Shown in pieces: positions 1 to 64,000 of a DNA stretch of 64,000 nucleotides. The stretch is from Streptomyces aurantiacus (lineage in GTDB: Bacteria; Actinomycetota; Actinomycetes; Streptomycetales; Streptomycetaceae). The DNA lies in NCBI RefSeq assembly GCF_027107535.1, contig NZ_CP114283.1, positions 1,054,001 to 1,118,000 of the forward strand, given 5' to 3'. The first letter of the stretch is position 1. Each line of letters begins with the position of its first letter. Made by a program: the position numbers and the translations under genes. The notes under the pieces were generated by a model, which saw only the letters and a list, made by a program, of their open reading frames with translations, ran no database searches and was not told where the DNA came from.

Positions 1-2
1 GG

Positions 3-1220
3 GCCCTCGGAGAGCTGCTGCTCTACCGTCCGGTCTCGGGCTCCTTCGCGGAGTACTCCCGCGAGTTCCTCGGCCCGTTCTTCGGCTACTTCACCGGCTG
101 GACGTACTGGCTGATGTGGGTCGTCACCGGCATGGCGGAACTCACCGCCGCCGCGATCTACGTCAACTACTGGTTCCCGCAGATCCCGCAGTGGGTCACG
201 GCCCTGGTCTTCCTGCTCGTGCTGTTCACGGCGAACCTGATCTCCGTCAAGCTCTTCGGCGAGATCGAGTTCTGGTTCTCGATGGTCAAGGTCACCGCCC
301 TCATCGGCATGATCGTGATCGGCCTGGGCGTCCTCACCTTCGGCTTCAGCGCCGCCGGTGACACCGCCGCCGTGTCCAACCTCTGGGCCTTCGACGGCTT
401 CTTCCCCAAGGGCATCGGCTCGTCCCTCATGACCCTGCAGGGCGTCATGTTCGCCTACCTGGCCGTCGAACTCGTCGGCGTCACCGCCGGTGAGTCCGAG
501 AACCCGGAGAAGACGCTCCCCAAGGCGATCAACACCCTGCCCTGGCGCATCGCCCTCTTCTACGTCGGCGCGCTCACCGTCATCCTCTGCGTCGTGAAGT
601 GGACGGAGTTCGCACCGGGCGTCAGCCCCTTCGTCGCTGCCTTCGCGAAGATCGGCATCCCCGCAGGCGCCGGCATCGTCAACTTCGTCGTCCTGACGGC
701 GGCGCTCTCCTCCTGCAACTCCGGCATGTACTCCACCGGTCGCATGCTGCGCACCCTGGCGGACAACGGCGAGGCGCCGAGGATCTTCAACAAGCTGTCC
801 GCCACCAGGACGCCCGCGTTCGGCATCACCGTCTCCATGCTCTTCATGGGCATCGGCGTGGTCCTGAACTACATCGTCCCGGAGAAGGCCTTCGGCTATG
901 TCGTCTCGGTCGCCACGGCGGCAGGCATCTGGACCTGGCTCATGATCCTCGTCAGCCACATCCTGTACCGCCGCGCCGTCGACGCCGGCCGCCTGCCCGC
1001 CTCGTCCTTCCCGGCGCCCGGCGGCTCGAAGTTCAGCTGGGTCGCGGTCGCGTTCCTCCTCTTCGTCACCGGCCTCATCGCCTACGACGCCGACTCCCGC
1101 GTCTGCCTGTACGTGATGGCGGGCTGGGCCGCCGCACTGGGCATCGGCTGGGCCGTACTGAAGTCACGGAACCCCGAGGTCACCGAACGCCGCGACCCGG
1201 AGTTCGAGAAGGTCGGCTGA
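3..1220 (+). CDS. Amino acid permease (APC superfamily), 5' end outside window
   Basis: The reading frame is open from the left edge (codon phase at base 3), so the N-terminus with the first membrane helices is missing. The visible part has about ten hydrophobic helices and the amphipathic segment ELLLYRPVSGSFAEYSREF, typical of APC permeases of the AnsP/CycA/GabP type. The sequence EGVT-like 'VELVGVTAGESENPEKTLPKAI' region (about residues 155-175 of the visible part) is the conserved cytoplasmic loop of amino acid:proton symporters. It probably imports an amino acid at the cytoplasmic membrane; the substrate cannot be told. The cysteine genes follow after 140 bp, but nothing shows co-transcription. 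Confidence 0.9.
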   Translation, partial: ALGELLLYRPVSGSFAEYSREFLGPFFGYFTGWTYWLMWVVTGMAELTAAAIYVNYWFPQIPQWVTALVFLLVLFTANLISVKLFGEIEFWFSMVKVTALIGMIVIGLGVLTFGFSAAGDTAAVSNLWAFDGFFPKGIGSSLMTLQGVMFAYLAVELVGVTAGESENPEKTLPKAINTLPWRIALFYVGALTVILCVVKWTEFAPGVSPFVAAFAKIGIPAGAGIVNFVVLTAALSSCNSGMYSTGRMLRTLADNGEAPRIFNKLSATRTPAFGITVSMLFMGIGVVLNYIVPEKAFGYVVSVATAAGIWTWLMILVSHILYRRAVDAGRLPASSFPAPGGSKFSWVAVAFLLFVTGLIAYDADSRVCLYVMAGWAAALGIGWAVLKSRNPEVTERRDPEFEKVG

Positions 1221-1363
1221 CCGGAGCCCGCGACGGCCGGCCGGCCGCGGCCACCCGGACCGACCCCGGTCCCACCCCCGGCATGCAGGGCTCGTGGCCC
1301 ACCATGTGGGCAGCCCCGTACCACCCTTCGGTACGGGGCTGCCGTCTGCTTATCCTGACCACC

Positions 1364-1786
1364 ATGCTGACCATCACCCAGACCCTCGTCGACCAGATCG
1401 TCGCGCACGCGCGCCGGGACCACCCCGACGAGGCGTGCGGCGTGATCGCGGGCCCGGAGGGCACCGGCCGCCCCGAGCGCTTCGTCCCCATGCTGAACGC
1501 GGCGATGTCGCCCACGTTCTACGAGTTCGACTCGGGCGACCTGTTCAAGCTCTACCGCGAGATGGACGACCGCGACGAGGAGCCGGTGGTCGTCTACCAC
1601 TCCCACACGTCGACCGAGGCCTACCCGTCCCGCACGGACATCTCCCTGGCGTCCGAGCCGAACGCGCACTACGTCCTCGTCTCGACCGCGGACACCGACG
1701 GGCTCGGCGACTTCCAGTTCCGCTCGTACCGCATCGTCGACGGCGAGGTCACGGAGGAGGAGGTCGCGGTGGTGGAGGCCTACTGA
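1364..1786 (+). CDS. mec: Mec-type JAMM metallopeptidase of the CysO cysteine pathway
   Basis: This 140-residue protein is a JAMM/MPN+ zinc peptidase. The motif is intact: Glu23, His79-x-His81, seven residues, Ser89, then Asp92. In Mycobacterium tuberculosis the homolog Mec+ cuts cysteine from the C-terminus of the sulfur carrier CysO; related JAMM proteins (e.g. QbsD) trim carrier proteins to expose the Gly-Gly end. cysO and cysM lie downstream on the same strand, so the same role is inferred. The start is the ATG at 1364, which gives the normal N-terminus of the family. An upstream in-frame extension reads into arginine-rich shadow sequence and was rejected. Confidence 0.9.
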   Translation: MLTITQTLVDQIVAHARRDHPDEACGVIAGPEGTGRPERFVPMLNAAMSPTFYEFDSGDLFKLYREMDDRDEEPVVVYHSHTSTEAYPSRTDISLASEPNAHYVLVSTADTDGLGDFQFRSYRIVDGEVTEEEVAVVEAY

Positions 1787-1862
1787 CCCGCACGATCCCA
1801 CATTTCGGTCAGAATTCATCCATCATCTGAGATCACATTCCAGGACCCGGGCCGGGAATCGA

Positions 1863-1874
1863 TACGATGAGCCC
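1863..1874 (+). promoter_or_regulatory. Possible -10 element giving leaderless leader-peptide mRNA
   Basis: A TACGAT hexamer at 1863-1868 lies seven bases before the ATG of the small peptide at 1875. Transcription would start at or next to the start codon, i.e. a leaderless message. A weak -35 candidate (TTCCAG, 1838-1843) is spaced 19 bp away. No start site can be proven from sequence alone. Confidence 0.4.
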
Positions 1875-1976
1875 ATGGTTTCCCACGACGTGAGCGACAA
1901 GACGCCGGGCATGCTGCTCGTGGCGCGGCTGCACGTCGACCTGTGCAGGCTGCAGAGCGCCATCTGTACGCGCTGA
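1875..1976 (+). CDS. Putative cysteine-containing leader peptide upstream of cysO-cysM
   Basis: A 33-codon reading frame begins ATGGTTTCCCAC and ends TGA. The peptide contains MLLVARLHVDLCRLQSAIC, with cysteines at positions 24 and 31 close to its end. Streptomyces genomes carry a recognisable family of such 'putative leader peptides' with an RLHVDLCRLQSAIC-like core upstream of sulfur and cysteine genes. It lies 88 bp after mec and 123 bp before cysO. The likely job is cis-regulation: slow translation of the Cys codons when cysteinyl-tRNA is scarce would change expression of cysO-cysM. There is no strong Shine-Dalgarno, which fits leaderless initiation. Function is inferred from position and family. 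Confidence 0.7.
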   Translation: MVSHDVSDKTPGMLLVARLHVDLCRLQSAICTR

Positions 1977-2099
1977 TTCCTGCCGCCGTACGGCCCTGAG
2001 CCACGGCTTTGCGGGGCCGCGACCGGCGTGCCCCCGGCTTCTCCCGCGCTGCCGCGCGCACTCCAGACCTGACTCACCTTCCGACAGGAGCCCGCAACC

Positions 2100-2378
2100 A
2101 TGGCCATCGAGGTCCGCATCCCCACCATCCTCCGCACCTACACCGACGGCCAGAAGGCCGTCGAGGGCGGCGGGGAGACCCTCGCCGCGCTCCTCGACGA
2201 CCTCGAGAGCCGCCACACGGGCATCCAGGCCCGCATCGTGGACGGAGGCGAACTGCGCCGCTTCGTGAACGTGTACCTGAACGACGAGGACGTCCGCTTC
2301 CTCGACGGCATCAACACCAAGCTCACCGACGGCGACAGCGTCACCATCCTGCCGGCCGTGGCCGGCGGCATGGTCTGA
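2100..2378 (+). CDS. cysO: CysO sulfur-carrier protein (MoaD/ThiS family)
   Basis: A 92-residue ubiquitin-like sulfur carrier. The MoaD/ThiS fold is shown by the hydrophobic N-terminal strand, the central FVNVYLNDEDVRFLDG segment and the C-terminal DGDSVTILPAVAGG. As thiocarboxylate it donates sulfur to CysM-bound aminoacrylate, and Mec then releases cysteine. Unlike a mature carrier ending in Gly-Gly, this frame ends GGMV, so two residues must be removed before activation. A GGAG ribosome site (2087-2090) is well placed before the ATG. It is followed by cysM after 25 bp, probably in one operon. Confidence 0.93.
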   Translation: MAIEVRIPTILRTYTDGQKAVEGGGETLAALLDDLESRHTGIQARIVDGGELRRFVNVYLNDEDVRFLDGINTKLTDGDSVTILPAVAGGMV

Positions 2379-2397
2379 CCGGGCTGCCGGGCTCTGA

Positions 2398-3354
<957 letters not shown>

Positions 3355-3387
3355 GGCATCACCCCGGCCCGGAACGCCCGCTCCTCG

Positions 3388-3422
3388 AACGCCGGAGGGC
3401 TGCTCCCAGCCCGTCCGGCGTC
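3388..3422 (+). terminator. Imperfect GC-rich hairpin after cysM
   Basis: Arms acgccggagggctg and cagcccgtccggcgt can pair around a short loop about 35 bp after the cysM stop codon. It is a likely terminator for the cys operon and has no U-run, as usual in Streptomyces. Confidence 0.45.
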
Positions 3423-3487
3423 CGGGGCCGGGCGCGAGGCCGCTCGGACCGAGGGACGGCGCGGGCGGGCGCGAGGCGCCCGAAGCC

Positions 3488-3952
3488 CTACTTCGTCAGG
3501 TGCCGCACCCGGTCCCAGACCCCGGGGTCCACCACCCCCACCCGCCGCCGGAACTCCCGCACCGGCAACCTCCGCAGCTCATCGGTCTCCAGGAAGCTCG
3601 CCCGCCCCCGGGCGTCACCCACGGCCCCAGCGGGAAGCGCGATGACCCCGCCCCGCCCGTCGTGGTACTTCGTGGTGATCTTGGCGACCACGGCCCTGCG
3701 CCCCCGGACCGACAGGACGAGGCAGGGCCGGTCCTTCGCACCCGGCCCGTCCTCGAACGGCACATTCGCCCACCAGATCTCCGCCGGCTGCGGCCGGGGC
3801 GAGCGGCCGACGCCGTCGGCCCTTCCCGGCGGCCGCGCCGACGACCGCCCCCGCCTGCCGGGGGGCCGCCCGCGCCCCCACCCGTCGACCAGGGCCGCCA
3901 CGCCCGCGAGCAGCACCACGGCCGCCAACGCGAGCCACCACCACGTGTTCAT
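3488..3952 (-). CDS. Membrane-anchored PemK/MazF-like protein
   Basis: A 154-residue protein. Residues 3-22 (WWWLALAAVVLLAGVAALVD) form one transmembrane helix. A basic Pro/Arg/Gly-rich linker follows, then a PemK/MazF-like beta-barrel domain starting at QPAEIWWANVPFEDGPGAKDRPCLVL. The PAEIWWANV strand and KDRPCLVLS loop are hallmarks of the family, whose soluble members are mRNA interferases of toxin-antitoxin pairs. No antitoxin gene is adjacent and the domain is tethered to the membrane, so toxin activity is uncertain. The start ATG at 3952 places the helix at the N-terminus; a longer frame adds low-complexity sequence. It is convergent with cysM. Confidence 0.75.
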   Translation of the reverse strand: MNTWWWLALAAVVLLAGVAALVDGWGRGRPPGRRGRSSARPPGRADGVGRSPRPQPAEIWWANVPFEDGPGAKDRPCLVLSVRGRRAVVAKITTKYHDGRGGVIALPAGAVGDARGRASFLETDELRRLPVREFRRRVGVVDPGVWDRVRHLTK

Positions 3953-4160
3953 GCGTACGACGGTACCGGCCGCCCCCGCCCACGCCCGTGTGCCCCCGGC
4001 CCATGCCGCCGTCCACCCCGCTGCCCCCGAACCGGTGACACCGCAGGTGAGTTCGCCCACAACAGCCCTCGACGGAGGAGCGACCCGCCCTTTTGCGCCT
4101 TACGCTCGACGGACCGCACGACCCCCGACTTCACTCCCCGCCAGCGGAGGTTTCTGCTTT

Positions 4161-4913
4161 ATGAAGCTCACCGTCGTCGGCTGCTCGGGGTCGTTCCCGT
4201 CCGCGGAATCGGCCTGTTCGAGCTACCTCATCGAGGCCGACGGCTTCCGGCTGCTTCTCGACATGGGCAACGGTGCCCTTGGCGAGCTGCAGCGCCACTG
4301 CGGTCTCTACGACCTTGACGCGATCTTCCTCAGCCATCTGCACGCCGACCACTGCATCGACATGTGCGCGTACTTCGTCGCGCGCTACTACCGCCACGAC
4401 GGCGGTCGCTGCGATCCGATTCCGGTGTACGGACCCGAGGGCACCGAGCAGCGACTGACCACCGCGTACGCGGACACCCCCTCCGCCTCCTCCATGAGCG
4501 AGGTCTTCGACTTCCACACCGTCAAGCCGGGCTCCTTCGAGATCGGCCCCTTCTCGGTGCACACCGAGAAGGTCAGCCATCCCGTGGAGGCGTACGGCAT
4601 CCGCGTGGAGCACGGCGGGCGGTCGCTCACGTACTCCGGGGACACGGGCGTGTGCGACACGCTCGACGAACTGGCCCGGGACACGGATCTGTTCCTCTGC
4701 GAGGCCGCGTTCACACACGGCAAGGAGAGCATCCCGGACCTCCACCTCAACGGCCGCGAGGCCGGCGAGACCGCGACCCGCGCCGGGGCCCGCCGCCTCG
4801 TACTCACCCACATCCCGCCGTGGACGGACCCCCAGGCCAACCTGGTGGACGCCCGCGAGGTGTTCGGGGGACCGGTGGAACTGGCGACGCCGCGGGCTAC
4901 GTACGAGATCTGA
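4161..4913 (+). CDS. MBL-fold metallo-hydrolase
   Basis: A 250-residue metallo-beta-lactamase-fold protein. The metal motif SHLHADHC (HxHxDH) is present, with further ligands in KVSHPVEAYG, the Asp of SGDTGVCDTL and the final LVLTHIPPW. The length and the layout (no long lid, ribonuclease Z-like) match a widespread actinobacterial cytoplasmic hydrolase often annotated as cyclic-nucleotide- or RNase Z-like; the substrate is unknown. GGAGG (4146-4150) precedes the ATG by ten bases. It ends just before a perfect palindromic terminator shared with the convergent nagE2. Confidence 0.88.
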   Translation: MKLTVVGCSGSFPSAESACSSYLIEADGFRLLLDMGNGALGELQRHCGLYDLDAIFLSHLHADHCIDMCAYFVARYYRHDGGRCDPIPVYGPEGTEQRLTTAYADTPSASSMSEVFDFHTVKPGSFEIGPFSVHTEKVSHPVEAYGIRVEHGGRSLTYSGDTGVCDTLDELARDTDLFLCEAAFTHGKESIPDLHLNGREAGETATRAGARRLVLTHIPPWTDPQANLVDAREVFGGPVELATPRATYEI

Positions 4914-4940
4914 GCGAGCTCGCGCCGATCCGCGCGCACG

Positions 4941-4988
4941 CGAACGAAAGGCCCCCGGAACCCATGGGTTCCGGGGGCCTTTCGTTCG
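4941..4988. terminator. Bidirectional terminator (perfect 48-base palindrome)
   Basis: A perfect 24-bp inverted repeat centred between 4964 and 4965 (arm cgaacgaaaggcccccggaa... ending ccca/tggg). It separates the convergent MBL hydrolase and nagE2 genes and can stop transcription from both sides. Confidence 0.88.
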
Positions 4989-5000
4989 CGGTGCGAGAAC

Positions 5001-6251
5001 TCACGCCTTGGTGAGGTCCTCGACCTCCTCGTCGGGCTCACGGCCCGGGGTGGCGAGGTTGAACTTGATGATCGCGAAGCGGAAGGTCACGTAGTAGATC
5101 GCCGCGAAGACCAGGCCGATCGGGATGATCATCCATGGCTTGGTGGCGAGGTTCCAGTTCAGGAAGTAGTCGATGGCACCGGCGGAGAAGCTGAAGCCGT
5201 GGTGCACGCCCAGCGCCCAGGTGATGGCCATCGAGAGGGCGGTCAGCACCGCGTGGATCACGTACAGCACCGGCGCGATGAACATGAACGCGAACTCGAT
5301 CGGCTCGGTGATGCCGGTGACGAACGACGTCAGCGCGAGGGAGACCATCATGCCGCCCACGGCCTTGCGCCGCTCGGGGCGGGCGCAGTGCGTGATCGCG
5401 AGGGCGGCGGCCGGCAGCGCGAACATCATGATGGGGAAGAAGCCCGTCATGAACTGGCCGGCGGTCGGGTCACCGTGGAAGAAGCGGGGCAGGTCACCGT
5501 GCCAGACGGTGCCCGCGGAGTCCTTGAAGGAACCGATCTCCTGCCAGGCGACGGTGTTCACGAACTGGTGCATGCCGACGGGAAGCAGCGCGCGGTTGAT
5601 CGCGCCGAAGATGCCCGCGCCGACCGCTCCGAGGCCGGTCATCCACTCGCCGAAGTTGGTGATGACGTCGCCGACGGGCTCCCAGACCAGGCCGAAGAAG
5701 ACGCCGACCGCGGTGCCGATGAAGGCCATCAGGATCGGGACGAGACGGCGGCCGTTGAAGAAGCCGAGCCAGTCGGGCAGCTTGGTGCGGTGGAACCGCT
5801 GCCAGGTGACGGCGGCTATCAGACCCATCACGATGCCGCCGAGGACCTTGGGGTCGTTGTAGGTCGCGGCGACGTCCGCGCCCTTCTGGACCTTGGCCTC
5901 GGTGATCGGGAACGCGGTGAGCACGTTCTTGTAGACGAGGAATCCGACGAGCGCCGCGAGGGCGGTGGAGCCGTCGGACTTCTTGGCGAAGCCGATGGCG
6001 ATGCCGACGCAGAACAGCAGCGGGAGGTTGGCGAAGACCGCGTCACCGGCCGTGGCGAACACGGATGCGACCTTGTCCCAGCCGAGCCCGTCGGCGCCGA
6101 ACACGTCGGGCTGGCCGAGACGGAGCAGGATGCCGGCGGCCGGCAGCACGGCGATGGGGAGCTGCAGACTGCGGCCGACCTTCTGCAGGCCCTGGAGCAG
6201 GCCGGAGCCCCACTTCTTCGTGGGGGCCGCCGGAGCTGTGGCGGTGGTCAT
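5001..6251 (-). CDS. nagE2: PTS EIIC permease for N-acetylglucosamine (NagE2-like)
   Basis: A 416-residue glucose-superfamily PTS IIC membrane protein with about ten helices and the signatures LPIAVLPAAGILLRLGQPD, NGRRLVPILMAFIG and GVHHGFSFSAGAIDYFLNW. It carries GlcNAc across the membrane while EIIB phosphorylates it. IIB is separate here (nagF), as in S. coelicolor, where NagE2 is the main GlcNAc permease. The start ATG at 6251 begins MTTATAPAAPTKKWG; the extended frame upstream is not protein-like. Two dre operators about 77-110 bp upstream suggest DasR control. Confidence 0.93.
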   Translation of the reverse strand: MTTATAPAAPTKKWGSGLLQGLQKVGRSLQLPIAVLPAAGILLRLGQPDVFGADGLGWDKVASVFATAGDAVFANLPLLFCVGIAIGFAKKSDGSTALAALVGFLVYKNVLTAFPITEAKVQKGADVAATYNDPKVLGGIVMGLIAAVTWQRFHRTKLPDWLGFFNGRRLVPILMAFIGTAVGVFFGLVWEPVGDVITNFGEWMTGLGAVGAGIFGAINRALLPVGMHQFVNTVAWQEIGSFKDSAGTVWHGDLPRFFHGDPTAGQFMTGFFPIMMFALPAAALAITHCARPERRKAVGGMMVSLALTSFVTGITEPIEFAFMFIAPVLYVIHAVLTALSMAITWALGVHHGFSFSAGAIDYFLNWNLATKPWMIIPIGLVFAAIYYVTFRFAIIKFNLATPGREPDEEVEDLTKA

Positions 6252-6327
6252 TGTTCCTCCATGTGCTGCGTGCCGCCGGAAGCGGAGAGGGAGAGAAAGA
6301 GGAGTGCACGAGGGATGGACGCATCCA

Positions 6328-6360
6328 CGTGGTCTACACCACTCAGTGGTGTAGACCTGT
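6328..6360. promoter_or_regulatory. Double DasR (dre) operator upstream of nagE2
   Basis: Two 16-bp dre-like sites (cgtggtctacaccact, 6328-6343; agtggtgtagacctgt, 6345-6360) face each other and form a perfect 27-base palindrome (6331-6357, centre 6344). The consensus I use is A(C/G)TGGTCTAGACCA(C/G)T. DasR, a GntR regulator released by glucosamine-6-phosphate, represses nag genes through such sites in Streptomyces. Confidence 0.88.
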
Positions 6361-6462
6361 TGTAGCACGGTGAAGGCGGGATAAGGAACCCGCCAATTTT
6401 GTGGCCTGGACCATAGGGGAACGAGCCGCCATGCAACCGGGTAAAAGCGTCCAAAAGTCACA

Positions 6463-6501
6463 GCGAAGGGCCCCCGGACCAGAGGTCCGGGGGCCCTTCG
6501 C
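6463..6501. terminator. Terminator after nagE1
   Basis: Perfect 18-bp stem (gcgaagggcccccggacc) with a three-base loop, 28 bp after the nagE1 stop codon on the minus strand. It isolates nagE1 from nagE2, so the two permease genes have separate transcription units. Confidence 0.88.
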
Positions 6502-6529
6502 ACACACCGTCGGAAAGCTCTCCCGACCG

Positions 6530-7816
6530 CTACGCCTTCGTCACGTCCTCGACCTCGTCGTCCGGCTCCCGTCCCGGCGTCGGCAGGTCGAACTTCGTGA
6601 TCGCGAAACGGAACACGACGTAGTAGACCGCCGCGAAACACAGGCCGATCGGAATGATCGCCCAAGGCCTCGTCGCCAGATTCCAGTTGATGACGTAGTC
6701 GATCAGCCCCGCCGAGAAGCTGAAACCGTCATGCACACCCAGACCCCACGTCACCGCCATGGACACACCGGTGAGCACCGCATGCACCGCGTACAGCAAC
6801 GGCGCGATGAACACGAACGAGTACTCGATCGGCTCCGTGATGCCCGTGACGAACGACGTCAACGCGATCGACAGCATCAGACCGCCGATCTCCTTGCGGC
6901 GATGCGGCTTCGCGCAGTGCGCCATCGCCAGGCACGCCGCCGGCAGCGCGAACATCATGATGGGGAAGAAGCCGGACGTGAACTGCCCCGCATCCGGATC
7001 GCCCGCCAGGAACATGTTGATGTCACCGTGCACGACCGTGCCGTCAGGCTTCGTGTAACTGCCGAACTGGAACCACATGGGCACATTCAGGAACTGATGC
7101 AGCCCGATCACCAGCAGCGCACGGTTCGCGACACCGAAGACCCCCGATCCCCACGCCCCCAGACTGACCAGCCAGTCACTGAAATCCTCCAGGCCCCGGC
7201 CGATCGGCGGCCACACCCACAGACACAGCGCGGCGAACGCGATCGCCACGAACGCCATGATGATCGGCACCAGCCGGCGGCCGTTGAAGAAGCCGAGCCA
7301 GTCCACGAGCCTCGTGCGGTGGTAGCGCTGCCAGAAGTAGGCGGCCATCAAGCCCATCAGGATGCCGCCGAAGACACCCGGATTCTGGTAGGTGAAGACC
7401 ACCACCGAGCCGTCGTCCGCCTGACAGCCGGCCGCCACCACCTTCGCCTGGTCCGCACAGTCCTCGGGGAACTGCCGCAACACGTTGTAGTAGACGAGGA
7501 ACCCCGCCACCGCCGCCAGCGCCGTCGAACCGTCGGCCTTCTTCGCCATCCCGATGGCCACACCGACACAGAAGAGCAGCGGAAGCCCCAGCGAACCGTC
7601 CAGCAGTGCACTGCCCGCCCCCGCCATCACCTTCGAGACGTTCGTCCAGCCCAGACCGTCGGCGCCGAACACGTCCGGCTGCCCCAGACGATTCAGGATG
7701 CCCGCCGCCGGCAGCACGGCGATGGGCAGCTGAAGGCTGCGCCCCATCTTCTGCAGACCCTGGAAAAGGTCGCCCCAACGGGAGCGCGTGGGCGCGGCCG
7801 CACTGTCGGCACTCAT
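6530..7816 (-). CDS. nagE1: Second GlcNAc PTS EIIC permease (NagE1-like)
   Basis: A 428-residue paralog of the neighbouring nagE2, clearly alignable along its length (LPIAVLPAAGILNRLGQPD, NGRRLVPIIMAF, GVHDGFSFSAGLIDYVINWN, TPGREPDDEVEDVTKA tail). A paralog-specific insertion with cysteines (QFPEDCADQAKVVAAGCQADDG) lies in an external loop. It begins at ATG 7816 ([18 protein letters not shown]). It is divergent from nagF with a dre palindrome in between. In S. coelicolor nagE1 contributes little to GlcNAc uptake; whether that holds here is not visible. Confidence 0.9.
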   Translation of the reverse strand: MSADSAAAPTRSRWGDLFQGLQKMGRSLQLPIAVLPAAGILNRLGQPDVFGADGLGWTNVSKVMAGAGSALLDGSLGLPLLFCVGVAIGMAKKADGSTALAAVAGFLVYYNVLRQFPEDCADQAKVVAAGCQADDGSVVVFTYQNPGVFGGILMGLMAAYFWQRYHRTRLVDWLGFFNGRRLVPIIMAFVAIAFAALCLWVWPPIGRGLEDFSDWLVSLGAWGSGVFGVANRALLVIGLHQFLNVPMWFQFGSYTKPDGTVVHGDINMFLAGDPDAGQFTSGFFPIMMFALPAACLAMAHCAKPHRRKEIGGLMLSIALTSFVTGITEPIEYSFVFIAPLLYAVHAVLTGVSMAVTWGLGVHDGFSFSAGLIDYVINWNLATRPWAIIPIGLCFAAVYYVVFRFAITKFDLPTPGREPDDEVEDVTKA

Positions 7817-7888
7817 GCGTGTCTCCCTGCGTCCCTCGGCGCCGGCCCGGGCCCCGCGGAACGAGGCCAAGTTTGGCGGCCGTTGAAA

Positions 7889-7904
7889 ACTGGTGTAGAC
7901 CAGT
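7889..7904. promoter_or_regulatory. DasR (dre) operator between nagE1 and nagF
   Basis: actggtgtagaccagt is a near-consensus dre site with perfect ACTGGT/ACCAGT arms. It lies 73 bp upstream of the nagE1 ATG and 118 bp upstream of nagF, placed to control both divergent genes. Confidence 0.88.
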
Positions 7905-8021
7905 CGGCGAACGGTTGTGCTGCCATGATCGCCATCATTCGGCAGAGGCGACACGACCGCTCGCGAAGATGGGCCAACTGTGGGTTACTGCGACAAAGCG
8001 GTTCGGATCAGGGAGTAGGAC

Positions 8022-8255
8022 ATGGCCAGCAAGGCTGAGAAGATCGTCGCCGGGCTCGGCGGCATCGACAACATCGAAGAAGTCGAGGGCTGCATCACCC
8101 GACTGCGCACCGAGGTCATCGACCCCAGCAAGGTCGACGAAGCAGCCCTGAAAGCCGCAGGCGCCCACGGCGTCGTCAAGATGGGCACAGCGATCCAGGT
8201 CGTCATCGGCACCGACGCCGACCCCGTCGCCGCGGACATCGAAGACATGATGTGA
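8022..8255 (+). CDS. nagF: PTS EIIB component for GlcNAc (NagF)
   Basis: A 77-residue IIB domain of the glucose family. Cys24 in EVEGCITRLR is the phosphorylated cysteine that passes phosphate to sugar held in NagE1/NagE2. The HGVVKMGTAIQVVIG segment is the conserved end of IIB domains. It is a free-standing protein, whereas in many bacteria it is fused to IIC. It starts at ATG 8022 after a GGAGTAGG ribosome site and is followed by a weak hairpin before rph. Confidence 0.93.
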   Translation: MASKAEKIVAGLGGIDNIEEVEGCITRLRTEVIDPSKVDEAALKAAGAHGVVKMGTAIQVVIGTDADPVAADIEDMM

Positions 8256-8313
8256 ACCCCCCGACACCGCACCACTGAAGAGCACGAAGGCGAGAACACC
8301 GAGACCCACCCCA

Positions 8314-8347
8314 GAGGGGCCGCTTCCCGCACGAGGGACGGCCCCTC
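8314..8347 (+). terminator. Probable terminator between nagF and rph
   Basis: Arms gaggggccg and cggcccctc (9 bp) with a 16-base loop, about 60 bp after nagF and 27 bp before rph. Modest stem, so termination may be partial. Confidence 0.5.
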
Positions 8348-8373
8348 ACCCGTGAACGACTAGGCTCCTCGCC

Positions 8374-9111
8374 ATGTCTCGCATCGACGGCCGCGCGCCC
8401 GAACAGCTCCGCCCCACCACCATCGAACGCGGCTGGAGCAAGCACGCCGAAGGCTCCGTCCTCGTCTCCTTCGGCGACACGAAGGTCTTCTGCACCGCCT
8501 CGGTCACCGAAGGCGTCCCGCGCTGGCGCAAGGGCAGCGGCGAAGGCTGGGTCACCGCCGAATACTCCATGCTTCCCCGCGCCACCAACACCCGCGGCGA
8601 CCGCGAGTCCGTCCGCGGCAAGATCGGCGGCCGCACCCACGAGATCAGCCGCCTCATCGGCCGCTCCCTGCGCGCGGTCATCGACTACAAAGCACTCGGC
8701 GAGAACACCATCGTCCTCGACTGCGACGTCCTCCAGGCCGACGGAGGCACCCGCACCGCCGCCATCACCGGCGCCTACGTCGCACTCGCCGACGCCATCT
8801 CCTGGGCCCAGGGCCGCAAACTCATCAAGGCCGGACGGCAGCCCCTGACCGGAACGGTCAGCGCCGTCTCCGTCGGCATCGTCGGCGGCATCCCCCTCCT
8901 CGACCTCTGCTACGAAGAGGACGTGCGCGCCGACACCGACATGAACGTCGTCTGCACCGGCGACGGCCGCTTCGTCGAGATCCAGGGCACCGCCGAGGCC
9001 GAGCCCTTCGCCCGCGACGAACTCAACTCCCTCCTCGACCTTGCCGTATCGGGCTGCACAGAACTCGCTGTCGCCCAGCGCACGGCACTTGATACGGTCC
9101 TCGAAAGGTAA
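8374..9111 (+). CDS. rph: Ribonuclease PH
   Basis: A 245-residue phosphorolytic 3'-5' exoribonuclease that trims tRNA 3' ends. RNase PH signatures are present: N-terminal [21 protein letters not shown], the [29 protein letters not shown] arginine-rich region, and the phosphate-site stretch [20 protein letters not shown]. Length is normal and the start is the ATG at 8374. A lipoprotein and rdgB follow; the rph-rdgB pairing is common in actinobacteria and many other bacteria. Confidence 0.97.
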
Positions 9112-9280
9112 AGGACGCACCAAGACGGCCGTCTGCCGCAGGCAACCACGACACCCACCGTCGCGTCCCTACAAGTACGGGCGTACGGCTCACCGCCGTG
9201 CGCCCGGCAGCACCACAACGGGGGCCCTGAGGCCTGCGAAACGGGGCCCTTGGGGGCCTGAACAACGGGAGGACCGTTCC

Positions 9281-9685
9281 ATGGCCGCCAGCCGCCGCCG
9301 ACCACGCCGTATCACCATCGTCGCCGCAGCCGTGGCTGCCGTCGCGCTCACCGCCGGACTGACCACCGGCTGCGACGCCGTCAACAAGGCACTCGACTGT
9401 GTCCAGACCGCCGACACGATCGCCGACAGCGTCACGGACCTCCAACAGGCCGTCGAGAACGCGGCGAACGACCCGACGCAGGCAGGCGAGGCCCTCGACT
9501 CGATCGACAAGAACCTCGACACCATCGGTGACAAGACCGACGACACCGACATCAACAAGGCCGTCGACGACCTCCAGGCAGCGGTCACCAACGTCCGCGA
9601 CTCCATCAAGAGCGGCGACCAGACCCCGGACATCAGCCCCGTGACGGACGCCGCGGGCGAACTGACCAAGGTCTGCACGCCGTAG
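9281..9685 (+). CDS. Small secreted lipoprotein, function unknown
   Basis: A 134-residue protein. A twin-basic N-terminus (MAASRRRPRR) and a hydrophobic core are followed by the lipobox LTTGC, so the mature protein would be lipidated on Cys31 and anchored outside the membrane. The rest is Asp/Ala-rich and predicted helical, with heptad-like DDLQAAVTNVRDSI segments and a C-terminal cysteine. I do not recognise a named family. The ribosome site GGGAGGA precedes ATG 9281. It lies between rph and rdgB on the same strand. Confidence 0.82.
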   Translation: MAASRRRPRRITIVAAAVAAVALTAGLTTGCDAVNKALDCVQTADTIADSVTDLQQAVENAANDPTQAGEALDSIDKNLDTIGDKTDDTDINKAVDDLQAAVTNVRDSIKSGDQTPDISPVTDAAGELTKVCTP

Positions 9686-9766
9686 CGACGACGACCGGCC
9701 CGCGGGCGGCGACGACCACGGGCGGCACGCGCCGGCGACACCGCCCAACTGGCTAGGGTGAGAACC

Positions 9767-10369
9767 ATGACCCGCCTGATCCTCGCCACCCGCAACGCCG
9801 GAAAAATCACCGAGCTGAGGGCGATCCTCGCCGCCGCAGGCCTCCCACACGACCTCGCCGGCGCGGACGCCTACCCGGACATCCCCGACGTCAAGGAAAC
9901 CGGCGTCACCTTCGCCGAGAACGCCCTCCTCAAAGCACACGCCCTCGCCCGGGCCACCGGCCTCCCCGCGGTCGCCGACGACTCCGGCCTGTGCGTGGAC
10001 GTCCTCGGCGGCGCCCCCGGCATCTTCTCCGCCCGCTGGTCCGGCACCCACGGCGACGACCGGGCCAACCTCGAACTCCTCCTCGCCCAACTCGGCGACA
10101 TCGCGGACGAACACCGCGGCGCCCACTTCGCCTGCGCCGCAGCCCTCGCCCTGCCCGACGGCACCGAGCGCGTCGTCGAGGGCCGCCTGCGAGGAACGCT
10201 CCGCCACGAACCCACCGGCTCCCACGGCTTCGGCTACGACCCGATCCTGCAGCCCGACGGCGACACCCGCACCTGCGCGGAACTGACCCCCGAAGAGAAG
10301 AACGCCATCAGCCACCGCGGCAAGGCGTTCCGAGGACTCGTACCGGTGGTGAGGGAACTGCTGGGCTGA
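9767..10369 (+). CDS. rdgB: XTP/dITP pyrophosphatase (RdgB/HAM1)
   Basis: A 200-residue housecleaning nucleotidase that hydrolyses non-canonical purine triphosphates (ITP, XTP). The family start LILATRNAGKITEL (substrate-binding loop), the catalytic ADDSGLCVDVLGGAPGIFSARW region, and SHGFGYDPI...EEKNAISHRGKA near the end are all present. ATG 9767 is preferred over the GTG at 9758 because it gives the canonical MTRLILATRN start. It is convergent with the secreted-protein gene downstream. Confidence 0.96.
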   Translation: MTRLILATRNAGKITELRAILAAAGLPHDLAGADAYPDIPDVKETGVTFAENALLKAHALARATGLPAVADDSGLCVDVLGGAPGIFSARWSGTHGDDRANLELLLAQLGDIADEHRGAHFACAAALALPDGTERVVEGRLRGTLRHEPTGSHGFGYDPILQPDGDTRTCAELTPEEKNAISHRGKAFRGLVPVVRELLG

Positions 10370-10383
10370 GGAGCCCGCCCCGG

Positions 10384-11097
10384 CTACCCCAACCCGCCGT
10401 ACGAGCGCAGCGCCACGCGGGCGTCCAGGTCGATGCTGTTCACGCCCGCCGGTGACGGAAGCCGCAGCACTTTGTCGAGCAGGGGGCCCAGCGGGCCGCA
10501 GCCCGAAGTCCTCGGCACCGCAAAGCGGTTGTCCTCGACCCCGAAGCTGACGACCAGCGGATCCTGGGTGACGACCTCCGGCGGATCCGTCTCCTTCAAC
10601 ACCAGGTGGACCGGGTCCGCTTCGCTGCCCATGGAGCAACCGGGCGGCACCCCGGGCCCGGTTATCCGGAACGTCAGATCCAGCTCGCCGCGCCGCTCGT
10701 CGTTGGACTCGAAGTCGGAATACCCGCCGTACCGGGGCGTGATCGACAGCGGTGTACCCCGAACTCGCAGGGGAGTGGCGGCCATCGCGCCGAACACCTG
10801 ACGGAACTCGCCGTCGACCCTGCCCTCCGCGAAAGTGATCGCCAGGGGGCGCTCGATCGGCACCTCGGCCCGGCCGAGCGTGAGGTGCCCGACGGCCGTC
10901 ATGGCCTCGCAGCGCCACTGCGACGGATCAGCGCCTTCGGGCAGCTCGGACAGGGCAGGGCAGTCCTGGAAGCCGCGCTCCCGAGCGCCGGTTCCGGAGC
11001 CCGGGTCGGCGTGCGCGGGCGCCGCTGTCGTCGCTCCCACGCTCGCGGCGAGTGCCACGGCGGACAGCGTCATGACCAGACGTCGGGCACGGAACAT
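10384..11097 (-). CDS. Secreted protein of unknown function
   Basis: A 237-residue protein with a Sec signal peptide (MFRARRLVMTLSAVALAASVGATTAAPAHA, cleavage after AHA). The mature part holds several cysteines (QDCPALSELP, QWRCEAM, PPGCSM, SGCGPLG), suggesting disulfides, and is otherwise beta-rich. I do not recognise a family. Only 14 bp separate its stop from the convergent rdgB. It is divergent from an ArsR-type regulator across a region with TGCAGAGA palindromes, so that regulator probably controls it. Confidence 0.8.
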   Translation of the reverse strand: MFRARRLVMTLSAVALAASVGATTAAPAHADPGSGTGARERGFQDCPALSELPEGADPSQWRCEAMTAVGHLTLGRAEVPIERPLAITFAEGRVDGEFRQVFGAMAATPLRVRGTPLSITPRYGGYSDFESNDERRGELDLTFRITGPGVPPGCSMGSEADPVHLVLKETDPPEVVTQDPLVVSFGVEDNRFAVPRTSGCGPLGPLLDKVLRLPSPAGVNSIDLDARVALRSYGGLG

Positions 11098-11162
11098 GAA
11101 GGTCTCCAGGTGAGTGAGTGGACGAGCGGGAGGATCCCGCCGTGCCCCAATGATTGCAGCCG

Positions 11163-11217
11163 TTTCTCTGCAATGGAAGATCTGCAGAGAAAGTTCTGCG
11201 TAATTCACTCTGCAGAG
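11163..11217. promoter_or_regulatory. Palindromic operator of the divergent ArsR-type regulator
   Basis: A perfect 10-bp inverted repeat (tttctctgca, 11163-11172; tgcagagaaa, 11183-11192) with a 10-base spacer is followed by a third copy, ctctgcagag (11208-11217), itself palindromic. The sites lie between the secreted-protein gene and the helix-turn-helix gene and are the obvious binding sites for the latter. Confidence 0.72.
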
Positions 11218-11247
11218 ATTCGGCTGCCCCGGCGGTAGGCTGAGCCC

Positions 11248-11889
11248 ATGAGTGATGCAGGCGCGTCTCGGCCCGAACCCGAGCCCGAACCGGACGGTGG
11301 TCCCGGCCCCGAGTCGGACGGTGAGTCCGGCCCCGAGTCGGGCGCGGAGCGGCGCACGGTCGCTGACCCGGCGGCCCTCAAAGCCCTCGCCCACCCGCTG
11401 CGGCTGAAGATCCTCCGCCACCTCGCCGTCTCCGGCCCGGCGACCTCCACGACCCTCGCCGCCGCCCTCGGGGAGAACACCGGCACCCTCAGCTATCACC
11501 TGCGCCGCCTGGAGCGTGGCGGCTTCATCGAGGACGTGCCGGAACGGCCCAACAGTCGTGAGCGCTGGTGGCGGGGGGTGCGCGGACTCGACGTACGCAG
11601 GCCGGCGCAGGACGAGATGACCGACGGCGAGCGGGCGGTCGCGGGAGCCCTGGACCGGATGCGGCTCGACGAGGACGTCGAGCTGGCCCGGCGGTTCGCG
11701 GAGGGGCAGGCCGAGTCGGAGGGCTGGATGCGCGGCTCCCGCAGCCTCAGTCACCTCACCAAGGACGAGGTGACCGCCTTCCATGACGCCTACCTGGACC
11801 TTCTGGCCCGCTTCGCCCGAGGCCCGGAGGGTGCTCCGCCCGACGCGAAGCCGGTGCTGCTGCGGTGGTTCGCGTTGCCGGTCGAGTAG
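11248..11889 (+). CDS. ArsR-family winged-helix transcription regulator
   Basis: A 213-residue regulator. After a Pro/Glu-rich N-terminus (residues 1-35, imperfect PEPEPDGGPGPESDG repeats) comes an ArsR-type winged helix at about 40-110: LKALAHPLRLKILRHLAVSGPATSTTLAAALGENTGTLSYHLRRLERGGFIED. The C-terminal part (helix-rich, to residue 213) resembles effector-binding tails of Streptomyces 'helix-turn-helix domain-containing' ArsR proteins. No metal-binding cysteines are seen. It starts at ATG 11248, 31 bp after the last operator repeat, which suggests autoregulation together with the divergent secreted-protein gene. Confidence 0.88.
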   Translation: MSDAGASRPEPEPEPDGGPGPESDGESGPESGAERRTVADPAALKALAHPLRLKILRHLAVSGPATSTTLAAALGENTGTLSYHLRRLERGGFIEDVPERPNSRERWWRGVRGLDVRRPAQDEMTDGERAVAGALDRMRLDEDVELARRFAEGQAESEGWMRGSRSLSHLTKDEVTAFHDAYLDLLARFARGPEGAPPDAKPVLLRWFALPVE

Positions 11890-11930
11890 CAGTCCCCGCC
11901 CTGCGGGTGCGGGTCTCGACGCAAAGAAAC

Positions 11931-11962
11931 GGCCTGCGAATCGATCATTCGATTCGCAGGCC
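11931..11962. terminator. Bidirectional terminator between the ArsR gene and tRNA-Leu
   Basis: Perfect 13-bp stem (ggcctgcgaatcg / cgattcgcaggcc) with a six-base loop. It sits 41 bp after the regulator and 8 bp beyond the 3' end of the oppositely oriented tRNA, so it serves both. Confidence 0.85.
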
Positions 11963-11970
11963 ACTCACTG

Positions 11971-12055
11971 TGCGGCGGAAGGGATTCGAACCCTCAAGCC
12001 GTTTCACGGGCCACAGATCCTAAGTCTGCTGCGTCAGCCGTTGCGCCACCGCCGC
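11971..12055 (-). tRNA. tRNA-Leu, anticodon UAG
   Basis: The reverse strand reads as an 85-nt class II tRNA. Acceptor stem GCGGCGG/CCGCCGC with discriminator A, D-arm with GGCTGACGCAG, anticodon stem GCAGA/TCTGT around loop CTTAGGA (anticodon TAG, reads CUA), long variable arm GGCCCGTGAAACGGC, and T-arm GGGTTCGAATCCC. CCA is not encoded. Confidence 0.95.
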
Positions 12056-12200
12056 CAGCCGCCTGCCATCGTACCGGTCACGTGGCCGCCGGTGAGCGGG
12101 GGTTTACGTCACGCTGTTCTCCCCGGCTTCGGCTGTCTCCCCTGCATCAGGTGCTGGTGATCGCATGGCAGTTGGGGTGCAGGAGACGCAGGTTCTCCTC

Positions 12201-12232
12201 AGGTCCTCAGGTCCTCTGGTCCTCAGGTCCTC
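12201..12232. repeat. Four tandem 8-bp repeats (aggtcctc)
   Basis: Copies at 12201, 12209, 12217 (one change, tggtcctc) and 12225, followed by a related ggatcc/cctcagatcc stretch. It lies just downstream of the bcp stop codon. Confidence 0.8.
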
Positions 12233-12245
12233 GGATCCCGGGGCC

Positions 12246-12713
12246 TCAGATCCCCAGATCCTTGATGATCTTCGCGACATGGCCCGTGGCCCGGACGTTG
12301 TAGAGCGCCCGCTCGACCTTGCCCTCCTCGTCCACGACGATCGTGGAGCGGATGACGCCCATGTACGTCTTGCCGTAGTTCTTCTTCTCGCCGTAGGCGG
12401 CGTAGGACTCGGTGACCGTCTTGTCGGGGTCGGCGAGGAGGGTGATCCCGAGGTTCTCCTTCTCGCGGAACTTGGCGAGCTTCTCGGGCTTGTCGGGGGA
12501 GATGCCGATGACGTCGTAGCCGGCGCCCGCGAGGAGGTCCAGGTTGTCGGTGAAGTCGCAGGCCTGCTTGGTGCAGCCTGGAGTGAGCGCGGCGGGGTAG
12601 AAGTAGACGATGACCTTGCGGCCCTTGCGGTCGGCCAGGGACACCTCGTTGCCGTCGGCGTCGGGCAGGGTGAAGGCGGGGGCGGGGTCGCCGGGCTGGA
12701 GTCGCTCGCTCAT
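12246..12713 (-). CDS. bcp: Thiol peroxidase BCP (peroxiredoxin)
   Basis: A 155-residue peroxiredoxin of the BCP/PrxQ type. The peroxidatic Cys47 lies in YPAALTPGCTKQACDF with a second, resolving Cys52 five residues on, the usual atypical two-Cys arrangement. It reduces hydroperoxides in the cytoplasm using thioredoxin. The start is ATG 12711-12713 (MSERLQPGDPAPAFTLPD, canonical). It is divergent from a DUF3618 gene, 157 bp away. Confidence 0.95.
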   Translation of the reverse strand: MSERLQPGDPAPAFTLPDADGNEVSLADRKGRKVIVYFYPAALTPGCTKQACDFTDNLDLLAGAGYDVIGISPDKPEKLAKFREKENLGITLLADPDKTVTESYAAYGEKKNYGKTYMGVIRSTIVVDEEGKVERALYNVRATGHVAKIIKDLGI

Positions 12714-12870
12714 CTCGGTTCGGTCTCCTTGCGAGGTGGTGGATACGGAACCGAGCGTAATGGGGGTGCCGGGCGGTGCGCGGCGGGCGGAGCTGACAGA
12801 CTGTCGACCAGAGAAAAGGCCGATGGGAACAGGCCACGGGAAGAAACGACCACGACCACGGAGGCAGCGC

Positions 12871-13209
12871 GTGTCGGACACGTCGAGCACGCCGGACACC
12901 AGGACTCCGGCGCAGATCGAGGCGGACATCAAGCGCCGTCGCGAAACCCTCGCCGAGACGCTCGACGAGATCGGTGTGCGGGTGCATCCGAAAACGATCG
13001 TCGGGGATGCCAAGGCGAGGGTGGCGTCGAGCGTCGACCACACGCTGGGGCGTGCCTATGTCGGCGTGAACCGCGTCGTCGGTGATGTGAAGGGGCAGTT
13101 CGTCACGGAGGAGGGTGCGCCGCGGTTGGAGCGCATCGTGCCCGTGGCGCTCGTGCTGGTGGGTGTCGTCGGGCTGCTCACGCTGGGCTCCAGGCGCCGT
13201 AAGGGCTGA
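12871..13209 (+). CDS. DUF3618 membrane-associated protein
   Basis: A 112-residue protein with the DUF3618 signature TPAQIEADIKRRRETLAETLDEIGVRVHPKTIVGDAKARVASSVD in residues 10-60. A single transmembrane helix follows near the C-terminus (IVPVALVLVGVVGLLTL, then the basic SRRRKG). Actinobacterial members are small membrane proteins of unknown function. GTG at 12871 with GGAGG ten bases upstream is the preferred start; an ATG-led extension is arginine-rich and unlikely. Confidence 0.83.
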   Translation: MSDTSSTPDTRTPAQIEADIKRRRETLAETLDEIGVRVHPKTIVGDAKARVASSVDHTLGRAYVGVNRVVGDVKGQFVTEEGAPRLERIVPVALVLVGVVGLLTLGSRRRKG

Positions 13210-13262
13210 ATGCGCCCGCCCCACCCGCGTACGGGCTGTGAGAAGGCAGGTAGGTTCGGACC

Positions 13263-13619
13263 GTGAGCGCCAAGAGGACTGAGCCCAGCAGCCATGACGA
13301 CAAGCTGCCCATTCGGATGCTGCACGACCGTGTGCTGGTGCGGCAGGACACCGCCGAGGGCGAGCGGCGTTCCGGTGGCGGCATCCTGATCCCCGCGACC
13401 GCGGCTGTCGGCCGGCGCCTGGCCTGGGCGGCGGTCGTCGCGGTCGGGCAGAACGTGCGGACGGTGGAGCCGGGCGACCGGGTGTTGTACGACCCGGAGG
13501 ACCGGGCCGAGGTGGAGGTGCGTGGTACCGCTTACGTACTGATGCGCGAGCGGGATCTGCACGCCGTGGCGGCCGACCGGTTCGAGGGGTCCGAGGATTC
13601 GACGGGGTTGTACCTCTAG
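13263..13619 (+). CDS. GroES-like co-chaperone paralog
   Basis: A 118-residue protein with a GroES-type fold: PIRMLHDRVLVRQDTAEGERRSGGGILIPATA matches the start and mobile loop region, and VEPGDRVLYDPEDRAEVEVRGTAYVLMRERDLHAV the C-terminal barrel. It has an extra 15 residues at the N-terminus and about 15 at the C-terminus compared with GroES (about 100). No groEL is adjacent, so it is an orphan paralog, not the main groES of the groES-groEL1 operon. It starts at GTG 13263, and a strong hairpin terminator follows. Confidence 0.88.
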   Translation: MSAKRTEPSSHDDKLPIRMLHDRVLVRQDTAEGERRSGGGILIPATAAVGRRLAWAAVVAVGQNVRTVEPGDRVLYDPEDRAEVEVRGTAYVLMRERDLHAVAADRFEGSEDSTGLYL

Positions 13620-13671
13620 ATCCCGGACAGATCCCGGACTGGTTGCGCCTGGGGACCCGGATAACAGTGGC

Positions 13672-13707
13672 AGGAAGGGCTGGTGACCATCGTCACCAGC
13701 CCTTCCT
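13672..13707 (+). terminator. Terminator after the GroES-like gene
   Basis: Perfect 16-bp stem (aggaagggctggtgac / gtcaccagcccttcct) with a four-base loop, ending in a short T/C stretch. It separates the chaperone paralog from the riboswitch-exporter unit. Confidence 0.9.
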
Positions 13708-13734
13708 TGCTGCTGCTTGCTACCTTTGAGGGAA

Positions 13735-13775
13735 CCCGACGAGACGCGCCGTACCGGGGCAGGACAAGACGACGC
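13735..13775 (+). ncRNA. Guanidine-III riboswitch (ykkC-III class)
   Basis: The 41-nt stretch can be aligned end to end with the Thermobifida fusca guanidine-III aptamer as I remember it. The invariant blocks GACGAG, GCGCCGUACC and CAGGACAAGACG are kept. About six positions differ, and two of them are a compensating pair in the first helix (C3-G22 in place of G3-C22). The pseudoknot partner CGC (39-41) is kept; one pair (C15/A38) is not Watson-Crick. It lies 31 bp before the start codon of an SMR exporter with the guanidinium-transport glutamate. Such riboswitches turn on guanidine export; the mode (translation or termination) is not shown. Confidence 0.9.
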
Positions 13776-13806
13776 ACCCCTGTTGATTCCTTCACGGAGG
13801 TGCCTG

Positions 13807-14127
13807 ATGGCCTGGGTTCTGCTTGTCGTCGCCGGTCTGCTCGAGGTGGGCTGGTCGATCGGGATGAAGTACACGGAGGGTTTCACCCGGCTGGTGCCCA
13901 GTGTTCTCACCGGGACGGGCATCGTCGCCAGCATGTTCCTGCTGTCGTACGCGGCGAAGTCGTTGCCCATCGGTACCGCGTACGGGGTGTGGGTGGGTAT
14001 CGGTGCGGCCGGGGCGGCGGTGTTCGGTATGGCGGTGCTCGGTGAACCGGTGACCGCCGCCCGGATCTTCTTCGTCTGTCTCCTGCTGGTGGCTGTCGTC
14101 GGTCTGAAGGCGACCTCGGGGCACTAG
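13807..14127 (+). CDS. gdx: SMR-family guanidinium exporter (Gdx/SugE)
   Basis: A 106-residue protein with four helices of the small multidrug resistance family. Glu13 in VAGLLEVGWSIGMKYTEGF is the conserved proton/substrate glutamate, and the WSIGMKYTEG motif is the SugE/Gdx type rather than the EmrE/QacE type. Members export guanidinium in exchange for protons. The guanidine-III riboswitch directly upstream confirms the role. GGAGG (13796-13800) sits seven bases before ATG 13807. Its TAG stop is part of the left arm of the following hairpin element. Confidence 0.95.
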   Translation: MAWVLLVVAGLLEVGWSIGMKYTEGFTRLVPSVLTGTGIVASMFLLSYAAKSLPIGTAYGVWVGIGAAGAAVFGMAVLGEPVTAARIFFVCLLLVAVVGLKATSGH

Positions 14128-14292
14128 GGGGTGTTTTGAAAGCCCCGCACAGTACCCACGGCGCCCGGCACGCACCCCCGCCGCACCGGCCGAAGACCCA
14201 AGTACGTCCAGTACGAGGGCTTTCGTCCGGCACGCCGAGGCCACGCACCGAACACCGCGGGCACCGCACAGGACTTTCAAAACACCCCCTAG
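14124..14292. repeat. 169-bp hairpin element with perfect 19-bp terminal inverted repeats (MITE-like)
   Basis: The ends are ctagggggtgttttgaaag (14124-14142) and its exact reverse complement (14274-14292). Inside, the two arms remain alignable almost to a small loop near 14205. Nearly all differences between arms are transitions of one polarity, which keep G-U pairs in a minus-strand RNA. It begins within the gdx stop codon and ends 23 bp before the PBP stop codon, so it lies between convergent genes and may also act as a terminator. It encodes nothing. Confidence 0.8.
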
Positions 14293-14314
14293 CCGCCCAC
14301 CGGACCTCCGTCGG

Positions 14315-16696
14315 TCACGGGAAGTCTCCGAACGTGGTGCCCGTGCCGCCGTCCTGGCCGTCCGTCGTGCCTCCGTCGGTCGTCGTGCCGCCGTCGCCGG
14401 TGGTGCCGCTCGCTCCGTCGCCGGTGGTGCCGCCGTCGGTGGTGGTGCCACCGTCCGTGCCCGTGCCGCCGTCCGTGCCGTCCGTCGTGCCGCCGTCGCC
14501 GGTGGTGCCTCCGTCGGTCGTGGTGCCGCCGTTGTCCTGGCCCTGGGTGCCGCCCGGGGGTTCCTCGCCGCCGGTGGTCGTCCCGCCGTTGTCCTGGCCG
14601 GCCGTGGCGGGCTCCTCCTCGTCCGGGTCCGCCGGCGGGAGCTGCTGTTCGTCGGCGCCCGGCTGGATCCTGAGGTCGAAGTCCTGGACGGCCACGCCCT
14701 TGAGCGCGGCCTTCGTGTACTGGGCCCAGATCTGGGCCGGGTACCCGCCGCCGTTGATGCGCTGTTGTCCGAGCGCCCCGTACAGCTCCTTGTGGACGCC
14801 CGTGTCGGGGTCCTGGCCCATCACGGCGACGACGGTGGCGAGGTTCGGGGTGTAGCCGGCGAACCAGGCCGCCTTGTCGTTCTCCGCGGTGCCGGTCTTG
14901 CCCGCCGCGGGACGTCCCGCGGCCTGCGCGGCCGTGCCGGTGCCGCCCTCGACGACGCTCTGCAGCATCGAGGTCGTCGTGTCGGCGGCCTCGCGGCTCA
15001 CGGCCTGCCAGGTCTTCCGTTCGGGCAGGTCGACGACGTCGGAGCCGTCCTTGGTGATGCTCTCGATCATCCTGTACGTGCCGCGCTTGCCGTGGTTGGC
15101 GAGTGTCGCGTAGGCCTCCGCCATGTCGAGGACGCTGGCCGTGGAGGGGCCGAGCGCGATCGAGGGGGAGGCGTTCAGGTCCGGGGTGTCGGACGGGACG
15201 CCGAGGTCGACGGCCGTCTTCATGACCTTCTCGGGGTCGACGTCCACGGCCATCTGCGCGTACACGGAGTTCACGGACTTGTCCGTGGCGGTGCGGACGG
15301 AGATGTCGCCGTACGAGACCTGGTCCTCGTTCTCCGGGGCGTAGGTGCCGCCCTCCCAGCCTTCCACGGGGCGTTTGTTCGTGCCGTCGTAGACGGTGTT
15401 GGGGGTGATCGTGCGGCCGTCCTGGGTGGTCGAGTCGTTCTGTACGGCCGAGGTGAACACGAACGGTTTGAAGGTGGAGCCGACCTGGTAGTCCCGGCGG
15501 GTGGCGTTGTTGTAGTACTGCTTGGTGTAGTCGATGCCGCCGTACATCGCGAGGACCTTGCCGGACTTGGGGTCGATGGAGGCCCCGCCCGCGCGGACGT
15601 AGTTGTCGACCTTGCGGTTCTTCTTGTCGAGTTCGTCCATCACCTGGTCGTCGACGGCTTTCACGAACGAGTCCTGCTTGGACTTCTGCAGGGTGGTCGT
15701 GATGCGGTAGCCGCCCGCGTTCAGCGCGTCCTCGTCGAGGATCTTGTTCTCGGTGAGGTAGTCGTTCACGGCCTTCACGATGTAGCCGCGCTGTCCGGAC
15801 ATGCCGGCCGCGATCACCGTCTGCCTGGGCTCGGGGAACTTGGTGCCGGCGCGGTCAGCCGCGGTGAGCCACTTCTTCTTGACCATGCCGTCGAGGACGT
15901 AGTTCCAGCGGGCCAGCGCCGCGGGCTTGTTCTCGGGGTGCGCGACGACGTCGTACTCGCTCGGCGCGTTCAGCAGGGCGGCCAGGTAGGCGCCCTGGGC
16001 GGCTGTGAGGCCCTTCGCGTCGACGCCGTAGTAGGCCTGGGCGGCGGCCTGGATGCCGTAGGCGTTGCGGCCGAAGTAGCTGGTGTTGAGGTAGCCCTCG
16101 AGGATGTCGGCCTTGCTCTTCTCACTGTCCAGCTTGATGGCGATGAAGAACTCCTTGGCCTTGCGGGTGACCGTCTGGTCCTGCGCCAGGTAGTAGTTCT
16201 TCACGTACTGCTGGGTGATCGTCGAACCGGACTGCTTGCCCTTGCCCATGGCGGTGTTCCACGCGGCGCGGACCATCGCCTTGGGATCGACCGCCGACTC
16301 GGTGTAGAAGTCACGGTCCTCGGCGGCCAGTACCGCGTGCTGGGCCTCCTTGGAGATCAGCTCCAGTGTCACGTTCTCCCGGTTGACCTCGCCGTCGCGG
16401 GCGAGCTGGCTGCCGTCGGCGTACAGGTACACGTTGCTCTGTTTGATCGCCGCGGAGTTCGCCGCCGGGATCTTCACCAGGTAGTAACCGAGCGCGAATA
16501 CGCCGACGAGCAGCAGGACCACGGTGACGAAGGCGCCGAGCACCATGCGCCAGGTCGGGATCAGGCGTCGCCATCCGGTGCGCCTGGGGCGTTTGGGCTT
16601 CTTGCCGGGTGCGTCCGGGGCCGCCGCTGTGGCGGCCCCGGGTTCCCTCGGTGCCCAGCCCTCGCTCGGCTGCTGCGGCTGCGGCTGGTCGTTCAT
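14315..16696 (-). CDS. Bifunctional class A penicillin-binding protein (PBP1A type)
   Basis: A 793-residue peptidoglycan synthase. A cytoplasmic Pro/Gly-rich N-terminus precedes one TM helix (about 50-73). The GT51 glycosyltransferase domain shows AAEDRDFYTESAVDPKAM and GSTITQQYVKNYYL. The transpeptidase domain shows the SxxK serine in VGSTFKPF, SVN in DKSVNSVYAQ and the KTG triad in AAGKTGTAEN. The last about 110 residues are a low-complexity tail of Gly-Thr-Asp repeats (GGTTTDGGTTGDGG), outside the membrane. It polymerises and cross-links glycan strands. The start ATG (16694-16696) follows a region with tandem gtacgcc repeats. Confidence 0.95.
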   Translation of the reverse strand: MNDQPQPQQPSEGWAPREPGAATAAAPDAPGKKPKRPRRTGWRRLIPTWRMVLGAFVTVVLLLVGVFALGYYLVKIPAANSAAIKQSNVYLYADGSQLARDGEVNRENVTLELISKEAQHAVLAAEDRDFYTESAVDPKAMVRAAWNTAMGKGKQSGSTITQQYVKNYYLAQDQTVTRKAKEFFIAIKLDSEKSKADILEGYLNTSYFGRNAYGIQAAAQAYYGVDAKGLTAAQGAYLAALLNAPSEYDVVAHPENKPAALARWNYVLDGMVKKKWLTAADRAGTKFPEPRQTVIAAGMSGQRGYIVKAVNDYLTENKILDEDALNAGGYRITTTLQKSKQDSFVKAVDDQVMDELDKKNRKVDNYVRAGGASIDPKSGKVLAMYGGIDYTKQYYNNATRRDYQVGSTFKPFVFTSAVQNDSTTQDGRTITPNTVYDGTNKRPVEGWEGGTYAPENEDQVSYGDISVRTATDKSVNSVYAQMAVDVDPEKVMKTAVDLGVPSDTPDLNASPSIALGPSTASVLDMAEAYATLANHGKRGTYRMIESITKDGSDVVDLPERKTWQAVSREAADTTTSMLQSVVEGGTGTAAQAAGRPAAGKTGTAENDKAAWFAGYTPNLATVVAVMGQDPDTGVHKELYGALGQQRINGGGYPAQIWAQYTKAALKGVAVQDFDLRIQPGADEQQLPPADPDEEEPATAGQDNGGTTTGGEEPPGGTQGQDNGGTTTDGGTTGDGGTTDGTDGGTGTDGGTTTDGGTTGDGASGTTGDGGTTTDGGTTDGQDGGTGTTFGDFP

Positions 16697-16724
16697 CGTG
16701 TGCCGGACTCCCGTTTCGCGTCGT

Positions 16725-16763
16725 ACGCCTCGTACGCCCTGGTACGCCTTGTGCGCCCCTCCC
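16725..16763. repeat. Short tandem 'gtacgcc' repeats upstream of the PBP gene
   Basis: Four imperfect copies of an approximately 10-bp unit (cgtacgcct, cgtacgccct, ggtacgcctt, gtgcgcccct) lie 29-67 bp upstream of the PBP start codon on its coding side. It may be an operator or simple-sequence slippage. Confidence 0.5.
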
Positions 16764-16893
16764 TTTGAAGACTGTCGCATCCGGTGATTCGTTCCCGGTG
16801 CGAGGCACGCGTCGGGCGGGAAATTGCCTGGCACGTGGCGGGGCCCCGCGGCTAGGCTCTTTCGCTTTGGCTCGTGGCGGTCGAAGGGGGCCC

Positions 16894-17706
16894 GTGGTGG
16901 GGGCAGGGAGGCTGTACGCGGCCGTCATGGTGGGTGCGTTCCGACGGTATGCGACCTATCGGGTGGCCACCGCCGCGGGCGTGTTCACCAACACGGTCTT
17001 CGGGCTGATCCTGGCGTACACGTACATCGCCCTGTGGGAGGAGAGGCCTGGTCTCGGGGGGTACGACCAGTCCCAGGCCGTGACCTATGTGTGGCTCGGG
17101 CAGGGGCTGCTCGCGGCGGTCGCGGTGATGGGGGGCGGTTTCGAGGACGAGATGACCGAGAGAATCCGTACGGGTGACATCGCGATCGACCTGTACCGGC
17201 CGGCGGACCTTCAGATGTGGTGGCTGGCCGCCGACGCGGGGCGGGCCGGGTTCCAGTTGGTGGGACGCGGTGTGGTGCCGATGATGTTCGGGGGACTGGT
17301 GTTCCATCTCGCCCTGCCGGGCGACCTCTTGACCTGGCTGGCGTTCCTCGTCGCCGTCGTCCTCGGTCTGCTGGTGAGTTTCGCGATCCGTTATGTCGTG
17401 GCGCTGCTGGCGTTCTGGTTCATGGACGGGGCGGGTGTGCAGCAACTGGCGGTTCTCGCGGGGTTGTTCTTCTCCGGGATGACCCTGCCGCTGAACGTCT
17501 TTCCCGGCGGTCTCGGCGAGCTGGCCCGGGCGCTGCCCTGGTCGGCGCTGATCCAGGCTCCGGCGGATGTGCTGCTGGGGGAGCGCACGGGCTCGGGGCT
17601 GCTGCGTACGTACGCCTTCCAGGCCGCGTGGGCGGTCGGGCTGCTGGCGATGGGCCGGGTGATCCAGTCGGCGGCGACGCGCAGGGTGGTGGTCCAGGGT
17701 GGCTGA
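16894..17706 (+). CDS. ABC-2 type exporter, membrane subunit 1
   Basis: A 270-residue integral membrane protein with six hydrophobic helices and the pattern of ABC-2 permeases (a cytoplasmic segment after TM2, FEDEMTERIRTGDIAIDLYRPADLQMWW). The GTG at 16894 after GAAGGGGG is the likely start; ATG 16927 is an alternative. Its last eight bases overlap the next permease gene, so the subunits are translationally coupled. Together with the following two genes it forms an exporter of unknown substrate, of the type linked in Streptomyces to antibiotic or lipid export. Confidence 0.9.
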   Translation: MVGAGRLYAAVMVGAFRRYATYRVATAAGVFTNTVFGLILAYTYIALWEERPGLGGYDQSQAVTYVWLGQGLLAAVAVMGGGFEDEMTERIRTGDIAIDLYRPADLQMWWLAADAGRAGFQLVGRGVVPMMFGGLVFHLALPGDLLTWLAFLVAVVLGLLVSFAIRYVVALLAFWFMDGAGVQQLAVLAGLFFSGMTLPLNVFPGGLGELARALPWSALIQAPADVLLGERTGSGLLRTYAFQAAWAVGLLAMGRVIQSAATRRVVVQGG

Positions 17707-18559
17707 CCTGCGGGAGCGGCGTGAGGGTGACTTCGCGCCGGTCGGGGGTTCGCGTCTGGTGGACGGGCTGCGCGTCTACCGGCTGATCGCCTGGATGTGG
17801 ATCCGTTCGACGATGGCGTACCGCGCGTCGTTCGTGATGACCGTTCTCGGGAACTTCGCGGGGACGGCGCTCGACTTCGTCGCGATCCTGCTGATGTTCT
17901 CGCGGGTCGACGAGCTCGGCGGCTATTCGCTGGGCGAGGTGGCGTTCCTGTACGGGCTGTCCAGTGCCGCGTTCGGTCTGACGGATCTGACGATCGGTTC
18001 GATGGACCGGTTGGGCCGACGGGTGCGGGACGGCACGCTGGACACGTTGCTCGTGCGGCCGGCGCCGGTGCTCGCGCAGGTCGCCGCGGACCGGTTCGCG
18101 CTGCGGCGGCTGGGCCGGATCACGCAGGGGCTGCTGGTTCTCGGGTACGCGCTCGCGGTGGTCGACATCTCCTGGACTCCGCTGAAGGTGCTGCTGATGC
18201 CGGTGATGGTGGTGAGCGGGGCCGCGATCTTCGCGTCGGTGTTCGTGGCGGGCGGGGCCTTCCAGTTCGTGGCGCAGGACGCGTCGCAGGTGCAGAACTC
18301 CTTCACGTACGGCGGAACGACGCTGCTGCAGTATCCGCCGACGGTCTTCGCGACGGATCTGGTGCGTGGGGTGACGTTCGTGCTGCCGTTGGCCTTCGTG
18401 AACTGGCTGCCCGCGCTGTACGTGCTGGATCTGCCGTATCCGCTCGACCTGCCGGAGTGGGTCGCGTTCCTGCCGCCGGTCGTGGCGGTCGTCTGTTGTG
18501 CGCTCGCCGGGGTGGCCTGGCGGGCGGGTCTTCGTTCGTACCGGAGTACGGGGAGTTAG
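17699..18559 (+). CDS. ABC-2 type exporter, membrane subunit 2
   Basis: A 286-residue permease with six helices. The segment DRLGRRVRDGTLDTLLVRPAPVLAQVAADRFALRR, typical of these 'ABC-2 family' permeases (rarely more than two per operon), matches in style the corresponding loop of subunit 1 (RTGDIAIDLYRPADLQ), so the two form a heterodimer. It starts at GTG 17699, inside the end of subunit 1, and is followed three bases later by the ATPase gene. Confidence 0.9.
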   Translation: MADLRERREGDFAPVGGSRLVDGLRVYRLIAWMWIRSTMAYRASFVMTVLGNFAGTALDFVAILLMFSRVDELGGYSLGEVAFLYGLSSAAFGLTDLTIGSMDRLGRRVRDGTLDTLLVRPAPVLAQVAADRFALRRLGRITQGLLVLGYALAVVDISWTPLKVLLMPVMVVSGAAIFASVFVAGGAFQFVAQDASQVQNSFTYGGTTLLQYPPTVFATDLVRGVTFVLPLAFVNWLPALYVLDLPYPLDLPEWVAFLPPVVAVVCCALAGVAWRAGLRSYRSTGS

Positions 18560-18562
18560 TGC

Positions 18563-19552
18563 GTGGGCATCGAGACGGGCAGTGGGTTCGACGGCGGCTT
18601 CATTCGCCTGGACCGGGTCGAGAAGGTCTTCGACGTGCGGAAGAAGACCGGGTTCATGCGGAGCGAGCGGCGGCAGGTGCGGGCGGTCGACTCGATCTCC
18701 TTCACCGTGGCGCGGGGTGAGATGGTCGGCTACATCGGGCCGAACGGCGCCGGCAAGTCGACCACCATCAAGATGCTCACGGGCATTCTCACGCCGAGCG
18801 GCGGGCGGCTCCGGGTGGCGGGCATCGACCCTTCGCGCGAGCGCACCCGGCTCGCGCGGCGCATCGGGGTGGTGTTCGGCCAGCGGACGACGCTCTGGTG
18901 GGATCTGCCGCTGATCGACTCGTACCGCTTGATGCACCGCATGTACCGGATCCCGGACGCGCGGTACGCGGAGAACCTGGACCGGTGTGTCGAGCTTCTG
19001 GAACTGGGCGCCCTGCTGGACGTGCCGGTGCGGCAGCTGTCGCTGGGGCAGCGGATGCGCGGGGATGTCGCGGCGGCGCTGCTGCACGATCCGGAGGTGC
19101 TGTACCTGGACGAGCCGACGATCGGGCTCGACGTGATCAGCAAGGCGAGGGTGCGGGAGTTCCTGCGGGACCTCAACGCCGAGCGGGGCACGACCGTCCT
19201 GCTCACCACCCACGACCTGACCGACATCGAGCAGCTGTGCCGGCGGGTGATGGTCATCGACCACGGGCGCCTGATGTACGACGGTCCGTTGACCGGGTTG
19301 CACGAGATCGGCGAGAGCGAGCGGACCCTCGTCGTGGACCTGGAGCGTGAACTGCCGCCCATCGACGTCGGGTTGGCGCGAGTGGTGAAGGTGGAGGGGC
19401 CTCGGCAGTGGCTCGCCTTCCCGGCGGCGCAGTCGGCGGCGCCGCTGGTGGCGCGGATCGCGGCCGAGTACCCGCTGGTGGACCTGTCGGTGCGGGAACC
19501 GGACATCGAGGCGGTCATCAGCCGCATGTACGCGGAGAAGGCAACCTCGTAG
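18563..19552 (+). CDS. ABC exporter ATP-binding subunit
   Basis: A 329-residue ATPase. Walker A GPNGAGKST at 59-67, Q-loop in VVFGQRTTLWWDLP, signature LSLGQRMRGD, Walker B VLYLDEPTIGLD and the switch TTHDL are all intact. The C-terminal 80 residues are the extra domain found in NatA/DrrA-like exporters. It powers the two upstream permeases. Start GTG 18563; the three genes are packed without gaps, one operon. Confidence 0.95.
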   Translation: MGIETGSGFDGGFIRLDRVEKVFDVRKKTGFMRSERRQVRAVDSISFTVARGEMVGYIGPNGAGKSTTIKMLTGILTPSGGRLRVAGIDPSRERTRLARRIGVVFGQRTTLWWDLPLIDSYRLMHRMYRIPDARYAENLDRCVELLELGALLDVPVRQLSLGQRMRGDVAAALLHDPEVLYLDEPTIGLDVISKARVREFLRDLNAERGTTVLLTTHDLTDIEQLCRRVMVIDHGRLMYDGPLTGLHEIGESERTLVVDLERELPPIDVGLARVVKVEGPRQWLAFPAAQSAAPLVARIAAEYPLVDLSVREPDIEAVISRMYAEKATS

Positions 19553-19562
19553 GCTTCTGCCC

Positions 19563-20444
19563 ATGACGGACGAACTCCCCGGCGGACTTCCCGAGCTGCG
19601 TGCCTCCGACGCCGACCGCGAACAGGTCACCGAAGTACTGAGGGACGCCCTCGCGGAGGGGCGCCTCGACATGGAGGAGTTCGAGGAGCGGCTGGAGGCG
19701 ACGTACAAGGCGCGTACGTACCGGGATCTGGAGCCCATCACCCGGGATCTGCCTGCGCCCGGAGTGACCCCTCCCTCGCCCGCCGTGTCGATGGTCAAGC
19801 AGCCCGCCGAGGCGGGTGACTGGGCGGGCCGTGTCGTCGGTGGTGACGGGTCGTCCCGGTGGGGTGTCGCGATCATGGGCGGGTTCGAGCGCAAGGGGCG
19901 CTGGACCATGCCGAAGCGGTTCAACTCCTTCGCGTTCTGGGGCGGTGGAGTCATCGACCTGCGCGAGGCGAACTTCGCCGACGGCGAGGTCGTGGTCAAC
20001 TGCGTCGCGATCATGGGCGGGATGAGCGTGATCGTGCCGCCCGGTGTCGAGGTCGTCGTCCGCGGCATCGGCGTCATGGGCGGCTTCGACCACCGTGAGG
20101 AGGGTGTCCTGGGTGACCCGGGCGCTCCGCGTGTCGTCGTCACCGGGTTCGCGTTCTGGGGCGGCGTCGGTGTCGAGCGCAAGGTCACCAAGGCGGAGCG
20201 GCTGCGTCAGAAGGAGGAGCGGCGGCTGGAGAAGCTGGAGCGGAAGGCCGCCCGCCAGGAGGAGTTGGAGGAGTCCAGGCGCCGGGCCCTGGAGGGCGGC
20301 GGTACCCGGAGCGACGGGCGGGGCGACTCCCTGGACGAGGCCCGTTCCCTTCACCGTGCCGCGATGGAACAGCACCGGGAGATGATGCGCGAGCACCGCG
20401 AGGAGCGGCGGGAGCGCCGGGAGGACCGGCGGGACCGGGACTGA
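19563..20444 (+). CDS. DUF1707 domain protein with coiled-coil tail
   Basis: A 293-residue cytoplasmic protein. Residues 10-60 are a DUF1707 domain (LRASDADREQVTEVLRDALAEGRLDMEEFEERLEATYKARTYRDL). The middle (90-200) has two repeats of a beta-motif, VAIMGGFERKG...FNSFAFWGGGVIDLREANF and GIGVMGGFDHRE...VTGFAFWGGVGVERK, resembling the LiaF/'cell-wall-active antibiotics response' fold. The tail (205-293) is highly charged and a likely coiled coil ending RREDRRDRD. Ten bases after the ABC operon, it may belong to it; no function is established. Confidence 0.85.
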   Translation: MTDELPGGLPELRASDADREQVTEVLRDALAEGRLDMEEFEERLEATYKARTYRDLEPITRDLPAPGVTPPSPAVSMVKQPAEAGDWAGRVVGGDGSSRWGVAIMGGFERKGRWTMPKRFNSFAFWGGGVIDLREANFADGEVVVNCVAIMGGMSVIVPPGVEVVVRGIGVMGGFDHREEGVLGDPGAPRVVVTGFAFWGGVGVERKVTKAERLRQKEERRLEKLERKAARQEELEESRRRALEGGGTRSDGRGDSLDEARSLHRAAMEQHREMMREHREERRERREDRRDRD

Positions 20445-20491
20445 CCGCTCCGCCGGGAGCCCGGTGCGTCAGCCGCGGGCCCGCTGTGGCC

Positions 20492-20528
20492 GGTCGCGCG
20501 GTTCCCCGCGCCCCTTCCGGGAAGGGGT
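20492..20528. repeat. Interspersed 'ggttccccgcgcccctt' repeat, single copy
   Basis: ggtcgcgcggttccccgcgccccttccgggaaggg is one copy of a family seen also at 50533-50681 and 53859-53893. Its end (cccttccgggaaggg) forms a small hairpin and may terminate the convergent genes at each side. Confidence 0.7.
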
Positions 20529-21844
20529 CACAGCTCTGCCGGGGCCGCGCCCTTGAGGTCGTCCAGGTCGAAGACCTCCGCCATGCGCTCGTAGCCCTTG
20601 TCGCTCGGGTGGAGGTGGTCGCCCGAGTCGTAGTCGGAGCGCAGACGCCGCGGGTTGTACGGGTCGCGGAGCGCCTCGTCGAAGTCGACGTAGGCGTCGA
20701 AGACCCTCCCGGAGCGGATCTGGGCGTTGACGGCCTGGCGGGTGTTCTCCAGGTGGGGCCGGTACCCGCGGTGTCCCTGGAAGGGCATGAGGGTGGCCCC
20801 GACGACCCGCAGGCCGCGCGCGTGGGCCAGCCGCTTCAGTTCGCGCAGCCCGGCGGTGATCCGGTTCGCGTCGGTCTGGCTGGGCGTGCGCAGGATGTCG
20901 TTGACGCCGAGGGCGACCACGACCGCCCTGACGTTGGTGCGGCCGAGGACGTCACGGTCGAAGCGGGCCAGGCCGCTCGGGTTCTCGGCGGGGCGGCCGA
21001 GGCCGCTGGTCAGGACGCGGTTGCCGCTGATGCCCTGGTTGACCACGCTGTAGCGGGGGCCGTCCGAGCCGCCGCGCAGCCGGTCGGTGAGGACGTCCGT
21101 CCAGCGCCGGTTCTCGCCGACGGTCGAGGTCACGCCGTCGGTGAGCGAGTCGCCGATGACGACGACCGTGCCGTCCGACTCGTTGCTCAGCACGTCGAGC
21201 GCGGTCAGGTAGCGCCAGTACGGCGTCTGCCCGGTGTACGCGACACCGCTGACGTCCTCCGTGCGGTCGCCCTCCGCGGTGTACGAGATCTGCCGTGCCT
21301 GCGGGTGGTAGGTGACGGGCCCCGACGGGGTCGGTGAGTACGTCGTCACCAGCACGTCCGTGTCGTGCGGGATCAGCACCCGTACGGCGTCGCTGACGAC
21401 CTGCTGTCCGGCGGGCACCACCACCGACGGGTTGCCGCCGAAGGTGAGGCGCCGCATCGAGTCGGCGGCCGCGGCGGCGTTGTTCGCGGTGGCGGCGACG
21501 GCGACGGAGGCGTGCGTGATGCTGAGCGGCTGCTGCCCGTACAGGTTGGACAGGGTGATGCGGGCCGCGGTGCCGCCGACGCCCACGTGCACCACGTTGC
21601 GTACCGAGCGGCCCGCCATGCCGTTCACCTCGGTGCCCGGCTCCGATCCGGCCGGGGAGGCCGCCCAGGCGCCCACCCAGGTGCCGACGGACGCGGGGGC
21701 CGCCGAGTTGTGCGGGGTACGGCCGCCGGCCACCGTGGTCTGCGCGCCGTCGTCGGCTGCCACACCGACGTATATGGCGGCTGAGATGGCGACGATCACG
21801 GCAACGATCGCTGCCAGCAAGGCATAACCGTGACGCTTGGTCAT
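20528..21844 (-). CDS. Secreted or membrane-anchored SGNH/GDSL hydrolase
   Basis: A 438-residue protein. Residues 6-30 are a hydrophobic signal/anchor (ALLAAIVAVIVAISAAIYVG). The SGNH blocks are VVVIGDSLTDG (nucleophile Ser), the Gly of GISGNRV, VVVALGVNDI (Asn) and DHLHPSDKGY (catalytic Asp-x-x-His). About 190 residues of beta-rich sequence precede the catalytic domain, as in Streptomyces family proteins acting on esters outside the cell. The substrate is unknown. Start ATG 21842-21844. Confidence 0.92.
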   Translation of the reverse strand: MTKRHGYALLAAIVAVIVAISAAIYVGVAADDGAQTTVAGGRTPHNSAAPASVGTWVGAWAASPAGSEPGTEVNGMAGRSVRNVVHVGVGGTAARITLSNLYGQQPLSITHASVAVAATANNAAAAADSMRRLTFGGNPSVVVPAGQQVVSDAVRVLIPHDTDVLVTTYSPTPSGPVTYHPQARQISYTAEGDRTEDVSGVAYTGQTPYWRYLTALDVLSNESDGTVVVIGDSLTDGVTSTVGENRRWTDVLTDRLRGGSDGPRYSVVNQGISGNRVLTSGLGRPAENPSGLARFDRDVLGRTNVRAVVVALGVNDILRTPSQTDANRITAGLRELKRLAHARGLRVVGATLMPFQGHRGYRPHLENTRQAVNAQIRSGRVFDAYVDFDEALRDPYNPRRLRSDYDSGDHLHPSDKGYERMAEVFDLDDLKGAAPAEL

Positions 21845-22027
21845 GCGGTGCGTGTCTCCTCGAAAAAGTGGGAGCCCCAGGCTCCGATGTGATCACCCCA
21901 TGATGAGGCATGGCGCGGAAGGAAACCGACAGGCCCCCCCTGAACCCCAGGAACCCCGCTGAACTCCCCCGCCCGAACAGACGCCGGGAACTCCTGTTCC
22001 GTTCCAGGAGTCGGTCAGGTTGGGACA

Positions 22028-23437
22028 ATGGGCGTGGGGGACCGGGAACGGATGGAGTGGATGGAACGCACGAAAGAGGATGAAGCAGGGGAAACGGGCC
22101 CGGAGGGACAGCATTCCCGGCCCGGTGGTGTGGCGAACCCCACGGCAGCCGGCCGGCCCGCGCCGACCCGCGCCATGAACACGTTCAGCCCCGCCGACGA
22201 GGAGAAGTTCCGCGGCGTCCGCCGGATGAAACTCACCGCGACGGGCCTGCTGCTCCTGGTCGCCGTCGTCTACGTACTGGCCAAGTGGGCGGGGAACTCC
22301 GGCGCGGGCGCCTGGACGGGATACGTGGCCGCGGCCGCCGAGGCGGGCATGGTGGGCGCGCTCGCCGACTGGTTCGCCGTCACCGCCCTGTTCCGCAGGC
22401 CCATGGGCCTGCCCATCCCGCACACCGCGATCATTCCCACCAAGAAGGACCAGCTCGGCGTCTCCCTGGGCGAGTTCGTCGGCGAGAACTTCCTCTCCCG
22501 GGACGTCGTGCGCGGGCGGCTGCGCGCCGTCGGCATCGGCAGCCGCCTCGGCACCTGGCTGGCCGACCCGGAGCACGCCGACCGGGTGACCGCTGAGCTG
22601 GCCACGGCCCTGCGCGGCGCCCTCGCGGTGCTCCGCGACTCGGACGTGCAGGCCGTCGTCGGAGAGGCCATCAACCGGCGGGCCGACGCCCAGGAGATCG
22701 CCCCCGGCATGGGGAAGATGCTGGAGAAGGTCGTCTCGGACGGCGGCCACCGCCGGGTCGTCGACCTGATCTGCGTACGCGCCCACGACTGGCTCGTCCT
22801 CCACAACGACCAGGTGATGGACGCGGTGCAGGGCGGCGCCCCCGGCTGGACCCCGCGGTTCGTCGACAAGAGGGTCGGCGAGCGGGTCTACAAGGAGCTG
22901 CTGCGCTTCGTCACCGAGATGCGCGACATGCCCGCCCACCCCGCCCGCGGTGCCCTGGACCGCTTCCTCACGGACTTCGCCGCCGACCTCCAGTCCGACA
23001 CCGACACCCGGGCGCGCGTGGAGAACCTCAAGCGGGAGGTCCTCGGCCGCGGCGAGGTCCAGGACCTGATCGCGTCCGCCTGGTCCTCCGTACGGCAGAT
23101 GATCGTGTCCGCCGCGGAGGACGAGCGCAGCGAGCTGCGGCTGCGTGTGCGGGCCTCGCTGCTGTCCCTCGGCGCGCGGATGGCCACCGACCCCAAGCTG
23201 CAGGCCAAGGTCGACGGTTGGGTCGAGGGAGCCGCGGTGTACGTGGTGACGACCTACCGGGACGAGATCACCTCGCTGATCACGGACACGGTCGCGGGCT
23301 GGGACGCCGAGCACACCTCGAAGAAGATCGAGGCGCACATCGGCCGTGACCTGCAGTTCATCCGGATCAACGGCACGGTGGTCGGCTCCCTGGCGGGCCT
23401 GGTGATCTACACGCTGTCGCGGGCCCTGGGCGGCTGA
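22028..23437 (+). CDS. DUF445 family membrane protein
   Basis: A 469-residue protein (start uncertain; ATG 22052 or 22175, giving MNTFSPADEEKFRGVRRMK, is also possible). The DUF445 signature AAEAGMVGALADWFAVTALFRRPMGLPIPHTAIIPTKKDQLG lies after the first TM helix (about 70-90). A long helical region follows and a second TM helix closes the protein (VVGSLAGLVIYTLSRAL). The family is widespread but uncharacterised, and the hairpin topology suggests most of it is on one side of the membrane. Divergent from the SGNH gene. Confidence 0.88.
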   Translation: MGVGDRERMEWMERTKEDEAGETGPEGQHSRPGGVANPTAAGRPAPTRAMNTFSPADEEKFRGVRRMKLTATGLLLLVAVVYVLAKWAGNSGAGAWTGYVAAAAEAGMVGALADWFAVTALFRRPMGLPIPHTAIIPTKKDQLGVSLGEFVGENFLSRDVVRGRLRAVGIGSRLGTWLADPEHADRVTAELATALRGALAVLRDSDVQAVVGEAINRRADAQEIAPGMGKMLEKVVSDGGHRRVVDLICVRAHDWLVLHNDQVMDAVQGGAPGWTPRFVDKRVGERVYKELLRFVTEMRDMPAHPARGALDRFLTDFAADLQSDTDTRARVENLKREVLGRGEVQDLIASAWSSVRQMIVSAAEDERSELRLRVRASLLSLGARMATDPKLQAKVDGWVEGAAVYVVTTYRDEITSLITDTVAGWDAEHTSKKIEAHIGRDLQFIRINGTVVGSLAGLVIYTLSRALGG

Positions 23438-23476
23438 CCTGGCAGGACGGGGGCGTAGGCCGTTCCGTCCTGGGGA

Positions 23477-23513
23477 CCCGTACGGGGTTCATCCGCCCCC
23501 CCGTACGGGGTTC
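23477..23513. repeat. Direct repeat (cccgtacggggttc, two copies) before the MFS gene
   Basis: Identical 14-bp copies at 23477-23490 and 23500-23513 (23-bp period), each containing the palindrome cccgtacggg. It lies 21 bp before the MFS start codon and could be an operator; the first copy could also pair with the second. Confidence 0.6.
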
Positions 23514-23533
23514 GCTCGGCGAGGAGAGAGCCC

Positions 23534-25039
23534 ATGGCCGTAACCGACGCAGGTACCGGAGCCGTCACCACCGCCATTCCCGCCCGTCTGGACCGGCTTC
23601 CCTGGTCACGCTGGCACTGGACCATCGTCATCGGACTCGGCACGGTCTGGATCCTCGACGGCCTGGAAGTCACCGTCGTCGGCAACATCGCCGGCCGGCT
23701 CTCCGAGGAGGGCAGCGGGCTGCCCATCTCGGGCGCCCAGGTCACCGGCATCGCGGCCGCGCTCTACGTGGCCGGAGCCTGCTCGGGCGCGCTGTTCTTC
23801 GGCCGGCTCACGGACATCTTCGGCCGCAAGAAGCTGTTCATGATCACCCTCGCCGTCTACCTCGCGGCGACCGCCATGACGGCGTTCTCGTTCTCCACCT
23901 GGTGGTTCTTCCTCTTCCGCTTCCTCACCGGCTTCGGCATCGGCGGCGAGTACGCGGCCATCAACTCGGCGATCGACGAACTGATCCCCTCCAAGTACCG
24001 CGGCCGCGTCGACCTCATCATCAACGGCAGTTTCTGGCTGGGCGCCATCGCGGGCTCGCTCCTGTCGATCGTCGCGCTGAACACCGACCTGTTCGCGATC
24101 AACGTCGGCTGGCGCCTCACCTTCCTCCTCGGCGTCGTCCTCGGCCTGGTGATCCTGCTCGTCCGCCGGAACGTCCCCGAGAGCCCGAGGTGGCTGTTCA
24201 TCCACGGCCGGGGTGAGGAGGCGGAACGCCTGGTCTCCTCGGTCGAGCGGCAGATCGAGGAGGAGACCGGACGCGAACTCCCGCCGCCCGAGCGGGAGAT
24301 CACCATCCACCAGCGCAAGAGCGTCGGGTTCGTCACCATCGCGCGCACGGTCTTCTCGACGTACCGCAAACGTGCCGTCCTGGGCCTGTCCCTCTTCATC
24401 GGACAGGCGTTCCTCTACAACGCGATCACCTTCGGCTTCGGCGCGATCCTCACGAAGTTCTTCGACGTGCCGACCGGCAACACCGGCTACTACTTCGCCG
24501 TCATCGCGGTCGGCAACTTCCTCGGCCCGCTGTTCCTCGGCAAGCTCTTCGACACCGTGGGCCGCCGGATCATGATCTCGTCCACGTACCTGCTCTCCGG
24601 CATCCTGCTCTTCGGCACGGCCTGGCTCTTCGACCAGGGCTCGCTGAGCGCGAACACGATGACCGCCTGCTGGTGCGTGGTCCTGTTCTTCGCGTCGGCC
24701 GGCGCGAGCAGCGCGTACCTGACGGTCTCCGAGATCTTCCCGATGGAGACCCGGGCGATGGCCATCGCCTTCTTCTACGCCATCGGCACCGCGGCCGGAG
24801 GCATCAGCGGCCCGCTGATCTTCGCGGAACTGACCAGCACGGGTGTCGTCGGCGACACGGTTCTCGCCTTCCAGATCGGCGCCGGGCTGATGTGCGCGGC
24901 GGGCCTCGTGGCGGCAGCACTCGCGGTGAAGGCGGAGGGACGCTCCCTGGAGGACATCGCCAGCCCCCTGTCGACGGCCGAGTCACCCGCCGGGCCGCCC
25001 GCCGGGTCACCGCCCAAGGGGCCGGGCGCCACTGCTTAG
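23534..25039 (+). CDS. MFS transporter
   Basis: A 501-residue protein with twelve helices. The MFS motif between TM2 and TM3 is [13 protein letters not shown], repeated between TM8 and TM9 as [10 protein letters not shown]. The [32 protein letters not shown] loop resembles sugar-porter and aromatic-acid symporter members. A central cytoplasmic loop (about 220-265) is rich in Glu/Arg and the C-terminus is Pro-rich. The substrate is unknown. Ribosome site GAGGAGAG before ATG 23534. The esterase gene downstream is on the same strand. Confidence 0.93.
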
Positions 25040-25280
25040 GGTCCGGCGTGCGGACCCGGGCGGGCGGGGCCCGGGCGTGTGGCACCCGTGAGGCGGCCGC
25101 GCCACGGCCGCACGTGTGCGGGGCGCGCCCGGGGTGTGGCCGCCCGCGCGCGGCTGTCGGGTGACGTCCCCGGATTGCCCGACGCCCGTCGGGTGACCTG
25201 CGCGGATGCGCCGTGGCACGGTTCTCGCAACGACGCAGCGCCGCGACGACGGGACGGCGCGTCGGATCGGAGGACGACAC

Positions 25281-26231
25281 ATGACGACCTACCCGCTCGA
25301 CCCTGAGCTCGCGGCGCTCGTGCCCATGCTGCCGAGGGCCGACTGCTCGGACCTCGAAGGTGCCCGGGCCGAGGCGGAGGCCGGCGTCGCGGCGGCCCTC
25401 GAAGGTGTGGACGCCACCGGCGTGGACGTCTCCGAGGTGGTGGCCCCCGGGCCGGAGGGCGCACCCGACGTCGTCCTGCGCAGCTACCGCCCCCAGGGTG
25501 TCGAGGGCCCGCTGCCGGTGGTCTACGACATCCACGGCGGCGGATTCATCCTGGGCGACGTCGACTTCGACCACGGCGTCAACGTGGCGCTCGCACGGGA
25601 ACTGGGGGCCGCGGTCTTCTCCGTGGAGTACCGGCTCGCCCCCGAGCACCGCTACCCGGCCGGCCTGGAGGACGCGTACGCCGGACTCGTCCACATCGCC
25701 AAGAACGCGGCCGAACTCGGCGTCGACGCCACCAGGATCGCCCTGTTCGGCATCAGCGCGGGAGGCGGTCTCGCGGCCGGGCTCGCGCTTCTCACCCGCG
25801 ACCGGGGCGGCCCCTCGGTCGTCTTCCAGTACCTCGGCATCCCCGAGCTCGACGACCGCCTCGACACGCCCAGCATGCGGGCCTTCACCGACACACCCCT
25901 GTGGAACCGGCCCAACGCGGTCATCAGCTGGGACCACTACCTGGGCACCGGCGTCCCCGGCAGCGACGGCGTTCCGATCCACGCGGCTCCCGCCCGGGCC
26001 ACCCCGGGACAACTCGCCGGACTGCCGCCGGCGTACATCTCCGTGATGGAGTTCGACCCCCTCAGGGACGAGGGCATCGACTACGCCCGCGCGCTGCTCG
26101 CGGCCGGTGTGAGCGTGGAACTGCACCTGTTCCCGGGTACGTTCCACGGCTCGGCGATGATCCCGCACGCGGAGGTGTCCCAGCGGGACGCCGCGGAGGC
26201 GGTGGCGGTGCTTCGGAGGGCGCTGCGGTAG
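25281..26231 (+). CDS. Alpha/beta hydrolase of the hormone-sensitive lipase family
   Basis: A 316-residue cytoplasmic esterase. The oxyanion motif HGGGF is at 85-89, the nucleophile Ser159 in GISAGGG, the acid Asp in EFDPLRDEGIDYA and the His in FPGTFHGS. Length and motifs are those of the HSL (type IV) esterases; the natural ester is unknown. GGAGGA precedes ATG 25281 by seven bases. A hairpin terminator (26251-26275) follows, then a convergent PucR-type regulator gene. Confidence 0.93.
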   Translation: MTTYPLDPELAALVPMLPRADCSDLEGARAEAEAGVAAALEGVDATGVDVSEVVAPGPEGAPDVVLRSYRPQGVEGPLPVVYDIHGGGFILGDVDFDHGVNVALARELGAAVFSVEYRLAPEHRYPAGLEDAYAGLVHIAKNAAELGVDATRIALFGISAGGGLAAGLALLTRDRGGPSVVFQYLGIPELDDRLDTPSMRAFTDTPLWNRPNAVISWDHYLGTGVPGSDGVPIHAAPARATPGQLAGLPPAYISVMEFDPLRDEGIDYARALLAAGVSVELHLFPGTFHGSAMIPHAEVSQRDAAEAVAVLRRALR

Positions 26232-26250
26232 CGCCTGGCGAACCACGGGG

Positions 26251-26275
26251 GAGGGGCGCTGGTGGCGCGCCCCTC
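26251..26275. terminator. Terminator between the esterase and PucR-type genes
   Basis: gaggggcgc / gcgcccctc, 9-bp stem with a seven-base loop between convergent genes. Confidence 0.65.
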
Positions 26276-26340
26276 ACGGAGCACCTTCCTGATGGGGGCG
26301 CACTCCCGCACGGGCGCTCCCGAGGGCCACGCGCCCCGGC

Positions 26341-27432
26341 CTAATCCTCCTGCTGTGCCAACCGCAGTGCGTACAAAGCCAGTTGGGCCCGGAAGCGGTC
26401 CTGCGGGTTGCTCAGGCGGTAGCCCAGTTCGCTCTCCACGCCCGACATGCGGGCGGCGACCGAGCTGTGGTGCAGATGGAGGTCGGCAGCGGCGTGGCGG
26501 AGCGAACCCGTGCGCAGGAAGGCCGTCAGCGCGGCCAGAGCCGCCGGGCCGCCCCTGCCCTCGGCGAGCCCCGCCAGGGCGCGGACGTCGGCCTGGGCCC
26601 GCAGCCGGTCGACGGGGATGTCGGCGAGCAGCGCCACCGGCCCGAGCGTGTCGTGGTCGACGACGGCCTCGTCGGGCAGCCCGGCCACGTCGACCGCGAA
26701 CCGCAGGGCGAGCCGTGCCTGGGCCCAGGAAGCACCGGCGTCCAGGGCGGGAACACGGCCACCGACCCCGATCCGTACCCCCTCGGAGCCCTGCTCACGG
26801 ACGAACGCCCGCAGTTCCTCGGCAACCGACGCGGCGCCCGGCACGAGCGCGACGGCGAGCGGTCCGACCGCGGCCACCCGCACCCCGGGACGCAGTTCGC
26901 GCCGCCCGAGCACGGCGACCGAGGAGGCCCCGGCGACGGCCACCACCCGCAGTGGCCGCTCGGGCGCGAGGCCCAGCAGGCGCAGCGCCCGCGCCCGGTC
27001 CTCGACGGCCTCGCGCTCGGACAGCACCCGCTCGACCAGCGCCGGGTCGGCCACCTGATGAGGCGGGCTGTCCTGCTCACGGCCGCCGTGCACGACGCCC
27101 GCGGCGATGGCCATCCACTCCAGCACCAGTTCGTCGAAGGGGCCGGGCGCGCCTGTCCGCTCCAGCCACACCCGGCCGCCCGGAGCGAACTCGGCGCTCC
27201 CGGAGACCGTGCCGACAGACTCCGCCGGTACGGTCCCGGCCGGCCCGAACCGCACCACTCGGCCGCCCACCTCAAGCCCCGCCGGACACTCGGCAAGACC
27301 CGCGGTGGACCGTACGAGCGACGCGGCGTCGAGCCGCCCCGCCCCGAGCAGCGCCTCGAAGTGCGCGATGACCCGCAGTGCCGCCGCCGCGTCCGCGTCG
27401 AGGGCCGACAGCCGTAGCAGCAGTCCCTTCAT
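26341..27432 (-). CDS. PucR-type helix-turn-helix regulator
   Basis: A 363-residue regulator. The C-terminal 60 residues (FLRTGSLRHAAADLHLHHSSVAARMSGVESELGYRLSNPQDRFRAQLALYALRL) are the PucR C-terminal helix-turn-helix. The centre resembles the GGDEF-like domain of such proteins (VPALDAGASWAQARLALRFA). The N-terminus, starting at ATG 27432 (MKGLLLRLSALDADAAAAL), is a probable sensor. It probably controls a nearby gene; the upstream region carries repeated ccgtacgg-like palindromes. Confidence 0.87.
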   Translation of the reverse strand: MKGLLLRLSALDADAAAALRVIAHFEALLGAGRLDAASLVRSTAGLAECPAGLEVGGRVVRFGPAGTVPAESVGTVSGSAEFAPGGRVWLERTGAPGPFDELVLEWMAIAAGVVHGGREQDSPPHQVADPALVERVLSEREAVEDRARALRLLGLAPERPLRVVAVAGASSVAVLGRRELRPGVRVAAVGPLAVALVPGAASVAEELRAFVREQGSEGVRIGVGGRVPALDAGASWAQARLALRFAVDVAGLPDEAVVDHDTLGPVALLADIPVDRLRAQADVRALAGLAEGRGGPAALAALTAFLRTGSLRHAAADLHLHHSSVAARMSGVESELGYRLSNPQDRFRAQLALYALRLAQQED

Positions 27433-27455
27433 GACCTGGGAGTCTAGGCCGCGGG

Positions 27456-27546
27456 TCGGCCGTACGGCCCGGTCGTACGGCCCGGTCGTACGGGCAGGCC
27501 GTACGGGCAGGTGGTGCGGGGGCCGGCCGTGCGGGTCGGCCGTACC
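27456..27546. repeat. Cluster of 'gccgtacgg/gtcgtacgg' palindromic repeats
   Basis: Six or more copies of a gtacgg-containing unit with a roughly 13-14 base period lie upstream of the PucR-type gene, starting 24 bp from its start codon. Several are perfect eight-base palindromes (ccgtacgg). Could be an operator array or replication slippage. Confidence 0.55.
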
Positions 27547-27653
27547 GCCGTCCGGCGGGTCGCACCACTCGGCGTACGACTCGGAGGAGCGGGCCGGAAC
27601 CTGAGTACGCGTACTCTGTCGGCCCTGTGTGCGACGGGTGAACCCTCGTTCCC

Positions 27654-28127
27654 ATGACCGAGAAGCTGCTGGGCCCGCTGTCGAAGCGCCCCTGGACGGA
27701 ACGCTGGCTGACCCGCCTGCTGGGTGCCGCCCTGTCCTCGGCGGCGTACCTCCTCTGCCTCCCCTGGGATCTGCGCAACCGCCCCGAGTCACCCGGTTCG
27801 ATCACCGAGACGACCTCGATGACCGTCGTCGGCGTCACGGCCCTGGCCGTGTGTCTGCTCCTGCTGGCCGCGTACTTCGGCCTCCGTGACGCCCTCGCCT
27901 GGCCCCTGCTGGTGGTGGCGGCGCCCCCGATCACGCTCATGTACGTCGCGTTCCACACGCGCCCCGAGCCGCCGGACGCGTCCCTGTGGCCGCTGGCCTG
28001 GGCGTTCTCCACGCTCGTCATCGCGGCGGGCGTGCTGGTCACGGGGTCCGTGGCCAGGCGGTTCAAGGAGGACACCGGCGACTCGATGGAAGGGCTGGTG
28101 CTCGCCCACCACCACAACCAGCCGTGA
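27654..28127 (+). CDS. Four-helix membrane protein, unknown function
   Basis: A 157-residue hydrophobic protein with about four helices (approximately 23-40, 58-78, 80-105 and 116-136). A basic, Thr/Lys-rich N-terminus precedes the first helix, and the C-terminus ends AHHHNQP. No family recognised. Start ATG 27654 (MTEKLLGPLSKRPWTERW). It is divergent from the PucR-type regulator and convergent with a DUF2269-like gene. Confidence 0.75.
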   Translation: MTEKLLGPLSKRPWTERWLTRLLGAALSSAAYLLCLPWDLRNRPESPGSITETTSMTVVGVTALAVCLLLLAAYFGLRDALAWPLLVVAAPPITLMYVAFHTRPEPPDASLWPLAWAFSTLVIAAGVLVTGSVARRFKEDTGDSMEGLVLAHHHNQP

Positions 28128-28149
28128 GGGCCGGCGCCGAGGTACGGGC

Positions 28150-28791
28150 TCAGGCTCCCGTGGTGGAGCCGGGCCTGACGATCATGAGGATCGTGACGGT
28201 GGCCCAGAGCAGGTTGAAGATGCCGGTGAACATGGCGAGTTGCACGGTCGCTCGGGGATTCGCGCCGACCGCGACAGACGGCGACTGCGGCGGTGACGGC
28301 GACATGGACGGCGACGTCGACATGGACGGGGGCTGGGACGAAGACCCGGCCGCCTCCGCCGCGCCGGGCGGTCCCACCGACTCCACTGTCCCCACCGATT
28401 CCACCGATTCCACCGACTCCACCGTCCCCGTGGGCGCCGCGGCCCCCGCCGACTCCACCGCTTCGAGGATCTCCTCCTGACGCGGCAGCACCAGTGCCAG
28501 CAGGACCGCTGCCGCGATTCCGGTCAGGACCATCGAGACGACCAGCCAGGCGTCGTCGAGCACGCCCATGCTCAGGGCCGTGGCGAAGCCGAGGACGGGA
28601 ACGGCGATGCCGATGGCCGCGTACACCCGGCAGATCCGGTGCAGCAGACGCACCGTCTCCGTCGCGCGCGGGTCGCCGGGATCCGCGAGGGCGCGGCGGG
28701 CGCCGGGCGGGAACATGCTGGCCGCGACGGTGACGGGCCCGATGGCGATGATCGCGACGAGGACGTGGAGGACGAGGAGGAACTTGGTCAC
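28150..28791 (-). CDS. DUF2269-like membrane protein with low-complexity loop
   Basis: A 213-residue protein with four helices: residues 4-24, 54-74, 80-100 and, after a loop, 186-206. The N-terminal FLLVLHVLVAIIAIGPVTVAASM resembles DUF2269-type membrane proteins. The loop (105-180) is low complexity: a repeated ESVESVESVGTVESVG run, then Pro/Ser repeats (SMSTSPSMSPSPPQSPS). At the DNA level this is a ladder of 12-bp repeats that could expand or contract. Function unknown. Confidence 0.75.
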   Translation of the reverse strand: MTKFLLVLHVLVAIIAIGPVTVAASMFPPGARRALADPGDPRATETVRLLHRICRVYAAIGIAVPVLGFATALSMGVLDDAWLVVSMVLTGIAAAVLLALVLPRQEEILEAVESAGAAAPTGTVESVESVESVGTVESVGPPGAAEAAGSSSQPPSMSTSPSMSPSPPQSPSVAVGANPRATVQLAMFTGIFNLLWATVTILMIVRPGSTTGA

Positions 28792-28975
28792 GAGAGGACG
28801 GTAGGCGGCGTACCGGATCTTGTGGAAGTGGCGGTACTGCCAGCAATCAACGGATTCCCGCCAGCGGTGTGAGCGCGGTACTTGCGGCCTTCCCCATGTC
28901 GGGCAGGCGTGGCGCGGGGTCTGACGGGCGGGATGCCCACTTGGCCGGAATCCGGGGTCTGCCTACTCTTTTGCC

Positions 28976-29929
28976 ATGCACACCGTGGCCGTACTGGCGC
29001 TCGACCAGGTCATCCCGTTCGACCTCTCCGCCCCGATCGACACCTTCGGCTGGGCCCGGCTGCCGGACGGCCGCGCGCCCTACCGGATCAGGGTCTGCTC
29101 GGTGACGGAGGAGGTGAACGCGGGCCCCTTCACCCTGCGGGCCCTGTACGGGCTGGAGGCGCTGGCCGACGCCGACACGATCATCGTCCCGGGCACCGTC
29201 GACCCGACGGGCCCGCTGCCGCCGGGGGTGGGCGAGGCCCTGCGTGAGGCGGCCGCGAACGGCACGCGCATCGCCTCGATCTGCGTCGGCGCGTTCATCT
29301 TCGCCGCCACCGGGCTGCTGGACGGCCGACGGGCGACCACCCACTGGATCGCGGCCGCGGACCTGGCGGCCATGCACCCGCGGGTGACGGTCGACCCGAA
29401 TGTCCTCTACGTCGACAACGGCCAGTTCCTCACCTCGGCGGGAGCCGCCGCGGCGATGGACATGTGCCTGCACATGATCCGCAAGGACTACGGCTCGGCC
29501 GTCGCCGCCCACGCGGCTCGGATGTCCGTCATGCCGCTCGAACGGGAGGGCGGGCAGGCCCAGTTCATCGTCCACGCCCAGCCTCCGGTCCCGGCCGGTA
29601 CGACGATGGAACCCCTGCTGACCTGGCTGGAGGAGAACGCCGGCCGCGATCTGACACTGGACGACATCGCCGCCCGGGCGGGCACCAGCGCCCGTACGCT
29701 CAACCGCCGTTTCCGTGAGCAGACCGGCACGACGCCTCTGCAGTGGCTGCACCGGGCGCGGGTGCGCAGGGCCCAGCACCTGCTGGAGACCACCTCCCAC
29801 CCGGTCGAACGGATCGCGGTCCAGGCGGGGTTCGGCTCACCGACGGCGTTCCGGGACCGGTTCAAGCGGGTGGTGGGGACCAGTCCGCAGGCGTATCGCA
29901 GGGCGTTCCGGGGAGCGCCGGTGGGCTAG
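28976..29929 (+). CDS. AraC-family regulator with DJ-1/PfpI domain
   Basis: A 317-residue protein. The N-terminal half (1-190) is a DJ-1/PfpI-like domain with the nucleophile-elbow cysteine in ASICVGAFIFAATGLL. The C-terminal 100 residues carry the AraC double helix-turn-helix (TLDDIAARAGTSARTLNRRFREQTGTTPLQWLHRARVRRAQHLLETTSHPVERIAVQAGFGSPTAFRDRFKR). Proteins of this 'GlxA-type' regulator group often control catabolism of small nitrogen compounds; the name must not be confused with the copper oxidase glxA. Start ATG 28976. Confidence 0.93.
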   Translation: MHTVAVLALDQVIPFDLSAPIDTFGWARLPDGRAPYRIRVCSVTEEVNAGPFTLRALYGLEALADADTIIVPGTVDPTGPLPPGVGEALREAAANGTRIASICVGAFIFAATGLLDGRRATTHWIAAADLAAMHPRVTVDPNVLYVDNGQFLTSAGAAAAMDMCLHMIRKDYGSAVAAHAARMSVMPLEREGGQAQFIVHAQPPVPAGTTMEPLLTWLEENAGRDLTLDDIAARAGTSARTLNRRFREQTGTTPLQWLHRARVRRAQHLLETTSHPVERIAVQAGFGSPTAFRDRFKRVVGTSPQAYRRAFRGAPVG

Positions 29930-29981
29930 GGAAGATGAGGGGAGGGCGCGGGTGGGGGAGGTGCGCCGACGGGGCGCGGTC

Positions 29982-30284
29982 TCAGCCCCGCCGGTCGGCC
30001 ACGGCCCACGACGCCAGTGCCATGGCCCCGGCCGCACCGAACACGGCCGGCCACGCCCCCACCCTCTTGGCGAGAGGATGGGATCCGGCGAAGGCGGCGA
30101 CGTACGCGGCGGTCAGTGCTCCCGCCGCCGTCCCGCCCGCCTGCTGGTGCCACTGACGGGCGGACGCCACCCCTGCGACGGCCAGCACGACCCCGCCGAG
30201 CTGCCGCTTCCTGGTCCAGCGAGCGACCCCGTACCCGCCGATGAGCCCACTCGCGGCCACCGCCGCGGCCGGTACCTTCGCCAT
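29982..30284 (-). CDS. Small hydrophobic protein, unknown function
   Basis: A 100-residue protein with three probable membrane helices (residues about 5-20, 28-42 and 78-94), Ala/Gly-rich. The start is ATG 30284 with AGGAGGCA upstream; a GTG directly before it is an alternative. No family recognised. Confidence 0.65.
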   Translation of the reverse strand: MAKVPAAAVAASGLIGGYGVARWTRKRQLGGVVLAVAGVASARQWHQQAGGTAAGALTAAYVAAFAGSHPLAKRVGAWPAVFGAAGAMALASWAVADRRG

Positions 30285-30365
30285 CACTGCCTCCTGGTGC
30301 TGCGTCGGGTGCGTCCGACCGTCAGCCGAGGCTAACGCGCCGGTACGCGCGCCCGAGCACCACCC

Positions 30366-31202
30366 TCACCGGGCCGCCGGTCTCACCTCGCCCGAGATGG
30401 GCAGTCCCAGTCCCGCCACGGCCCGTGAGACGAGGCGGGCCATTTCGACGGCGCCCCGCTCCTGGAAGTGGGTGTTGTCCTGGACCCCGTTGGGGAAGTT
30501 CGGGTACTGCCCGGGGTTCAGCCACAGGAAGATCCGCTTGGAGCCCTCGACGCCGACCCCGTCGAGGTAGACCCGGCTGGCCGCCGCGAGGTCGACCAGT
30601 GGGGCACCTTCCTCCCGGGCGACCGCCTTCGCGGCGTCCACGTACGCGGGGAAGGAGACGTTGAACTTCCCGGTGGACGCGTTGTACGAGCGCCGCGACA
30701 CGGGCGTCACGACGACCGGGGTCGCGCCCCGCGCACGTGTCGCCCGGATGTAGTTGTTGCGCAGGTACTCCTTGTAGTCGGCGGGCGACGTGTACCGCTC
30801 GGGGTTGTTCACGGTGGCGTCGTTGTGTCCGAACTGCACGAACAGGTAGTCGCCGGACCTGATCACCTGATGGATCGCGGCAAGCCGCCCCTGCTCGATG
30901 AAGGAACGCGAACTGCGCCCGCCGATGGCGTGGTTGGCGACGGTGACGTTCGACGTGAAGTACGAGGACAGCTTCTGTCCCCAGCCGGCCTCGGGGTAGT
31001 AGCGGGAGTTGTATGTCTGGGCGGTGGAGTCACTGGCGATGTAGACGGTGCCGGTTGCCGCCGTGGCGGCGCTCGCGGTACCGGGCAGACCCAGAACGCC
31101 GAGGGCCCCGGCACCGGCCGCACCTACCAGGAACCGTCTGCGGCTGCTGTCACCGGGACCGCCGTCACCTGCGCGGGCGTGGGGGGTGGCATTGCGACTC
31201 AT
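30366..31202 (-). CDS. Rhamnogalacturonan acetylesterase-like SGNH hydrolase, Tat-secreted
   Basis: A 278-residue protein. A twin-arginine signal (SSRRRFLVGAAGAGALGVLGLPGTASA) ends near residue 46. The SGNH blocks follow: VYIASDSTAQTY (nucleophile in ASDS), GGRSSRSF, QFGHNDATVN and DNTHFQERGA (Asp and His). This is the layout of secreted rhamnogalacturonan or xylan acetylesterases that remove acetyl groups from plant cell-wall sugars. The substrate is inferred from family only. No other pectin-degrading genes are near. Confidence 0.9.
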   Translation of the reverse strand: MSRNATPHARAGDGGPGDSSRRRFLVGAAGAGALGVLGLPGTASAATAATGTVYIASDSTAQTYNSRYYPEAGWGQKLSSYFTSNVTVANHAIGGRSSRSFIEQGRLAAIHQVIRSGDYLFVQFGHNDATVNNPERYTSPADYKEYLRNNYIRATRARGATPVVVTPVSRRSYNASTGKFNVSFPAYVDAAKAVAREEGAPLVDLAAASRVYLDGVGVEGSKRIFLWLNPGQYPNFPNGVQDNTHFQERGAVEMARLVSRAVAGLGLPISGEVRPAAR

Positions 31203-31268
31203 ATGACCTTCCCTGCACAGAGGTTGAGGAACTGTCGCAGGGAGGTGGCAGCCGGTAGGCGGAAGGTT

Positions 31269-31348
31269 GCCGGGAGTTGCCGAGGCGCGCCGGGAGCTGC
31301 CTGGGCGCGCGGGAACTCCCGGGGTGCGCCCGGGCTTGCCGAGGGTTA
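31269..31348. repeat. Degenerate 20-bp tandem repeat (four units)
   Basis: Units of about 20 bases (gccgggagttgccgaggcgc, gccgggagctgcctgggcgc and two more diverged) fill most of the gap between the acetylesterase and the next gene. No coding sense is seen. Confidence 0.6.
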
Positions 31349-31364
31349 CCGGGCCACGTCGCCT

Positions 31365-32048
31365 TCACTGTCGGGCGTCCGCGAGCCAAGTCCGCCACAC
31401 GCGTCGGCTGTTGGGCATCTCTGGCCGGTCCAGAAGCCACAGCACGTACCCGGCGTGCAACTGGGCCCAGGGATTCTCCGAGCGCCGGGCCCCTTCCAGC
31501 CGCACCCGCAGCGGGTCCCCGTCGACGACCCGGGCGATGCGCACGTACTCGCGGTCCTTGCAGCGATACGCCCGCCGCACGACGATCTCCAGCAGGTCGA
31601 GCAGCTTGGCCCGGGCCACCGGATGCCGCCCGACCGTGTCCGTGGCCAGATGCCGCAGGAGCCCCTCCTTCGTCCCCCACGCCTTGGCGTGCCGGGTCCA
31701 CTCCTCCGGATACCGGGCCTCCCACTCCAGGAAGAGCAAGGCGTAGGGCAGCCCGGGCCACGCGGCAAGGTCCTTGTCCCACGTGTTCCACACGCCATCG
31801 GGCAACGAACGGCTCTGGGCCCGCAGATAGTCGTCGTGGGCCGACCGCAGCTGCGGATCCTGGAACGGGTACCTCATGCCCTGCCCCTGCACCGACCGCA
31901 ACATCTCGTTGAACCGGTGCCGGGTCTCGTCGGTTCTTCTCCGTGCGGACGCCAAGTGGTCCAGCGCGACGGCCCGTTCGGCCGGGTCGTCCGCGATCAG
32001 TCCGTACGCCCACCCGAGCCGCTCGTCCCACGCCCGGGCGTCGTCCAT
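31365..32048 (-). CDS. Conserved-looking cytoplasmic protein, unknown function
   Basis: A 227-residue, helix-rich protein of even composition with many Trp/Arg/Leu (AWDERLGWAYGLIADDPAERAVALDHL, WPGLPYALLFLEWEARYPEEW). Starts at 32048 (MDDARAW), 32078 and 32090 are all possible; 32048 has GGGGCGG upstream. I do not recognise the family. The same frame runs upstream without a stop to 32237 through a sigma-factor remnant, so the gene may have acquired its upstream region by rearrangement. Confidence 0.65.
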   Translation of the reverse strand: MDDARAWDERLGWAYGLIADDPAERAVALDHLASARRRTDETRHRFNEMLRSVQGQGMRYPFQDPQLRSAHDDYLRAQSRSLPDGVWNTWDKDLAAWPGLPYALLFLEWEARYPEEWTRHAKAWGTKEGLLRHLATDTVGRHPVARAKLLDLLEIVVRRAYRCKDREYVRIARVVDGDPLRVRLEGARRSENPWAQLHAGYVLWLLDRPEMPNSRRVWRTWLADARQ

Positions 32049-32128
32049 GTCCGCCCCGTGCCCTGTTCCATGCCCCATGGGACAGATCATCCCCGAGCGT
32101 GCCGCGCCACGCCCCTCCGGGCACCGTT

Positions 32129-32222
32129 TCCTCACCGTGTCGCGGGCGAGCCGGGACCGTACGGTGCTCGGCGAGATGCGCAGGTCGGCCGCGATCTCGG
32201 CGTCGGAGACGGCGGGGCCGTA
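32129..32222 (-). pseudogene. Remnant of an ECF sigma factor (region 4 only), inverted
   Basis: On the minus strand the frame reads AVSDAEIAADLRISPSTVRSRLAR, matching SDTEIAADLDISPSTVRSQLAR in the intact sigma factor on the other strand 180 bp away. Nothing of the rest of the sigma protein is present and a TGA lies in frame at 32235-32237. It is a truncated, inverted second sigma copy. Confidence 0.8.
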
Positions 32223-32237
32223 ACCCCGGACTGCTCA

Positions 32238-32350
32238 TCGAAGAGTTCGCGCTTCTGCAGGCAGTGGTGGAGCCGGCCGCTCATGCGGTTGAAGAGGGGG
32301 CGCCGGACGGCTTCGACGCCTGTGACCCAGGTCTCAGCGCCGCCGTGCAG
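32238..32350 (-). pseudogene. Transposase C-terminal remnant (IS110-like pattern)
   Basis: The minus-strand frame reads VEAVRRPLFNRMSGRLHHCLQ then KRELFDEQ. The pattern of a basic 'LxNRxxGxLHxCL...R..DE' helix near the C-terminus resembles IS110-family and related transposases of actinobacteria. No start, catalytic part or ends of the element are present. The family call rests on this short pattern and is tentative. Confidence 0.4.
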
Positions 32351-32401
32351 CAGATGAGGCGGTGTTCACGTCGAGGAGAGGTGACAGGAAGGGAGGAGCG
32401 T

Positions 32402-32923
32402 ATGGAGACGGACTTCCAGGCTTTCGTCGCCGCGAGGTCGACCGCGCTGTTCCGGGGCGCCTACATCCTGACGGGCAACCGTGAGGCGGCGGAGGACCTG
32501 GTCCAGGAGACCCTGGAACGGGCCTGCCGCAAATGGCGCACCATCGCAGGCAAGGACGCTCCGGACCTCTATGTGCGGCGGATCATGGTGAACCTGGCCA
32601 ACGACCGCTGGCGCAGGTTCCGCCGCCTGGTCACGACCTCCGATCCGGAAAGCGGTGACAAGGCCGCCCCGGGAGACGAGTTCGGACAGGTGGACAACCG
32701 GGACCAGTTGGTGCGCGCCCTGCAGCAACTGCCCATGCGGATGCGCACGGTCGTGGTGCTGCGGTATTTCCACGACCTCTCCGACACCGAGATCGCAGCC
32801 GACCTGGACATATCGCCCAGCACGGTGCGCTCCCAGCTCGCTCGCGGGATCGAGAAGCTGAGAGACCAGATCCCCGTACTCTCCGCCCCTTCACCACGGC
32901 AGCCCACGGAAGGAATCCGATGA
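32402..32923 (+). CDS. ECF RNA polymerase sigma factor (SigE family type)
   Basis: A 173-residue extracytoplasmic-function sigma factor. Region 2 is FRGAYILTGNREAAEDLVQETLERACRKW and region 4 is ALQQLPMRMRTVVVLRYFHDLSDTEIAADLDISPSTVRSQLARGIEKLRD. It belongs to the actinobacterial 'SigE family' group, not the classic stress SigE of streptomycetes. GGAAGGAGGAGCG precedes ATG 32402. Its stop codon overlaps the next ORF start (ATGA), which is a membrane protein and its likely partner. Confidence 0.95.
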   Translation: METDFQAFVAARSTALFRGAYILTGNREAAEDLVQETLERACRKWRTIAGKDAPDLYVRRIMVNLANDRWRRFRRLVTTSDPESGDKAAPGDEFGQVDNRDQLVRALQQLPMRMRTVVVLRYFHDLSDTEIAADLDISPSTVRSQLARGIEKLRDQIPVLSAPSPRQPTEGIR

Positions 32924-33426
32924 CCTCGTACGGCGACCCGCGGCCTTCCGGCTGCACACCTTTCGAAGAGGAACTGACGAACGCCATGAACCGATTCGCG
33001 AACTCCGCCGAGGCCCCCGACTTCGACGCGCCCCAGATCCTGCGCCGCACCCGGCGCAGGCGGACCACCGGCATCGCGGCCGTCGCCGCCGCCCTCATCG
33101 TGGCGGGCGGGGGCACGGCCCTGGCCACCTCGGTCGCCGGCGGCGGCAGCGGCTCGACCCCGGCGGCCACCAGCACAGCCACCAGCAGCGATGCCACCAC
33201 CATGCTGTACCTCCACCCCCAGGGCCAGACCATCCCGATCGACTTCGCGGGCTGGAGCCTGCACGGAGCCAAGGCGTACATGGAGAAGACGCAGACGAAG
33301 CTCGGCACCGTCACCGAGAAGGCCGTCAAGGGCTGCAAGCCGGGCTCGGTGCTCGGCGTGTCCCCGCACGCCCCGAAGACCGTCAAGGAGGGCGACACGG
33401 TCAGCTTCACCGTGTGCGCCGGCTGA
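32920..33426 (+). CDS. Single-pass membrane protein with PASTA-like end, sigma partner
   Basis: A 168-residue protein. The cytoplasmic N-terminus (1-50) ends in RRTRRRR and precedes one TM helix (about 52-72). A Ser/Thr/Ala/Gly linker follows, then a C-terminal about 75-residue domain ending KGCKPGSVLGVSPHAPKTVKEGDTVSFTVCAG, which has the shape of a PASTA domain (a 'GSVLGVSP' turn before the last strand). It overlaps the sigma gene by four bases (ATGA), so the two are translated together. It is the best candidate for the membrane sensor or anti-sigma partner, though it lacks a recognised anti-sigma zinc motif. Confidence 0.8.
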   Translation: MTSYGDPRPSGCTPFEEELTNAMNRFANSAEAPDFDAPQILRRTRRRRTTGIAAVAAALIVAGGGTALATSVAGGGSGSTPAATSTATSSDATTMLYLHPQGQTIPIDFAGWSLHGAKAYMEKTQTKLGTVTEKAVKGCKPGSVLGVSPHAPKTVKEGDTVSFTVCAG

Positions 33427-33440
33427 CCAGGCCCTGAGCC

Positions 33441-33483
33441 GGTACGGGCCCGCCCCTGCGTCAATCAGGGGCGGGCCCGTACC
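33441..33483 (+). terminator. Terminator after the sigma operon
   Basis: Perfect 18-bp stem (ggtacgggcccgcccctg / caggggcgggcccgtacc) with a seven-base loop, 15 bp after the stop codon of the PASTA-like gene. Confidence 0.9.
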
Positions 33484-33748
33484 AGCATCACACGGCCAGG
33501 CAGCAACGTCACGCCCGGTTGGCGCCCGGCTCCGCGAGCGCGTTGCGGCGGCCCTGGGTGAGTCCGCCGGGTCTTCGATCTTGAGCGGTGTGCCTACTCA
33601 GGGCCTCTGACTCAGGGCCTCTGACGTGTCGATTCGCTCAGCGAGGCAGGCCGTGCGATCGAGGCCGAGCAGGAGCACCCTGGAAGGGGCGGGAAACGTC
33701 TGCAGACGCCTGAAATCACCGGGGAGACCCGGTCCGGAGGTGATCGTG
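33484..33748. other. Non-coding gap before the DUF1876 gene
   Basis: No gene is seen in this stretch. A tandem 14-bp repeat (actcagggcctctg, 33596-33623) is its only clear structure. It is the left flank of the accessory island. Confidence 0.7.
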
Positions 33749-34030
33749 ATGACGACGACGATGAAGACCGCTGTCGGCTGGCACGTGGAACTGGAATTCC
33801 AGGAGGACGACCACCGCACCCGCGCGGCCGCCCTCGTACGCCTCCCCGACGGAAGCGAGGTCCGGGCCCACGGCTACGCGAACCGCCACCCCTCCGACTC
33901 GAACCAGCCGAGGGTCGGCGAGGAGGTGGCCGGCGCGAGGGCCCTCAACGAACTGGCGATGACCTTGCTGACGAAGGCCCATGACGAGATCGACGAGGCG
34001 TCGGGGAGGACTTCGCATCGGTTGACGTGA
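33749..34030 (+). CDS. DUF1876 family protein (dsRBD-like fold)
   Basis: A 93-residue protein with the DUF1876 pattern: VGWHVELEFQEDDHRTRAAALVRLPDGSEVRAHGYANRHPSDSNQPRVGEEVAGARALNELAMTLLTKAHDEI. Known actinobacterial members are small cytoplasmic proteins of unknown function with a dsRBD-like structure. GGAGG lies eight bases before the ATG at 33749. It may be the last core-type gene before the island. Confidence 0.9.
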   Translation: MTTTMKTAVGWHVELEFQEDDHRTRAAALVRLPDGSEVRAHGYANRHPSDSNQPRVGEEVAGARALNELAMTLLTKAHDEIDEASGRTSHRLT

Positions 34031-34112
34031 GGGGCCCGACCAGGCTTTTGCGGACGCCGCCGATCGACGCTGTCGCATACGCCCGCCAGTCACTGCTGGG
34101 CGCCTGCGCGCG

Positions 34113-34652
34113 TCACTGCTCCGCGTCGGTGCGAGCCTGCGGCACCACATCACGCCGCGCGGGTTCCCCGGTTATCCCCAGACTGTGCCGAGCATGCGCG
34201 TGGAAGTTGTTGAGGGCGACAAGCCATTCGCCGGCGCGCTCGTGCCACATCTCGTGGTTGATCTCCTCCACGCCCCGGGCTGGCCGTTCCATCTGCCACA
34301 GCCGGTCATTGAGATCGTGGGCAGCCTGTACGGTCGCGGCGTCGCCCAGGAGCATCACCTGCTCAAAGGCGTGCGACCGGTCTCCCTCGGCCGCCCTCAT
34401 CTCGGCCAGCAGAACTTCACGAGCCGCTGGATCAGTGTCGTCCCACTGCGGGGTGAACACCTGCTGGGTGCACCTGTAGACCCGCTTCACGGCCGCCACG
34501 TAGGCGACGTAGGAGTCGAGACGGTGCGCGTCCCATCGGACGCGGAGGTCACGTTGGAACCGATCCCGCTCTGTCAGCCGGGTAGTGAGGTAGGACCCCG
34601 CGGCACCCGCCAGAACCGCGCCCACCGTGACCAGTTGCTCGGCAAACCCCAC
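34113..34652 (-). CDS. Hypothetical protein with N-terminal membrane helix
   Basis: A 179-residue protein. Residues 3-24 (FAEQLVTVGAVLAGAAGSYLTT) form a single TM helix; the rest is helical and charged (RLTERDRFQRDLRVRWDAHRLDSYVAYVAAVKRVYR). Start GTG 34652. Similar small proteins are common next to XRE/DUF397 pairs and in mobile regions of Streptomyces; no function is known. Confidence 0.75.
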   Translation of the reverse strand: MGFAEQLVTVGAVLAGAAGSYLTTRLTERDRFQRDLRVRWDAHRLDSYVAYVAAVKRVYRCTQQVFTPQWDDTDPAAREVLLAEMRAAEGDRSHAFEQVMLLGDAATVQAAHDLNDRLWQMERPARGVEEINHEMWHERAGEWLVALNNFHAHARHSLGITGEPARRDVVPQARTDAEQ

Positions 34653-34759
34653 GTCGTCCCCTGGATCCCTGTCGGCCCGTCATTCGGTCCCGCAGAACCG
34701 GCGTGGTCAACTTCTGTCCCTTTTACCAGCTCCGTGCCGCGAGGCATCGAACGGCCGGT

Positions 34760-34975
34760 TTATCGCGCCACCAGTGCGTGGCCCTCCAGCGCCCGTATGA
34801 AGGCCCGCCAGGCAGAAGCGCGGACGGTTACAACTGGGCTGTCGGCACACTTGGAGTCACGCACGTACAGGTGGTCGCCAATGTCGGTGCACTCGACGCA
34901 CTCGGTCTCGTTCCCGCCGCTGTACGACGACTTGAACCATGCGGTGTCCGGTTTACGACCGCTCTCACTGGCCAT
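34760..34975 (-). CDS. DUF397 domain protein
   Basis: A 71-residue DUF397 protein with the hallmark TAWFKSSYSGGNETECVECTDIG and VRDSKCADSPVVTVRASAWRAFIRAL. Such proteins pair with WhiJ-like XRE regulators across Streptomyces development and are thought to act as small antagonists of them. It starts at ATG 34975, one base after the stop of the XRE gene, so the two are one operon. Confidence 0.93.
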   Translation of the reverse strand: MASESGRKPDTAWFKSSYSGGNETECVECTDIGDHLYVRDSKCADSPVVTVRASAWRAFIRALEGHALVAR

Positions 34976-34976
34976 C

Positions 34977-35822
34977 TCACAACTCCTCACGAGCACGCTT
35001 GATCATCGCCGACGAGGCTTCGATGTCCAAGGCTTGTGCGCGCAAGTATTCGAACGCAAGCCGATAGCGCTCCAGTTCTTCCTCTTTCTCCATGAAGAGA
35101 GAGCCAACATGGAGGTCGACGTACACGACGTCGAGGGCGCGCTCAGTACCGCCGAGGACGACGAAGCTGCCCAGTGCCGCCGCATGGGCTCCGCGCGCAA
35201 AGGGCAAGACTTGCAATGTCACGTTGGACGATTCCGCAGCTCCGAGCAGCCGTTCCAGCTGATCGAGCATGATGTCGCGCGAGCCGACGACACGGCGGAT
35301 CACCGATTCGTCAAGGACGGCCCACAGGTGGGGCGCGTTGGACCGGGTGAGGATGTCCTGCCGCTTCATGCGGATGTCGACCAGCCGATCGATTTCCTCC
35401 GGGGAACGCCTCATCTCGTTGGCCTGTTGCAGGGCGGTTGCGTAACTCCGCGTCTGGAGCAGCCCCGGCACGTAGACGCAGGAGAAGTGATCCTCGCGAA
35501 CGGCCTCGTCCTCAAGCGTGAGCAGCAGGTTCAAGCTCTCGGGGATGGAGTCGGCGAAGGACTTCCACCAGCCCTGCTGTTTCGCATCCTTAGCCAGAGC
35601 CACAACGGCCCGGCGTTCAGCCTCACTTACCCCGTACGCGCGGCACAGCGCATCGATGACGAGCCACTTCACCGGCCCGGCCTGCGTCTCGTACCGGCTG
35701 ACGGTTGCCTTGGAGACGCCGACAAGCCGACCGGCCTCTTCCAGTGTCATGCCCTTGCTCGCCCTCAGCTTGCGCATGGTGGCGCCGAGCTGGCGGCGGC
35801 GGGTTGTAGCCCTCGCGGACAT
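34977..35822 (-). CDS. XRE/DUF5753 regulator (WhiJ-like)
   Basis: A 281-residue regulator. The helix-turn-helix is at 15-70 (LGATMRKLRASKGMTLEEAGRLVGVSKATVSRYETQAGPVKW). The C-terminal 180 residues are the DUF5753 domain (YVPGLLQTRSYATALQQANEMRRSPEEIDRLVDIRMKRQDIL, SNVTLQVLPFARGAHAAALGSFVVLGG). It starts at ATG 35822 after GGGGAGGA. With the DUF397 gene and the divergent ATPase it forms a classic WhiJ-type cassette; the promoters face each other in a region with inverted repeats. Confidence 0.95.
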   Translation of the reverse strand: MSARATTRRRQLGATMRKLRASKGMTLEEAGRLVGVSKATVSRYETQAGPVKWLVIDALCRAYGVSEAERRAVVALAKDAKQQGWWKSFADSIPESLNLLLTLEDEAVREDHFSCVYVPGLLQTRSYATALQQANEMRRSPEEIDRLVDIRMKRQDILTRSNAPHLWAVLDESVIRRVVGSRDIMLDQLERLLGAAESSNVTLQVLPFARGAHAAALGSFVVLGGTERALDVVYVDLHVGSLFMEKEEELERYRLAFEYLRAQALDIEASSAMIKRAREEL

Positions 35823-35913
35823 GGTGTCTTCCTCCCCGATATGGTGCCGCACCGCATCCCTGGTGAGCGTCAATCAGGCTAGGTCGAGTGCGAGTTGACC
35901 GACACCTGGATTC

Positions 35914-35955
35914 ACTCGACCGAGTCTCGTGAGAAGTTACACAGTGCGACTTCTC
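35914..35955. promoter_or_regulatory. Inverted repeats in the divergent XRE/ATPase promoter region
   Basis: actcgaccgagt (35914-35925) is a 12-base palindrome; gagaagt/acttctc (35931-35937, 35949-35955) is a second inverted repeat with an 11-base spacer. Either could bind the XRE protein, 92-133 bp upstream of its start. Confidence 0.5.
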
Positions 35956-36042
35956 AATGGCATACTCGGCAACGGAACGTCACGCAGTGCAGCCGTACGG
36001 ATACGGCAGGCGCAGCGCTGTGCGGCGCGGAGGAGTGTGGTC

Positions 36043-36672
36043 ATGTCTGGATTCGGCAACCTCAAACCGCAGCTTCGGAGCGTTATGCCCTTCGAAGCTG
36101 CCCCGGCGGAGCTACGGCTGCTGCGGAAGAAGACTCGCTGCACGCTTGAGCATTGGGGCGCGTTGGCTGTGGCGGATGAAACGGAACTGGCCGTAACTGA
36201 GCTTGCGACGAACGTGATCAAGCACGTGGGGGAAGGCGCTGCTGCAACACTCGTTCTCGAACCGAGACGGGACAGGCTCCGGGTGGAACTTCACGACAAG
36301 AGTCACGCGGTGCCCAGGCCTGCCTCCGCTAGCTGCGACGCCGAATGTGGCCGGGGGCTCCATCTGCTGGCGGCCATGAGCCTGGAGTGGGGCACGCTCG
36401 TTACAGCCACTGGCAAAGCCGTGTGGTGTGAGATCTCGCTGCAGTCCGCTCAGCACTGCGTGCGAGTCCAGCGGGCTGCGGCGCTGCTGGATGAGTACCG
36501 GCGCGTCACTGGGACCAGTTCAGCAATCGTGCCGACGCAAGCTGTGCTGAAAGACTCGGCCACTGATGCCATTGCGGACCTGCTGCACTGGTTCGCGGCG
36601 CAGGGCGGTGACCCGGATGAGGCGCTCGACCGGGCGCAGATCCGCTACGAAGCGGAGGCCGGGGCGGCGTGA
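36043..36672 (+). CDS. RsbW-like histidine-kinase-fold ATPase
   Basis: A 209-residue protein whose first about 130 residues are an HATPase_c_2 domain: N-box ELAVTELATNVIKHV, G1-like region ELHDKSHAVPRPAS, and G2 CGRGLHLLAAMSLEWG. This is the small kinase-fold regulator of the WhiJ cassette, related to anti-sigma kinases. A helical C-terminal extension (AAQGGDPDEALDRAQIRY) is unusual for the group. It starts at ATG 36043 with GGAGG upstream and its 3' end overlaps the HNH gene tail-to-tail by 28 bp. Confidence 0.9.
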   Translation: MSGFGNLKPQLRSVMPFEAAPAELRLLRKKTRCTLEHWGALAVADETELAVTELATNVIKHVGEGAAATLVLEPRRDRLRVELHDKSHAVPRPASASCDAECGRGLHLLAAMSLEWGTLVTATGKAVWCEISLQSAQHCVRVQRAAALLDEYRRVTGTSSAIVPTQAVLKDSATDAIADLLHWFAAQGGDPDEALDRAQIRYEAEAGAA

Positions 36673-37415
36673 GGAGCATGCGGCACGGATGTGTCGATCA
36701 TGGCCCGCAGCGCGTCGGGCGTACGCCAGGATTCTCCGGAACGGCTCCTATGGCACATGCGGTGGCAGTTGGCGCACAAGCACGCGAGATCTTCGAGCCT
36801 GGTCTCCCGGGTCCCGGATATGTGGAGGGGTGTGACGTGATGCACCTCGATGTAGCCTTCGCCGAGCGGTCCGTAGGCGCGGGAGAAGTCGAAATCGCAG
36901 ACCTCGCACCGAAGGGGCTGACCGCTCTTCTGGACCTTCTGGATCTTCAGTCGACGGATCTTCGGATCCCGTTCCCTGAAGAGTGCCCAGCGGGCGAGGA
37001 GCCTGCCCTCAATGGCGGTGGAGCCTGTGTCGTCGGCTTCGTCTGGCTGCGGCGGGACGAGTTGGAGCTGACCGGAACTGATGCCTTCTTCGAGGGCTTG
37101 GGCTGTCTGCAGCATCTCGGCTTCGCGTTTGGTGAACGCGTTGATCATCCGAAGGGTCGGTTCCCCGCACCTGGTGGGCTTGCCCGCGTAGTCGGGGTGG
37201 TTCGAAGCAAAGTCGGTGGTCTTGCGGCTGACGCTGTCAGGGGAGCGGAATCCAGCAATCGCGAGGACTTCCGGAGCGTGCAGGGGGAGCGAGCGCAGCA
37301 GTTCGGACAGCTCCTGGACCTCTCGGTTGCCGGTCCGCAGCTCACGCCAGCCGTTCTTCACGACGAGTGCTCCAGCCAGCACGAGTTCGTCCTCGGTCCA
37401 CGCAGGGCTCTTCAT
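36645..37415 (-). CDS. HNH endonuclease
   Basis: A 256-residue protein. The C-terminal HNH domain (about 190-245) has LRCEVCDFDFSRAYGPLGEGYIEVHHVTPLH and LACLCANCHRMCHRS: two Cys pairs for a structural zinc, and His-His and Asn of the ββα-metal site. The N-terminal part (1-150) is helical (TEDELVLAGALVVKNGWRELR, SDSVSRKTTDFASNHPDY-like) and may bind DNA. It lies beside the methyltransferase but on the other strand; whether it restricts modified DNA or is a second enzyme of the system is not shown. Start ATG 37415. Confidence 0.88.
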   Translation of the reverse strand: MKSPAWTEDELVLAGALVVKNGWRELRTGNREVQELSELLRSLPLHAPEVLAIAGFRSPDSVSRKTTDFASNHPDYAGKPTRCGEPTLRMINAFTKREAEMLQTAQALEEGISSGQLQLVPPQPDEADDTGSTAIEGRLLARWALFRERDPKIRRLKIQKVQKSGQPLRCEVCDFDFSRAYGPLGEGYIEVHHVTPLHISGTRETRLEDLACLCANCHRMCHRSRSGESWRTPDALRAMIDTSVPHAPHAAPASAS

Positions 37416-37575
37416 AGGCAATATCGTATGAGTGTTCGGCGTGGCGGAGGGTGCGTTCAGTGAACCGAGGGGCGTGTTGCACACTTGGTCGGTCTCGTTG
37501 TCAGTGGGGTCTGTCACCCTCAGTGATGGTGGATTGCGCGATGCGTCTGCCGCTGCACGACTGTAAGGAGGGGGC

Positions 37576-38628
37576 ATGACCCGCACGAACGAACTCAAGT
37601 ACACCTCGGTGGAGATCTGCGCCGGGGCCGGAGGCCAGGCTTCAGGTCTGCACAACGCGGGTTTCAGGCATGCCGCTCTGATCGAGATCGACAGGGATGC
37701 CTGCCAGACCCTCAGAGACAACACTGAGGGAAACGCCGAGTGGGCGGGCTGCAAGGTCATCGAGGCGGACCTCAGGGAGTTTGATCCTGCCGCACTCGGA
37801 CTAGAGCCTGGAGAGCTCGATCTTCTGGCTGGTGGAGTGCCGTGTCCTCCCTTCTCTGCGGCCGGCAAGCAGCTGGGGCGGGATGATGAGCGTGACCTCT
37901 TCCCGAACATGCTGGAGCTCGTCGACCACCTTGAGCCCAAGGCCGTAATGATCGAGAACGTTCGTGGTCTTCTCGATCCGAAGTTTGTCGAGTACCGGCA
38001 GGAGATCATCAAGCGCCTGGAGTCGATGGGCTACGAGGAGTGCTACTGGGACGTCTTGGAGGCCAAGAAGTACGGGGTTCCACAGCTGCGCCCCCGGGCC
38101 ATCCTGGTGGCCATGAAGCCGGAGTACGCCAAGTACTTCCAGCACTCAAAGCCGGCGGAAAGCAAACCGGTAAGTGTGGGAGAGGCCCTGCATGACTCGA
38201 TGCGGGCGCGGTACGACGCCGTCGCAGACGATCCCCGGGCCGAGAGTGCATTCAAAAAGTGGTACGAGAAAGCTTTGGAAGGTGTGGCGCCCACGGTCGT
38301 AGGTGGTTCCAAGAAGCATGGTGGCGCCGATCTCGGTCCGACGCGTGCCAAGCGTGCTTGGGCCGATCTCGGAGTGTGCGGGTTGGGAGTAGCAAATGAA
38401 CCGAAGGAGATGAAGGATGCGGACCGTGATCTCTTTGCCTCCGCTGGTCCCAAGCTCACCGTGACGCAGGCAGCTCTCATCCAGGGTTTCGACGAGGGCT
38501 GGAAATTCTCCGGCCGTAAGACGGCTGCATACCGGCAGGTCGGCAATGCCTTCCCGCCGCCGGTCGCGCAGGCTGTCGGGGAGCAGATCTACGCAGCGTT
38601 CGAGGCCGCACAGGCGCAGCAGGACTGA
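37576..38628 (+). CDS. DNA (cytosine-5) methyltransferase
   Basis: A 350-residue C5-MTase. Motif I VEICAGAGGQASGLHNAGF binds SAM, motif IV GGVPCPPFS has the catalytic Cys90, motif VI is MIENVRG, motif VIII QLRPRAILVA, and motifs IX-X end with RQVGNAFPPPVAQAVG. The target-recognition region between VIII and IX is short. It most likely protects the sites of the NaeI-type endonuclease (GCCGGC in known NaeI systems). Start ATG 37576 after GGAGG; it is convergent with vsr, 15 bp apart. Confidence 0.95.
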   Translation: MTRTNELKYTSVEICAGAGGQASGLHNAGFRHAALIEIDRDACQTLRDNTEGNAEWAGCKVIEADLREFDPAALGLEPGELDLLAGGVPCPPFSAAGKQLGRDDERDLFPNMLELVDHLEPKAVMIENVRGLLDPKFVEYRQEIIKRLESMGYEECYWDVLEAKKYGVPQLRPRAILVAMKPEYAKYFQHSKPAESKPVSVGEALHDSMRARYDAVADDPRAESAFKKWYEKALEGVAPTVVGGSKKHGGADLGPTRAKRAWADLGVCGLGVANEPKEMKDADRDLFASAGPKLTVTQAALIQGFDEGWKFSGRKTAAYRQVGNAFPPPVAQAVGEQIYAAFEAAQAQQD

Positions 38629-38643
38629 AGGAGGCGGCACGCC

Positions 38644-39114
38644 TCACTGCTTCTTGCCCCGGAGGCGGCTGACTGTGGCGGCAATCCTGACAGCACAGTC
38701 ATCGGCTGGATCGTGCTCCCAGAAGCGGAGTACGGTCCAGCCCGCTGCTTTTAGCTGCTCATCCGTGTCCCGGTCGCGAGTCATGTTCCGGGCGACCTTG
38801 TCGCTCCAGTAGCCGGGGTTCGTTTTCGGGGACACATAGTGTTCGGGGCAGCCGTGCCAGTAACAACCGTCAATGAACACGGCCACCTTGACCGGACGGA
38901 AGACGATGTCAGCGGTCCGGCGCAGTCCCGGCAGCGGCTTGGCAGCTACTCGATAGCGCAGGCCCTGCGCATGCAGCAAGCTGCGCACCAGACGTTCGGG
39001 CTTGGTGTCGCGACTGCGGATGGCTTGCATGTTGCGACGCCGGGCTGCGGAAGAGGCCCACGAACCTTGTGGTGGCTCCCAGACTTCGTTGGCACCGTCG
39101 CTCTGTGTCTGCAC
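38644..39114 (-). CDS. vsr: Vsr-type very-short-patch mismatch endonuclease
   Basis: A 156-residue Vsr protein. Asp69 in RRTADIVF is the metal-binding catalytic Asp, followed by VFIDGCYWHGCPEHY with the catalytic histidines. The end (LKAAGWTVLRFWEHD) is typical. Vsr nicks next to the T of T:G mismatches made when 5-methylcytosine deaminates, limiting mutation caused by the neighbouring methyltransferase. Start GTG 39114 after GGGAG, 21 bp from the NaeI-type gene, so the two are co-transcribed. Confidence 0.95.
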   Translation of the reverse strand: MQTQSDGANEVWEPPQGSWASSAARRRNMQAIRSRDTKPERLVRSLLHAQGLRYRVAAKPLPGLRRTADIVFRPVKVAVFIDGCYWHGCPEHYVSPKTNPGYWSDKVARNMTRDRDTDEQLKAAGWTVLRFWEHDPADDCAVRIAATVSRLRGKKQ

Positions 39115-39135
39115 GCCTGTCTCCCGACGGATCGT

Positions 39136-40137
39136 TCAGTCCGAAGTGTTTGCCTTCTTATTCGTTTCTGGCAGCAGAGGAGCCCGCTCCGGTAGATCAG
39201 TTGGGCCAGCCTCGACCCAATGACGTCCCTCTAGCAGCACGCTTGGCAGTCCCTCGTGGTGAGGCTTGGCCTCGACCACTCGTACGCTGACGTTCTCACC
39301 CTCCAACGGCACGGGCAGCCCCAGTTGCTCGGCGACCGCCTGATGGTTGGGATAGTCGCCGCAGATGAGGATCCCCTCATTACGTAGCTTGTCGCGTGCT
39401 CCTCCGTTGTACCGCACGCGCTTCATGTAGTCCTTCTGCTGCGCGAGAGTGCGGACGACCGTGCGGCTCACCCGCCGCTTTTGTGCCCGGCGAAACAGTT
39501 CGTTGACCCTCGCCTGGCCGGGACTGCGCTTCGATCCGGAGCCTGCAGCCAGGATTGCCGCCTGGGTCTCCTTGTCGATGTGCAGAAGCAGATTCTGCTC
39601 AAGAGGGGATTTGTGCCAGAGCCAGCAGACGAGCGAGTGATGCTGCTTTGTCAGTTGGAACTTGCCGTCACGGTTGCCCTTCTTGGTGACAGTCCCACTG
39701 GTGGTGAGTTTGGCGCGATTGGCGCGCAGTAGTCCGGCACTCCACAGTCCTTGGTGGTCATCTGCCCAGATGACCAGGCAGATCTCGTCCAGCGCTTCCG
39801 GCGGGATCATCCATCCGTAGAGCTTCTGAGAGAACTTGCAGTCGACCTCAATGCCCTCGATCAGGTAGTCCATGTCCGTGCCGCTGTCGAACTTGAACTC
39901 TCGGAGCAGGTTGATCTCGACCAGCGTTCCAGCGTGTGTCTTCTCCGTCTTGTGGAGGTCGTTCCAGTCGAACCGGCCTGTGTGCTCGCCGTCGAGAAGC
40001 TGGTCGATAGTGTCGCGCAGTATGCGTGCAAAGCGCTCACCCTCTGGATCGAGGCTCAGCAGATACTGCCGGACGAGCATCAGTTCTGGGTCGTCGTAAA
40101 CACCAGGTGCCGGACCTGGGTGTTCGAAGAGCGTCAC
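39136..40137 (-). CDS. NaeI-type restriction endonuclease
   Basis: A 333-residue homolog of NaeI, matching along nearly the whole length (DLHKTEKTHAGTLVEINLLREF, EGIEVDCKFSQKLYGWMIPPEALDEICLVIWA, QARVNELFRRAQKRRVSRTVVRTLAQQ, KRVRYNGGARDKLRNEGI). The catalytic set Glu74, Asp90, Asp99, Lys101 keeps the spacing of NaeI Glu70/Asp86/Asp95/Lys97. The ligase-like TLDQLYDGQR of NaeI is TIDQLLDGEH here, with Leu47 at the position of NaeI Leu43. NaeI is a type IIE enzyme that needs a second site. GTG 40137 with CAGGAG seven bases upstream is preferred to GTG 40167. Confidence 0.93.
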   Translation of the reverse strand: MTLFEHPGPAPGVYDDPELMLVRQYLLSLDPEGERFARILRDTIDQLLDGEHTGRFDWNDLHKTEKTHAGTLVEINLLREFKFDSGTDMDYLIEGIEVDCKFSQKLYGWMIPPEALDEICLVIWADDHQGLWSAGLLRANRAKLTTSGTVTKKGNRDGKFQLTKQHHSLVCWLWHKSPLEQNLLLHIDKETQAAILAAGSGSKRSPGQARVNELFRRAQKRRVSRTVVRTLAQQKDYMKRVRYNGGARDKLRNEGILICGDYPNHQAVAEQLGLPVPLEGENVSVRVVEAKPHHEGLPSVLLEGRHWVEAGPTDLPERAPLLPETNKKANTSD

Positions 40138-40615
40138 AGACGGACTCCTGAGTCGGGAGATCAACACGCGCTACACCATCAGTATCACTGATCACAGAAT
40201 ATGCCCTGTGCACCAGTCCGTTGGCCAACTAGCTTGTGAGTCAGGTGACTTGAGGACCGTACGTACCGCAAAGGCGCTCCGGCCGTGCGCCGGTCTATCG
40301 GGCACGGCACATCGGGAAGTCAACATGTCTGAGCGGGACGCGGCAGACTCTGGGGCAACTGGGTGTGGGTGCGGGTCTTCGGGAACGCAATTGCGATCGG
40401 CCCCTGATAGGGCCGCTGCAGTTCGACACGATCGAGCTTGAGGCAGCGATCACATTTGGGCAGGTGCACGTGCCGTCGGCAGTGCACCTTGACCGCGCTG
40501 CAGCTCGCCTAACAGGAACGTATGCGTCCGATACTCGTGCGCGCACTAGACCGGAGACTCTGCTGTACCTGGCAGAGCCCGGTCTAGAGAACGAGGGACA
40601 CGAACAGAGGGCTCC
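40138..40615. other. Non-coding right flank of the restriction island
   Basis: About 480 bp without a convincing gene: frames are short, cysteine-rich and not protein-like, with A/T-richer stretches near 40140-40200. No clear inverted or direct repeats to mark an attachment site were found. It may hold the promoter of the NaeI-vsr operon. Confidence 0.6.
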
Positions 40616-41638
40616 TCACCGAGTCGCACCCGCCCCATGGCACTCCCCATAAACCCGCCCCGACCCACACCAACAAGCCCCCGTCCTCTCCGGCGGCCAA
40701 GCCACAGCCCTGCCCCTTGCCGCCAGCGTCGTCGCGTACTGCGGCAGGAGCGACGCGTCGCCGGGGGAGGAGCCCTCGGACGCCGCGAACGCCTCGTACG
40801 ACGGGACCGTGCCCGTCACGATTCCCAAGTTCGGCGTGCCGGAAGCGGCCAGCTCCCTCAGGGAGCCCTCTATCGTCGCCAGGTGCTCCTCGTGGGACGG
40901 GTACTCCTCGGACAGGGACGGGTACGCGGCCAGGAGTTCCGCCAGTTCGGCCGTCGGCCAGTGCAGGACCGCCACCGGGAACGGGCGGGACAGGGTCGCG
41001 CGGTGCGTGCCCAGTTCGGCCCGCAGGCGGGAGATCTCCGCCTCCAGCTCCGCCGGGTTGTCGGAGCCGAGCGACCACACGCGCTTCGGGTCGTGGAGCT
41101 CGTCCAGGGACACGGGGGAGGAGTGGAGCGTGTCGGCGAGGGTGTCCCAGTGGTCGTGGGCCAGGCCCAGCATGCGGCGCACGCGATGGCGGCCGAAGAG
41201 GACCGGGTGGGTCGCGTACGGGGGCTCCGGGACGTCGGTGAGGAGATGGGTCGCCGCCTCCGTGAACGTCTTCTGCGCGGCTTCCAGCTCGTCGTGGGAC
41301 TCCAGGGACTCGGCCACGATCACCCAGGGGGCCGGGTCGCGGGGCGCCGCCGCGCGCACGCCCTCGATGATCGCCTTCGCCTCGGCCTCGTGACCGTACT
41401 CCCAGAGGTTGGAGGCCTTCAGAGCCCGGACCAGGAACGGCTTCTCCAGCGGTGTCGTACTGGAGAGGAGGCGGTCGTAGAGGGAGGTGGCTCGCGGGCG
41501 GTCGTCGGCCAGTTCGAGGTGGGCCGCGGCCTGCAGAAGCAGGTGTTCGGCGTCCTCGGGGTAGAGGCCGGCGGTCCGCTCCAGGCGTGCTGCTTCGGCG
41601 TTGTGGTCGACGTACTCGGCAGACGTGTCGGGGCGCAT
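40616..41638 (-). CDS. SEC-C zinc-motif protein
   Basis: A 340-residue protein. The extreme C-terminus is a SEC-C motif, CWCGSGRVYGECHG, which binds zinc (CxC...CH). The N-terminal 140 residues are helical TPR-like (AARLERTAGLYPEDAEHLLLQAAAHLELADDRPRATSLYDRLL, FLVRALKASNLWEYGHEAEAKAIIEG). The rest is unknown. SEC-C domains are found at the end of SecA and in many proteins that dock on other factors. Start ATG 41638; the longer frame is Pro-rich and unlikely. Confidence 0.88.
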   Translation of the reverse strand: MRPDTSAEYVDHNAEAARLERTAGLYPEDAEHLLLQAAAHLELADDRPRATSLYDRLLSSTTPLEKPFLVRALKASNLWEYGHEAEAKAIIEGVRAAAPRDPAPWVIVAESLESHDELEAAQKTFTEAATHLLTDVPEPPYATHPVLFGRHRVRRMLGLAHDHWDTLADTLHSSPVSLDELHDPKRVWSLGSDNPAELEAEISRLRAELGTHRATLSRPFPVAVLHWPTAELAELLAAYPSLSEEYPSHEEHLATIEGSLRELAASGTPNLGIVTGTVPSYEAFAASEGSSPGDASLLPQYATTLAARGRAVAWPPERTGACWCGSGRVYGECHGAGATR

Positions 41639-41843
41639 GGGTGACACGGTACTGCCGACCGCCGACATGGGGAGAGGTATGTGCAGGCCAGGGGTGAGAT
41701 CGGCGGAGGAGCCGTAGCGGCACGGAGGGCGGACGTTCACGGGGGACGGGCAGGGCGTTCGTGGGGATGGTGAGTTGGTGCCCCAGCCCTTATCGTGCGG
41801 GCCCGGCTCCGGCCGGGGCTGTCGCGGTGAGGGAGGCGTACGC

Positions 41844-42644
41844 ATGCGGGTTCCCGTCGTCCATCAGCAGGGCCGGCGGCGGCGTGCGCGCTGCTCCCGC
41901 CTTCTCTGGAACGGTGCCGAGATCCTCGTGACCCTCGGTGTCGTCCTCCTCCTGCTCGTCGCCCACCAGCTGTGGTGGACCAACCGGCAGGCCCGGGAGG
42001 GCGCCGAGAGGAAGGTCCAGGCCCTGGAGAGGGAGTGGGGTGAGGGACGCGGTGGGGGCGGGGGAGAGGACGGTGAAGGGGGTTCGGGTGGCGACCGACC
42101 GGTCACCGGTGGGGCGGGCGCCTCCGGGGGCGGGTCGGGTGCGGCCTCGGGTACCCGTCGGGCGCCGGCCGCCGCCGGCGCCCGGCCCAGCTGGACCCAG
42201 GCCTACGCCGTCCTCACCATCCCCCGCCTCGACCTCCGTGTCCCCGTCGCGGAAGGCGTCAGCAAGCCGGACGTGCTCAACAAGGGATACGCCGGCCACT
42301 ACCCGGACACCGCCCAGCCCGGCCGGGCCGGGAACTTCGCCCTCGCGGGACACCGGAACACCCACGGCGAGCCCTTCCGGTACGTCAACCGGCTCCGGCG
42401 GGGAGACCGGATCGAGGTCGAGACCAGGGACGCCACCTACACGTACGTCGTCGACAGGACGCTGCCGCAGACCTCGCCCAGGGACGGCGGAGTGATCCGG
42501 GAGATCCCTCGCAGCACGGTCCGGCCCGCCTACGGCTACACCGACCCCGGCTACTACCTCACGCTCACCACCTGCACCCCGGAGTACACGTCCAAGTACC
42601 GCCTGGTGGTCTGGGGGAAGCTCACCTCCATGCGGCCCCGCTAG
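41844..42644 (+). CDS. Class E sortase
   Basis: A 266-residue transpeptidase. A basic N-terminus and one TM helix (about 25-45) are followed by a Gly-rich linker, then the sortase domain from residue 117. Catalytic His170 (ALAGHRNTHGEPF), Cys244 (TLTTCTPEY) and Arg253 are present. Class E sortases in actinobacteria attach LAxTG-tailed proteins to the cell wall. A LARTG protein is encoded at 54023-54853, a possible substrate. ATG 41844 after GAGGGAGGCG. Confidence 0.93.
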   Translation: MRVPVVHQQGRRRRARCSRLLWNGAEILVTLGVVLLLLVAHQLWWTNRQAREGAERKVQALEREWGEGRGGGGGEDGEGGSGGDRPVTGGAGASGGGSGAASGTRRAPAAAGARPSWTQAYAVLTIPRLDLRVPVAEGVSKPDVLNKGYAGHYPDTAQPGRAGNFALAGHRNTHGEPFRYVNRLRRGDRIEVETRDATYTYVVDRTLPQTSPRDGGVIREIPRSTVRPAYGYTDPGYYLTLTTCTPEYTSKYRLVVWGKLTSMRPR

Positions 42645-42657
42645 TCGTACTGGCCCG

Positions 42658-44910
42658 TCAGGACTTCTTGATCCGGTCGTATCGGCCCAGGAAGCGCGGG
42701 GTGCCGTCCTCCACCCGGTGGAGGAAGAGGCTGTTGGTCCAGCGGAACTGCTTGGTCGTCTGATCGAACTCGATGGTCTTGGCGAGTCCCTTGTGGGTGG
42801 TCTGGCGGAGCCGGCGCACCATGGCGCCCCGCTCGGGCTCGACGCTGCCCAGCTCGCGCAGACCCTGGGCGATGTAGAGCAGCGCGTCGTACCCCTCCAG
42901 CGCGAAGCGCTCGACGGTGCGTACTCCGAAACGCTTCTCGTACGCCTTCACGAAGCGTGCCGCGGCCGGCAGCTCCGCCGGGTCGACGTAGGACGTGACG
43001 ATGACCCAGCCCTCGGCCGCCGGGCCCGCCTCCGTGAGGAACGCGGCCTCCAGGACCGGTTCCGGCGCCATGCGCGCGCCCCGGAACCCGGCCTCCTCCA
43101 GCGCGCGGGCGCAGCGGGCGGCCCGGTGTGGCGAGGAGCCGGCGTATGCCACGGCCTCCGCCTTCCCGGCGAGCACGGCGGCGACGACCGTGTCGAAGTC
43201 CTCGCTGTCCGCGGGGACGGTGTGGATCGTGGTCGTGCCGTCGGAAGGCGGGAACGTGGTCAGGTCCTTGGCGATCTGCCAGCTGGTGCGGCTCGCCGCC
43301 CTGTCGTCCATGACGGCGGTCCTGCGGCTCTTCGCGGTGTGGGTGAGGTAGTGGATGAAGGGCGTCGACAGGGCGTTCTCGTCGGGCCTGAGCTGGAAGT
43401 ACGCGCGAGTGGTGGACTCGGAGGACGGATCGACACCGGAGGAGACGGTCACGATGGGCAGCAGGGCCTTCTGGTAGCGGGCGACGGCGGCCTCGGTCGT
43501 GGCTCCGCCGGTCGGGCCGATGACGGCGTACACGCCGGGGTCCGCGACGAACCTGTCGGCCACCTTCCCGGCCCGCTTCGCCTCCCCGCCGTCGTCGAGG
43601 ACCTTCAGGGCCAGGTCGAAGGTGCGGCCTTCGCGGGAGCGGGAGTTGAAGTCCGCCACTGCGAGCCGGGCGCCCCGCTCCTGTGCCCGGCCGATGGCCT
43701 TGTCCGTGCCCGAGAGGTCCGCGTGCAGTCCGATGACGTACCGGGGCAGTGGTGCGGAGGACGTCGCACCCTCGTCGCCGGCCGTGGGTCTGGAGGCGGC
43801 CCAGGCCGCGAGGCCGCCGCCGGTCAGGACCACCGCTGCCGCCGAGCCCAGCGTCAGCACGCGGCGCCGGGAAGGGGTGGGGGCCTTTGTCGGCTGCACC
43901 AGCGTGAGCGGCCCGGGGTCGGGCAGTGCCAGGACGGCGGCCGAGCGTTCCGCGATCAGCAGGGGCAACGAGGGCGGCAGCCAGTCGCCCTGCCGCGCGC
44001 CCGCACGCCCGCCGGCCCGTTCGCCCGCCTGCTCACTCGCCGGCTCACTCGCCCGTTCGCCCGCCTGTTCGTCCTCACCGGCCACGGCGTCCCGTACCTC
44101 CCCCGCGGTGGGCCTGGCTGCCGGATCCTTGGCGAGGCAGTCGGTCAGCAGCGGGACCAGGGACCAGGGCACGGCGTCCAGGTCCGGTTCCTCGTGGACG
44201 GTACGGAAGATGACGGCGGCCGCGGTGCCGGTGCCGAACGGGCGGCGGCCCGTCGCCGCGTACGCCAGGACGCAGCCCAGCGAGAAGACGTCGCTCGGCG
44301 GGCCGACGTCACCGCCCTGCGCCCGTGCCTGCTCGGGCGAGAGATAGCCGGGCGAACCGATCACCACGTCGCTCGCGGTCAGCGCGGTGGCACCGGTGGA
44401 ACGCGCGATCCCGAAGTCGATCAGCCGGGGGCCGTCCAGGGCGAGCAGGATGTTGCCCGGCTTGACGTCCCGGTGCACCAGGCCGGCGGCGTGCACCTCG
44501 GTGAGCGCCTCGGCCAGCCGGGCACCCAGAGCGCGGACCGTACGCTCCGGCAGCGGCCCGTGCAGCGTGACGGCCTCGGCCAGCGACGGGCCCGGTACGA
44601 AGGCGGTCGCCAGCCAGGGCTCGCGGGCCGCCGGCTCCGCCGCGGTCACCGGTGTCACCCACTGGCCGGTGAGCCCCCTCGCCGCCTCGGCCTCGCGCTG
44701 GAAGCGGGCCCGGAAGTCGTGGTCGGCCGCGTACTCGGCGCGGATCACCTTCAGCGCGACCAGCGCCCCGCCCGTCGAACGGGCCAGGTAGACCACGCCC
44801 ATGCCGCCCGCGCCGAGCCGGCCGAGCAGCCGGTAACCGCCGACGAAGGGCGGGTCGCCCGGCTTGAGGGCGCGCACTCCCGCGTGCCCCTCGGACGGCG
44901 GCCCGCTCAC
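42658..44910 (-). CDS. Ser/Thr kinase with extracellular ABC-type ligand-binding domain (2)
   Basis: A 750-residue protein. Kinase domain about 22-280: Gly-loop LGAGGMGVVYLA, HRDVKPGNILLALDGPRLIDFGIARS. After a Glu/Ala-rich linker one TM helix lies at about 350-370 (RRVLTLGSAAAVVLTGGGLAAWAAS). The C-terminal 370 residues are a periplasmic-binding fold of the branched-chain amino acid (LivK) type (YVIGLHADLSGTDKAIGRAQERGARLAVADFNSR, VIGPTGGATTEAAVARYQ). It could sense a small molecule outside the cell and phosphorylate proteins inside. No PASTA repeats. Start GTG 44910, two bases past the stop of the next kinase. Confidence 0.93.
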   Translation of the reverse strand: MSGPPSEGHAGVRALKPGDPPFVGGYRLLGRLGAGGMGVVYLARSTGGALVALKVIRAEYAADHDFRARFQREAEAARGLTGQWVTPVTAAEPAAREPWLATAFVPGPSLAEAVTLHGPLPERTVRALGARLAEALTEVHAAGLVHRDVKPGNILLALDGPRLIDFGIARSTGATALTASDVVIGSPGYLSPEQARAQGGDVGPPSDVFSLGCVLAYAATGRRPFGTGTAAAVIFRTVHEEPDLDAVPWSLVPLLTDCLAKDPAARPTAGEVRDAVAGEDEQAGERASEPASEQAGERAGGRAGARQGDWLPPSLPLLIAERSAAVLALPDPGPLTLVQPTKAPTPSRRRVLTLGSAAAVVLTGGGLAAWAASRPTAGDEGATSSAPLPRYVIGLHADLSGTDKAIGRAQERGARLAVADFNSRSREGRTFDLALKVLDDGGEAKRAGKVADRFVADPGVYAVIGPTGGATTEAAVARYQKALLPIVTVSSGVDPSSESTTRAYFQLRPDENALSTPFIHYLTHTAKSRRTAVMDDRAASRTSWQIAKDLTTFPPSDGTTTIHTVPADSEDFDTVVAAVLAGKAEAVAYAGSSPHRAARCARALEEAGFRGARMAPEPVLEAAFLTEAGPAAEGWVIVTSYVDPAELPAAARFVKAYEKRFGVRTVERFALEGYDALLYIAQGLRELGSVEPERGAMVRRLRQTTHKGLAKTIEFDQTTKQFRWTNSLFLHRVEDGTPRFLGRYDRIKKS

Positions 44911-44912
44911 GG

Positions 44913-47096
44913 CTACACCTCGGAGGGGGCGTCACCGAGGAAACGGAACCGGCCGCCCTCGACCTGGTGCAGGAAGATGCCCCAGCCGGCGTACGTGCCG
45001 TCCTCCGGCTTGAAGGAGAACTCCTTGGTGATGCCCTTGTAGCGGCTCTTGCGCAGCAGGCCCACCAGATTCTTGCGCTGTGGCGGCCGTCGGCCCTTCG
45101 TGGCCTTCAGCACCTCCTGGAGGACGAGGTTGACCGTGTCGTACGCCTCGGCGGCGTAGTAGCCGGGCGCGGCGCTGTAGCGCTTGCGGAAAGCGGCGGT
45201 GAAGGCCGACGCGGCCGGTACGGCGGAGGGGTCGATGAAGGAGGAGGTCATCAGCCATCCCTCGGCCGCGTCCCCGGCCAGCTCCAGGAACGCCGGGTCG
45301 ATCACGGCTTCCGAGGCGAGCCGCGGGCGGTCGAAGCCGGCCGCCGCCAGTTCGCGGGCCACCAGGGCCGCGCCCCGCGCGTAACCGGTGTAGATGAAGG
45401 AGCCGATCCCGGCCCGCAGCATGTCCGCGACGACGGGCCCCATGTCCTCCGTGCCCGCCGGGATCACCCGGGGGTAGGGCGGCCGGCCCAGCTGGCGCAG
45501 CATGGTGGAGTTGATCCCGGCGGACTCCTGGGCGTACATCTGCGCGGTGCGGTCCTGGAGGAGGCCGGGGCGCAGGGTTCCCTTCTGCTTCATGAGATAG
45601 ACGCTCATGGGGAGGGAGAGGGCCGAGTCGCTGGGGCGGCAGTGCACGAAGGACCGGTACTCCTGCGTGGTCAGGAGCAGTCCTCCGGCCGAGACCGACA
45701 GCAGCGGCAGCAGGGCCTCGTCGTACGCGTCGAGGACCGCGTAGGCCGTCTCGTCGTTGGTCGGGCCGAGCACGGCGAGTACGTCGGCGTCCTGGATCAG
45801 CCTCTTCGCCGCGGTCGGCGCCCGGCCCGCGCTGCCCCCGTCGTCCACGGTCTTCAGGGTGAGAGCGAAGGGCTTGTTCCTCCGGGCGTTGAACTGCTCG
45901 ACCGCCAGCCGCGCGCCCCGCTCCTGCGCCTCGCCCGCGGCCCGCTTGGGCCCGCTCAGATCCGCCTGTACTCCGATGGCCCAACGGCGGGCCTCCGGCG
46001 TCGAGCCACCCTTGTCGTCGTCGCGCAGGGCGGCCCAGGCCGCGGTTCCGCCTGCCGCCAGGAGCACCGCCGCGCCGGAAGCCAGCAGCAGCCGACGCCG
46101 GCCGGGCGACGCCGGCTCCGCGTCCTTGGGAGAGTCGACGGCGGTCGGCTCGATGTCGGGCAGCGCAAGCATCGCGGACGAACGGTCGGCGATGACCCGT
46201 ACGACGTCCTCGGGCAGCCAGTTGATCTGCCCGTCCTCGGGGACCGCGTCCTCGACCAGCAGCACCGTGCCGAACTGCTCGGCCGTCGGACGGTCCGCCG
46301 GGTCCTTCGCCAGGCACAGGCGCAGCAGCGTCAGCAGCTCGACGCCGACCGGGTCCTCCTCAGCCTCCTCAGCCCCCTCGGCCTCGATGCCGGAGAGGTC
46401 GGGTTCGTCGTGGACCGTGCGGTAGAGCAGGGCGTCGGCCGTACCGGTGCCGAACGGCGGACGGCCGCTCGCCGCGTACGCCAGCAGACAGCCCAGCGAG
46501 AAGATGTCGCTCGCCGGGCCCACGGCCGCGCCCCGCGCCTCGGCCTGCTCGGGGGAGAGGAATCCGGGTGTGCCGACGACCAGGTCGGTGGAGGTGATCG
46601 CGGTCTCGTCGGTCGCGCGGGCGATCCCGAAGTCGATGAGGCGCGGACCGTCCACGGCGAGCAGGACGTTGGCGGGCTTGACGTCGCGGTGGACAAGACC
46701 GGCGCTGTGCACCTCGCGCAGCGCGGCGGCGAGCATCCGGGCCAGGACGCGCACGCTGCGGGTGGGCAGCGGGCCGTGGCGCGCGACCGCCTCCTCCAGC
46801 GACGGACCGGGCACGAAGGCGGTGGCCAGCCAGGGCTCGTCCGCGTCCGGGTCCGCGCCGGTGACCGGCACGGCCCAGGGGCTGGTCACCCGGCGGGCCG
46901 TCTCGACCTCACGGCGGAAGCGGGCGCGGAAGTCCGGCTCGTCCGCGTACTCGGCCCGGATGACCTTGACGGCGGCCAGGGTCCCGGCCTCCGTACGGCC
47001 GAGATAGACCACGCCCATGCCGCCCGCGCCGAGGCGGGCCAGCAGCCGGTGTCCGCCGATCGAGGCGGGGTCGGTGGGGAGCAGGCGCTCGCTCAT
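44913..47096 (-). CDS. Ser/Thr kinase with extracellular ABC-type ligand-binding domain (1)
   Basis: A 727-residue paralog of the downstream kinase with the same domain order. Kinase domain about 12-270 (LGAGGMGVVYLG, HRDVKPANVLLAVDGPRLIDFGIARA, TPGFLSPEQ), linker, TM helix (RRRLLLASGAAVLLAAGGTAAWAAL) and a LivK-like C-terminal domain (AIGVQADLSGPKRAAGEAQERGARLAVEQFNARR, LGPTNDETAYAVLDAYD). Start codon 47096 overlaps the stop of the upstream lipoprotein gene (ATGA). The paralogous pair probably arose by duplication, giving two sensors of different ligands. Confidence 0.93.
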   Translation of the reverse strand: MSERLLPTDPASIGGHRLLARLGAGGMGVVYLGRTEAGTLAAVKVIRAEYADEPDFRARFRREVETARRVTSPWAVPVTGADPDADEPWLATAFVPGPSLEEAVARHGPLPTRSVRVLARMLAAALREVHSAGLVHRDVKPANVLLAVDGPRLIDFGIARATDETAITSTDLVVGTPGFLSPEQAEARGAAVGPASDIFSLGCLLAYAASGRPPFGTGTADALLYRTVHDEPDLSGIEAEGAEEAEEDPVGVELLTLLRLCLAKDPADRPTAEQFGTVLLVEDAVPEDGQINWLPEDVVRVIADRSSAMLALPDIEPTAVDSPKDAEPASPGRRRLLLASGAAVLLAAGGTAAWAALRDDDKGGSTPEARRWAIGVQADLSGPKRAAGEAQERGARLAVEQFNARRNKPFALTLKTVDDGGSAGRAPTAAKRLIQDADVLAVLGPTNDETAYAVLDAYDEALLPLLSVSAGGLLLTTQEYRSFVHCRPSDSALSLPMSVYLMKQKGTLRPGLLQDRTAQMYAQESAGINSTMLRQLGRPPYPRVIPAGTEDMGPVVADMLRAGIGSFIYTGYARGAALVARELAAAGFDRPRLASEAVIDPAFLELAGDAAEGWLMTSSFIDPSAVPAASAFTAAFRKRYSAAPGYYAAEAYDTVNLVLQEVLKATKGRRPPQRKNLVGLLRKSRYKGITKEFSFKPEDGTYAGWGIFLHQVEGGRFRFLGDAPSEV

Positions 47097-47941
47097 TCCG
47101 GCGCCTCCAGCTCGGTCTCGGCGCGGGTCAGCATCTGGACGATTCCCTGCCGCATGGCGGAGCTGACCTCGTCCTCGGACCGTCCTTCGGAACCCCTGCC
47201 GACGACGGCCACGGTGACCTGGGCCAGACGGCTCTGGATCCAGTAGTAGAAGAGGGGCCCGCCGAGTTCGTCGCTGTAGTACTCGCCGCGTTCCGTGAGC
47301 GAGTCCTCGGCGCTGTAGTTGCCTCCCAGGCCGTAGCCCGAACCCAGGGACGCCACGTCGCTGATCCGCTCGCCCTGGCGGAGCTGCTGGTCGGGGCAGC
47401 GCATCGCTTCCTCAAGGGTTTCGGCCATCTCCCAGTCGGCGTCCTTCACGGTCCGGTGGACGGTGACGACGGCGGAGACGCGGATCGGGCCCTTGCCGTC
47501 CTGCGCGGGCAGTTCGCTGTAGCGGGTGAGGGTGGCGAGTACCGACGCGGGGAGCGGCTCGCGCTGCCAGACGCAGTCCGCGTCGAGCACGGGCTGGAAG
47601 CCGGGGTCGCTCTCGTGGGGGGTGCGCCTGACGTAGCCGGGGCCCCAGTTGGCGGGCTTCGCCGCGATGGCGCGGGCAAGGCGTTCGGCCTGCGCGGTGG
47701 TCTTCGGCGCACGGCCGGCATCGGGGGTGAAGTCCAGGCCTGTGACGCTGGGGCTGGGAGAAGGACTCGGGGACGGGCTGGAGCGTGTGTCACCACTCGC
47801 GCCGGCAGGCCGGGAGCCGGTGGGTGCGGAGCCGGGCGGCTCGGAAGCGGCGGTCCCGTCGCCCCCGTCCCCCGAGCAGCCCGCCAGCAGCAGGCCGGTG
47901 GCCAAGGCGGCGACACACAGCCGTAAGTGTCTTCGGCGCAT
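47093..47941 (-). CDS. Lipoprotein, first gene of the kinase operon
   Basis: A 282-residue protein. The signal peptide ends at the lipobox LLLAGC (Cys22), followed by a Ser/Pro/Gly-rich linker with SPSPSPSPSPS and a 190-residue globular domain with two cysteines (DADCVWQRE, AMRCPDQQ). It may act outside the cell with the kinases; it does not resemble a named sensor family I can recall. Start ATG 47941 (a TTG six bases earlier is not needed). Confidence 0.85.
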   Translation of the reverse strand: MRRRHLRLCVAALATGLLLAGCSGDGGDGTAASEPPGSAPTGSRPAGASGDTRSSPSPSPSPSPSVTGLDFTPDAGRAPKTTAQAERLARAIAAKPANWGPGYVRRTPHESDPGFQPVLDADCVWQREPLPASVLATLTRYSELPAQDGKGPIRVSAVVTVHRTVKDADWEMAETLEEAMRCPDQQLRQGERISDVASLGSGYGLGGNYSAEDSLTERGEYYSDELGGPLFYYWIQSRLAQVTVAVVGRGSEGRSEDEVSSAMRQGIVQMLTRAETELEAPE

Positions 47942-48219
47942 CGTCAACGCCCCCTGTTCGCAAGCGCGTTACCCGCAGGGAGGGTATCCACTATGCCGCC
48001 CGGGTACTACGGCCTTGCCGGGGTCCGTCGTCCCGCGGAGCCGAAAGGGAAGTGCGCCGATCCGGGCGTGCGGCACCCGGCGGCAGCGGCTCCCGGAAAC
48101 CGGATCCTGTATAACGGCAGGAGGCCACAGAGCCGGAAGAACCCGTGAGCCGGACCCGTGAGCCGGACCGCGCGAGAACTCACGAGGGCTCACGAGGGAA
48201 GAGGGAAGGAGGACAGCCG

Positions 48220-48534
48220 ATGACGAAAACCTGGGCGCAGCTGAAGCCCGCCGTCGTGCTGCTCGTCGTCCTCCTTCAGGTGGCGCTCCTCGACACCGGC
48301 AGCCTCTCCGGAGCCGTCGCCGTCGCGTTCGCCGCGACCGCCGCGGCCGGGTCCGCGCTCACGGCCTGTTCCCTCATCGCCTCGCGCCTCGCGCCCGCCG
48401 TGCCCCGTACGAGAGTGCGTACGGCCATGCGCGACCGTGAGCAGCGCACGGCGTTCCTGCCGCAGCGTGACCCCGACGCTCGGGGCCGCAGGCGTCCCCG
48501 AGCACCCGGCCGCTCCCTCCTGACGGCCGCGTAG
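48220..48534 (+). CDS. DUF6412-type small membrane protein
   Basis: A 104-residue protein with two helices (about 12-30 and 33-55) and a basic Arg/Pro-rich tail (RTAMRDREQRTAFLPQRDPDARGRRRPRAPGRSL). This small protein with the tail 'REQRTAFLPQRDPDARGR' is often found directly before a YidC/Oxa1-like gene in Streptomyces. Strong AAGGAGGA ribosome site; ATG 48220. It may help or depend on the insertase encoded next. Confidence 0.8.
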   Translation: MTKTWAQLKPAVVLLVVLLQVALLDTGSLSGAVAVAFAATAAAGSALTACSLIASRLAPAVPRTRVRTAMRDREQRTAFLPQRDPDARGRRRPRAPGRSLLTAA

Positions 48535-48665
48535 GGGAATCCCAGGAACTCCGTTCCTTCTTCTTGTTCCTCCTCGTTCCTTCCGCTGCCCCTTCGCGGG
48601 TCGTCATGCCGACGCACGTCACGTCTCACCTCTTCGGCACGACGAGACCCACGGAGGGCTCACCC

Positions 48666-49466
48666 ATGTCCGCCTTTTCTTCCGTCTTCGCTTCCTTCAT
48701 GTCCGTGTTCGCGAGCCTCGTCGAAGGACTCGCCGATCTGGTCGAACCGGTCTTCCAGGCCTCCGCGGCGGCAGCCGCGATCGTCCTGTTCACCGCGTTC
48801 GTACGACTCCTCGTGCACCCCCTGTCGCGGGCCTCGGCGCGTGGGCAGCGGGCGCGGGCCGCGCTGCAGCCGCGGATCGCCGAGCTGCGGAAGAAGCACG
48901 GGAAGAACCCCGAGAAGCTGCAGAAGGCGGTGCTGGCGCTGCACGCCGAGGAGAAGGTGTCGCCGCTCTCCGGCTGCCTGCCCAGCCTCTTCCAGCTGCC
49001 GGCCTTCTTCCTGCTCTACCACCTCTTCTCCAACTCGCGGATCGGCGGCGAGGCCAACTCCCTGCTCGCCCACCACCTCTTCGCCGCCCCGCTCGGCGAC
49101 CGGTGGGCGGACGCCCTCCGGGACGGCGGGATCTTCGGCGCGCCGGGGCTGGTCTACCTGGGCCTGTTCGTGATCGTCGCGGCCGTCGCCACCTTCAACT
49201 ACCGGCGTACGAAGCAGATGATGGCGAACGGCGCCCAGGCGGCCCCGGCGGCCGGCGGCGCCCCGGGTGAGCAGCCGGTGCCCGGGCTCGGCGCGATCAC
49301 CAGGATCATGCCGCTGATGTCGTTCTTCACCCTGGTCACCGTGGCCGTCGTGCCCCTGGCCGCGGCGCTGTACGTGGTGACCAGCACGACGTGGAGCGCG
49401 GTGGAGCGGGCTGTCCTGTACCGGGACATGCCGGGCGCGGCGCCGGCCGCCGCCGTACTCGGCTGA
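48666..49466 (+). CDS. YidC/Oxa1-type membrane insertase paralog
   Basis: A 266-residue protein with the YidC fold: TM1 followed by a basic cytoplasmic hairpin (LVHPLSRASARGQRARAALQPRIAELRKKHGKNPEKLQKAVLALHAEEKVSPLSGCLPSLFQLPAFFLLYHL), then three more helices. It is shorter than the main YidC (about 350-430) and lacks the basic C-terminal tail. It is the extra copy seen in Streptomyces; its clients are unknown. Start ATG 48666, preceded by a DUF6412-type gene. Confidence 0.92.
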   Translation: MSAFSSVFASFMSVFASLVEGLADLVEPVFQASAAAAAIVLFTAFVRLLVHPLSRASARGQRARAALQPRIAELRKKHGKNPEKLQKAVLALHAEEKVSPLSGCLPSLFQLPAFFLLYHLFSNSRIGGEANSLLAHHLFAAPLGDRWADALRDGGIFGAPGLVYLGLFVIVAAVATFNYRRTKQMMANGAQAAPAAGGAPGEQPVPGLGAITRIMPLMSFFTLVTVAVVPLAAALYVVTSTTWSAVERAVLYRDMPGAAPAAAVLG

Positions 49467-49613
49467 CATGGTGGGAGGCGCGGAGCGCGGGTGGTTACGG
49501 TCCAGTCCGTGAACCGGGTATTGCGGACTGGACGTCGACCTTGGAGGATCGACCAGTCCTCCGATGGCTGCACCCGTCGGTCGGGCCGCCCGCGATCAAG
49601 GGAGATAGTGCTC

Positions 49614-50471
49614 ATGAAGCTGTTGCGAGTCGGTACGGCGGGGGCCGAGCGTCCCGCGCTGCTCGATGCCGAGGGGGTCCTGCGGGACCTGTCGGGCATC
49701 GTGCCGGACATCGACGGGGCGCTGCTCGCCGACGACGCGGCGCTCGGCCGGATCCGTACCGCCGCCGAGACCGGGGAACTGCCCGCGCTCGACGCGGCCG
49801 GGCTGCGGGTCGGCCCGCCGCTCGCCCGGATCGGCAAGATCGTCTGCATCGGCCTCAACTACCACGACCACGCCAAGGAGACCGGCGCCGAGCCGCCCAC
49901 CGAGCCGGTGATCTTCTTCAAGGCGGCGGACACGGTCGTCGGGCCGCACGACACGGTGCTCGTGCCGCGTGGCTCGGTGAAGACCGACTGGGAGGTCGAA
50001 CTCGCGGTCGTCATCGGGCGTACGGCGCGCTATGTCGCCTCGCGCGAGGACGCGCTCGGACATGTCGCCGGGTACGCGGTGGCGCACGACGTGTCCGAGC
50101 GGGAGTTCCAGATCGAGCGCGGCGGGACCTGGGACAAGGGGAAGAACTGCGAGACGTTCAACCCGCTCGGGCCGTGGCTCGTGACGGCGGACGAGGTTCC
50201 CGACCCGCAGGCGCTCGGGCTGAAGCTTTGGGTCAACGGGAAGCTGAGGCAGGACGGCAGCACGTCCGACCAGATCTTCTCCGTGGCCGAAGTCGTGCGG
50301 TACGTGAGTCAGTTCATGACTCTCTATCCCGGGGACGTCATCAACACCGGTACGCCGGCGGGGGTTGCGCTCGGGATGCCCGAGCCGAAGCCGTTCCTTC
50401 GGGTGGGGGATGTCGTGGAGCTGGAGATCGAGGGGCTGGGGCGGCAGCGGCAGGAGTTCGGCTCGGCATAG
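49614..50471 (+). CDS. Fumarylacetoacetate hydrolase (FAH) family protein
   Basis: A 285-residue enzyme of the FAH superfamily. The active-site region KIVCIGLNYHDHAKETG has the catalytic His; WEVELAVVIG and the Asp/Glu metal ligands follow; the end is FLRVGDVVELEIEGLGRQ. Members hydrolyse or isomerise 2-hydroxy-2,4-dienoates and acylpyruvates; the substrate is not clear here. Start ATG 49614 after GGGAGAT, standing alone. Confidence 0.93.
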   Translation: MKLLRVGTAGAERPALLDAEGVLRDLSGIVPDIDGALLADDAALGRIRTAAETGELPALDAAGLRVGPPLARIGKIVCIGLNYHDHAKETGAEPPTEPVIFFKAADTVVGPHDTVLVPRGSVKTDWEVELAVVIGRTARYVASREDALGHVAGYAVAHDVSEREFQIERGGTWDKGKNCETFNPLGPWLVTADEVPDPQALGLKLWVNGKLRQDGSTSDQIFSVAEVVRYVSQFMTLYPGDVINTGTPAGVALGMPEPKPFLRVGDVVELEIEGLGRQRQEFGSA

Positions 50472-50532
50472 CGCTCCGCTGGGGGCGGTTGGGCGGGGGC
50501 GGTGCGTTGATGGGTGCGGGTTCGTTGGGGCT

Positions 50533-50681
50533 GGTCTCGCAGTTCCCCGCGCCCCTTAAAAGAGTGCGCCGTTCTCCGCGCCCCCTAAAAGATTGCGCAG
50601 TTCCCCGCGCCCCCTAAAAAAGAGGCTGCGCCGTTGCCCGCGCCCCTAAAGGGTTGCGCCCCCCCCAAAGAGGGGGGCGCG
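50533..50681. repeat. Array of four to five 'cgcagttccccgcgcccct' repeats
   Basis: Approximately 30-bp units at 50533, 50564, 50593, 50625 and, degenerate, 50652. Each reads (t)gcgcagttccccgcgccccctaaaa with small changes. This is the densest copy of the intergenic repeat family of this window. The last unit forms a GGGGGG/CCCCCC hairpin that could terminate transcription. Confidence 0.85.
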
Positions 50682-50697
50682 GTGGGCTCCGCACTGC

Positions 50698-51180
50698 CTA
50701 GCGGGGTGCGGGCCTCATGAAGTGTTCCAGGGCCTCTACGACCATTGCGTGGTCCTCCAGTTGGGGGAGGCCCGAGACCACCACCGTGCCGATGACTCCT
50801 GTGCCCTCGACCGTGAGGGGGAAGGCTCCGCCGTGGGCCGCGTAGGTGTCCGGGTCCAGGCTGGAGGAGTCCTCGAAAGTGGTGTTCTTGGCGCGGAAAC
50901 GGGTGCCCACCAGGAGCGACGAGGCGGCGTAACGCTCGACCACTCGGCGCTTGCGGTCGATCCAGGCGTCGTTGTCCGGGGTCGAGCCGGGGAGCGCGGC
51001 GTGGAAGAGCTGCTGGCCGCCGCGGCGGATGTCGATCGCGACGGGGGCCTCGCGCTCGCGGGCCAGCTCGACCAGCAGCGTGCCGAGCCTCCACGCGTCC
51101 TCGTACGTGAAGCGGGGGAGCGTCAGCCGGCGCTCCTGCTCCTCCAGTTCGGCGACGGTCGGTGCGGTGGGCGTGGTCAC
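50698..51180 (-). CDS. Heme-degrading-domain (UPF0303) family protein
   Basis: A 160-residue protein of the GlcG/HbpS-like UPF0303 family: APVAIDIRRGGQQLFHAALPGSTPDNDAWIDRKRRVVERYAASSLLVGTRF and PLTVEGTGVIGTVVVSGLPQLEDHAMVVEALEHFM. The fold is a small mixed alpha/beta domain; relatives bind heme or small ligands. Start GTG 51180 overlaps the stop of the upstream oxidoreductase gene by four bases (GTGA), so they form one operon. Confidence 0.9.
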   Translation of the reverse strand: MTTPTAPTVAELEEQERRLTLPRFTYEDAWRLGTLLVELAREREAPVAIDIRRGGQQLFHAALPGSTPDNDAWIDRKRRVVERYAASSLLVGTRFRAKNTTFEDSSSLDPDTYAAHGGAFPLTVEGTGVIGTVVVSGLPQLEDHAMVVEALEHFMRPAPR

Positions 51181-52298
51181 AGGGTCACCGTCACGTTCTC
51201 GCGGGCCGAGCGGTGCGCGGCTTCCAGGACGTCCAGGGCTGCGGCGGCCTCCAGCGCGGTGACCGGGTTCTCGCCGGTGCCGCTCAGGGCGGCGGCGACG
51301 GCCGCGTAGTACGCGGGGTACGTGCCGGGGAGGGTCGGGACCGGAGTGCCGCCGCCTGTCGACGGGGACTCTCCGGAGCCGACGCGGCCCCACAGCTCCT
51401 CGGGCTCGACGCCCCACTCCTTCTCGCGGCCCGCGACCGGGCGCTCGCCGTCGCGCAAGGCGGCCTCCTGGGGATCGAGGCCGTACTTCACGTAACCGGC
51501 CTTCGAACCCAGCGTGCGCAAACGCGGGCCGAGCTGGGCGGTCGTCGCGGAGGCGTGCAGGTGGGAGCGGACGCCGTTCGTGTGCGTGATCGCGATGAAC
51601 GTGTCGTCGTCGGCCTCGGCACCCGGGCGGCGTACGACCGACTCCGCGTACACCGTGGCCGCCGGGCCGAAGAGGACCAGCGCCTGGTCGACCAGGTGGC
51701 TGCCGAGGTCGTACAGCAGACCTCCGATCTCTGCCGGGTCGCCGGATTCGCGCCAGCCGCCCTTGAGCTGGGGGCGCCAGCGCTCGAAGCGGGACTCGAA
51801 GCGGTAGACGTCCCCGAGGTCGCCCTCGGAGATCAGCTGCCGCAGCGTCAGGAAGTCGTTGTCCCAGCGCCGGTTCTGGAAGACGGAGAGCAGCAGGCCG
51901 CGCTCGTCGGCGAGGGCGGCGAGCTCGCGGGCCTCCGCCGCCGTGCCCGCGATCGGCTTGTCGACGACGACCGGAAGGCCCGCCTCGAGGGCGGCCTTCG
52001 CGATCGGCACGTGTGTCCTGTTCGGGGACGCGATGACGATGAGGTCCAGCTCGTCGGCGCGCTGCCACAGCTCGTCGGGGGCCGCCGCGATCCGTACGTC
52101 CGGGAACTCGCCCTTCGCCTGCTGCTGCCGCTCCGGGTTCCCGGTGACGACCGTGTCGAGGGTGAGTCCCTCGGTGGCGGCGATCAGCGGGGCGTGGAAG
52201 ACGGAGCCCGCGAGACCGTAGCCGACGAGGCCCACGCGGAAGGGGGCCTTGCGGACGGGGCCCGCGCCGGGGGAGGTGCCAGATCCTGTGCCAGTCAT
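51177..52298 (-). CDS. Gfo/Idh/MocA family oxidoreductase
   Basis: A 373-residue NAD(P)-dependent dehydrogenase. The N-terminal Rossmann motif is VGLVGYGLAGSVFHAPLI, with the catalytic-site lysine in VVVDKPIAGTAAEA. The C-terminal domain starts at SRFERWRPQLKGGWRE. Members oxidise sugars, inositols or related alcohols; the substrate is unknown. It starts at ATG 52298. A ROK-family regulator is divergent 84 bp away and probably controls this gene and its UPF0303 neighbour. Confidence 0.93.
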   Translation of the reverse strand: MTGTGSGTSPGAGPVRKAPFRVGLVGYGLAGSVFHAPLIAATEGLTLDTVVTGNPERQQQAKGEFPDVRIAAAPDELWQRADELDLIVIASPNRTHVPIAKAALEAGLPVVVDKPIAGTAAEARELAALADERGLLLSVFQNRRWDNDFLTLRQLISEGDLGDVYRFESRFERWRPQLKGGWRESGDPAEIGGLLYDLGSHLVDQALVLFGPAATVYAESVVRRPGAEADDDTFIAITHTNGVRSHLHASATTAQLGPRLRTLGSKAGYVKYGLDPQEAALRDGERPVAGREKEWGVEPEELWGRVGSGESPSTGGGTPVPTLPGTYPAYYAAVAAALSGTGENPVTALEAAAALDVLEAAHRSARENVTVTL

Positions 52299-52382
52299 GC
52301 AACCCACTTAAGCAACGCTGTTGCCAAAGTGCAAGCGCGGGGAACAATGGGGTGTGGACGCGAGCGATGGGGAGGGATCCGA

Positions 52383-53786
52383 GTGGCTGAGGCCGGAGCT
52401 GAGGCTGGAGCCGGAACCGGGGGCGACGACGGGATCGGGGTCGAGTCCGAGATTGGGGAGGGGGCCGGGGCCGGGGCCGGGGCCGGTTCCGGGATCGGGG
52501 ACGGTTCCGGGGCGGTTTCGGAGGCCGGGCCGGACCGGGTGCCCCAGGTGACCGCGGCGGCCAGGACGCCCGGGACCTCCGCGGCGGCCGGGTCGTCCGT
52601 GGCAGGGCTGCCGGGTGCGGCCGGGGCGAACCTGCTCGCGCTGCGCAGTCACAACGCCGCGCTGCTGCTCGACCTGCTGCGGCGGGCCGGGCGGGCGGGG
52701 ATGAGCCGCCTCGAACTCGCCGGGCGTACGGGGCTGACCCCGCAGGCCGTCAGCAAGATCACCGCCCGGTTGCGGGAGGACGGCCTGGTGACCGAGGCCG
52801 GACGGCAGGCCTCCACCGGAGGCAAGCCACGGACCGTGCTGCGGCTGGTGCCCGAGGCCGGGCACGCGGTGGGACTGCATCTCGACCGGGACGAGCTCCG
52901 GGCGGTTCTGGTCGACCTCACCGGGGCGGTCGTGGCGGAGCGGCGGACCGGGCTCGGTCTGGGAGCCGGAGCCGTGGCCGTGCTGGAGACGGTCGTGAGC
53001 GAGGCCAGGGTGCTGGTGGAAGGGCTGCGGGCGGGGGCTGCGGGCGCTTCGGGGCGGGCCGGGGCCGGGAGGAACCGGCCCGCTGCCGAGTCCACCGTCC
53101 TCGGTGTCGGTGTCGCCATGCCGGGCCCCCTCGACCACACGCACGGCGTGCTGCACCGGGTGACCGGGTTCCCCGAGTGGGACGGGTTTCCGCTGCGGGA
53201 CGCACTGGCGCGGCGGCTCGGGGTGCCTGTCGTGCTGGACAAGGACACGAACGCCGCGGCGCTCGGGCTGGCGGTCCGGGGCGTCGGGGGCGAGGTCGGA
53301 TCCTTCGCGTACCTGCATCTCGGTACGGGGCTGGGGGCCGGGCTCGTACTCGGCGGGGCAGTGCATCGCGGGGCCAGGACCGGGGCGGGGGAGTTCGGAC
53401 ATCAGGTCGTCCAGCTGGACGGGCCGCCCTGCCCGTGCGGCAACCGGGGCTGTGTGGAGGTGCTCTGCCTCGCGGCCGTGGCCCGGGGCGACATCGACGA
53501 GGCGGCACGTGTCCTCGGGGAAGGCGCCGCGAACCTCGTCGGGCTCCTCGACATCGACCTCGTACTGCTCGGGGGGCGCACGGTCGCCGCCGAGCCGGAG
53601 CGGTTCGTGCGGGGGGTGGCGGCCGTGCTGGACGCCCGGGCCCGCGCCCGTGGCCGCGCGCGGCGCGAGGACGGGGACGGGCCCGGGGCCGTGCCCGTGC
53701 GGGGTGTCTCCGGTGGGGAGGGGGTGGTGGCGGAGGGGGCGGCTCAGTTGTTGCTGGCGCCGCTGTTCGGGAGGGCGGAGGCGTGA
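52383..53786 (+). CDS. ROK-family transcription regulator
   Basis: A 467-residue regulator. An unusual Gly/Ala/Glu/Ser-rich stretch (about 1-75, GAGAGAGSGIGDGSGA) precedes the winged helix at about 85-150 (LRSHNAALLLDLLRRAGRAGMSRLELAGRTGLTPQAVSKITARLREDGLVTEAG). The ROK/actin-like fold follows: LVLGGAVHRGARTGAGEFGH and the zinc motif CPCGNRGCVEV. Such proteins sense sugars. GTG 52383 after GGGAGGGA is the chosen start. It is divergent from the Gfo/Idh gene. Confidence 0.9.
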   Translation: MAEAGAEAGAGTGGDDGIGVESEIGEGAGAGAGAGSGIGDGSGAVSEAGPDRVPQVTAAARTPGTSAAAGSSVAGLPGAAGANLLALRSHNAALLLDLLRRAGRAGMSRLELAGRTGLTPQAVSKITARLREDGLVTEAGRQASTGGKPRTVLRLVPEAGHAVGLHLDRDELRAVLVDLTGAVVAERRTGLGLGAGAVAVLETVVSEARVLVEGLRAGAAGASGRAGAGRNRPAAESTVLGVGVAMPGPLDHTHGVLHRVTGFPEWDGFPLRDALARRLGVPVVLDKDTNAAALGLAVRGVGGEVGSFAYLHLGTGLGAGLVLGGAVHRGARTGAGEFGHQVVQLDGPPCPCGNRGCVEVLCLAAVARGDIDEAARVLGEGAANLVGLLDIDLVLLGGRTVAAEPERFVRGVAAVLDARARARGRARREDGDGPGAVPVRGVSGGEGVVAEGAAQLLLAPLFGRAEA

Positions 53787-53858
53787 ATGAGGGGTGCGGG
53801 TGCCCTCTTCGCGCAATCGCTTCCGCGGGTCCGATGTGACGTGTGGGTGGTGGAGGGC

Positions 53859-53893
53859 TGGTCGCGCAGTTCCCCACGCCCCTGACGGGGCCG
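53859..53893. repeat. Interspersed 'cgcagttccccacgcccct' repeat
   Basis: ggtcgcgcagttccccacgcccctgacggggccg, a copy of the same family as at 20492 and 50533. Its right part (cccctgacgggg) can form a short hairpin after the ROK gene. Confidence 0.75.
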
Positions 53894-54022
53894 CCGATGC
53901 CTCGGAAGCGGTCGGGGCGGTCGGTGTGATGGACCGAGCGGGTGGATCGACGCGTCCGGACGGGCGTCGTCCTCGGCGTGCCGGGGTCGGCGGCCCGTGC
54001 CCCCTGGCAGGCTCCCGTGTCC

Positions 54023-54853
54023 ATGCGACTGAGCAAGCCCGTGTCTCTTGCCGTAAGCGCTGCAGCCGCCCTCTTCTCCGTGCCCGCCGGGCAGGTCTCC
54101 GCGCAGGCCCTCTCCCCGTCCGCGTCCGACCGTCACGTCGGCCGGCCCGAACCCGGCCGGGCCTCGTGCGCCTCGTCCGGAAAGCGGGATTTTCCCGTTC
54201 GCACCCGGATCCACGGCGGACCGGACACCTACGACGCCGGAGGCGGGTTCCGGACCTGGTACATCGACCTCACCAACACCACCGACTCCACCTGCGGGAA
54301 CATCCACCCCGTCGTCGTCCTGGTGGACGGGAAGCGGGCGCTGACGTCGAAGCAGCCGCGCCTGGAGTTCTACGACGGGGAGCGGCCCCGCCCCGTGACC
54401 TTCGAACGGACCGAGGAGGACGAGCACATCGGAGTGCTCGGCTCCACGGGGAAGGACGACTTCCCGGGGTTCACCGTGGCCCCCGGCAAGACCCTCTCCG
54501 TCAGGATGAGGCTCGCGGTCACCTCGGAGGCCGTGGCCAACGACGTGGTCGCCAACGCCGCCGTCGTCCAGCGGCACGAGGACGACGGCGCCTGGGTGGG
54601 CCAGTCGAACGACTACCGGTTCCGCATCGTCGGCGAAGACGACGAAGGGGCGGGAGCGCGGGAGAGCGAGCGGCCCGGCGACGGGAACCGGCAGGGCGAT
54701 CCCGACGGTGTACCGGACGCGATCCCGTTCGCCGAGGAGCTGGCCCGCACGGGCCGCGACTCGCCCCGCGCGGCCCTCGCCGCGGGGGCCGGCGCGCTGC
54801 TGCTCCTGGGCGCGGGCGCCGCCGCCGTGTTCGCCGCACGCCGCAGGCGCTGA
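54023..54853 (+). CDS. Secreted cell-wall protein with LARTG sorting signal
   Basis: A 276-residue protein. Sec signal peptide (residues 1-27, ending about SAQA); about 180 residues of beta-rich sequence with a Cys pair (RASCASSGK, DSTCGNIH); acidic linker; then the sorting signal ELARTGRD, a hydrophobic stretch (AALAAGAGALLLLGAGAAAVFA) and the basic tail ARRRR. LAxTG is the motif of actinobacterial class E sortases. It may be anchored by the class E sortase at 41844 or another elsewhere. Start ATG 54023; the longer frame would hide the signal peptide. Confidence 0.87.
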   Translation: MRLSKPVSLAVSAAAALFSVPAGQVSAQALSPSASDRHVGRPEPGRASCASSGKRDFPVRTRIHGGPDTYDAGGGFRTWYIDLTNTTDSTCGNIHPVVVLVDGKRALTSKQPRLEFYDGERPRPVTFERTEEDEHIGVLGSTGKDDFPGFTVAPGKTLSVRMRLAVTSEAVANDVVANAAVVQRHEDDGAWVGQSNDYRFRIVGEDDEGAGARESERPGDGNRQGDPDGVPDAIPFAEELARTGRDSPRAALAAGAGALLLLGAGAAAVFAARRRR

Positions 54854-55095
54854 CCCGCGCGGCCGGTCCCCGCACCCGGGCCACCTCTCCCGCCCCTCCC
54901 CGCACCTCTCCTGCCGCTCCACGCACCGTCCCGCCCCCTCCACCAAGATCGAGCGGATGGCTAGTCTGGGGGCGTCGGCACACAGCTGTGTCTGGTGACG
55001 TCGGCACACCGCCGTGACGGCGTCCCCGCACACGGCACATTCCGCACGGCACACCCGCACGGCTCACGCAGCACGCGTACGGCAGGAGACGGCAC

Positions 55096-55875
55096 ATGGC
55101 AGAGCGCAAGCCCATCGAATCGTGGCTCACGGACATGGACGGGGTGCTCATCCACGAGGGCGTGCCGATCCCCGGCGCCGACGCCTTCATAAAGAAGCTC
55201 AGGGAGTCCGGGAAGCCCTTCCTGGTCCTCACCAACAACTCCATCTACACGGCCCGTGACCTGCACGCCCGGCTGCGGCGGATGGGCCTGGACGTGCCCG
55301 TCGAGAACATCTGGACCTCCGCCCTGGCAACCGCCCAGTTCCTGGACGACCAGCGCCCCGAGGGCACCGCGTACGTCATCGGCGAGGCGGGCCTGACCAC
55401 GGCCCTGCACGACATCGGGTACGTGCTGACCGACCACGACCCCGACTACGTGGTCCTCGGCGAGACCCGTACGTACTCCTTCGAGGCCATGACGAAGGCG
55501 GTGCGGCTGATCAACGACGGCGCCCGTTTCATCGCCACGAACCCCGACGAGACCGGCCCGTCCGCCGAGGGCGCGCTGCCCGCCACCGGTGCGGTCGCCG
55601 CGCTGATCACCAAGGCGACCGGCAAGAAGCCGTACTTCGCGGGCAAGCCCAACCCGCTGATGATGCGGACGGGACTCAACACCATCGGGGCGCACTCCGA
55701 GACCAGCGCGATGATCGGTGACCGCATGGACACCGACGTCCTGGCCGGCCTGGAGGCGGGCATGGAGACCTTCCTCGTCCTCACCGGTCTCACCACGCCC
55801 GCGGAGATCGAGAAGTACCCGTACCGCCCGTCCACGGTCGTCGACTCCATCGCGGACCTCGTCGAGCGCGTCTGA
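55096..55875 (+). CDS. HAD-IIA phosphatase (NagD-like)
   Basis: A 259-residue HAD-superfamily IIA hydrolase. Motif I is WLTDMDGVLIHEG (nucleophile Asp and acid Asp), motif II VLTNNS, motif III Lys in YFAGKPNPLMM, and motif IV SAMIGDRMDTDVLAGLEAG. The cap domain is of the NagD (type IIA) kind. The natural substrate is unknown; relatives act on nucleotides and sugar phosphates. Start ATG 55096. It lies between two cell-surface genes, no link proven. Confidence 0.95.
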   Translation: MAERKPIESWLTDMDGVLIHEGVPIPGADAFIKKLRESGKPFLVLTNNSIYTARDLHARLRRMGLDVPVENIWTSALATAQFLDDQRPEGTAYVIGEAGLTTALHDIGYVLTDHDPDYVVLGETRTYSFEAMTKAVRLINDGARFIATNPDETGPSAEGALPATGAVAALITKATGKKPYFAGKPNPLMMRTGLNTIGAHSETSAMIGDRMDTDVLAGLEAGMETFLVLTGLTTPAEIEKYPYRPSTVVDSIADLVERV

Positions 55876-55971
55876 GCCCCTCGGACGGCCACCCGTACGG
55901 AGCAGCGGGCCCCCTCCCCGGATGCGCCCGCGTGCCCCGGGGAGGACGCTCCAGGTATCTGGAGGTTCACG

Positions 55972-56571
55972 ATGGGTTCACTGCGACTCACTCTCTGCGC
56001 CGGGGCGGTGGCCGCCGCCGCGCTCACCCCGGTCGCGTACGCGGCCGACGGAGGCGTCCGGGTGTCCCCGGGGTCCCCGGCCCCCGGCAGCGACATCCAG
56101 CTGCGGGTCAAGGGCTGCACCGGGATGTCCGGCACCGCCGCGTCCGAGGCGTTCGTCGCCGACGCGCAGCTCACCGGGAAGCCCGGTGCCCTGACCGGCG
56201 AGACCCGGGTCCGCTCGACGCTCGACCCCGGCACGTACGACGTCAAGGTGACCTGCGACGGCTTCGAGGACAAGGTCAAGGGCACCGTCACCGTCGTCGA
56301 GAAGGGGCAGCGCAAGAAGCCGGAGAAGGACGAGCAGGGCAAGGACGAGCAGGACAAGCGCAAGGACCCCGCCGCGTCGCCCGCCGCGCCCGCGTCCCCC
56401 GTCGCGCCCGTGCAGGCGGGCGGCGGCGGCTCCGCCCGGCTCGCCGCAGCCGAGGCCGAGTCGGAAGGGCCCGGCACCCGGCACGCGGTCGTCGGCCTGG
56501 TCCTCGCCACAGTCGCCGCCGTCGCCGTCGCGGTCAGCAGCGCCCGCCGGGGGCGCCGCCGTACGGACTGA
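55972..56571 (+). CDS. Secreted, membrane-anchored protein before a sortase
   Basis: A 199-residue protein. Signal peptide (MGSLRLTLCAGAVAAAALTPVAYA, cleavage before ADGG), a beta-rich domain (26-105) with two Cys (GCTGMSG, KVTCDGFEDK), a highly charged Lys/Glu/Asp linker (KGQRKKPEKDEQGKDEQDKRKD), a Pro/Ala stretch, a C-terminal helix (HAVVGLVLATVAAVAVAVSS) and basic end. No LPxTG/LAxTG motif is seen before the last helix, so it is probably held by that helix. The class F sortase follows after six bases; they are one operon. Confidence 0.85.
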   Translation: MGSLRLTLCAGAVAAAALTPVAYAADGGVRVSPGSPAPGSDIQLRVKGCTGMSGTAASEAFVADAQLTGKPGALTGETRVRSTLDPGTYDVKVTCDGFEDKVKGTVTVVEKGQRKKPEKDEQGKDEQDKRKDPAASPAAPASPVAPVQAGGGGSARLAAAEAESEGPGTRHAVVGLVLATVAAVAVAVSSARRGRRRTD

Positions 56572-56577
56572 GCGGCC

Positions 56578-57261
56578 ATGTCCGACCGGAACCACCGGGA
56601 AGACCGGGAACGCACCCCCGGCAGCGGCCGGCTCCTGATGGGAGTGGCCTGGGCGCTGCTGCTGCTCGGGCTGTGGCTGTGGGGCCGCGAGGTCACCGAC
56701 GTACGCCAGGGCATATCCTCGCCGACCACCGGCGACGTGGCAGCCGTCGGACGGCCGCTCGGCGTCGAACTGCCGCCCGCGGTCGAGCCGTTGGGTGACG
56801 CGCGCCCGCAGCGCGTGGACATACCCGCGCTGGGCGTGCAGGCACCCGTGGTGACCCGCGGGCTCGACCGGCGCGGAGCGATCGACCCGCCGCCGTACGG
56901 ACAGCCCGGAACCGTCGGCTGGTACGGCGGCGGCGCACGGCCCGGGGCGGCCGGGACCGCGCTGCTCGTCGGGCACGTGGACACCGAGACGCGGCCCGCC
57001 GTCTTCTACCACCTCAGCGAGGTGCGGCCGGGCGCGACGGTCCGGGTCATCCGTGACGACGGGACGGTCGCCGAGTTCACCGTCGAGGACGTCCAGGTCT
57101 TCGCCCGGGACCGCTTCGACGCCCAGAAGGTGTACGGGACACGGCAGACCGGCCGCGCCGAACTGCGCCTGATCACCTGCGGCGGCTCCTTCGACCGGGA
57201 CAGCCGCAGTTACACGGCGAACGTGGTCGTCTCCGCGTACCTCAGCGGCACCGGCCTGTGA
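56578..57261 (+). CDS. Class F sortase
   Basis: A 227-residue sortase of the Streptomyces class F type. TM helix at about 18-38, then the catalytic domain: His133 (LLVGHVDTETRP), Cys201 (LRLITCGGSF), Arg210 in DRDSRSY. The class F group is recognised by GHVDT and ITCGG; its LPxTG-like substrates are poorly known. It overlaps the end of a probable operon with the upstream secreted protein and is followed by a strong hairpin terminator. Confidence 0.93.
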   Translation: MSDRNHREDRERTPGSGRLLMGVAWALLLLGLWLWGREVTDVRQGISSPTTGDVAAVGRPLGVELPPAVEPLGDARPQRVDIPALGVQAPVVTRGLDRRGAIDPPPYGQPGTVGWYGGGARPGAAGTALLVGHVDTETRPAVFYHLSEVRPGATVRVIRDDGTVAEFTVEDVQVFARDRFDAQKVYGTRQTGRAELRLITCGGSFDRDSRSYTANVVVSAYLSGTGL

Positions 57262-57286
57262 GCCGCCCGCCTTCGAGCGGCACCTG

Positions 57287-57328
57287 GCCCGGTCGACGAC
57301 CCGCTCCCCCCGGAGTCGTCGACCGGGC
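57287..57328 (+). terminator. Terminator after the class F sortase
   Basis: Perfect 14-bp stem (gcccggtcgacgac / gtcgtcgaccgggc) with a 14-base loop, 25 bp after the stop codon. Confidence 0.85.
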
Positions 57329-57787
57329 TGGTCCTCGACCGTGCGCGCACGGGCTGCGGGAGTAACCCGGCGACCGGCACGGGAGGTTCGGGGGCCCGTC
57401 GGAGTACGCACGGATGATCCGACAGCCGGGGCCGGGGCCGTCTGGGAAGACTCTAGAACGTATGAGCGTTCCGGCCTAGGGTCTGTATGACGCCAAGTCC
57501 CGTGACGGTGGCACTGCGTAATCCATGCAGCTGGCCGCGGCACGGACGCGCTTTGTGTGCCCAGGGCCCGGCTCCCCGGCATCCCGGCAGGACAGCCGCA
57601 CGGTGGCCGGACGGCGGCCCCGGGCGCGGCACCGCGTCGAATGTCCGCCCTGTCCGGCCGCCGGGAGCCGAACCCCGTCGCGAGGGGCTGTAACAGCTGA
57701 CCGACAAGGAATGACTGCGGGCGTGGGCGCCTCGGCGGGTATGTCAGGATTGGTGCTTCGGACGGTGCACCCGAGGGGGAGTTTTCG
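57329..57787. other. Non-coding region before cslZ
   Basis: No convincing gene. The stretch is GC-rich with a small inverted repeat (gaacgtatgagcgttc, 57457-57472) and ends in the GGGGGAG ribosome site of cslZ. The promoter of cslZ is expected here. Confidence 0.6.
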
Positions 57788-58804
57788 ATGTACGGGAGCA
57801 GGGGGGCCGGGGCCAGGGCGTCCGTGGCGGTGGCCGGAGCTGTGCTGCTGCTCGCGGGGTGTTCCTCCTCGGGCGGCGACGGCGAGAAGGACGAGCCGGG
57901 CGCCAGGATGAGCCAGCAGCCCAAGGACAAGGACCCGTTCTGGGTGAACCCGGACGGGAACGCGGCCGAGCAGGTCGCCACCTACGCGAAGGACGGCAAG
58001 GACAAGGACGCCGAACTGATCCGTACGATCGCCGAGCAGCCCACCGGGGAGTGGCTGACTCCGGAGAACGCCGAGCAGGAGGCACGCGGTTTCACCGAGG
58101 CCGCGACGAAGGCCGACCGGGACGCGCTCCTCGTCGTCTACAACATCCCGCACCGCGACTGCGGCCAGTTCTCCGGCGGCGGCGCCGCGGACGGGAACGC
58201 GTACCGGGCCTTCATCGACCAGGTCGCCAAGGGCATCGGCGACCGCGCGGCCTCGGTGATCCTGGAGCCGGACGCCGTCCTGCACCTGGTGGACGGCTGC
58301 ACTCCGGACGAGTTCCACGAGGAGCGCTACGACCTCCTGCGGGGCGCGGTCGAGAAGCTCAAGTCCCTGAAGAACACGAAGGTCTACCTGGACGCGGGCA
58401 ACGCGGGCTGGGGCAAGTCCGACGACATCGCCGAGCCGCTGAAGCTGGCGGGCGTCGAGGCGGCCGACGGCTTCTCGGTCAACGTCTCCAACTTCTACAC
58501 GACGGCCGACAGCACGAAGTACGGCAAGGAGCTGTCGTCGAAGGTCGGCAACAAACCGTTCGTGATCGACACCAGCCGCAACGGCAACGGACCGTATACG
58601 GAGGGCGATCCGAAGGAGAACTGGTGCAACCCGCCGGGTCGCGCGCTGGGCGAGTCGCCCACGACGAAGACCGGGGACGAGCTCGTCGACGCCTACCTGT
58701 GGGTCAAGCGGCCCGGCGAGTCCGACGGCACGTGCAAGGACGGGCCGAAGGCGGGGCAGTGGTGGCCGGAGTACGCGCTGAAACTCGCGAAGGCCAGTAA
58801 GTAG
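57788..58804 (+). CDS. cslZ: GH6 family endoglucanase-like lipoprotein CslZ
   Basis: A 338-residue secreted lipoprotein (lipobox LLAGC, Cys23) of glycoside hydrolase family 6. GH6 features: LLVVYNIPHRDCGQFSGGGA, ASVILEPDAVLHLVDGC (acid region), VYLDAGNAGWG and FVIDTSRNGNGPY. It cuts beta-1,4-glucan. In S. lividans CslZ helps release or shape the glycan made by CslA-GlxA at hyphal tips. It is convergent with glxA, separated by a perfect palindromic terminator. Confidence 0.93.
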   Translation: MYGSRGAGARASVAVAGAVLLLAGCSSSGGDGEKDEPGARMSQQPKDKDPFWVNPDGNAAEQVATYAKDGKDKDAELIRTIAEQPTGEWLTPENAEQEARGFTEAATKADRDALLVVYNIPHRDCGQFSGGGAADGNAYRAFIDQVAKGIGDRAASVILEPDAVLHLVDGCTPDEFHEERYDLLRGAVEKLKSLKNTKVYLDAGNAGWGKSDDIAEPLKLAGVEAADGFSVNVSNFYTTADSTKYGKELSSKVGNKPFVIDTSRNGNGPYTEGDPKENWCNPPGRALGESPTTKTGDELVDAYLWVKRPGESDGTCKDGPKAGQWWPEYALKLAKASK

Positions 58805-58850
58805 AGCCAGTGGGCAGGCCCGGTGGGCAGCGGGCCGCACTGGTCGAGTA

Positions 58851-58895
58851 CGTGACTGGGGGCGCCCTCCGAAGCGGAGGGCGCCCCCAGTCACG
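58851..58895. terminator. Bidirectional terminator between cslZ and glxA
   Basis: Perfect 21-bp inverted repeat (arm cgtgactgggggcgccctcc plus g) with a three-base loop, ending 21 bp before the glxA stop codon. Confidence 0.92.
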
Positions 58896-58916
58896 TAGCC
58901 GTCGGCTCCCGGTCGG

Positions 58917-60854
58917 TCAGGGGATCTTCACCCACTGGGCCTTGCTGGGGGTGCCCTGGTCGTCCGTCACGAACAGCATGTACCAGCCGGACTCGACGAG
59001 GTTGCGGCTCTTCGGGACGGTGACCTCGATGCCGTCCTTCGTCTTCTCGAAGTCCAGCGCGATCGACCGCTGGTCGACGTCGGTGACGTGCGTCGACGCG
59101 CTCGGCCGGATCAGCCGGGCCGTCTTGATCGACGAGGCGTGCTGCGTCGAGAACGCCGCCGACTCACCGCGCTCGATGGTCTTCGGGCCGCCGGACAGCG
59201 TCGGCCGCGAACCCTGGAACAGATACGGCGGCGTGTAGATCTCGACCCGCTGCTCGAACTTGCCCGGCTTGGTGTTGGCCTTGTCGGCGTAGAGCGAGTC
59301 CGAGCCGAAGAACATCACGCGGCCGTCGGGCAGCAGGATCGACCCCGAGTGGTAGTTGCGCCCCACCAGCGGGTCGGCGACCCGCCTGAACTCGTTGCTC
59401 TTCGAGTCGTACATCCGGGCCTGGAGGATGTTGGAGTCGCCGCGGCCGCGGTAGTCCTCCGAGCCGCCGGACACCAGCACGTCGTCGTCGGGCAGGATCG
59501 AGTACTGCGGGTAGCGCGTGCCCTTCTCCATCTCGGGCCCGTCCACGAACTTCGGGTCGTCGGCCAGCAGGTCGATGATGCGGGTCTTCTTGCTGGACTT
59601 CTTGGACTCGCCGACCCCGCCACCGCCGATGACCATGTACTTCTCGTCCTGCGCGGGCGGCAGCAGCACCGTGCCCGCGGTCTCCAGGAGCTTCGGGTCG
59701 GACAGGCCGGGGAGCTTCTTGAACTTGTTCGTCTTCAGGTCCCAGACGCCCGGGTCACGGCCGACGTCGTCGGGCCCGTAGCCGGCGTTCGCGCCCGAGT
59801 AGAACAGCTTGCCGTTCTGCATCAGGGAGATCGCCGGATAGGTCGGGAACTGCCGGATCCCCTTGGTGTACGTCCACTTCTTGGTCTTCGGGTCGTACAC
59901 CTCGTTCTTGCCCGGCACCAGCTGGCCGATCTCGTCCAGGCCGGAGAGGCTCAGGATCTTGCCGTCGGACAGCGTGGTGAGGGTGGGGTACCAGCGCGCC
60001 TCGTTCATCGGGTCGACCTTGATGTACTTCTCGGCGACCGGGTCGAACTCGAAGGCGTCCTTGATGCCCTGGAAGTCCTTCTTGTCGAGGGCGAGCTTCT
60101 CGGCGATGCCGTACGTGTTGCGGGTGTCGGCGCCCGACAGGCCCTGCACGCGGTAGTTGTCCTGCGTACCCGTCTCGTACTTGGCGCCGCTCTTCTGCGC
60201 CTCCACGTAGATACGGCCGAGCCCCGGCTCGTTGCGCAGGAACTTGCCGGTCGCCGGGTCGAAGACCTTCTTGGCCCGTTCGACGTTGACCGGGTCCTTC
60301 GACACGAACGTCTTGCCGTTCTCCTTGCCCGTGAAGCGGGTGCCGGCGGGCAGGGTGATCGGCTTGTCGGGGTTCTCGTTGTGGACGACCATCAGGCCGC
60401 CCGCCTTGGTGATGTCGCCCTTGAGCTTCTCGTACCGCTTGGTGCCGCCCGCGATCAGCAGGTTGCCGTTGGGCAGCTGGGTGTGGCCCGTGCAGAACAG
60501 GTCGGCCGGCGTCGGGACCTTCTTGATCGTCTTCTTGACCGGGTCCCAGATGCGCGTGTCGAACTTCTTCGCGTCGAAGTTGTCCTGGTTGTTGCCCGAG
60601 CCCGCGATCAGCAGGATCTTGCCCGTGTGCAGGAGCGCGGCGTGGATGGTGTTGAGCCGGAACTCCTCCGGGAACTCGACCACGTCCCACTTGCCGTTGT
60701 CGGCCTTGTACTCGGGCCTGTTGATCTTGTACTCGTGGTACTGCTCCGACCCGAAGCGGTAGAGCGCGGGTCCGTTCATCCCGGCCAGCGCAAGCACCAC
60801 TGCCGCACCTATCGCGATGCGGCGGGCGCGGCGGCGGCTGGAACCGTCTTTCAC
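58917..60854 (-). CDS. glxA: GlxA, galactose-oxidase-like copper radical oxidase
   Basis: A 645-residue extracytoplasmic enzyme with an N-terminal TM/signal anchor (ARRIAIGAAVVLALAGMNG). The Kelch-propeller fold of galactose oxidase is clear. Cys121 (LFCTGHTQ) and Tyr289 (ARWYPTLTTLSDG) correspond to the cross-linked Cys-Tyr pair of galactose oxidase; Trp288, stacked on it, is present; Tyr501-His502 (NYHSGSILLPDG) and His589 (STHVTDV) are copper ligands. In S. lividans GlxA oxidises the CslA glycan and is needed for its deposition and morphogenesis. ATG 60854; cslA follows upstream in the same operon, 94 bp away. Confidence 0.96.
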   Translation of the reverse strand: MKDGSSRRRARRIAIGAAVVLALAGMNGPALYRFGSEQYHEYKINRPEYKADNGKWDVVEFPEEFRLNTIHAALLHTGKILLIAGSGNNQDNFDAKKFDTRIWDPVKKTIKKVPTPADLFCTGHTQLPNGNLLIAGGTKRYEKLKGDITKAGGLMVVHNENPDKPITLPAGTRFTGKENGKTFVSKDPVNVERAKKVFDPATGKFLRNEPGLGRIYVEAQKSGAKYETGTQDNYRVQGLSGADTRNTYGIAEKLALDKKDFQGIKDAFEFDPVAEKYIKVDPMNEARWYPTLTTLSDGKILSLSGLDEIGQLVPGKNEVYDPKTKKWTYTKGIRQFPTYPAISLMQNGKLFYSGANAGYGPDDVGRDPGVWDLKTNKFKKLPGLSDPKLLETAGTVLLPPAQDEKYMVIGGGGVGESKKSSKKTRIIDLLADDPKFVDGPEMEKGTRYPQYSILPDDDVLVSGGSEDYRGRGDSNILQARMYDSKSNEFRRVADPLVGRNYHSGSILLPDGRVMFFGSDSLYADKANTKPGKFEQRVEIYTPPYLFQGSRPTLSGGPKTIERGESAAFSTQHASSIKTARLIRPSASTHVTDVDQRSIALDFEKTKDGIEVTVPKSRNLVESGWYMLFVTDDQGTPSKAQWVKIP

Positions 60855-60948
60855 TTCATTTCCCGTCTAACTTGTCGTGGTGGTCGGCGGCGCCCGGAGG
60901 ACATCTCCGGCCCGGGGCACGAGGTGCGCGGCGCGATCGCCGCCGGCC

Positions 60949-62931
60949 TCAGCCCCCGGACGAATGGCGCTGCCCCCCGAGTGCGATCTGCACGGTCTGG
61001 TCGGTGCCCCCGCCCGACGCCCAGCTCGGCTTGTGCTGGGGCGTGTGCGGGGCGGCCGGAGACTGCTGGGGCTGGTGGGGGATCAGGCTGTCCTGCACGG
61101 GCGCCGGGGGCTCCTGGGGAGACCCGTGCCGGTGCTTCCTGCCCTTCTTGTCCTGCCGCATCATCCAGCGCCAGGCGAACATCGGCGAGGCCGTGATGAG
61201 CAGCGCGAACGACGCCCAGATGATCATCGCCGGGTGGGCGTGGCCGTAGACGAAACCGGCGGTGATCGAACCGCTGAAGATCGCGATGAAGTACCAGTGG
61301 TAGCGGAACGTCCCGAACCAGGTGTCCGGGCTCGCGGAGTCGCCCTTCGGGGTCACCACGAACTTGCTCTTGCGCCGCAGCATCGAGTCGATCAGGGCCT
61401 TCGCGTACAGCGGCGCCGACAGCGCGGACATGATCATGCCGGCCACACCGCCGGAGCCCTCCGGCTCGTGCGGTGAGACGTTGTGGCGGCGGTTCCAGAC
61501 GTAGAGACCGATCTGCAGCGCCGAGGCGTTGCCGTAGAGCATCAGCCAGATCGCCGGGTCGATGTTCACACCCGAGGCGCCGAGACCCAGGAACAGGGCG
61601 CAGCTCAGCGCGGCCAGGATCCAGTTGAGGGCCGACATCGGGTAGAAGATGATCATCATCGTGTAGTTGAAGAACTTGCTGGGCGGCAGCGAGTAGGCGC
61701 CCTTCCAGTACTGCTTGAGGATCGTCTCGTACGTACCCCGCGACCAGCGCATCTGCTGGGTGAAGAAGTCCGTCCAGGCGTTCGGGCCCTCGCCGACCGC
61801 GAGGACGTCCGGGGTGTAGACCGAGCGCCACTTCCTGCCCGTCGCAGGGTTCTTGGCGCGGTGGATCTCGAAACCGGTCGCCATGTCCTCGGTGATCGAG
61901 TCGTACAGACCGCCGATCTGCTTCAGCGCCCTGATGCGTACGGCGTTCGAGGTGCCCACGAACATCGGTGACCCGTAGGCGTTGCCCGCCCGCTGGATCA
62001 GCGCGTGGAACAGGAACTGCTGCGACTCGGCGGCCTTGGTGATCGGGTTGTCGTAGTTGCCGTAGACCTGCGGGCCGATCACGAAGCCGATGTCCGGGTC
62101 GCGGAAGAAGCCGAGCATCCGCTCCAGGTAGTTGGGCAGCGGGACGTGGTCGGTGTCGACGGAGGCGAAGAAGTCGTAGTGGTCGCCGTGCGCGTCCAGC
62201 CAGGCGTTGTAGTTGCCGTGCTTGGTCTTGGCGCGGTGCGGGCCCTTGGGCTGGTTCCACTTCGCGACGCCCTTGCGGGAGAAGTGGTGCACGCCCAGGC
62301 GCTCGCAGACCTCCCGGACCTCGGGGTCGTTGCCCTCGTCCAGCAGCCAGACGTGCATGAGGCCGCGGTGGCGGATCTTGACCGCGGCTTCCAGGGTCTT
62401 CGTCACCATCTCCAACGGCTCCTTGCCGGGCACGAAGGAGGTGAGGAAGGCCACTCTCGTGCCGGTCTCGGGAACCACCGGGATCGGGTCGCGGGCGACC
62501 AGCGTGGCGTGCGCGTTGGACAGCACGTTCATGCAGCGGAAGAGCTCGATCAGACCGATCGAGACCAGCATCACGATGTCCAGCGCGGGCAGGAAGTCGT
62601 AGGCGGGATAGTCCCGCTCGGTCCAGTGCGAGGGCTGGAGCAGCCAGGCGAGCAGCACGACCGAGAGCAGTGGCGCGGCGCCCAGCATCAGGGCCGCGCG
62701 CAGCCGGTGCGGCTCCTGCGAGAGCAGCGTGCGGTACTGCACCTTGTACGGCTTGGTCGGATCGGGTTGGGTGAGAGGACCTGCGAGCCGGCTGTAGTGC
62801 TCGTAGTCGTATCTCGGCAGATTCTTCTTGATTCTCCGGAAAGTACCGGTCCGTGTCTGTGACGGCACCCTCAGTTGGGTGGTCTCGGACGGATCGGAGT
62901 TCTGCCGGGCGCCCGTCGGCGTCGACGTCAT
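60949..62931 (-). CDS. cslA: CslA, cellulose synthase-like glycosyltransferase
   Basis: A 660-residue GT2 membrane enzyme with helices flanking the catalytic domain. Family motifs are present: the LLDEGNDPEV Asp, the ASVDTDHVP DxD, TEDMATG and QQMRW (QxxRW). It polymerises a beta-glucan-like surface polymer at the tips of growing hyphae, working with GlxA and CslZ. The tail (from about 620) is low complexity, Pro/Gln-rich. The start ATG is 62929-62931 (MTSTPTGARQNSDPSETTQL). Directly upstream of glxA, same strand. Confidence 0.96.
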   Translation of the reverse strand: MTSTPTGARQNSDPSETTQLRVPSQTRTGTFRRIKKNLPRYDYEHYSRLAGPLTQPDPTKPYKVQYRTLLSQEPHRLRAALMLGAAPLLSVVLLAWLLQPSHWTERDYPAYDFLPALDIVMLVSIGLIELFRCMNVLSNAHATLVARDPIPVVPETGTRVAFLTSFVPGKEPLEMVTKTLEAAVKIRHRGLMHVWLLDEGNDPEVREVCERLGVHHFSRKGVAKWNQPKGPHRAKTKHGNYNAWLDAHGDHYDFFASVDTDHVPLPNYLERMLGFFRDPDIGFVIGPQVYGNYDNPITKAAESQQFLFHALIQRAGNAYGSPMFVGTSNAVRIRALKQIGGLYDSITEDMATGFEIHRAKNPATGRKWRSVYTPDVLAVGEGPNAWTDFFTQQMRWSRGTYETILKQYWKGAYSLPPSKFFNYTMMIIFYPMSALNWILAALSCALFLGLGASGVNIDPAIWLMLYGNASALQIGLYVWNRRHNVSPHEPEGSGGVAGMIMSALSAPLYAKALIDSMLRRKSKFVVTPKGDSASPDTWFGTFRYHWYFIAIFSGSITAGFVYGHAHPAMIIWASFALLITASPMFAWRWMMRQDKKGRKHRHGSPQEPPAPVQDSLIPHQPQQSPAAPHTPQHKPSWASGGGTDQTVQIALGGQRHSSGG

Positions 62932-63245
62932 GAGTCTTCCCCCCACACGCGAGATGTCGCGTGCTCGTTGTTCCGTTCGCCGGCTCGTGTCCCCCTAGAC
63001 ATTCACAGGCGTATCAACAGCAGGCCCCTGGCACCACATCATCCACATACCCTATAGACATGGTGAAGCCGCCCTCCGGTTGCATGATGCCCCCCTCGGC
63101 ATCCGTTCATGAACGGGGCCCCAATCCCCGCCTTCGGACGCAACCGGTTCCAAGCCCCCAACTGCGCTGTAACCGCAGCCTCTTGTAGCCCAGGGTTCTA
63201 CGCCGTCCGTCATGATCGCAAGATGCGAAACACGGTGTTTACCGG
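62932..63245. promoter_or_regulatory. Intergenic region upstream of cslA
   Basis: No gene is seen in these about 310 bases. A palindrome ccgttcatgaacgg (63103-63116) and a TATAGGG-type sequence on the minus strand near 63050 lie in the expected promoter region of cslA and could control it. The downstream end touches the FadR-type gene. Confidence 0.5.
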
Positions 63246-63956
63246 TCATACGCGCTCATTGGGGTGCCTGATGGTCCCGCTTGGTGCTGTTGCGGTCAAG
63301 CGCGTACGAATGTTGCCAAAGTGTTCTCTTATCGCGTCCTCGGCCCTGACGGCGTCACCGGAGCGCACCGCGTCGAGGATCTCCCGGTGCTGCCGGCAGG
63401 TGACCTTCGGGTCCTGCGGCAGCTCCGCGAGGTCCGTGCGTACGCGGTGGAAGGCGTCCCAGAACGCCTCCAGGAGTTCACTCAGCAGCACGTTGCCCAG
63501 ACCGCGGTGAAGGGTGGCGTGAAACGCGCGGTCGGTCTCGGCGAGGCCCGTGCCGACGGCGGCCTCGGCCTCCATGCGGTCGACCAGTGCGTCCAGGGCG
63601 GCGAGGTCGTCCGGCGGTACCCGGCCCGCGAGCCGGGAGACCAGCCCGGTCTCCACCGCCTCGCGCAGCTCCAGAAGCTGCAGGAGGCTGTCCTCGCCCC
63701 GGTAGTGCCCGGCGACCGTGCGGAAGGCCAGGCCCTCGATCATCGGCGCCATGGACATCGGCCCGACGTACGTGCCGAAGCCGTGGCGGATCTCGACGAT
63801 GCCCATCGCCTGGAGAGCCTTGAGAGCCTCGCGCACGGAGTTGCGGCTGGCGCCGAGCAGCTCCATGAGGTCGGGCTCGGTCGGCAGTACGGCACCCGAG
63901 GGCAGCCGACGGTCGATGATGAGCTTCTTGATCCGCTCCTGGAGGTCGCGCGCCAT
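63246..63956 (-). CDS. FadR-subfamily GntR regulator
   Basis: A 236-residue regulator. Winged helix at 1-65: LQERIKKLIIDRRLPSGAVLPTEPDLMELLGASRNSVREALKALQAMGIVEIRHGFGTYVG. The FCD effector domain follows (LLELREAVETGLVSRLAGRVPPDDLAALDALVDRME, FHATLHRGLGN, DPKVTCRQHREILDAVRSGDAVRAEDAIREHFGNIRTRL) with metal-binding Asp/His positions. It probably controls transport or catabolism of an acid sugar; no target gene is in the window. The start ATG 63956 lacks a strong ribosome site. Confidence 0.93.
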   Translation of the reverse strand: MARDLQERIKKLIIDRRLPSGAVLPTEPDLMELLGASRNSVREALKALQAMGIVEIRHGFGTYVGPMSMAPMIEGLAFRTVAGHYRGEDSLLQLLELREAVETGLVSRLAGRVPPDDLAALDALVDRMEAEAAVGTGLAETDRAFHATLHRGLGNVLLSELLEAFWDAFHRVRTDLAELPQDPKVTCRQHREILDAVRSGDAVRAEDAIREHFGNIRTRLTATAPSGTIRHPNERV

Positions 63957-64000
63957 GGCGAGAGGGTAGCGGGCCGTAAGGGTTCGGCCATACGCGAAGA

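Follow-up and report, generated by a model that had tools for sequence, protein, structure and literature searches.

MITEs are usually described as deriving from a single parent transposon. In the IS630/Tc1-mariner group, a TA dinucleotide is duplicated upon insertion, as stated in PMC2170065, and the preference of IS630 for a TA within CTAG is given by a 1991 title among the references of that paper. The transcripts of MITEs form stable stem-loops according to a review (PMC10969869), and the human Made1 element has been described as the origin of a microRNA family (PMC1784062). Hairpins in mRNA are also reported for the Correia repeat enclosed elements (CREE) of Neisseria, together with their binding or cleavage by RNase III (PMC2649163). 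For stem-loop families, the ability to fold is described as generally common to both strands, save where G-U pairs are essential (PMC2267715).

The element described here lies in a stretch of 64,000 nucleotides from Streptomyces aurantiacus (the window). Judged by its sequence, it looks like an IS630-type MITE: multiple copies exist, and there is no transposase gene inside its 163 bp. The IS630-type MITE family to which it belongs is real and widespread, with an interior that resembles an RNA and is under selection for pairing on one strand. Within the open-licence literature, searched by word match and not by meaning, no account of the family was found.

The hairpin and its insertion site

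The earlier note, made from the letters of the window, had claimed a 169-bp hairpin with perfect 19-bp ends and differences at about 22 of the next 57 positions. Alignment of the two arms confirmed this geometry: the arms are separated by 5 nt, their outermost 19 positions are identical, and 24 differences are found over 82 positions, 22 of them within the next 57. The claimed polarity was borne out as well. Of the 19 transitions, 18 run in one sense (10 C/T and 8 A/G) and a single G/A runs in the opposite one (two-sided binomial P = 7.6e-5). These 18 one-way transitions leave G-U pairs in the minus-strand RNA and A-C mismatches in the plus-strand RNA. In the minus-strand RNA almost every stem base is paired, and it folds at -143 kcal/mol (z -17), compared to -84.8 kcal/mol (z -8.3) for the plus-strand RNA; none of 200 shuffles folded as well as either strand. 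The hairpin was rejected as an intrinsic terminator because the sequence at the window site has no run of T (U in the RNA) 3' of the stem on either strand. No Rfam family reached its gathering score in the window or in eight loci. The best match below threshold was the microRNA precursor MIR1437, with 62.5 bits against 168 (E 1.5e-10).

The gene directly upstream of the element encodes an SMR-type transporter and is preceded by a guanidine-III riboswitch (Table 1). This SMR-family protein is likely a guanidine exporter. On the other side, the gene of a penicillin-binding protein lies on the opposite strand and faces the element. The SMR gene ends in a TAG stop codon that is part of the CTAG at the left edge of the element. 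An empty site could be read in one relative (L269), where GGGGCACTAGCCG corresponds to both window flanks joined by a single CTAG. Seventeen relatives were fetched at the SMR gene (L266-L282) with the stretch after the stop codon printed: the element is absent there in all 16 that are readable, and the 17th reads N. In most other relatives of this set the stop codon of the SMR gene is TGA.

Table 1. Coordinates of the element, its parts and its neighbours in the window.
Feature	Position	Strand	Remark
Guanidine-III riboswitch	13718..13778		ahead of SMR gene
SMR-type transporter gene	13807..14127		PF00893
Hairpin, 169 bp	14124..14292
Left hairpin arm	14124..14205
Right hairpin arm	14211..14292
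Left copy of duplicated TA target	14125..14126		inside TAG stop codon of SMR gene
Mobile unit (MITE), 163 bp	14127..14289	-	strand with the stable RNA hairpin; ends set by family TA duplication pattern
Left terminal inverted repeat	14127..14142	+	GGGGGTGTTTTGAAAG; no G-U polarity among copies
Core	14159..14260	-	102-nt RNA hairpin, 44 pairs in family consensus; common to copies with many different terminal repeats
Apical loop	14206..14210	-	TGGAC, flanked by two GTAC arms
Right terminal inverted repeat	14274..14289	-	from sequence; no G-U polarity among copies
Right copy of duplicated TA target	14290..14291
Penicillin-binding protein gene	14315..16834		opposite strand

Ends, relatives and distribution of the family

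The copies have in common a core of about 100 bp, which is combined with 12 end motifs; several of these co-occur in the home genome. The motifs were matched with 3 mismatches allowed, and several of them have identical first bases. CTAG stands at both edges in 140 of the 236 end pairs, a set that includes some spurious pairings, mainly of type 9 (as does the set of 221 spans used below). The frequent exceptions, CTAG with CTAA and TTAG with CTAG, are those expected if TA is duplicated and is preferably preceded by C and followed by G, the signature of IS630/Tc1-mariner elements. Neither CTAG pattern is found in 78 of the 236 pairs, some of them spurious or decayed. From this family pattern the TA at each edge can be taken as the duplicated target, and the mobile unit is thereby refined to the 163 bp of Table 1.

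Two of the end motifs (types 2 and 9) match annotated IS630 transposons. Type 2 ends are carried by a transposon of 1,237 bp in NZ_CP109164 together with a protein annotated as IS630 transposase with a DDE_3 domain. A 129-base stretch beginning with end type 9 matched 41 records; in 10 of the 15 that are listed, it is covered by an IS630 transposase annotation. For type 1, to which the window's own ends belong, matches were obtained in 4 of 150 genomes, none of the 10 places listed pairs at transposon length, and no parent transposon was found in the plasmid collection. A composite transposon, made up of two inverted copies about 1.2 kb apart (L162), was rejected since the enclosed open reading frame is by eye no transposase. 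A candidate parent of 944 bp (L131) was likewise rejected, as by eye no reading frame resembles a transposase.

The home genome contains 7 matches to the core model at six places. A BLAST survey of the genus returned at least one match in 221 of 295 genomes at E up to 0.001, some of them short and close to this limit; at most two candidates were scored per genome, so copy numbers are lower bounds. With a covariance model of the core, 131 of the 197 genomes surveyed from the order gave matches, spread over 3 of 6 genera. In a class-wide draw of 148 genomes from 81 genera the same model matched 7, every one of them in the home genus. All 80 stretches listed from a GTDB pattern scan, out of at least 119, are from Streptomyces or Kitasatospora. 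Twelve plasmid records match (10 from Streptomyces and 2 from Embleya), and the phage records gave no match to the element. Some genomes (G275, G317, G411) contain many copies of equal score, which suggests recent bursts.

Truncated copies were followed in one genome (G012). Of its 222 places with at most one mismatch, 100 exact ones were listed, and 44 type-9 ends among these are unpaired, 40 of A-type and 4 of G-type (places examined: L307-L318, L326 and L331-L350). Among the 32 A-type ends examined, 18 belong to truncated copies, 4 to fragments of an IS630 transposon and 2 to internal deletions; the other 8 were taken as longer copies with a degenerate far end, not all of them traced to that end. 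Two of the 4 G-type ends are truncated. Retro-insertion was not adopted as the source of these truncations. A TA is present at the broken end in only 4 of the 18 copies, and 8 of the 18 are exactly 16 bp long, the length of the search pattern, so that shorter ones are invisible. In addition, the A/G labelling has exceptions (AA or GG in 6 of 28 pairs), and the relatives that were searched are too distantly related to offer a clean empty site. The four transposon fragments (L326, L334, L340 and L346) are identical 127-bp left ends at different sites, all broken at one base within the apparent start of the transposase gene.

Other variants concern the interior. A second small palindromic repeat (GGGGGTCCCCCC...TGGGGGA) is found within an arm in L002, L005, L024, L025 and L330. 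In some end types an extra small hairpin (e.g. CCGCCCGAAGGGCGGGC) occurs in the 5' RNA arm only and gives a three-way junction (L004, L005, L032, L297 and L330). Copies with intact type-1 ends and a deleted centre were found at L302 (about 107 bp) and at several places in genome G007. As a guess, direct repeats of GTGCCGG in both arms may guide this deletion.

Strand-specific pairing and the selected molecule

The earlier note had proposed a search for other Streptomyces copies and for the persistence of the polarity among them; the element is not unique, and the polarity holds. Copies were oriented by homology or by the loop motif, independent of folding energy. The strand defined by the loop is the better fold in 220 of 221 distinct spans from the 12 end motifs, and the median energy gap between the strands ranges from 21 to 46 kcal/mol by end type.

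Of 246 placed cores 210 are unique, and the 162 with at most 6 gaps were used for substitution counts, by parsimony over the 44 pairs on a tree that was itself built with this short alignment. Changes from a Watson-Crick pair led to G-U in 106 cases, to A-C in 22, to some other mismatch in 80 and to a different Watson-Crick pair in 56. G-U pairs went back to Watson-Crick in 76 cases and to another mismatch in 22. Covariation was assessed on 70 cores of exact model length out of 78 without gaps. Here, 97.0% of cells pair, compared to 91.0% in shuffles, and changes on both sides account for 145 cells over 20 pairs, compared to 34.8 cells in shuffles; none of 500 shuffles reached the observed values. 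Structures slid along the alignment paired at 49.3% or less. The pair of columns 35 and 71 is unpaired in 31 of the 70 cores and that of columns 12 and 94 in 10. Several G-U pairs are near-invariant (e.g. in 68 and 69 of the 70 cores), which could be conservation of sequence in place of pairing. Overall, the substitutions indicate strand-specific pairing selection.

The terminal repeats behave differently. Across 34 distinct sequences of type 1, the outermost 16 pairs hold 9 G-U and 6 A-C cells (P 0.61), a small number of cells from sequences chosen via the end motif, which restricts variation at the ends. In the same sequences, the next 16 pairs (the outer arms) hold 165 G-U and 7 A-C cells, and the core 283 and 10. 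From this absence of polarity at the ends and its presence inside, it follows that the ends act as double-stranded DNA (presumed transposase sites) and that the interior alone acts as a one-strand fold.

We consider it probable that the element is a non-autonomous member of the IS630 (Tc1/mariner-type) group with an interior payload held as a minus-strand hairpin by selection, the molecule being RNA. The first of the two explanations in the earlier note, selection for a hairpin on this strand, finds support in the copies of the genus, in their partner-dependent rates and covariation. The data are probably best read as a structured RNA carried by a transposon, in preference to single-stranded DNA. 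The terminal repeats would serve as double-stranded sites for transposases acting in trans, as the TA duplication and the IS630 transposons sharing ends with two other end types suggest. The minus strand of the payload, when transcribed, would form one long hairpin, and selection would retain this fold while the DNA arms diverge through G-U pairs. Such divergence may also avoid the instability of a perfect DNA palindrome. Ends would have been swapped around the core. We favour an RNA of the element itself as a dsRNA-like module, a protein-binding hairpin or a target for cleavage by a protein such as RNase III, that may aid the persistence of the element. More tentatively, and as a possibility to which we give less than even weight, the family may be a mobile RNA gene: the structured RNA would be the constant passenger of many IS630 ends, swapping repeats to suit the transposase present, and would itself be the unit of selection.

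The selected molecule could instead be the minus strand as a single-stranded DNA hairpin in replication or transposition of the element, which we regard as rather unlikely. DNA, too, tolerates a G-T mismatch more readily than A-C, and folding of the window element with DNA parameters keeps the order of the strands (-68.7 and -44.5 kcal/mol). The truncated copies of G012 mostly retain the minus-strand 3' end (18, all of A-type, against 2 among the unpaired ends examined), as if minus-strand synthesis had stalled. However, the ends are of the IS630 kind, the studied members of which cut and paste double-stranded DNA and duplicate TA, and the terminal repeats are without polarity.

A role for the host, with the hairpin terminating or stabilising the transcripts of the adjacent gene as proposed for ERIC and Correia elements, appears improbable. 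Gene calls by a simple script classified 192 copies and left 4 unclassifiable, after removal of copies whose flanks are repeated or that lie close to a locus end. The location of the copies fits such a role: 184 of the 192 are intergenic and 60 of these lie between convergent genes (raw counts), and the window copy follows directly on the SMR stop codon. In Streptomyces the transcripts of convergent genes are reported to overlap frequently (PMC3765725), so both strands of the element may be transcribed at such sites. The remaining intergenic copies are in tandem with the stable strand antisense (59) or sense (39) or lie between divergent genes (26), and 7 of the 8 copies within genes are antisense. 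However, the stable strand shows no excess in the sense orientation (40 sense and 66 antisense, P 0.015). This misfits a sense 3'-UTR role for host genes, and it suggests that strong hairpins are mildly disfavoured within a host message. The missing U run 3' of the window hairpin also speaks against this role.

The second explanation of the earlier note, C-to-T deamination of one exposed strand (here with A-to-G included) in the absence of selection, is insufficient alone and very improbable. C-to-T is indeed the commonest minus-strand transition (83 events opposite G), and C-to-T opposite G and A-to-G opposite T proceed at 0.35 each. A one-strand mutation bias would be blind to the partner base, however, and the rates depend on it. 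For T-to-C the rate is 0.04 opposite A (2 events in 51.7 units of exposure) and 0.64, 16-fold higher, opposite G (47 in 73.5), and G-to-A is 4-fold commoner at the wobble partner T (23 in 73.5, 0.31) than opposite C (19 in 233.9, 0.08). A-U pairs changed to G-U 18 times and to A-C only twice, and 83 double changes were counted, as were compensatory swaps between G-C and C-G and between A-U and G-C. Deamination or a general strand mutation bias as sole cause is rejected on these partner-dependent rates. Least credible of all is a founder copy that was asymmetric by chance and kept through common descent: the core is shared by descent and several G-U pairs hardly vary, but derived changes are themselves biased (106 against 22), the arms co-vary and the polarity is kept in divergent families.

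Comparison with known systems

MITEs are commonly regarded as transposon ends and little else; in this family the interior shows the evolution of a structured RNA and the ends do not. The two parts form an internal control, for which the genus supplies many replicates, and selection on RNA as opposed to DNA tolerance of bacterial hairpin repeats becomes directly testable. In Streptomyces, measurements of how transcripts respond to the loss of RNase III are already available (PMC3765725).

One of the closest likenesses is to the IS630-family (Tc1/mariner) MITEs. Like these, the element is short and without an internal transposase gene, has terminal inverted repeats, a duplicated TA and the CTAG preference, and relatives of two end types other than its own have an IS630 transposase and identical ends. 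It differs in its long conserved interior, which occurs with 12 end motifs and is kept as a one-strand fold. The CREE of Neisseria are also small inverted-repeat elements with a hairpin-forming transcript, but their hosts are unrelated, and RNase III action is reported for CREE. The Made1 MITE with hsa-mir-548 in human offers another RNA hairpin from a MITE with a proposed function. In that case, however, the eukaryotic RNA-interference machinery is involved and the element is a nearly perfect palindrome, polarity going unmentioned in the abstract of PMC1784062.

ERIC of the enterobacteria is likewise an intergenic imperfect palindrome and, as far as the folds compared tell, has a weak preference for G-U pairs on one strand. 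Five E. coli copies at four genomic places, among eight fetched (L391, L392, L395, L397 and L398), have 3-4 G-U pairs in the fold of one strand and 0-1 in that of the other, with a gap of 8-15 kcal/mol. The view that polarity is unusual for a MITE therefore stands in degree but not in kind: the 3-4 G-U pairs and 8-15 kcal/mol of ERIC compare to 18 one-way transitions and 58 kcal/mol in the window element.
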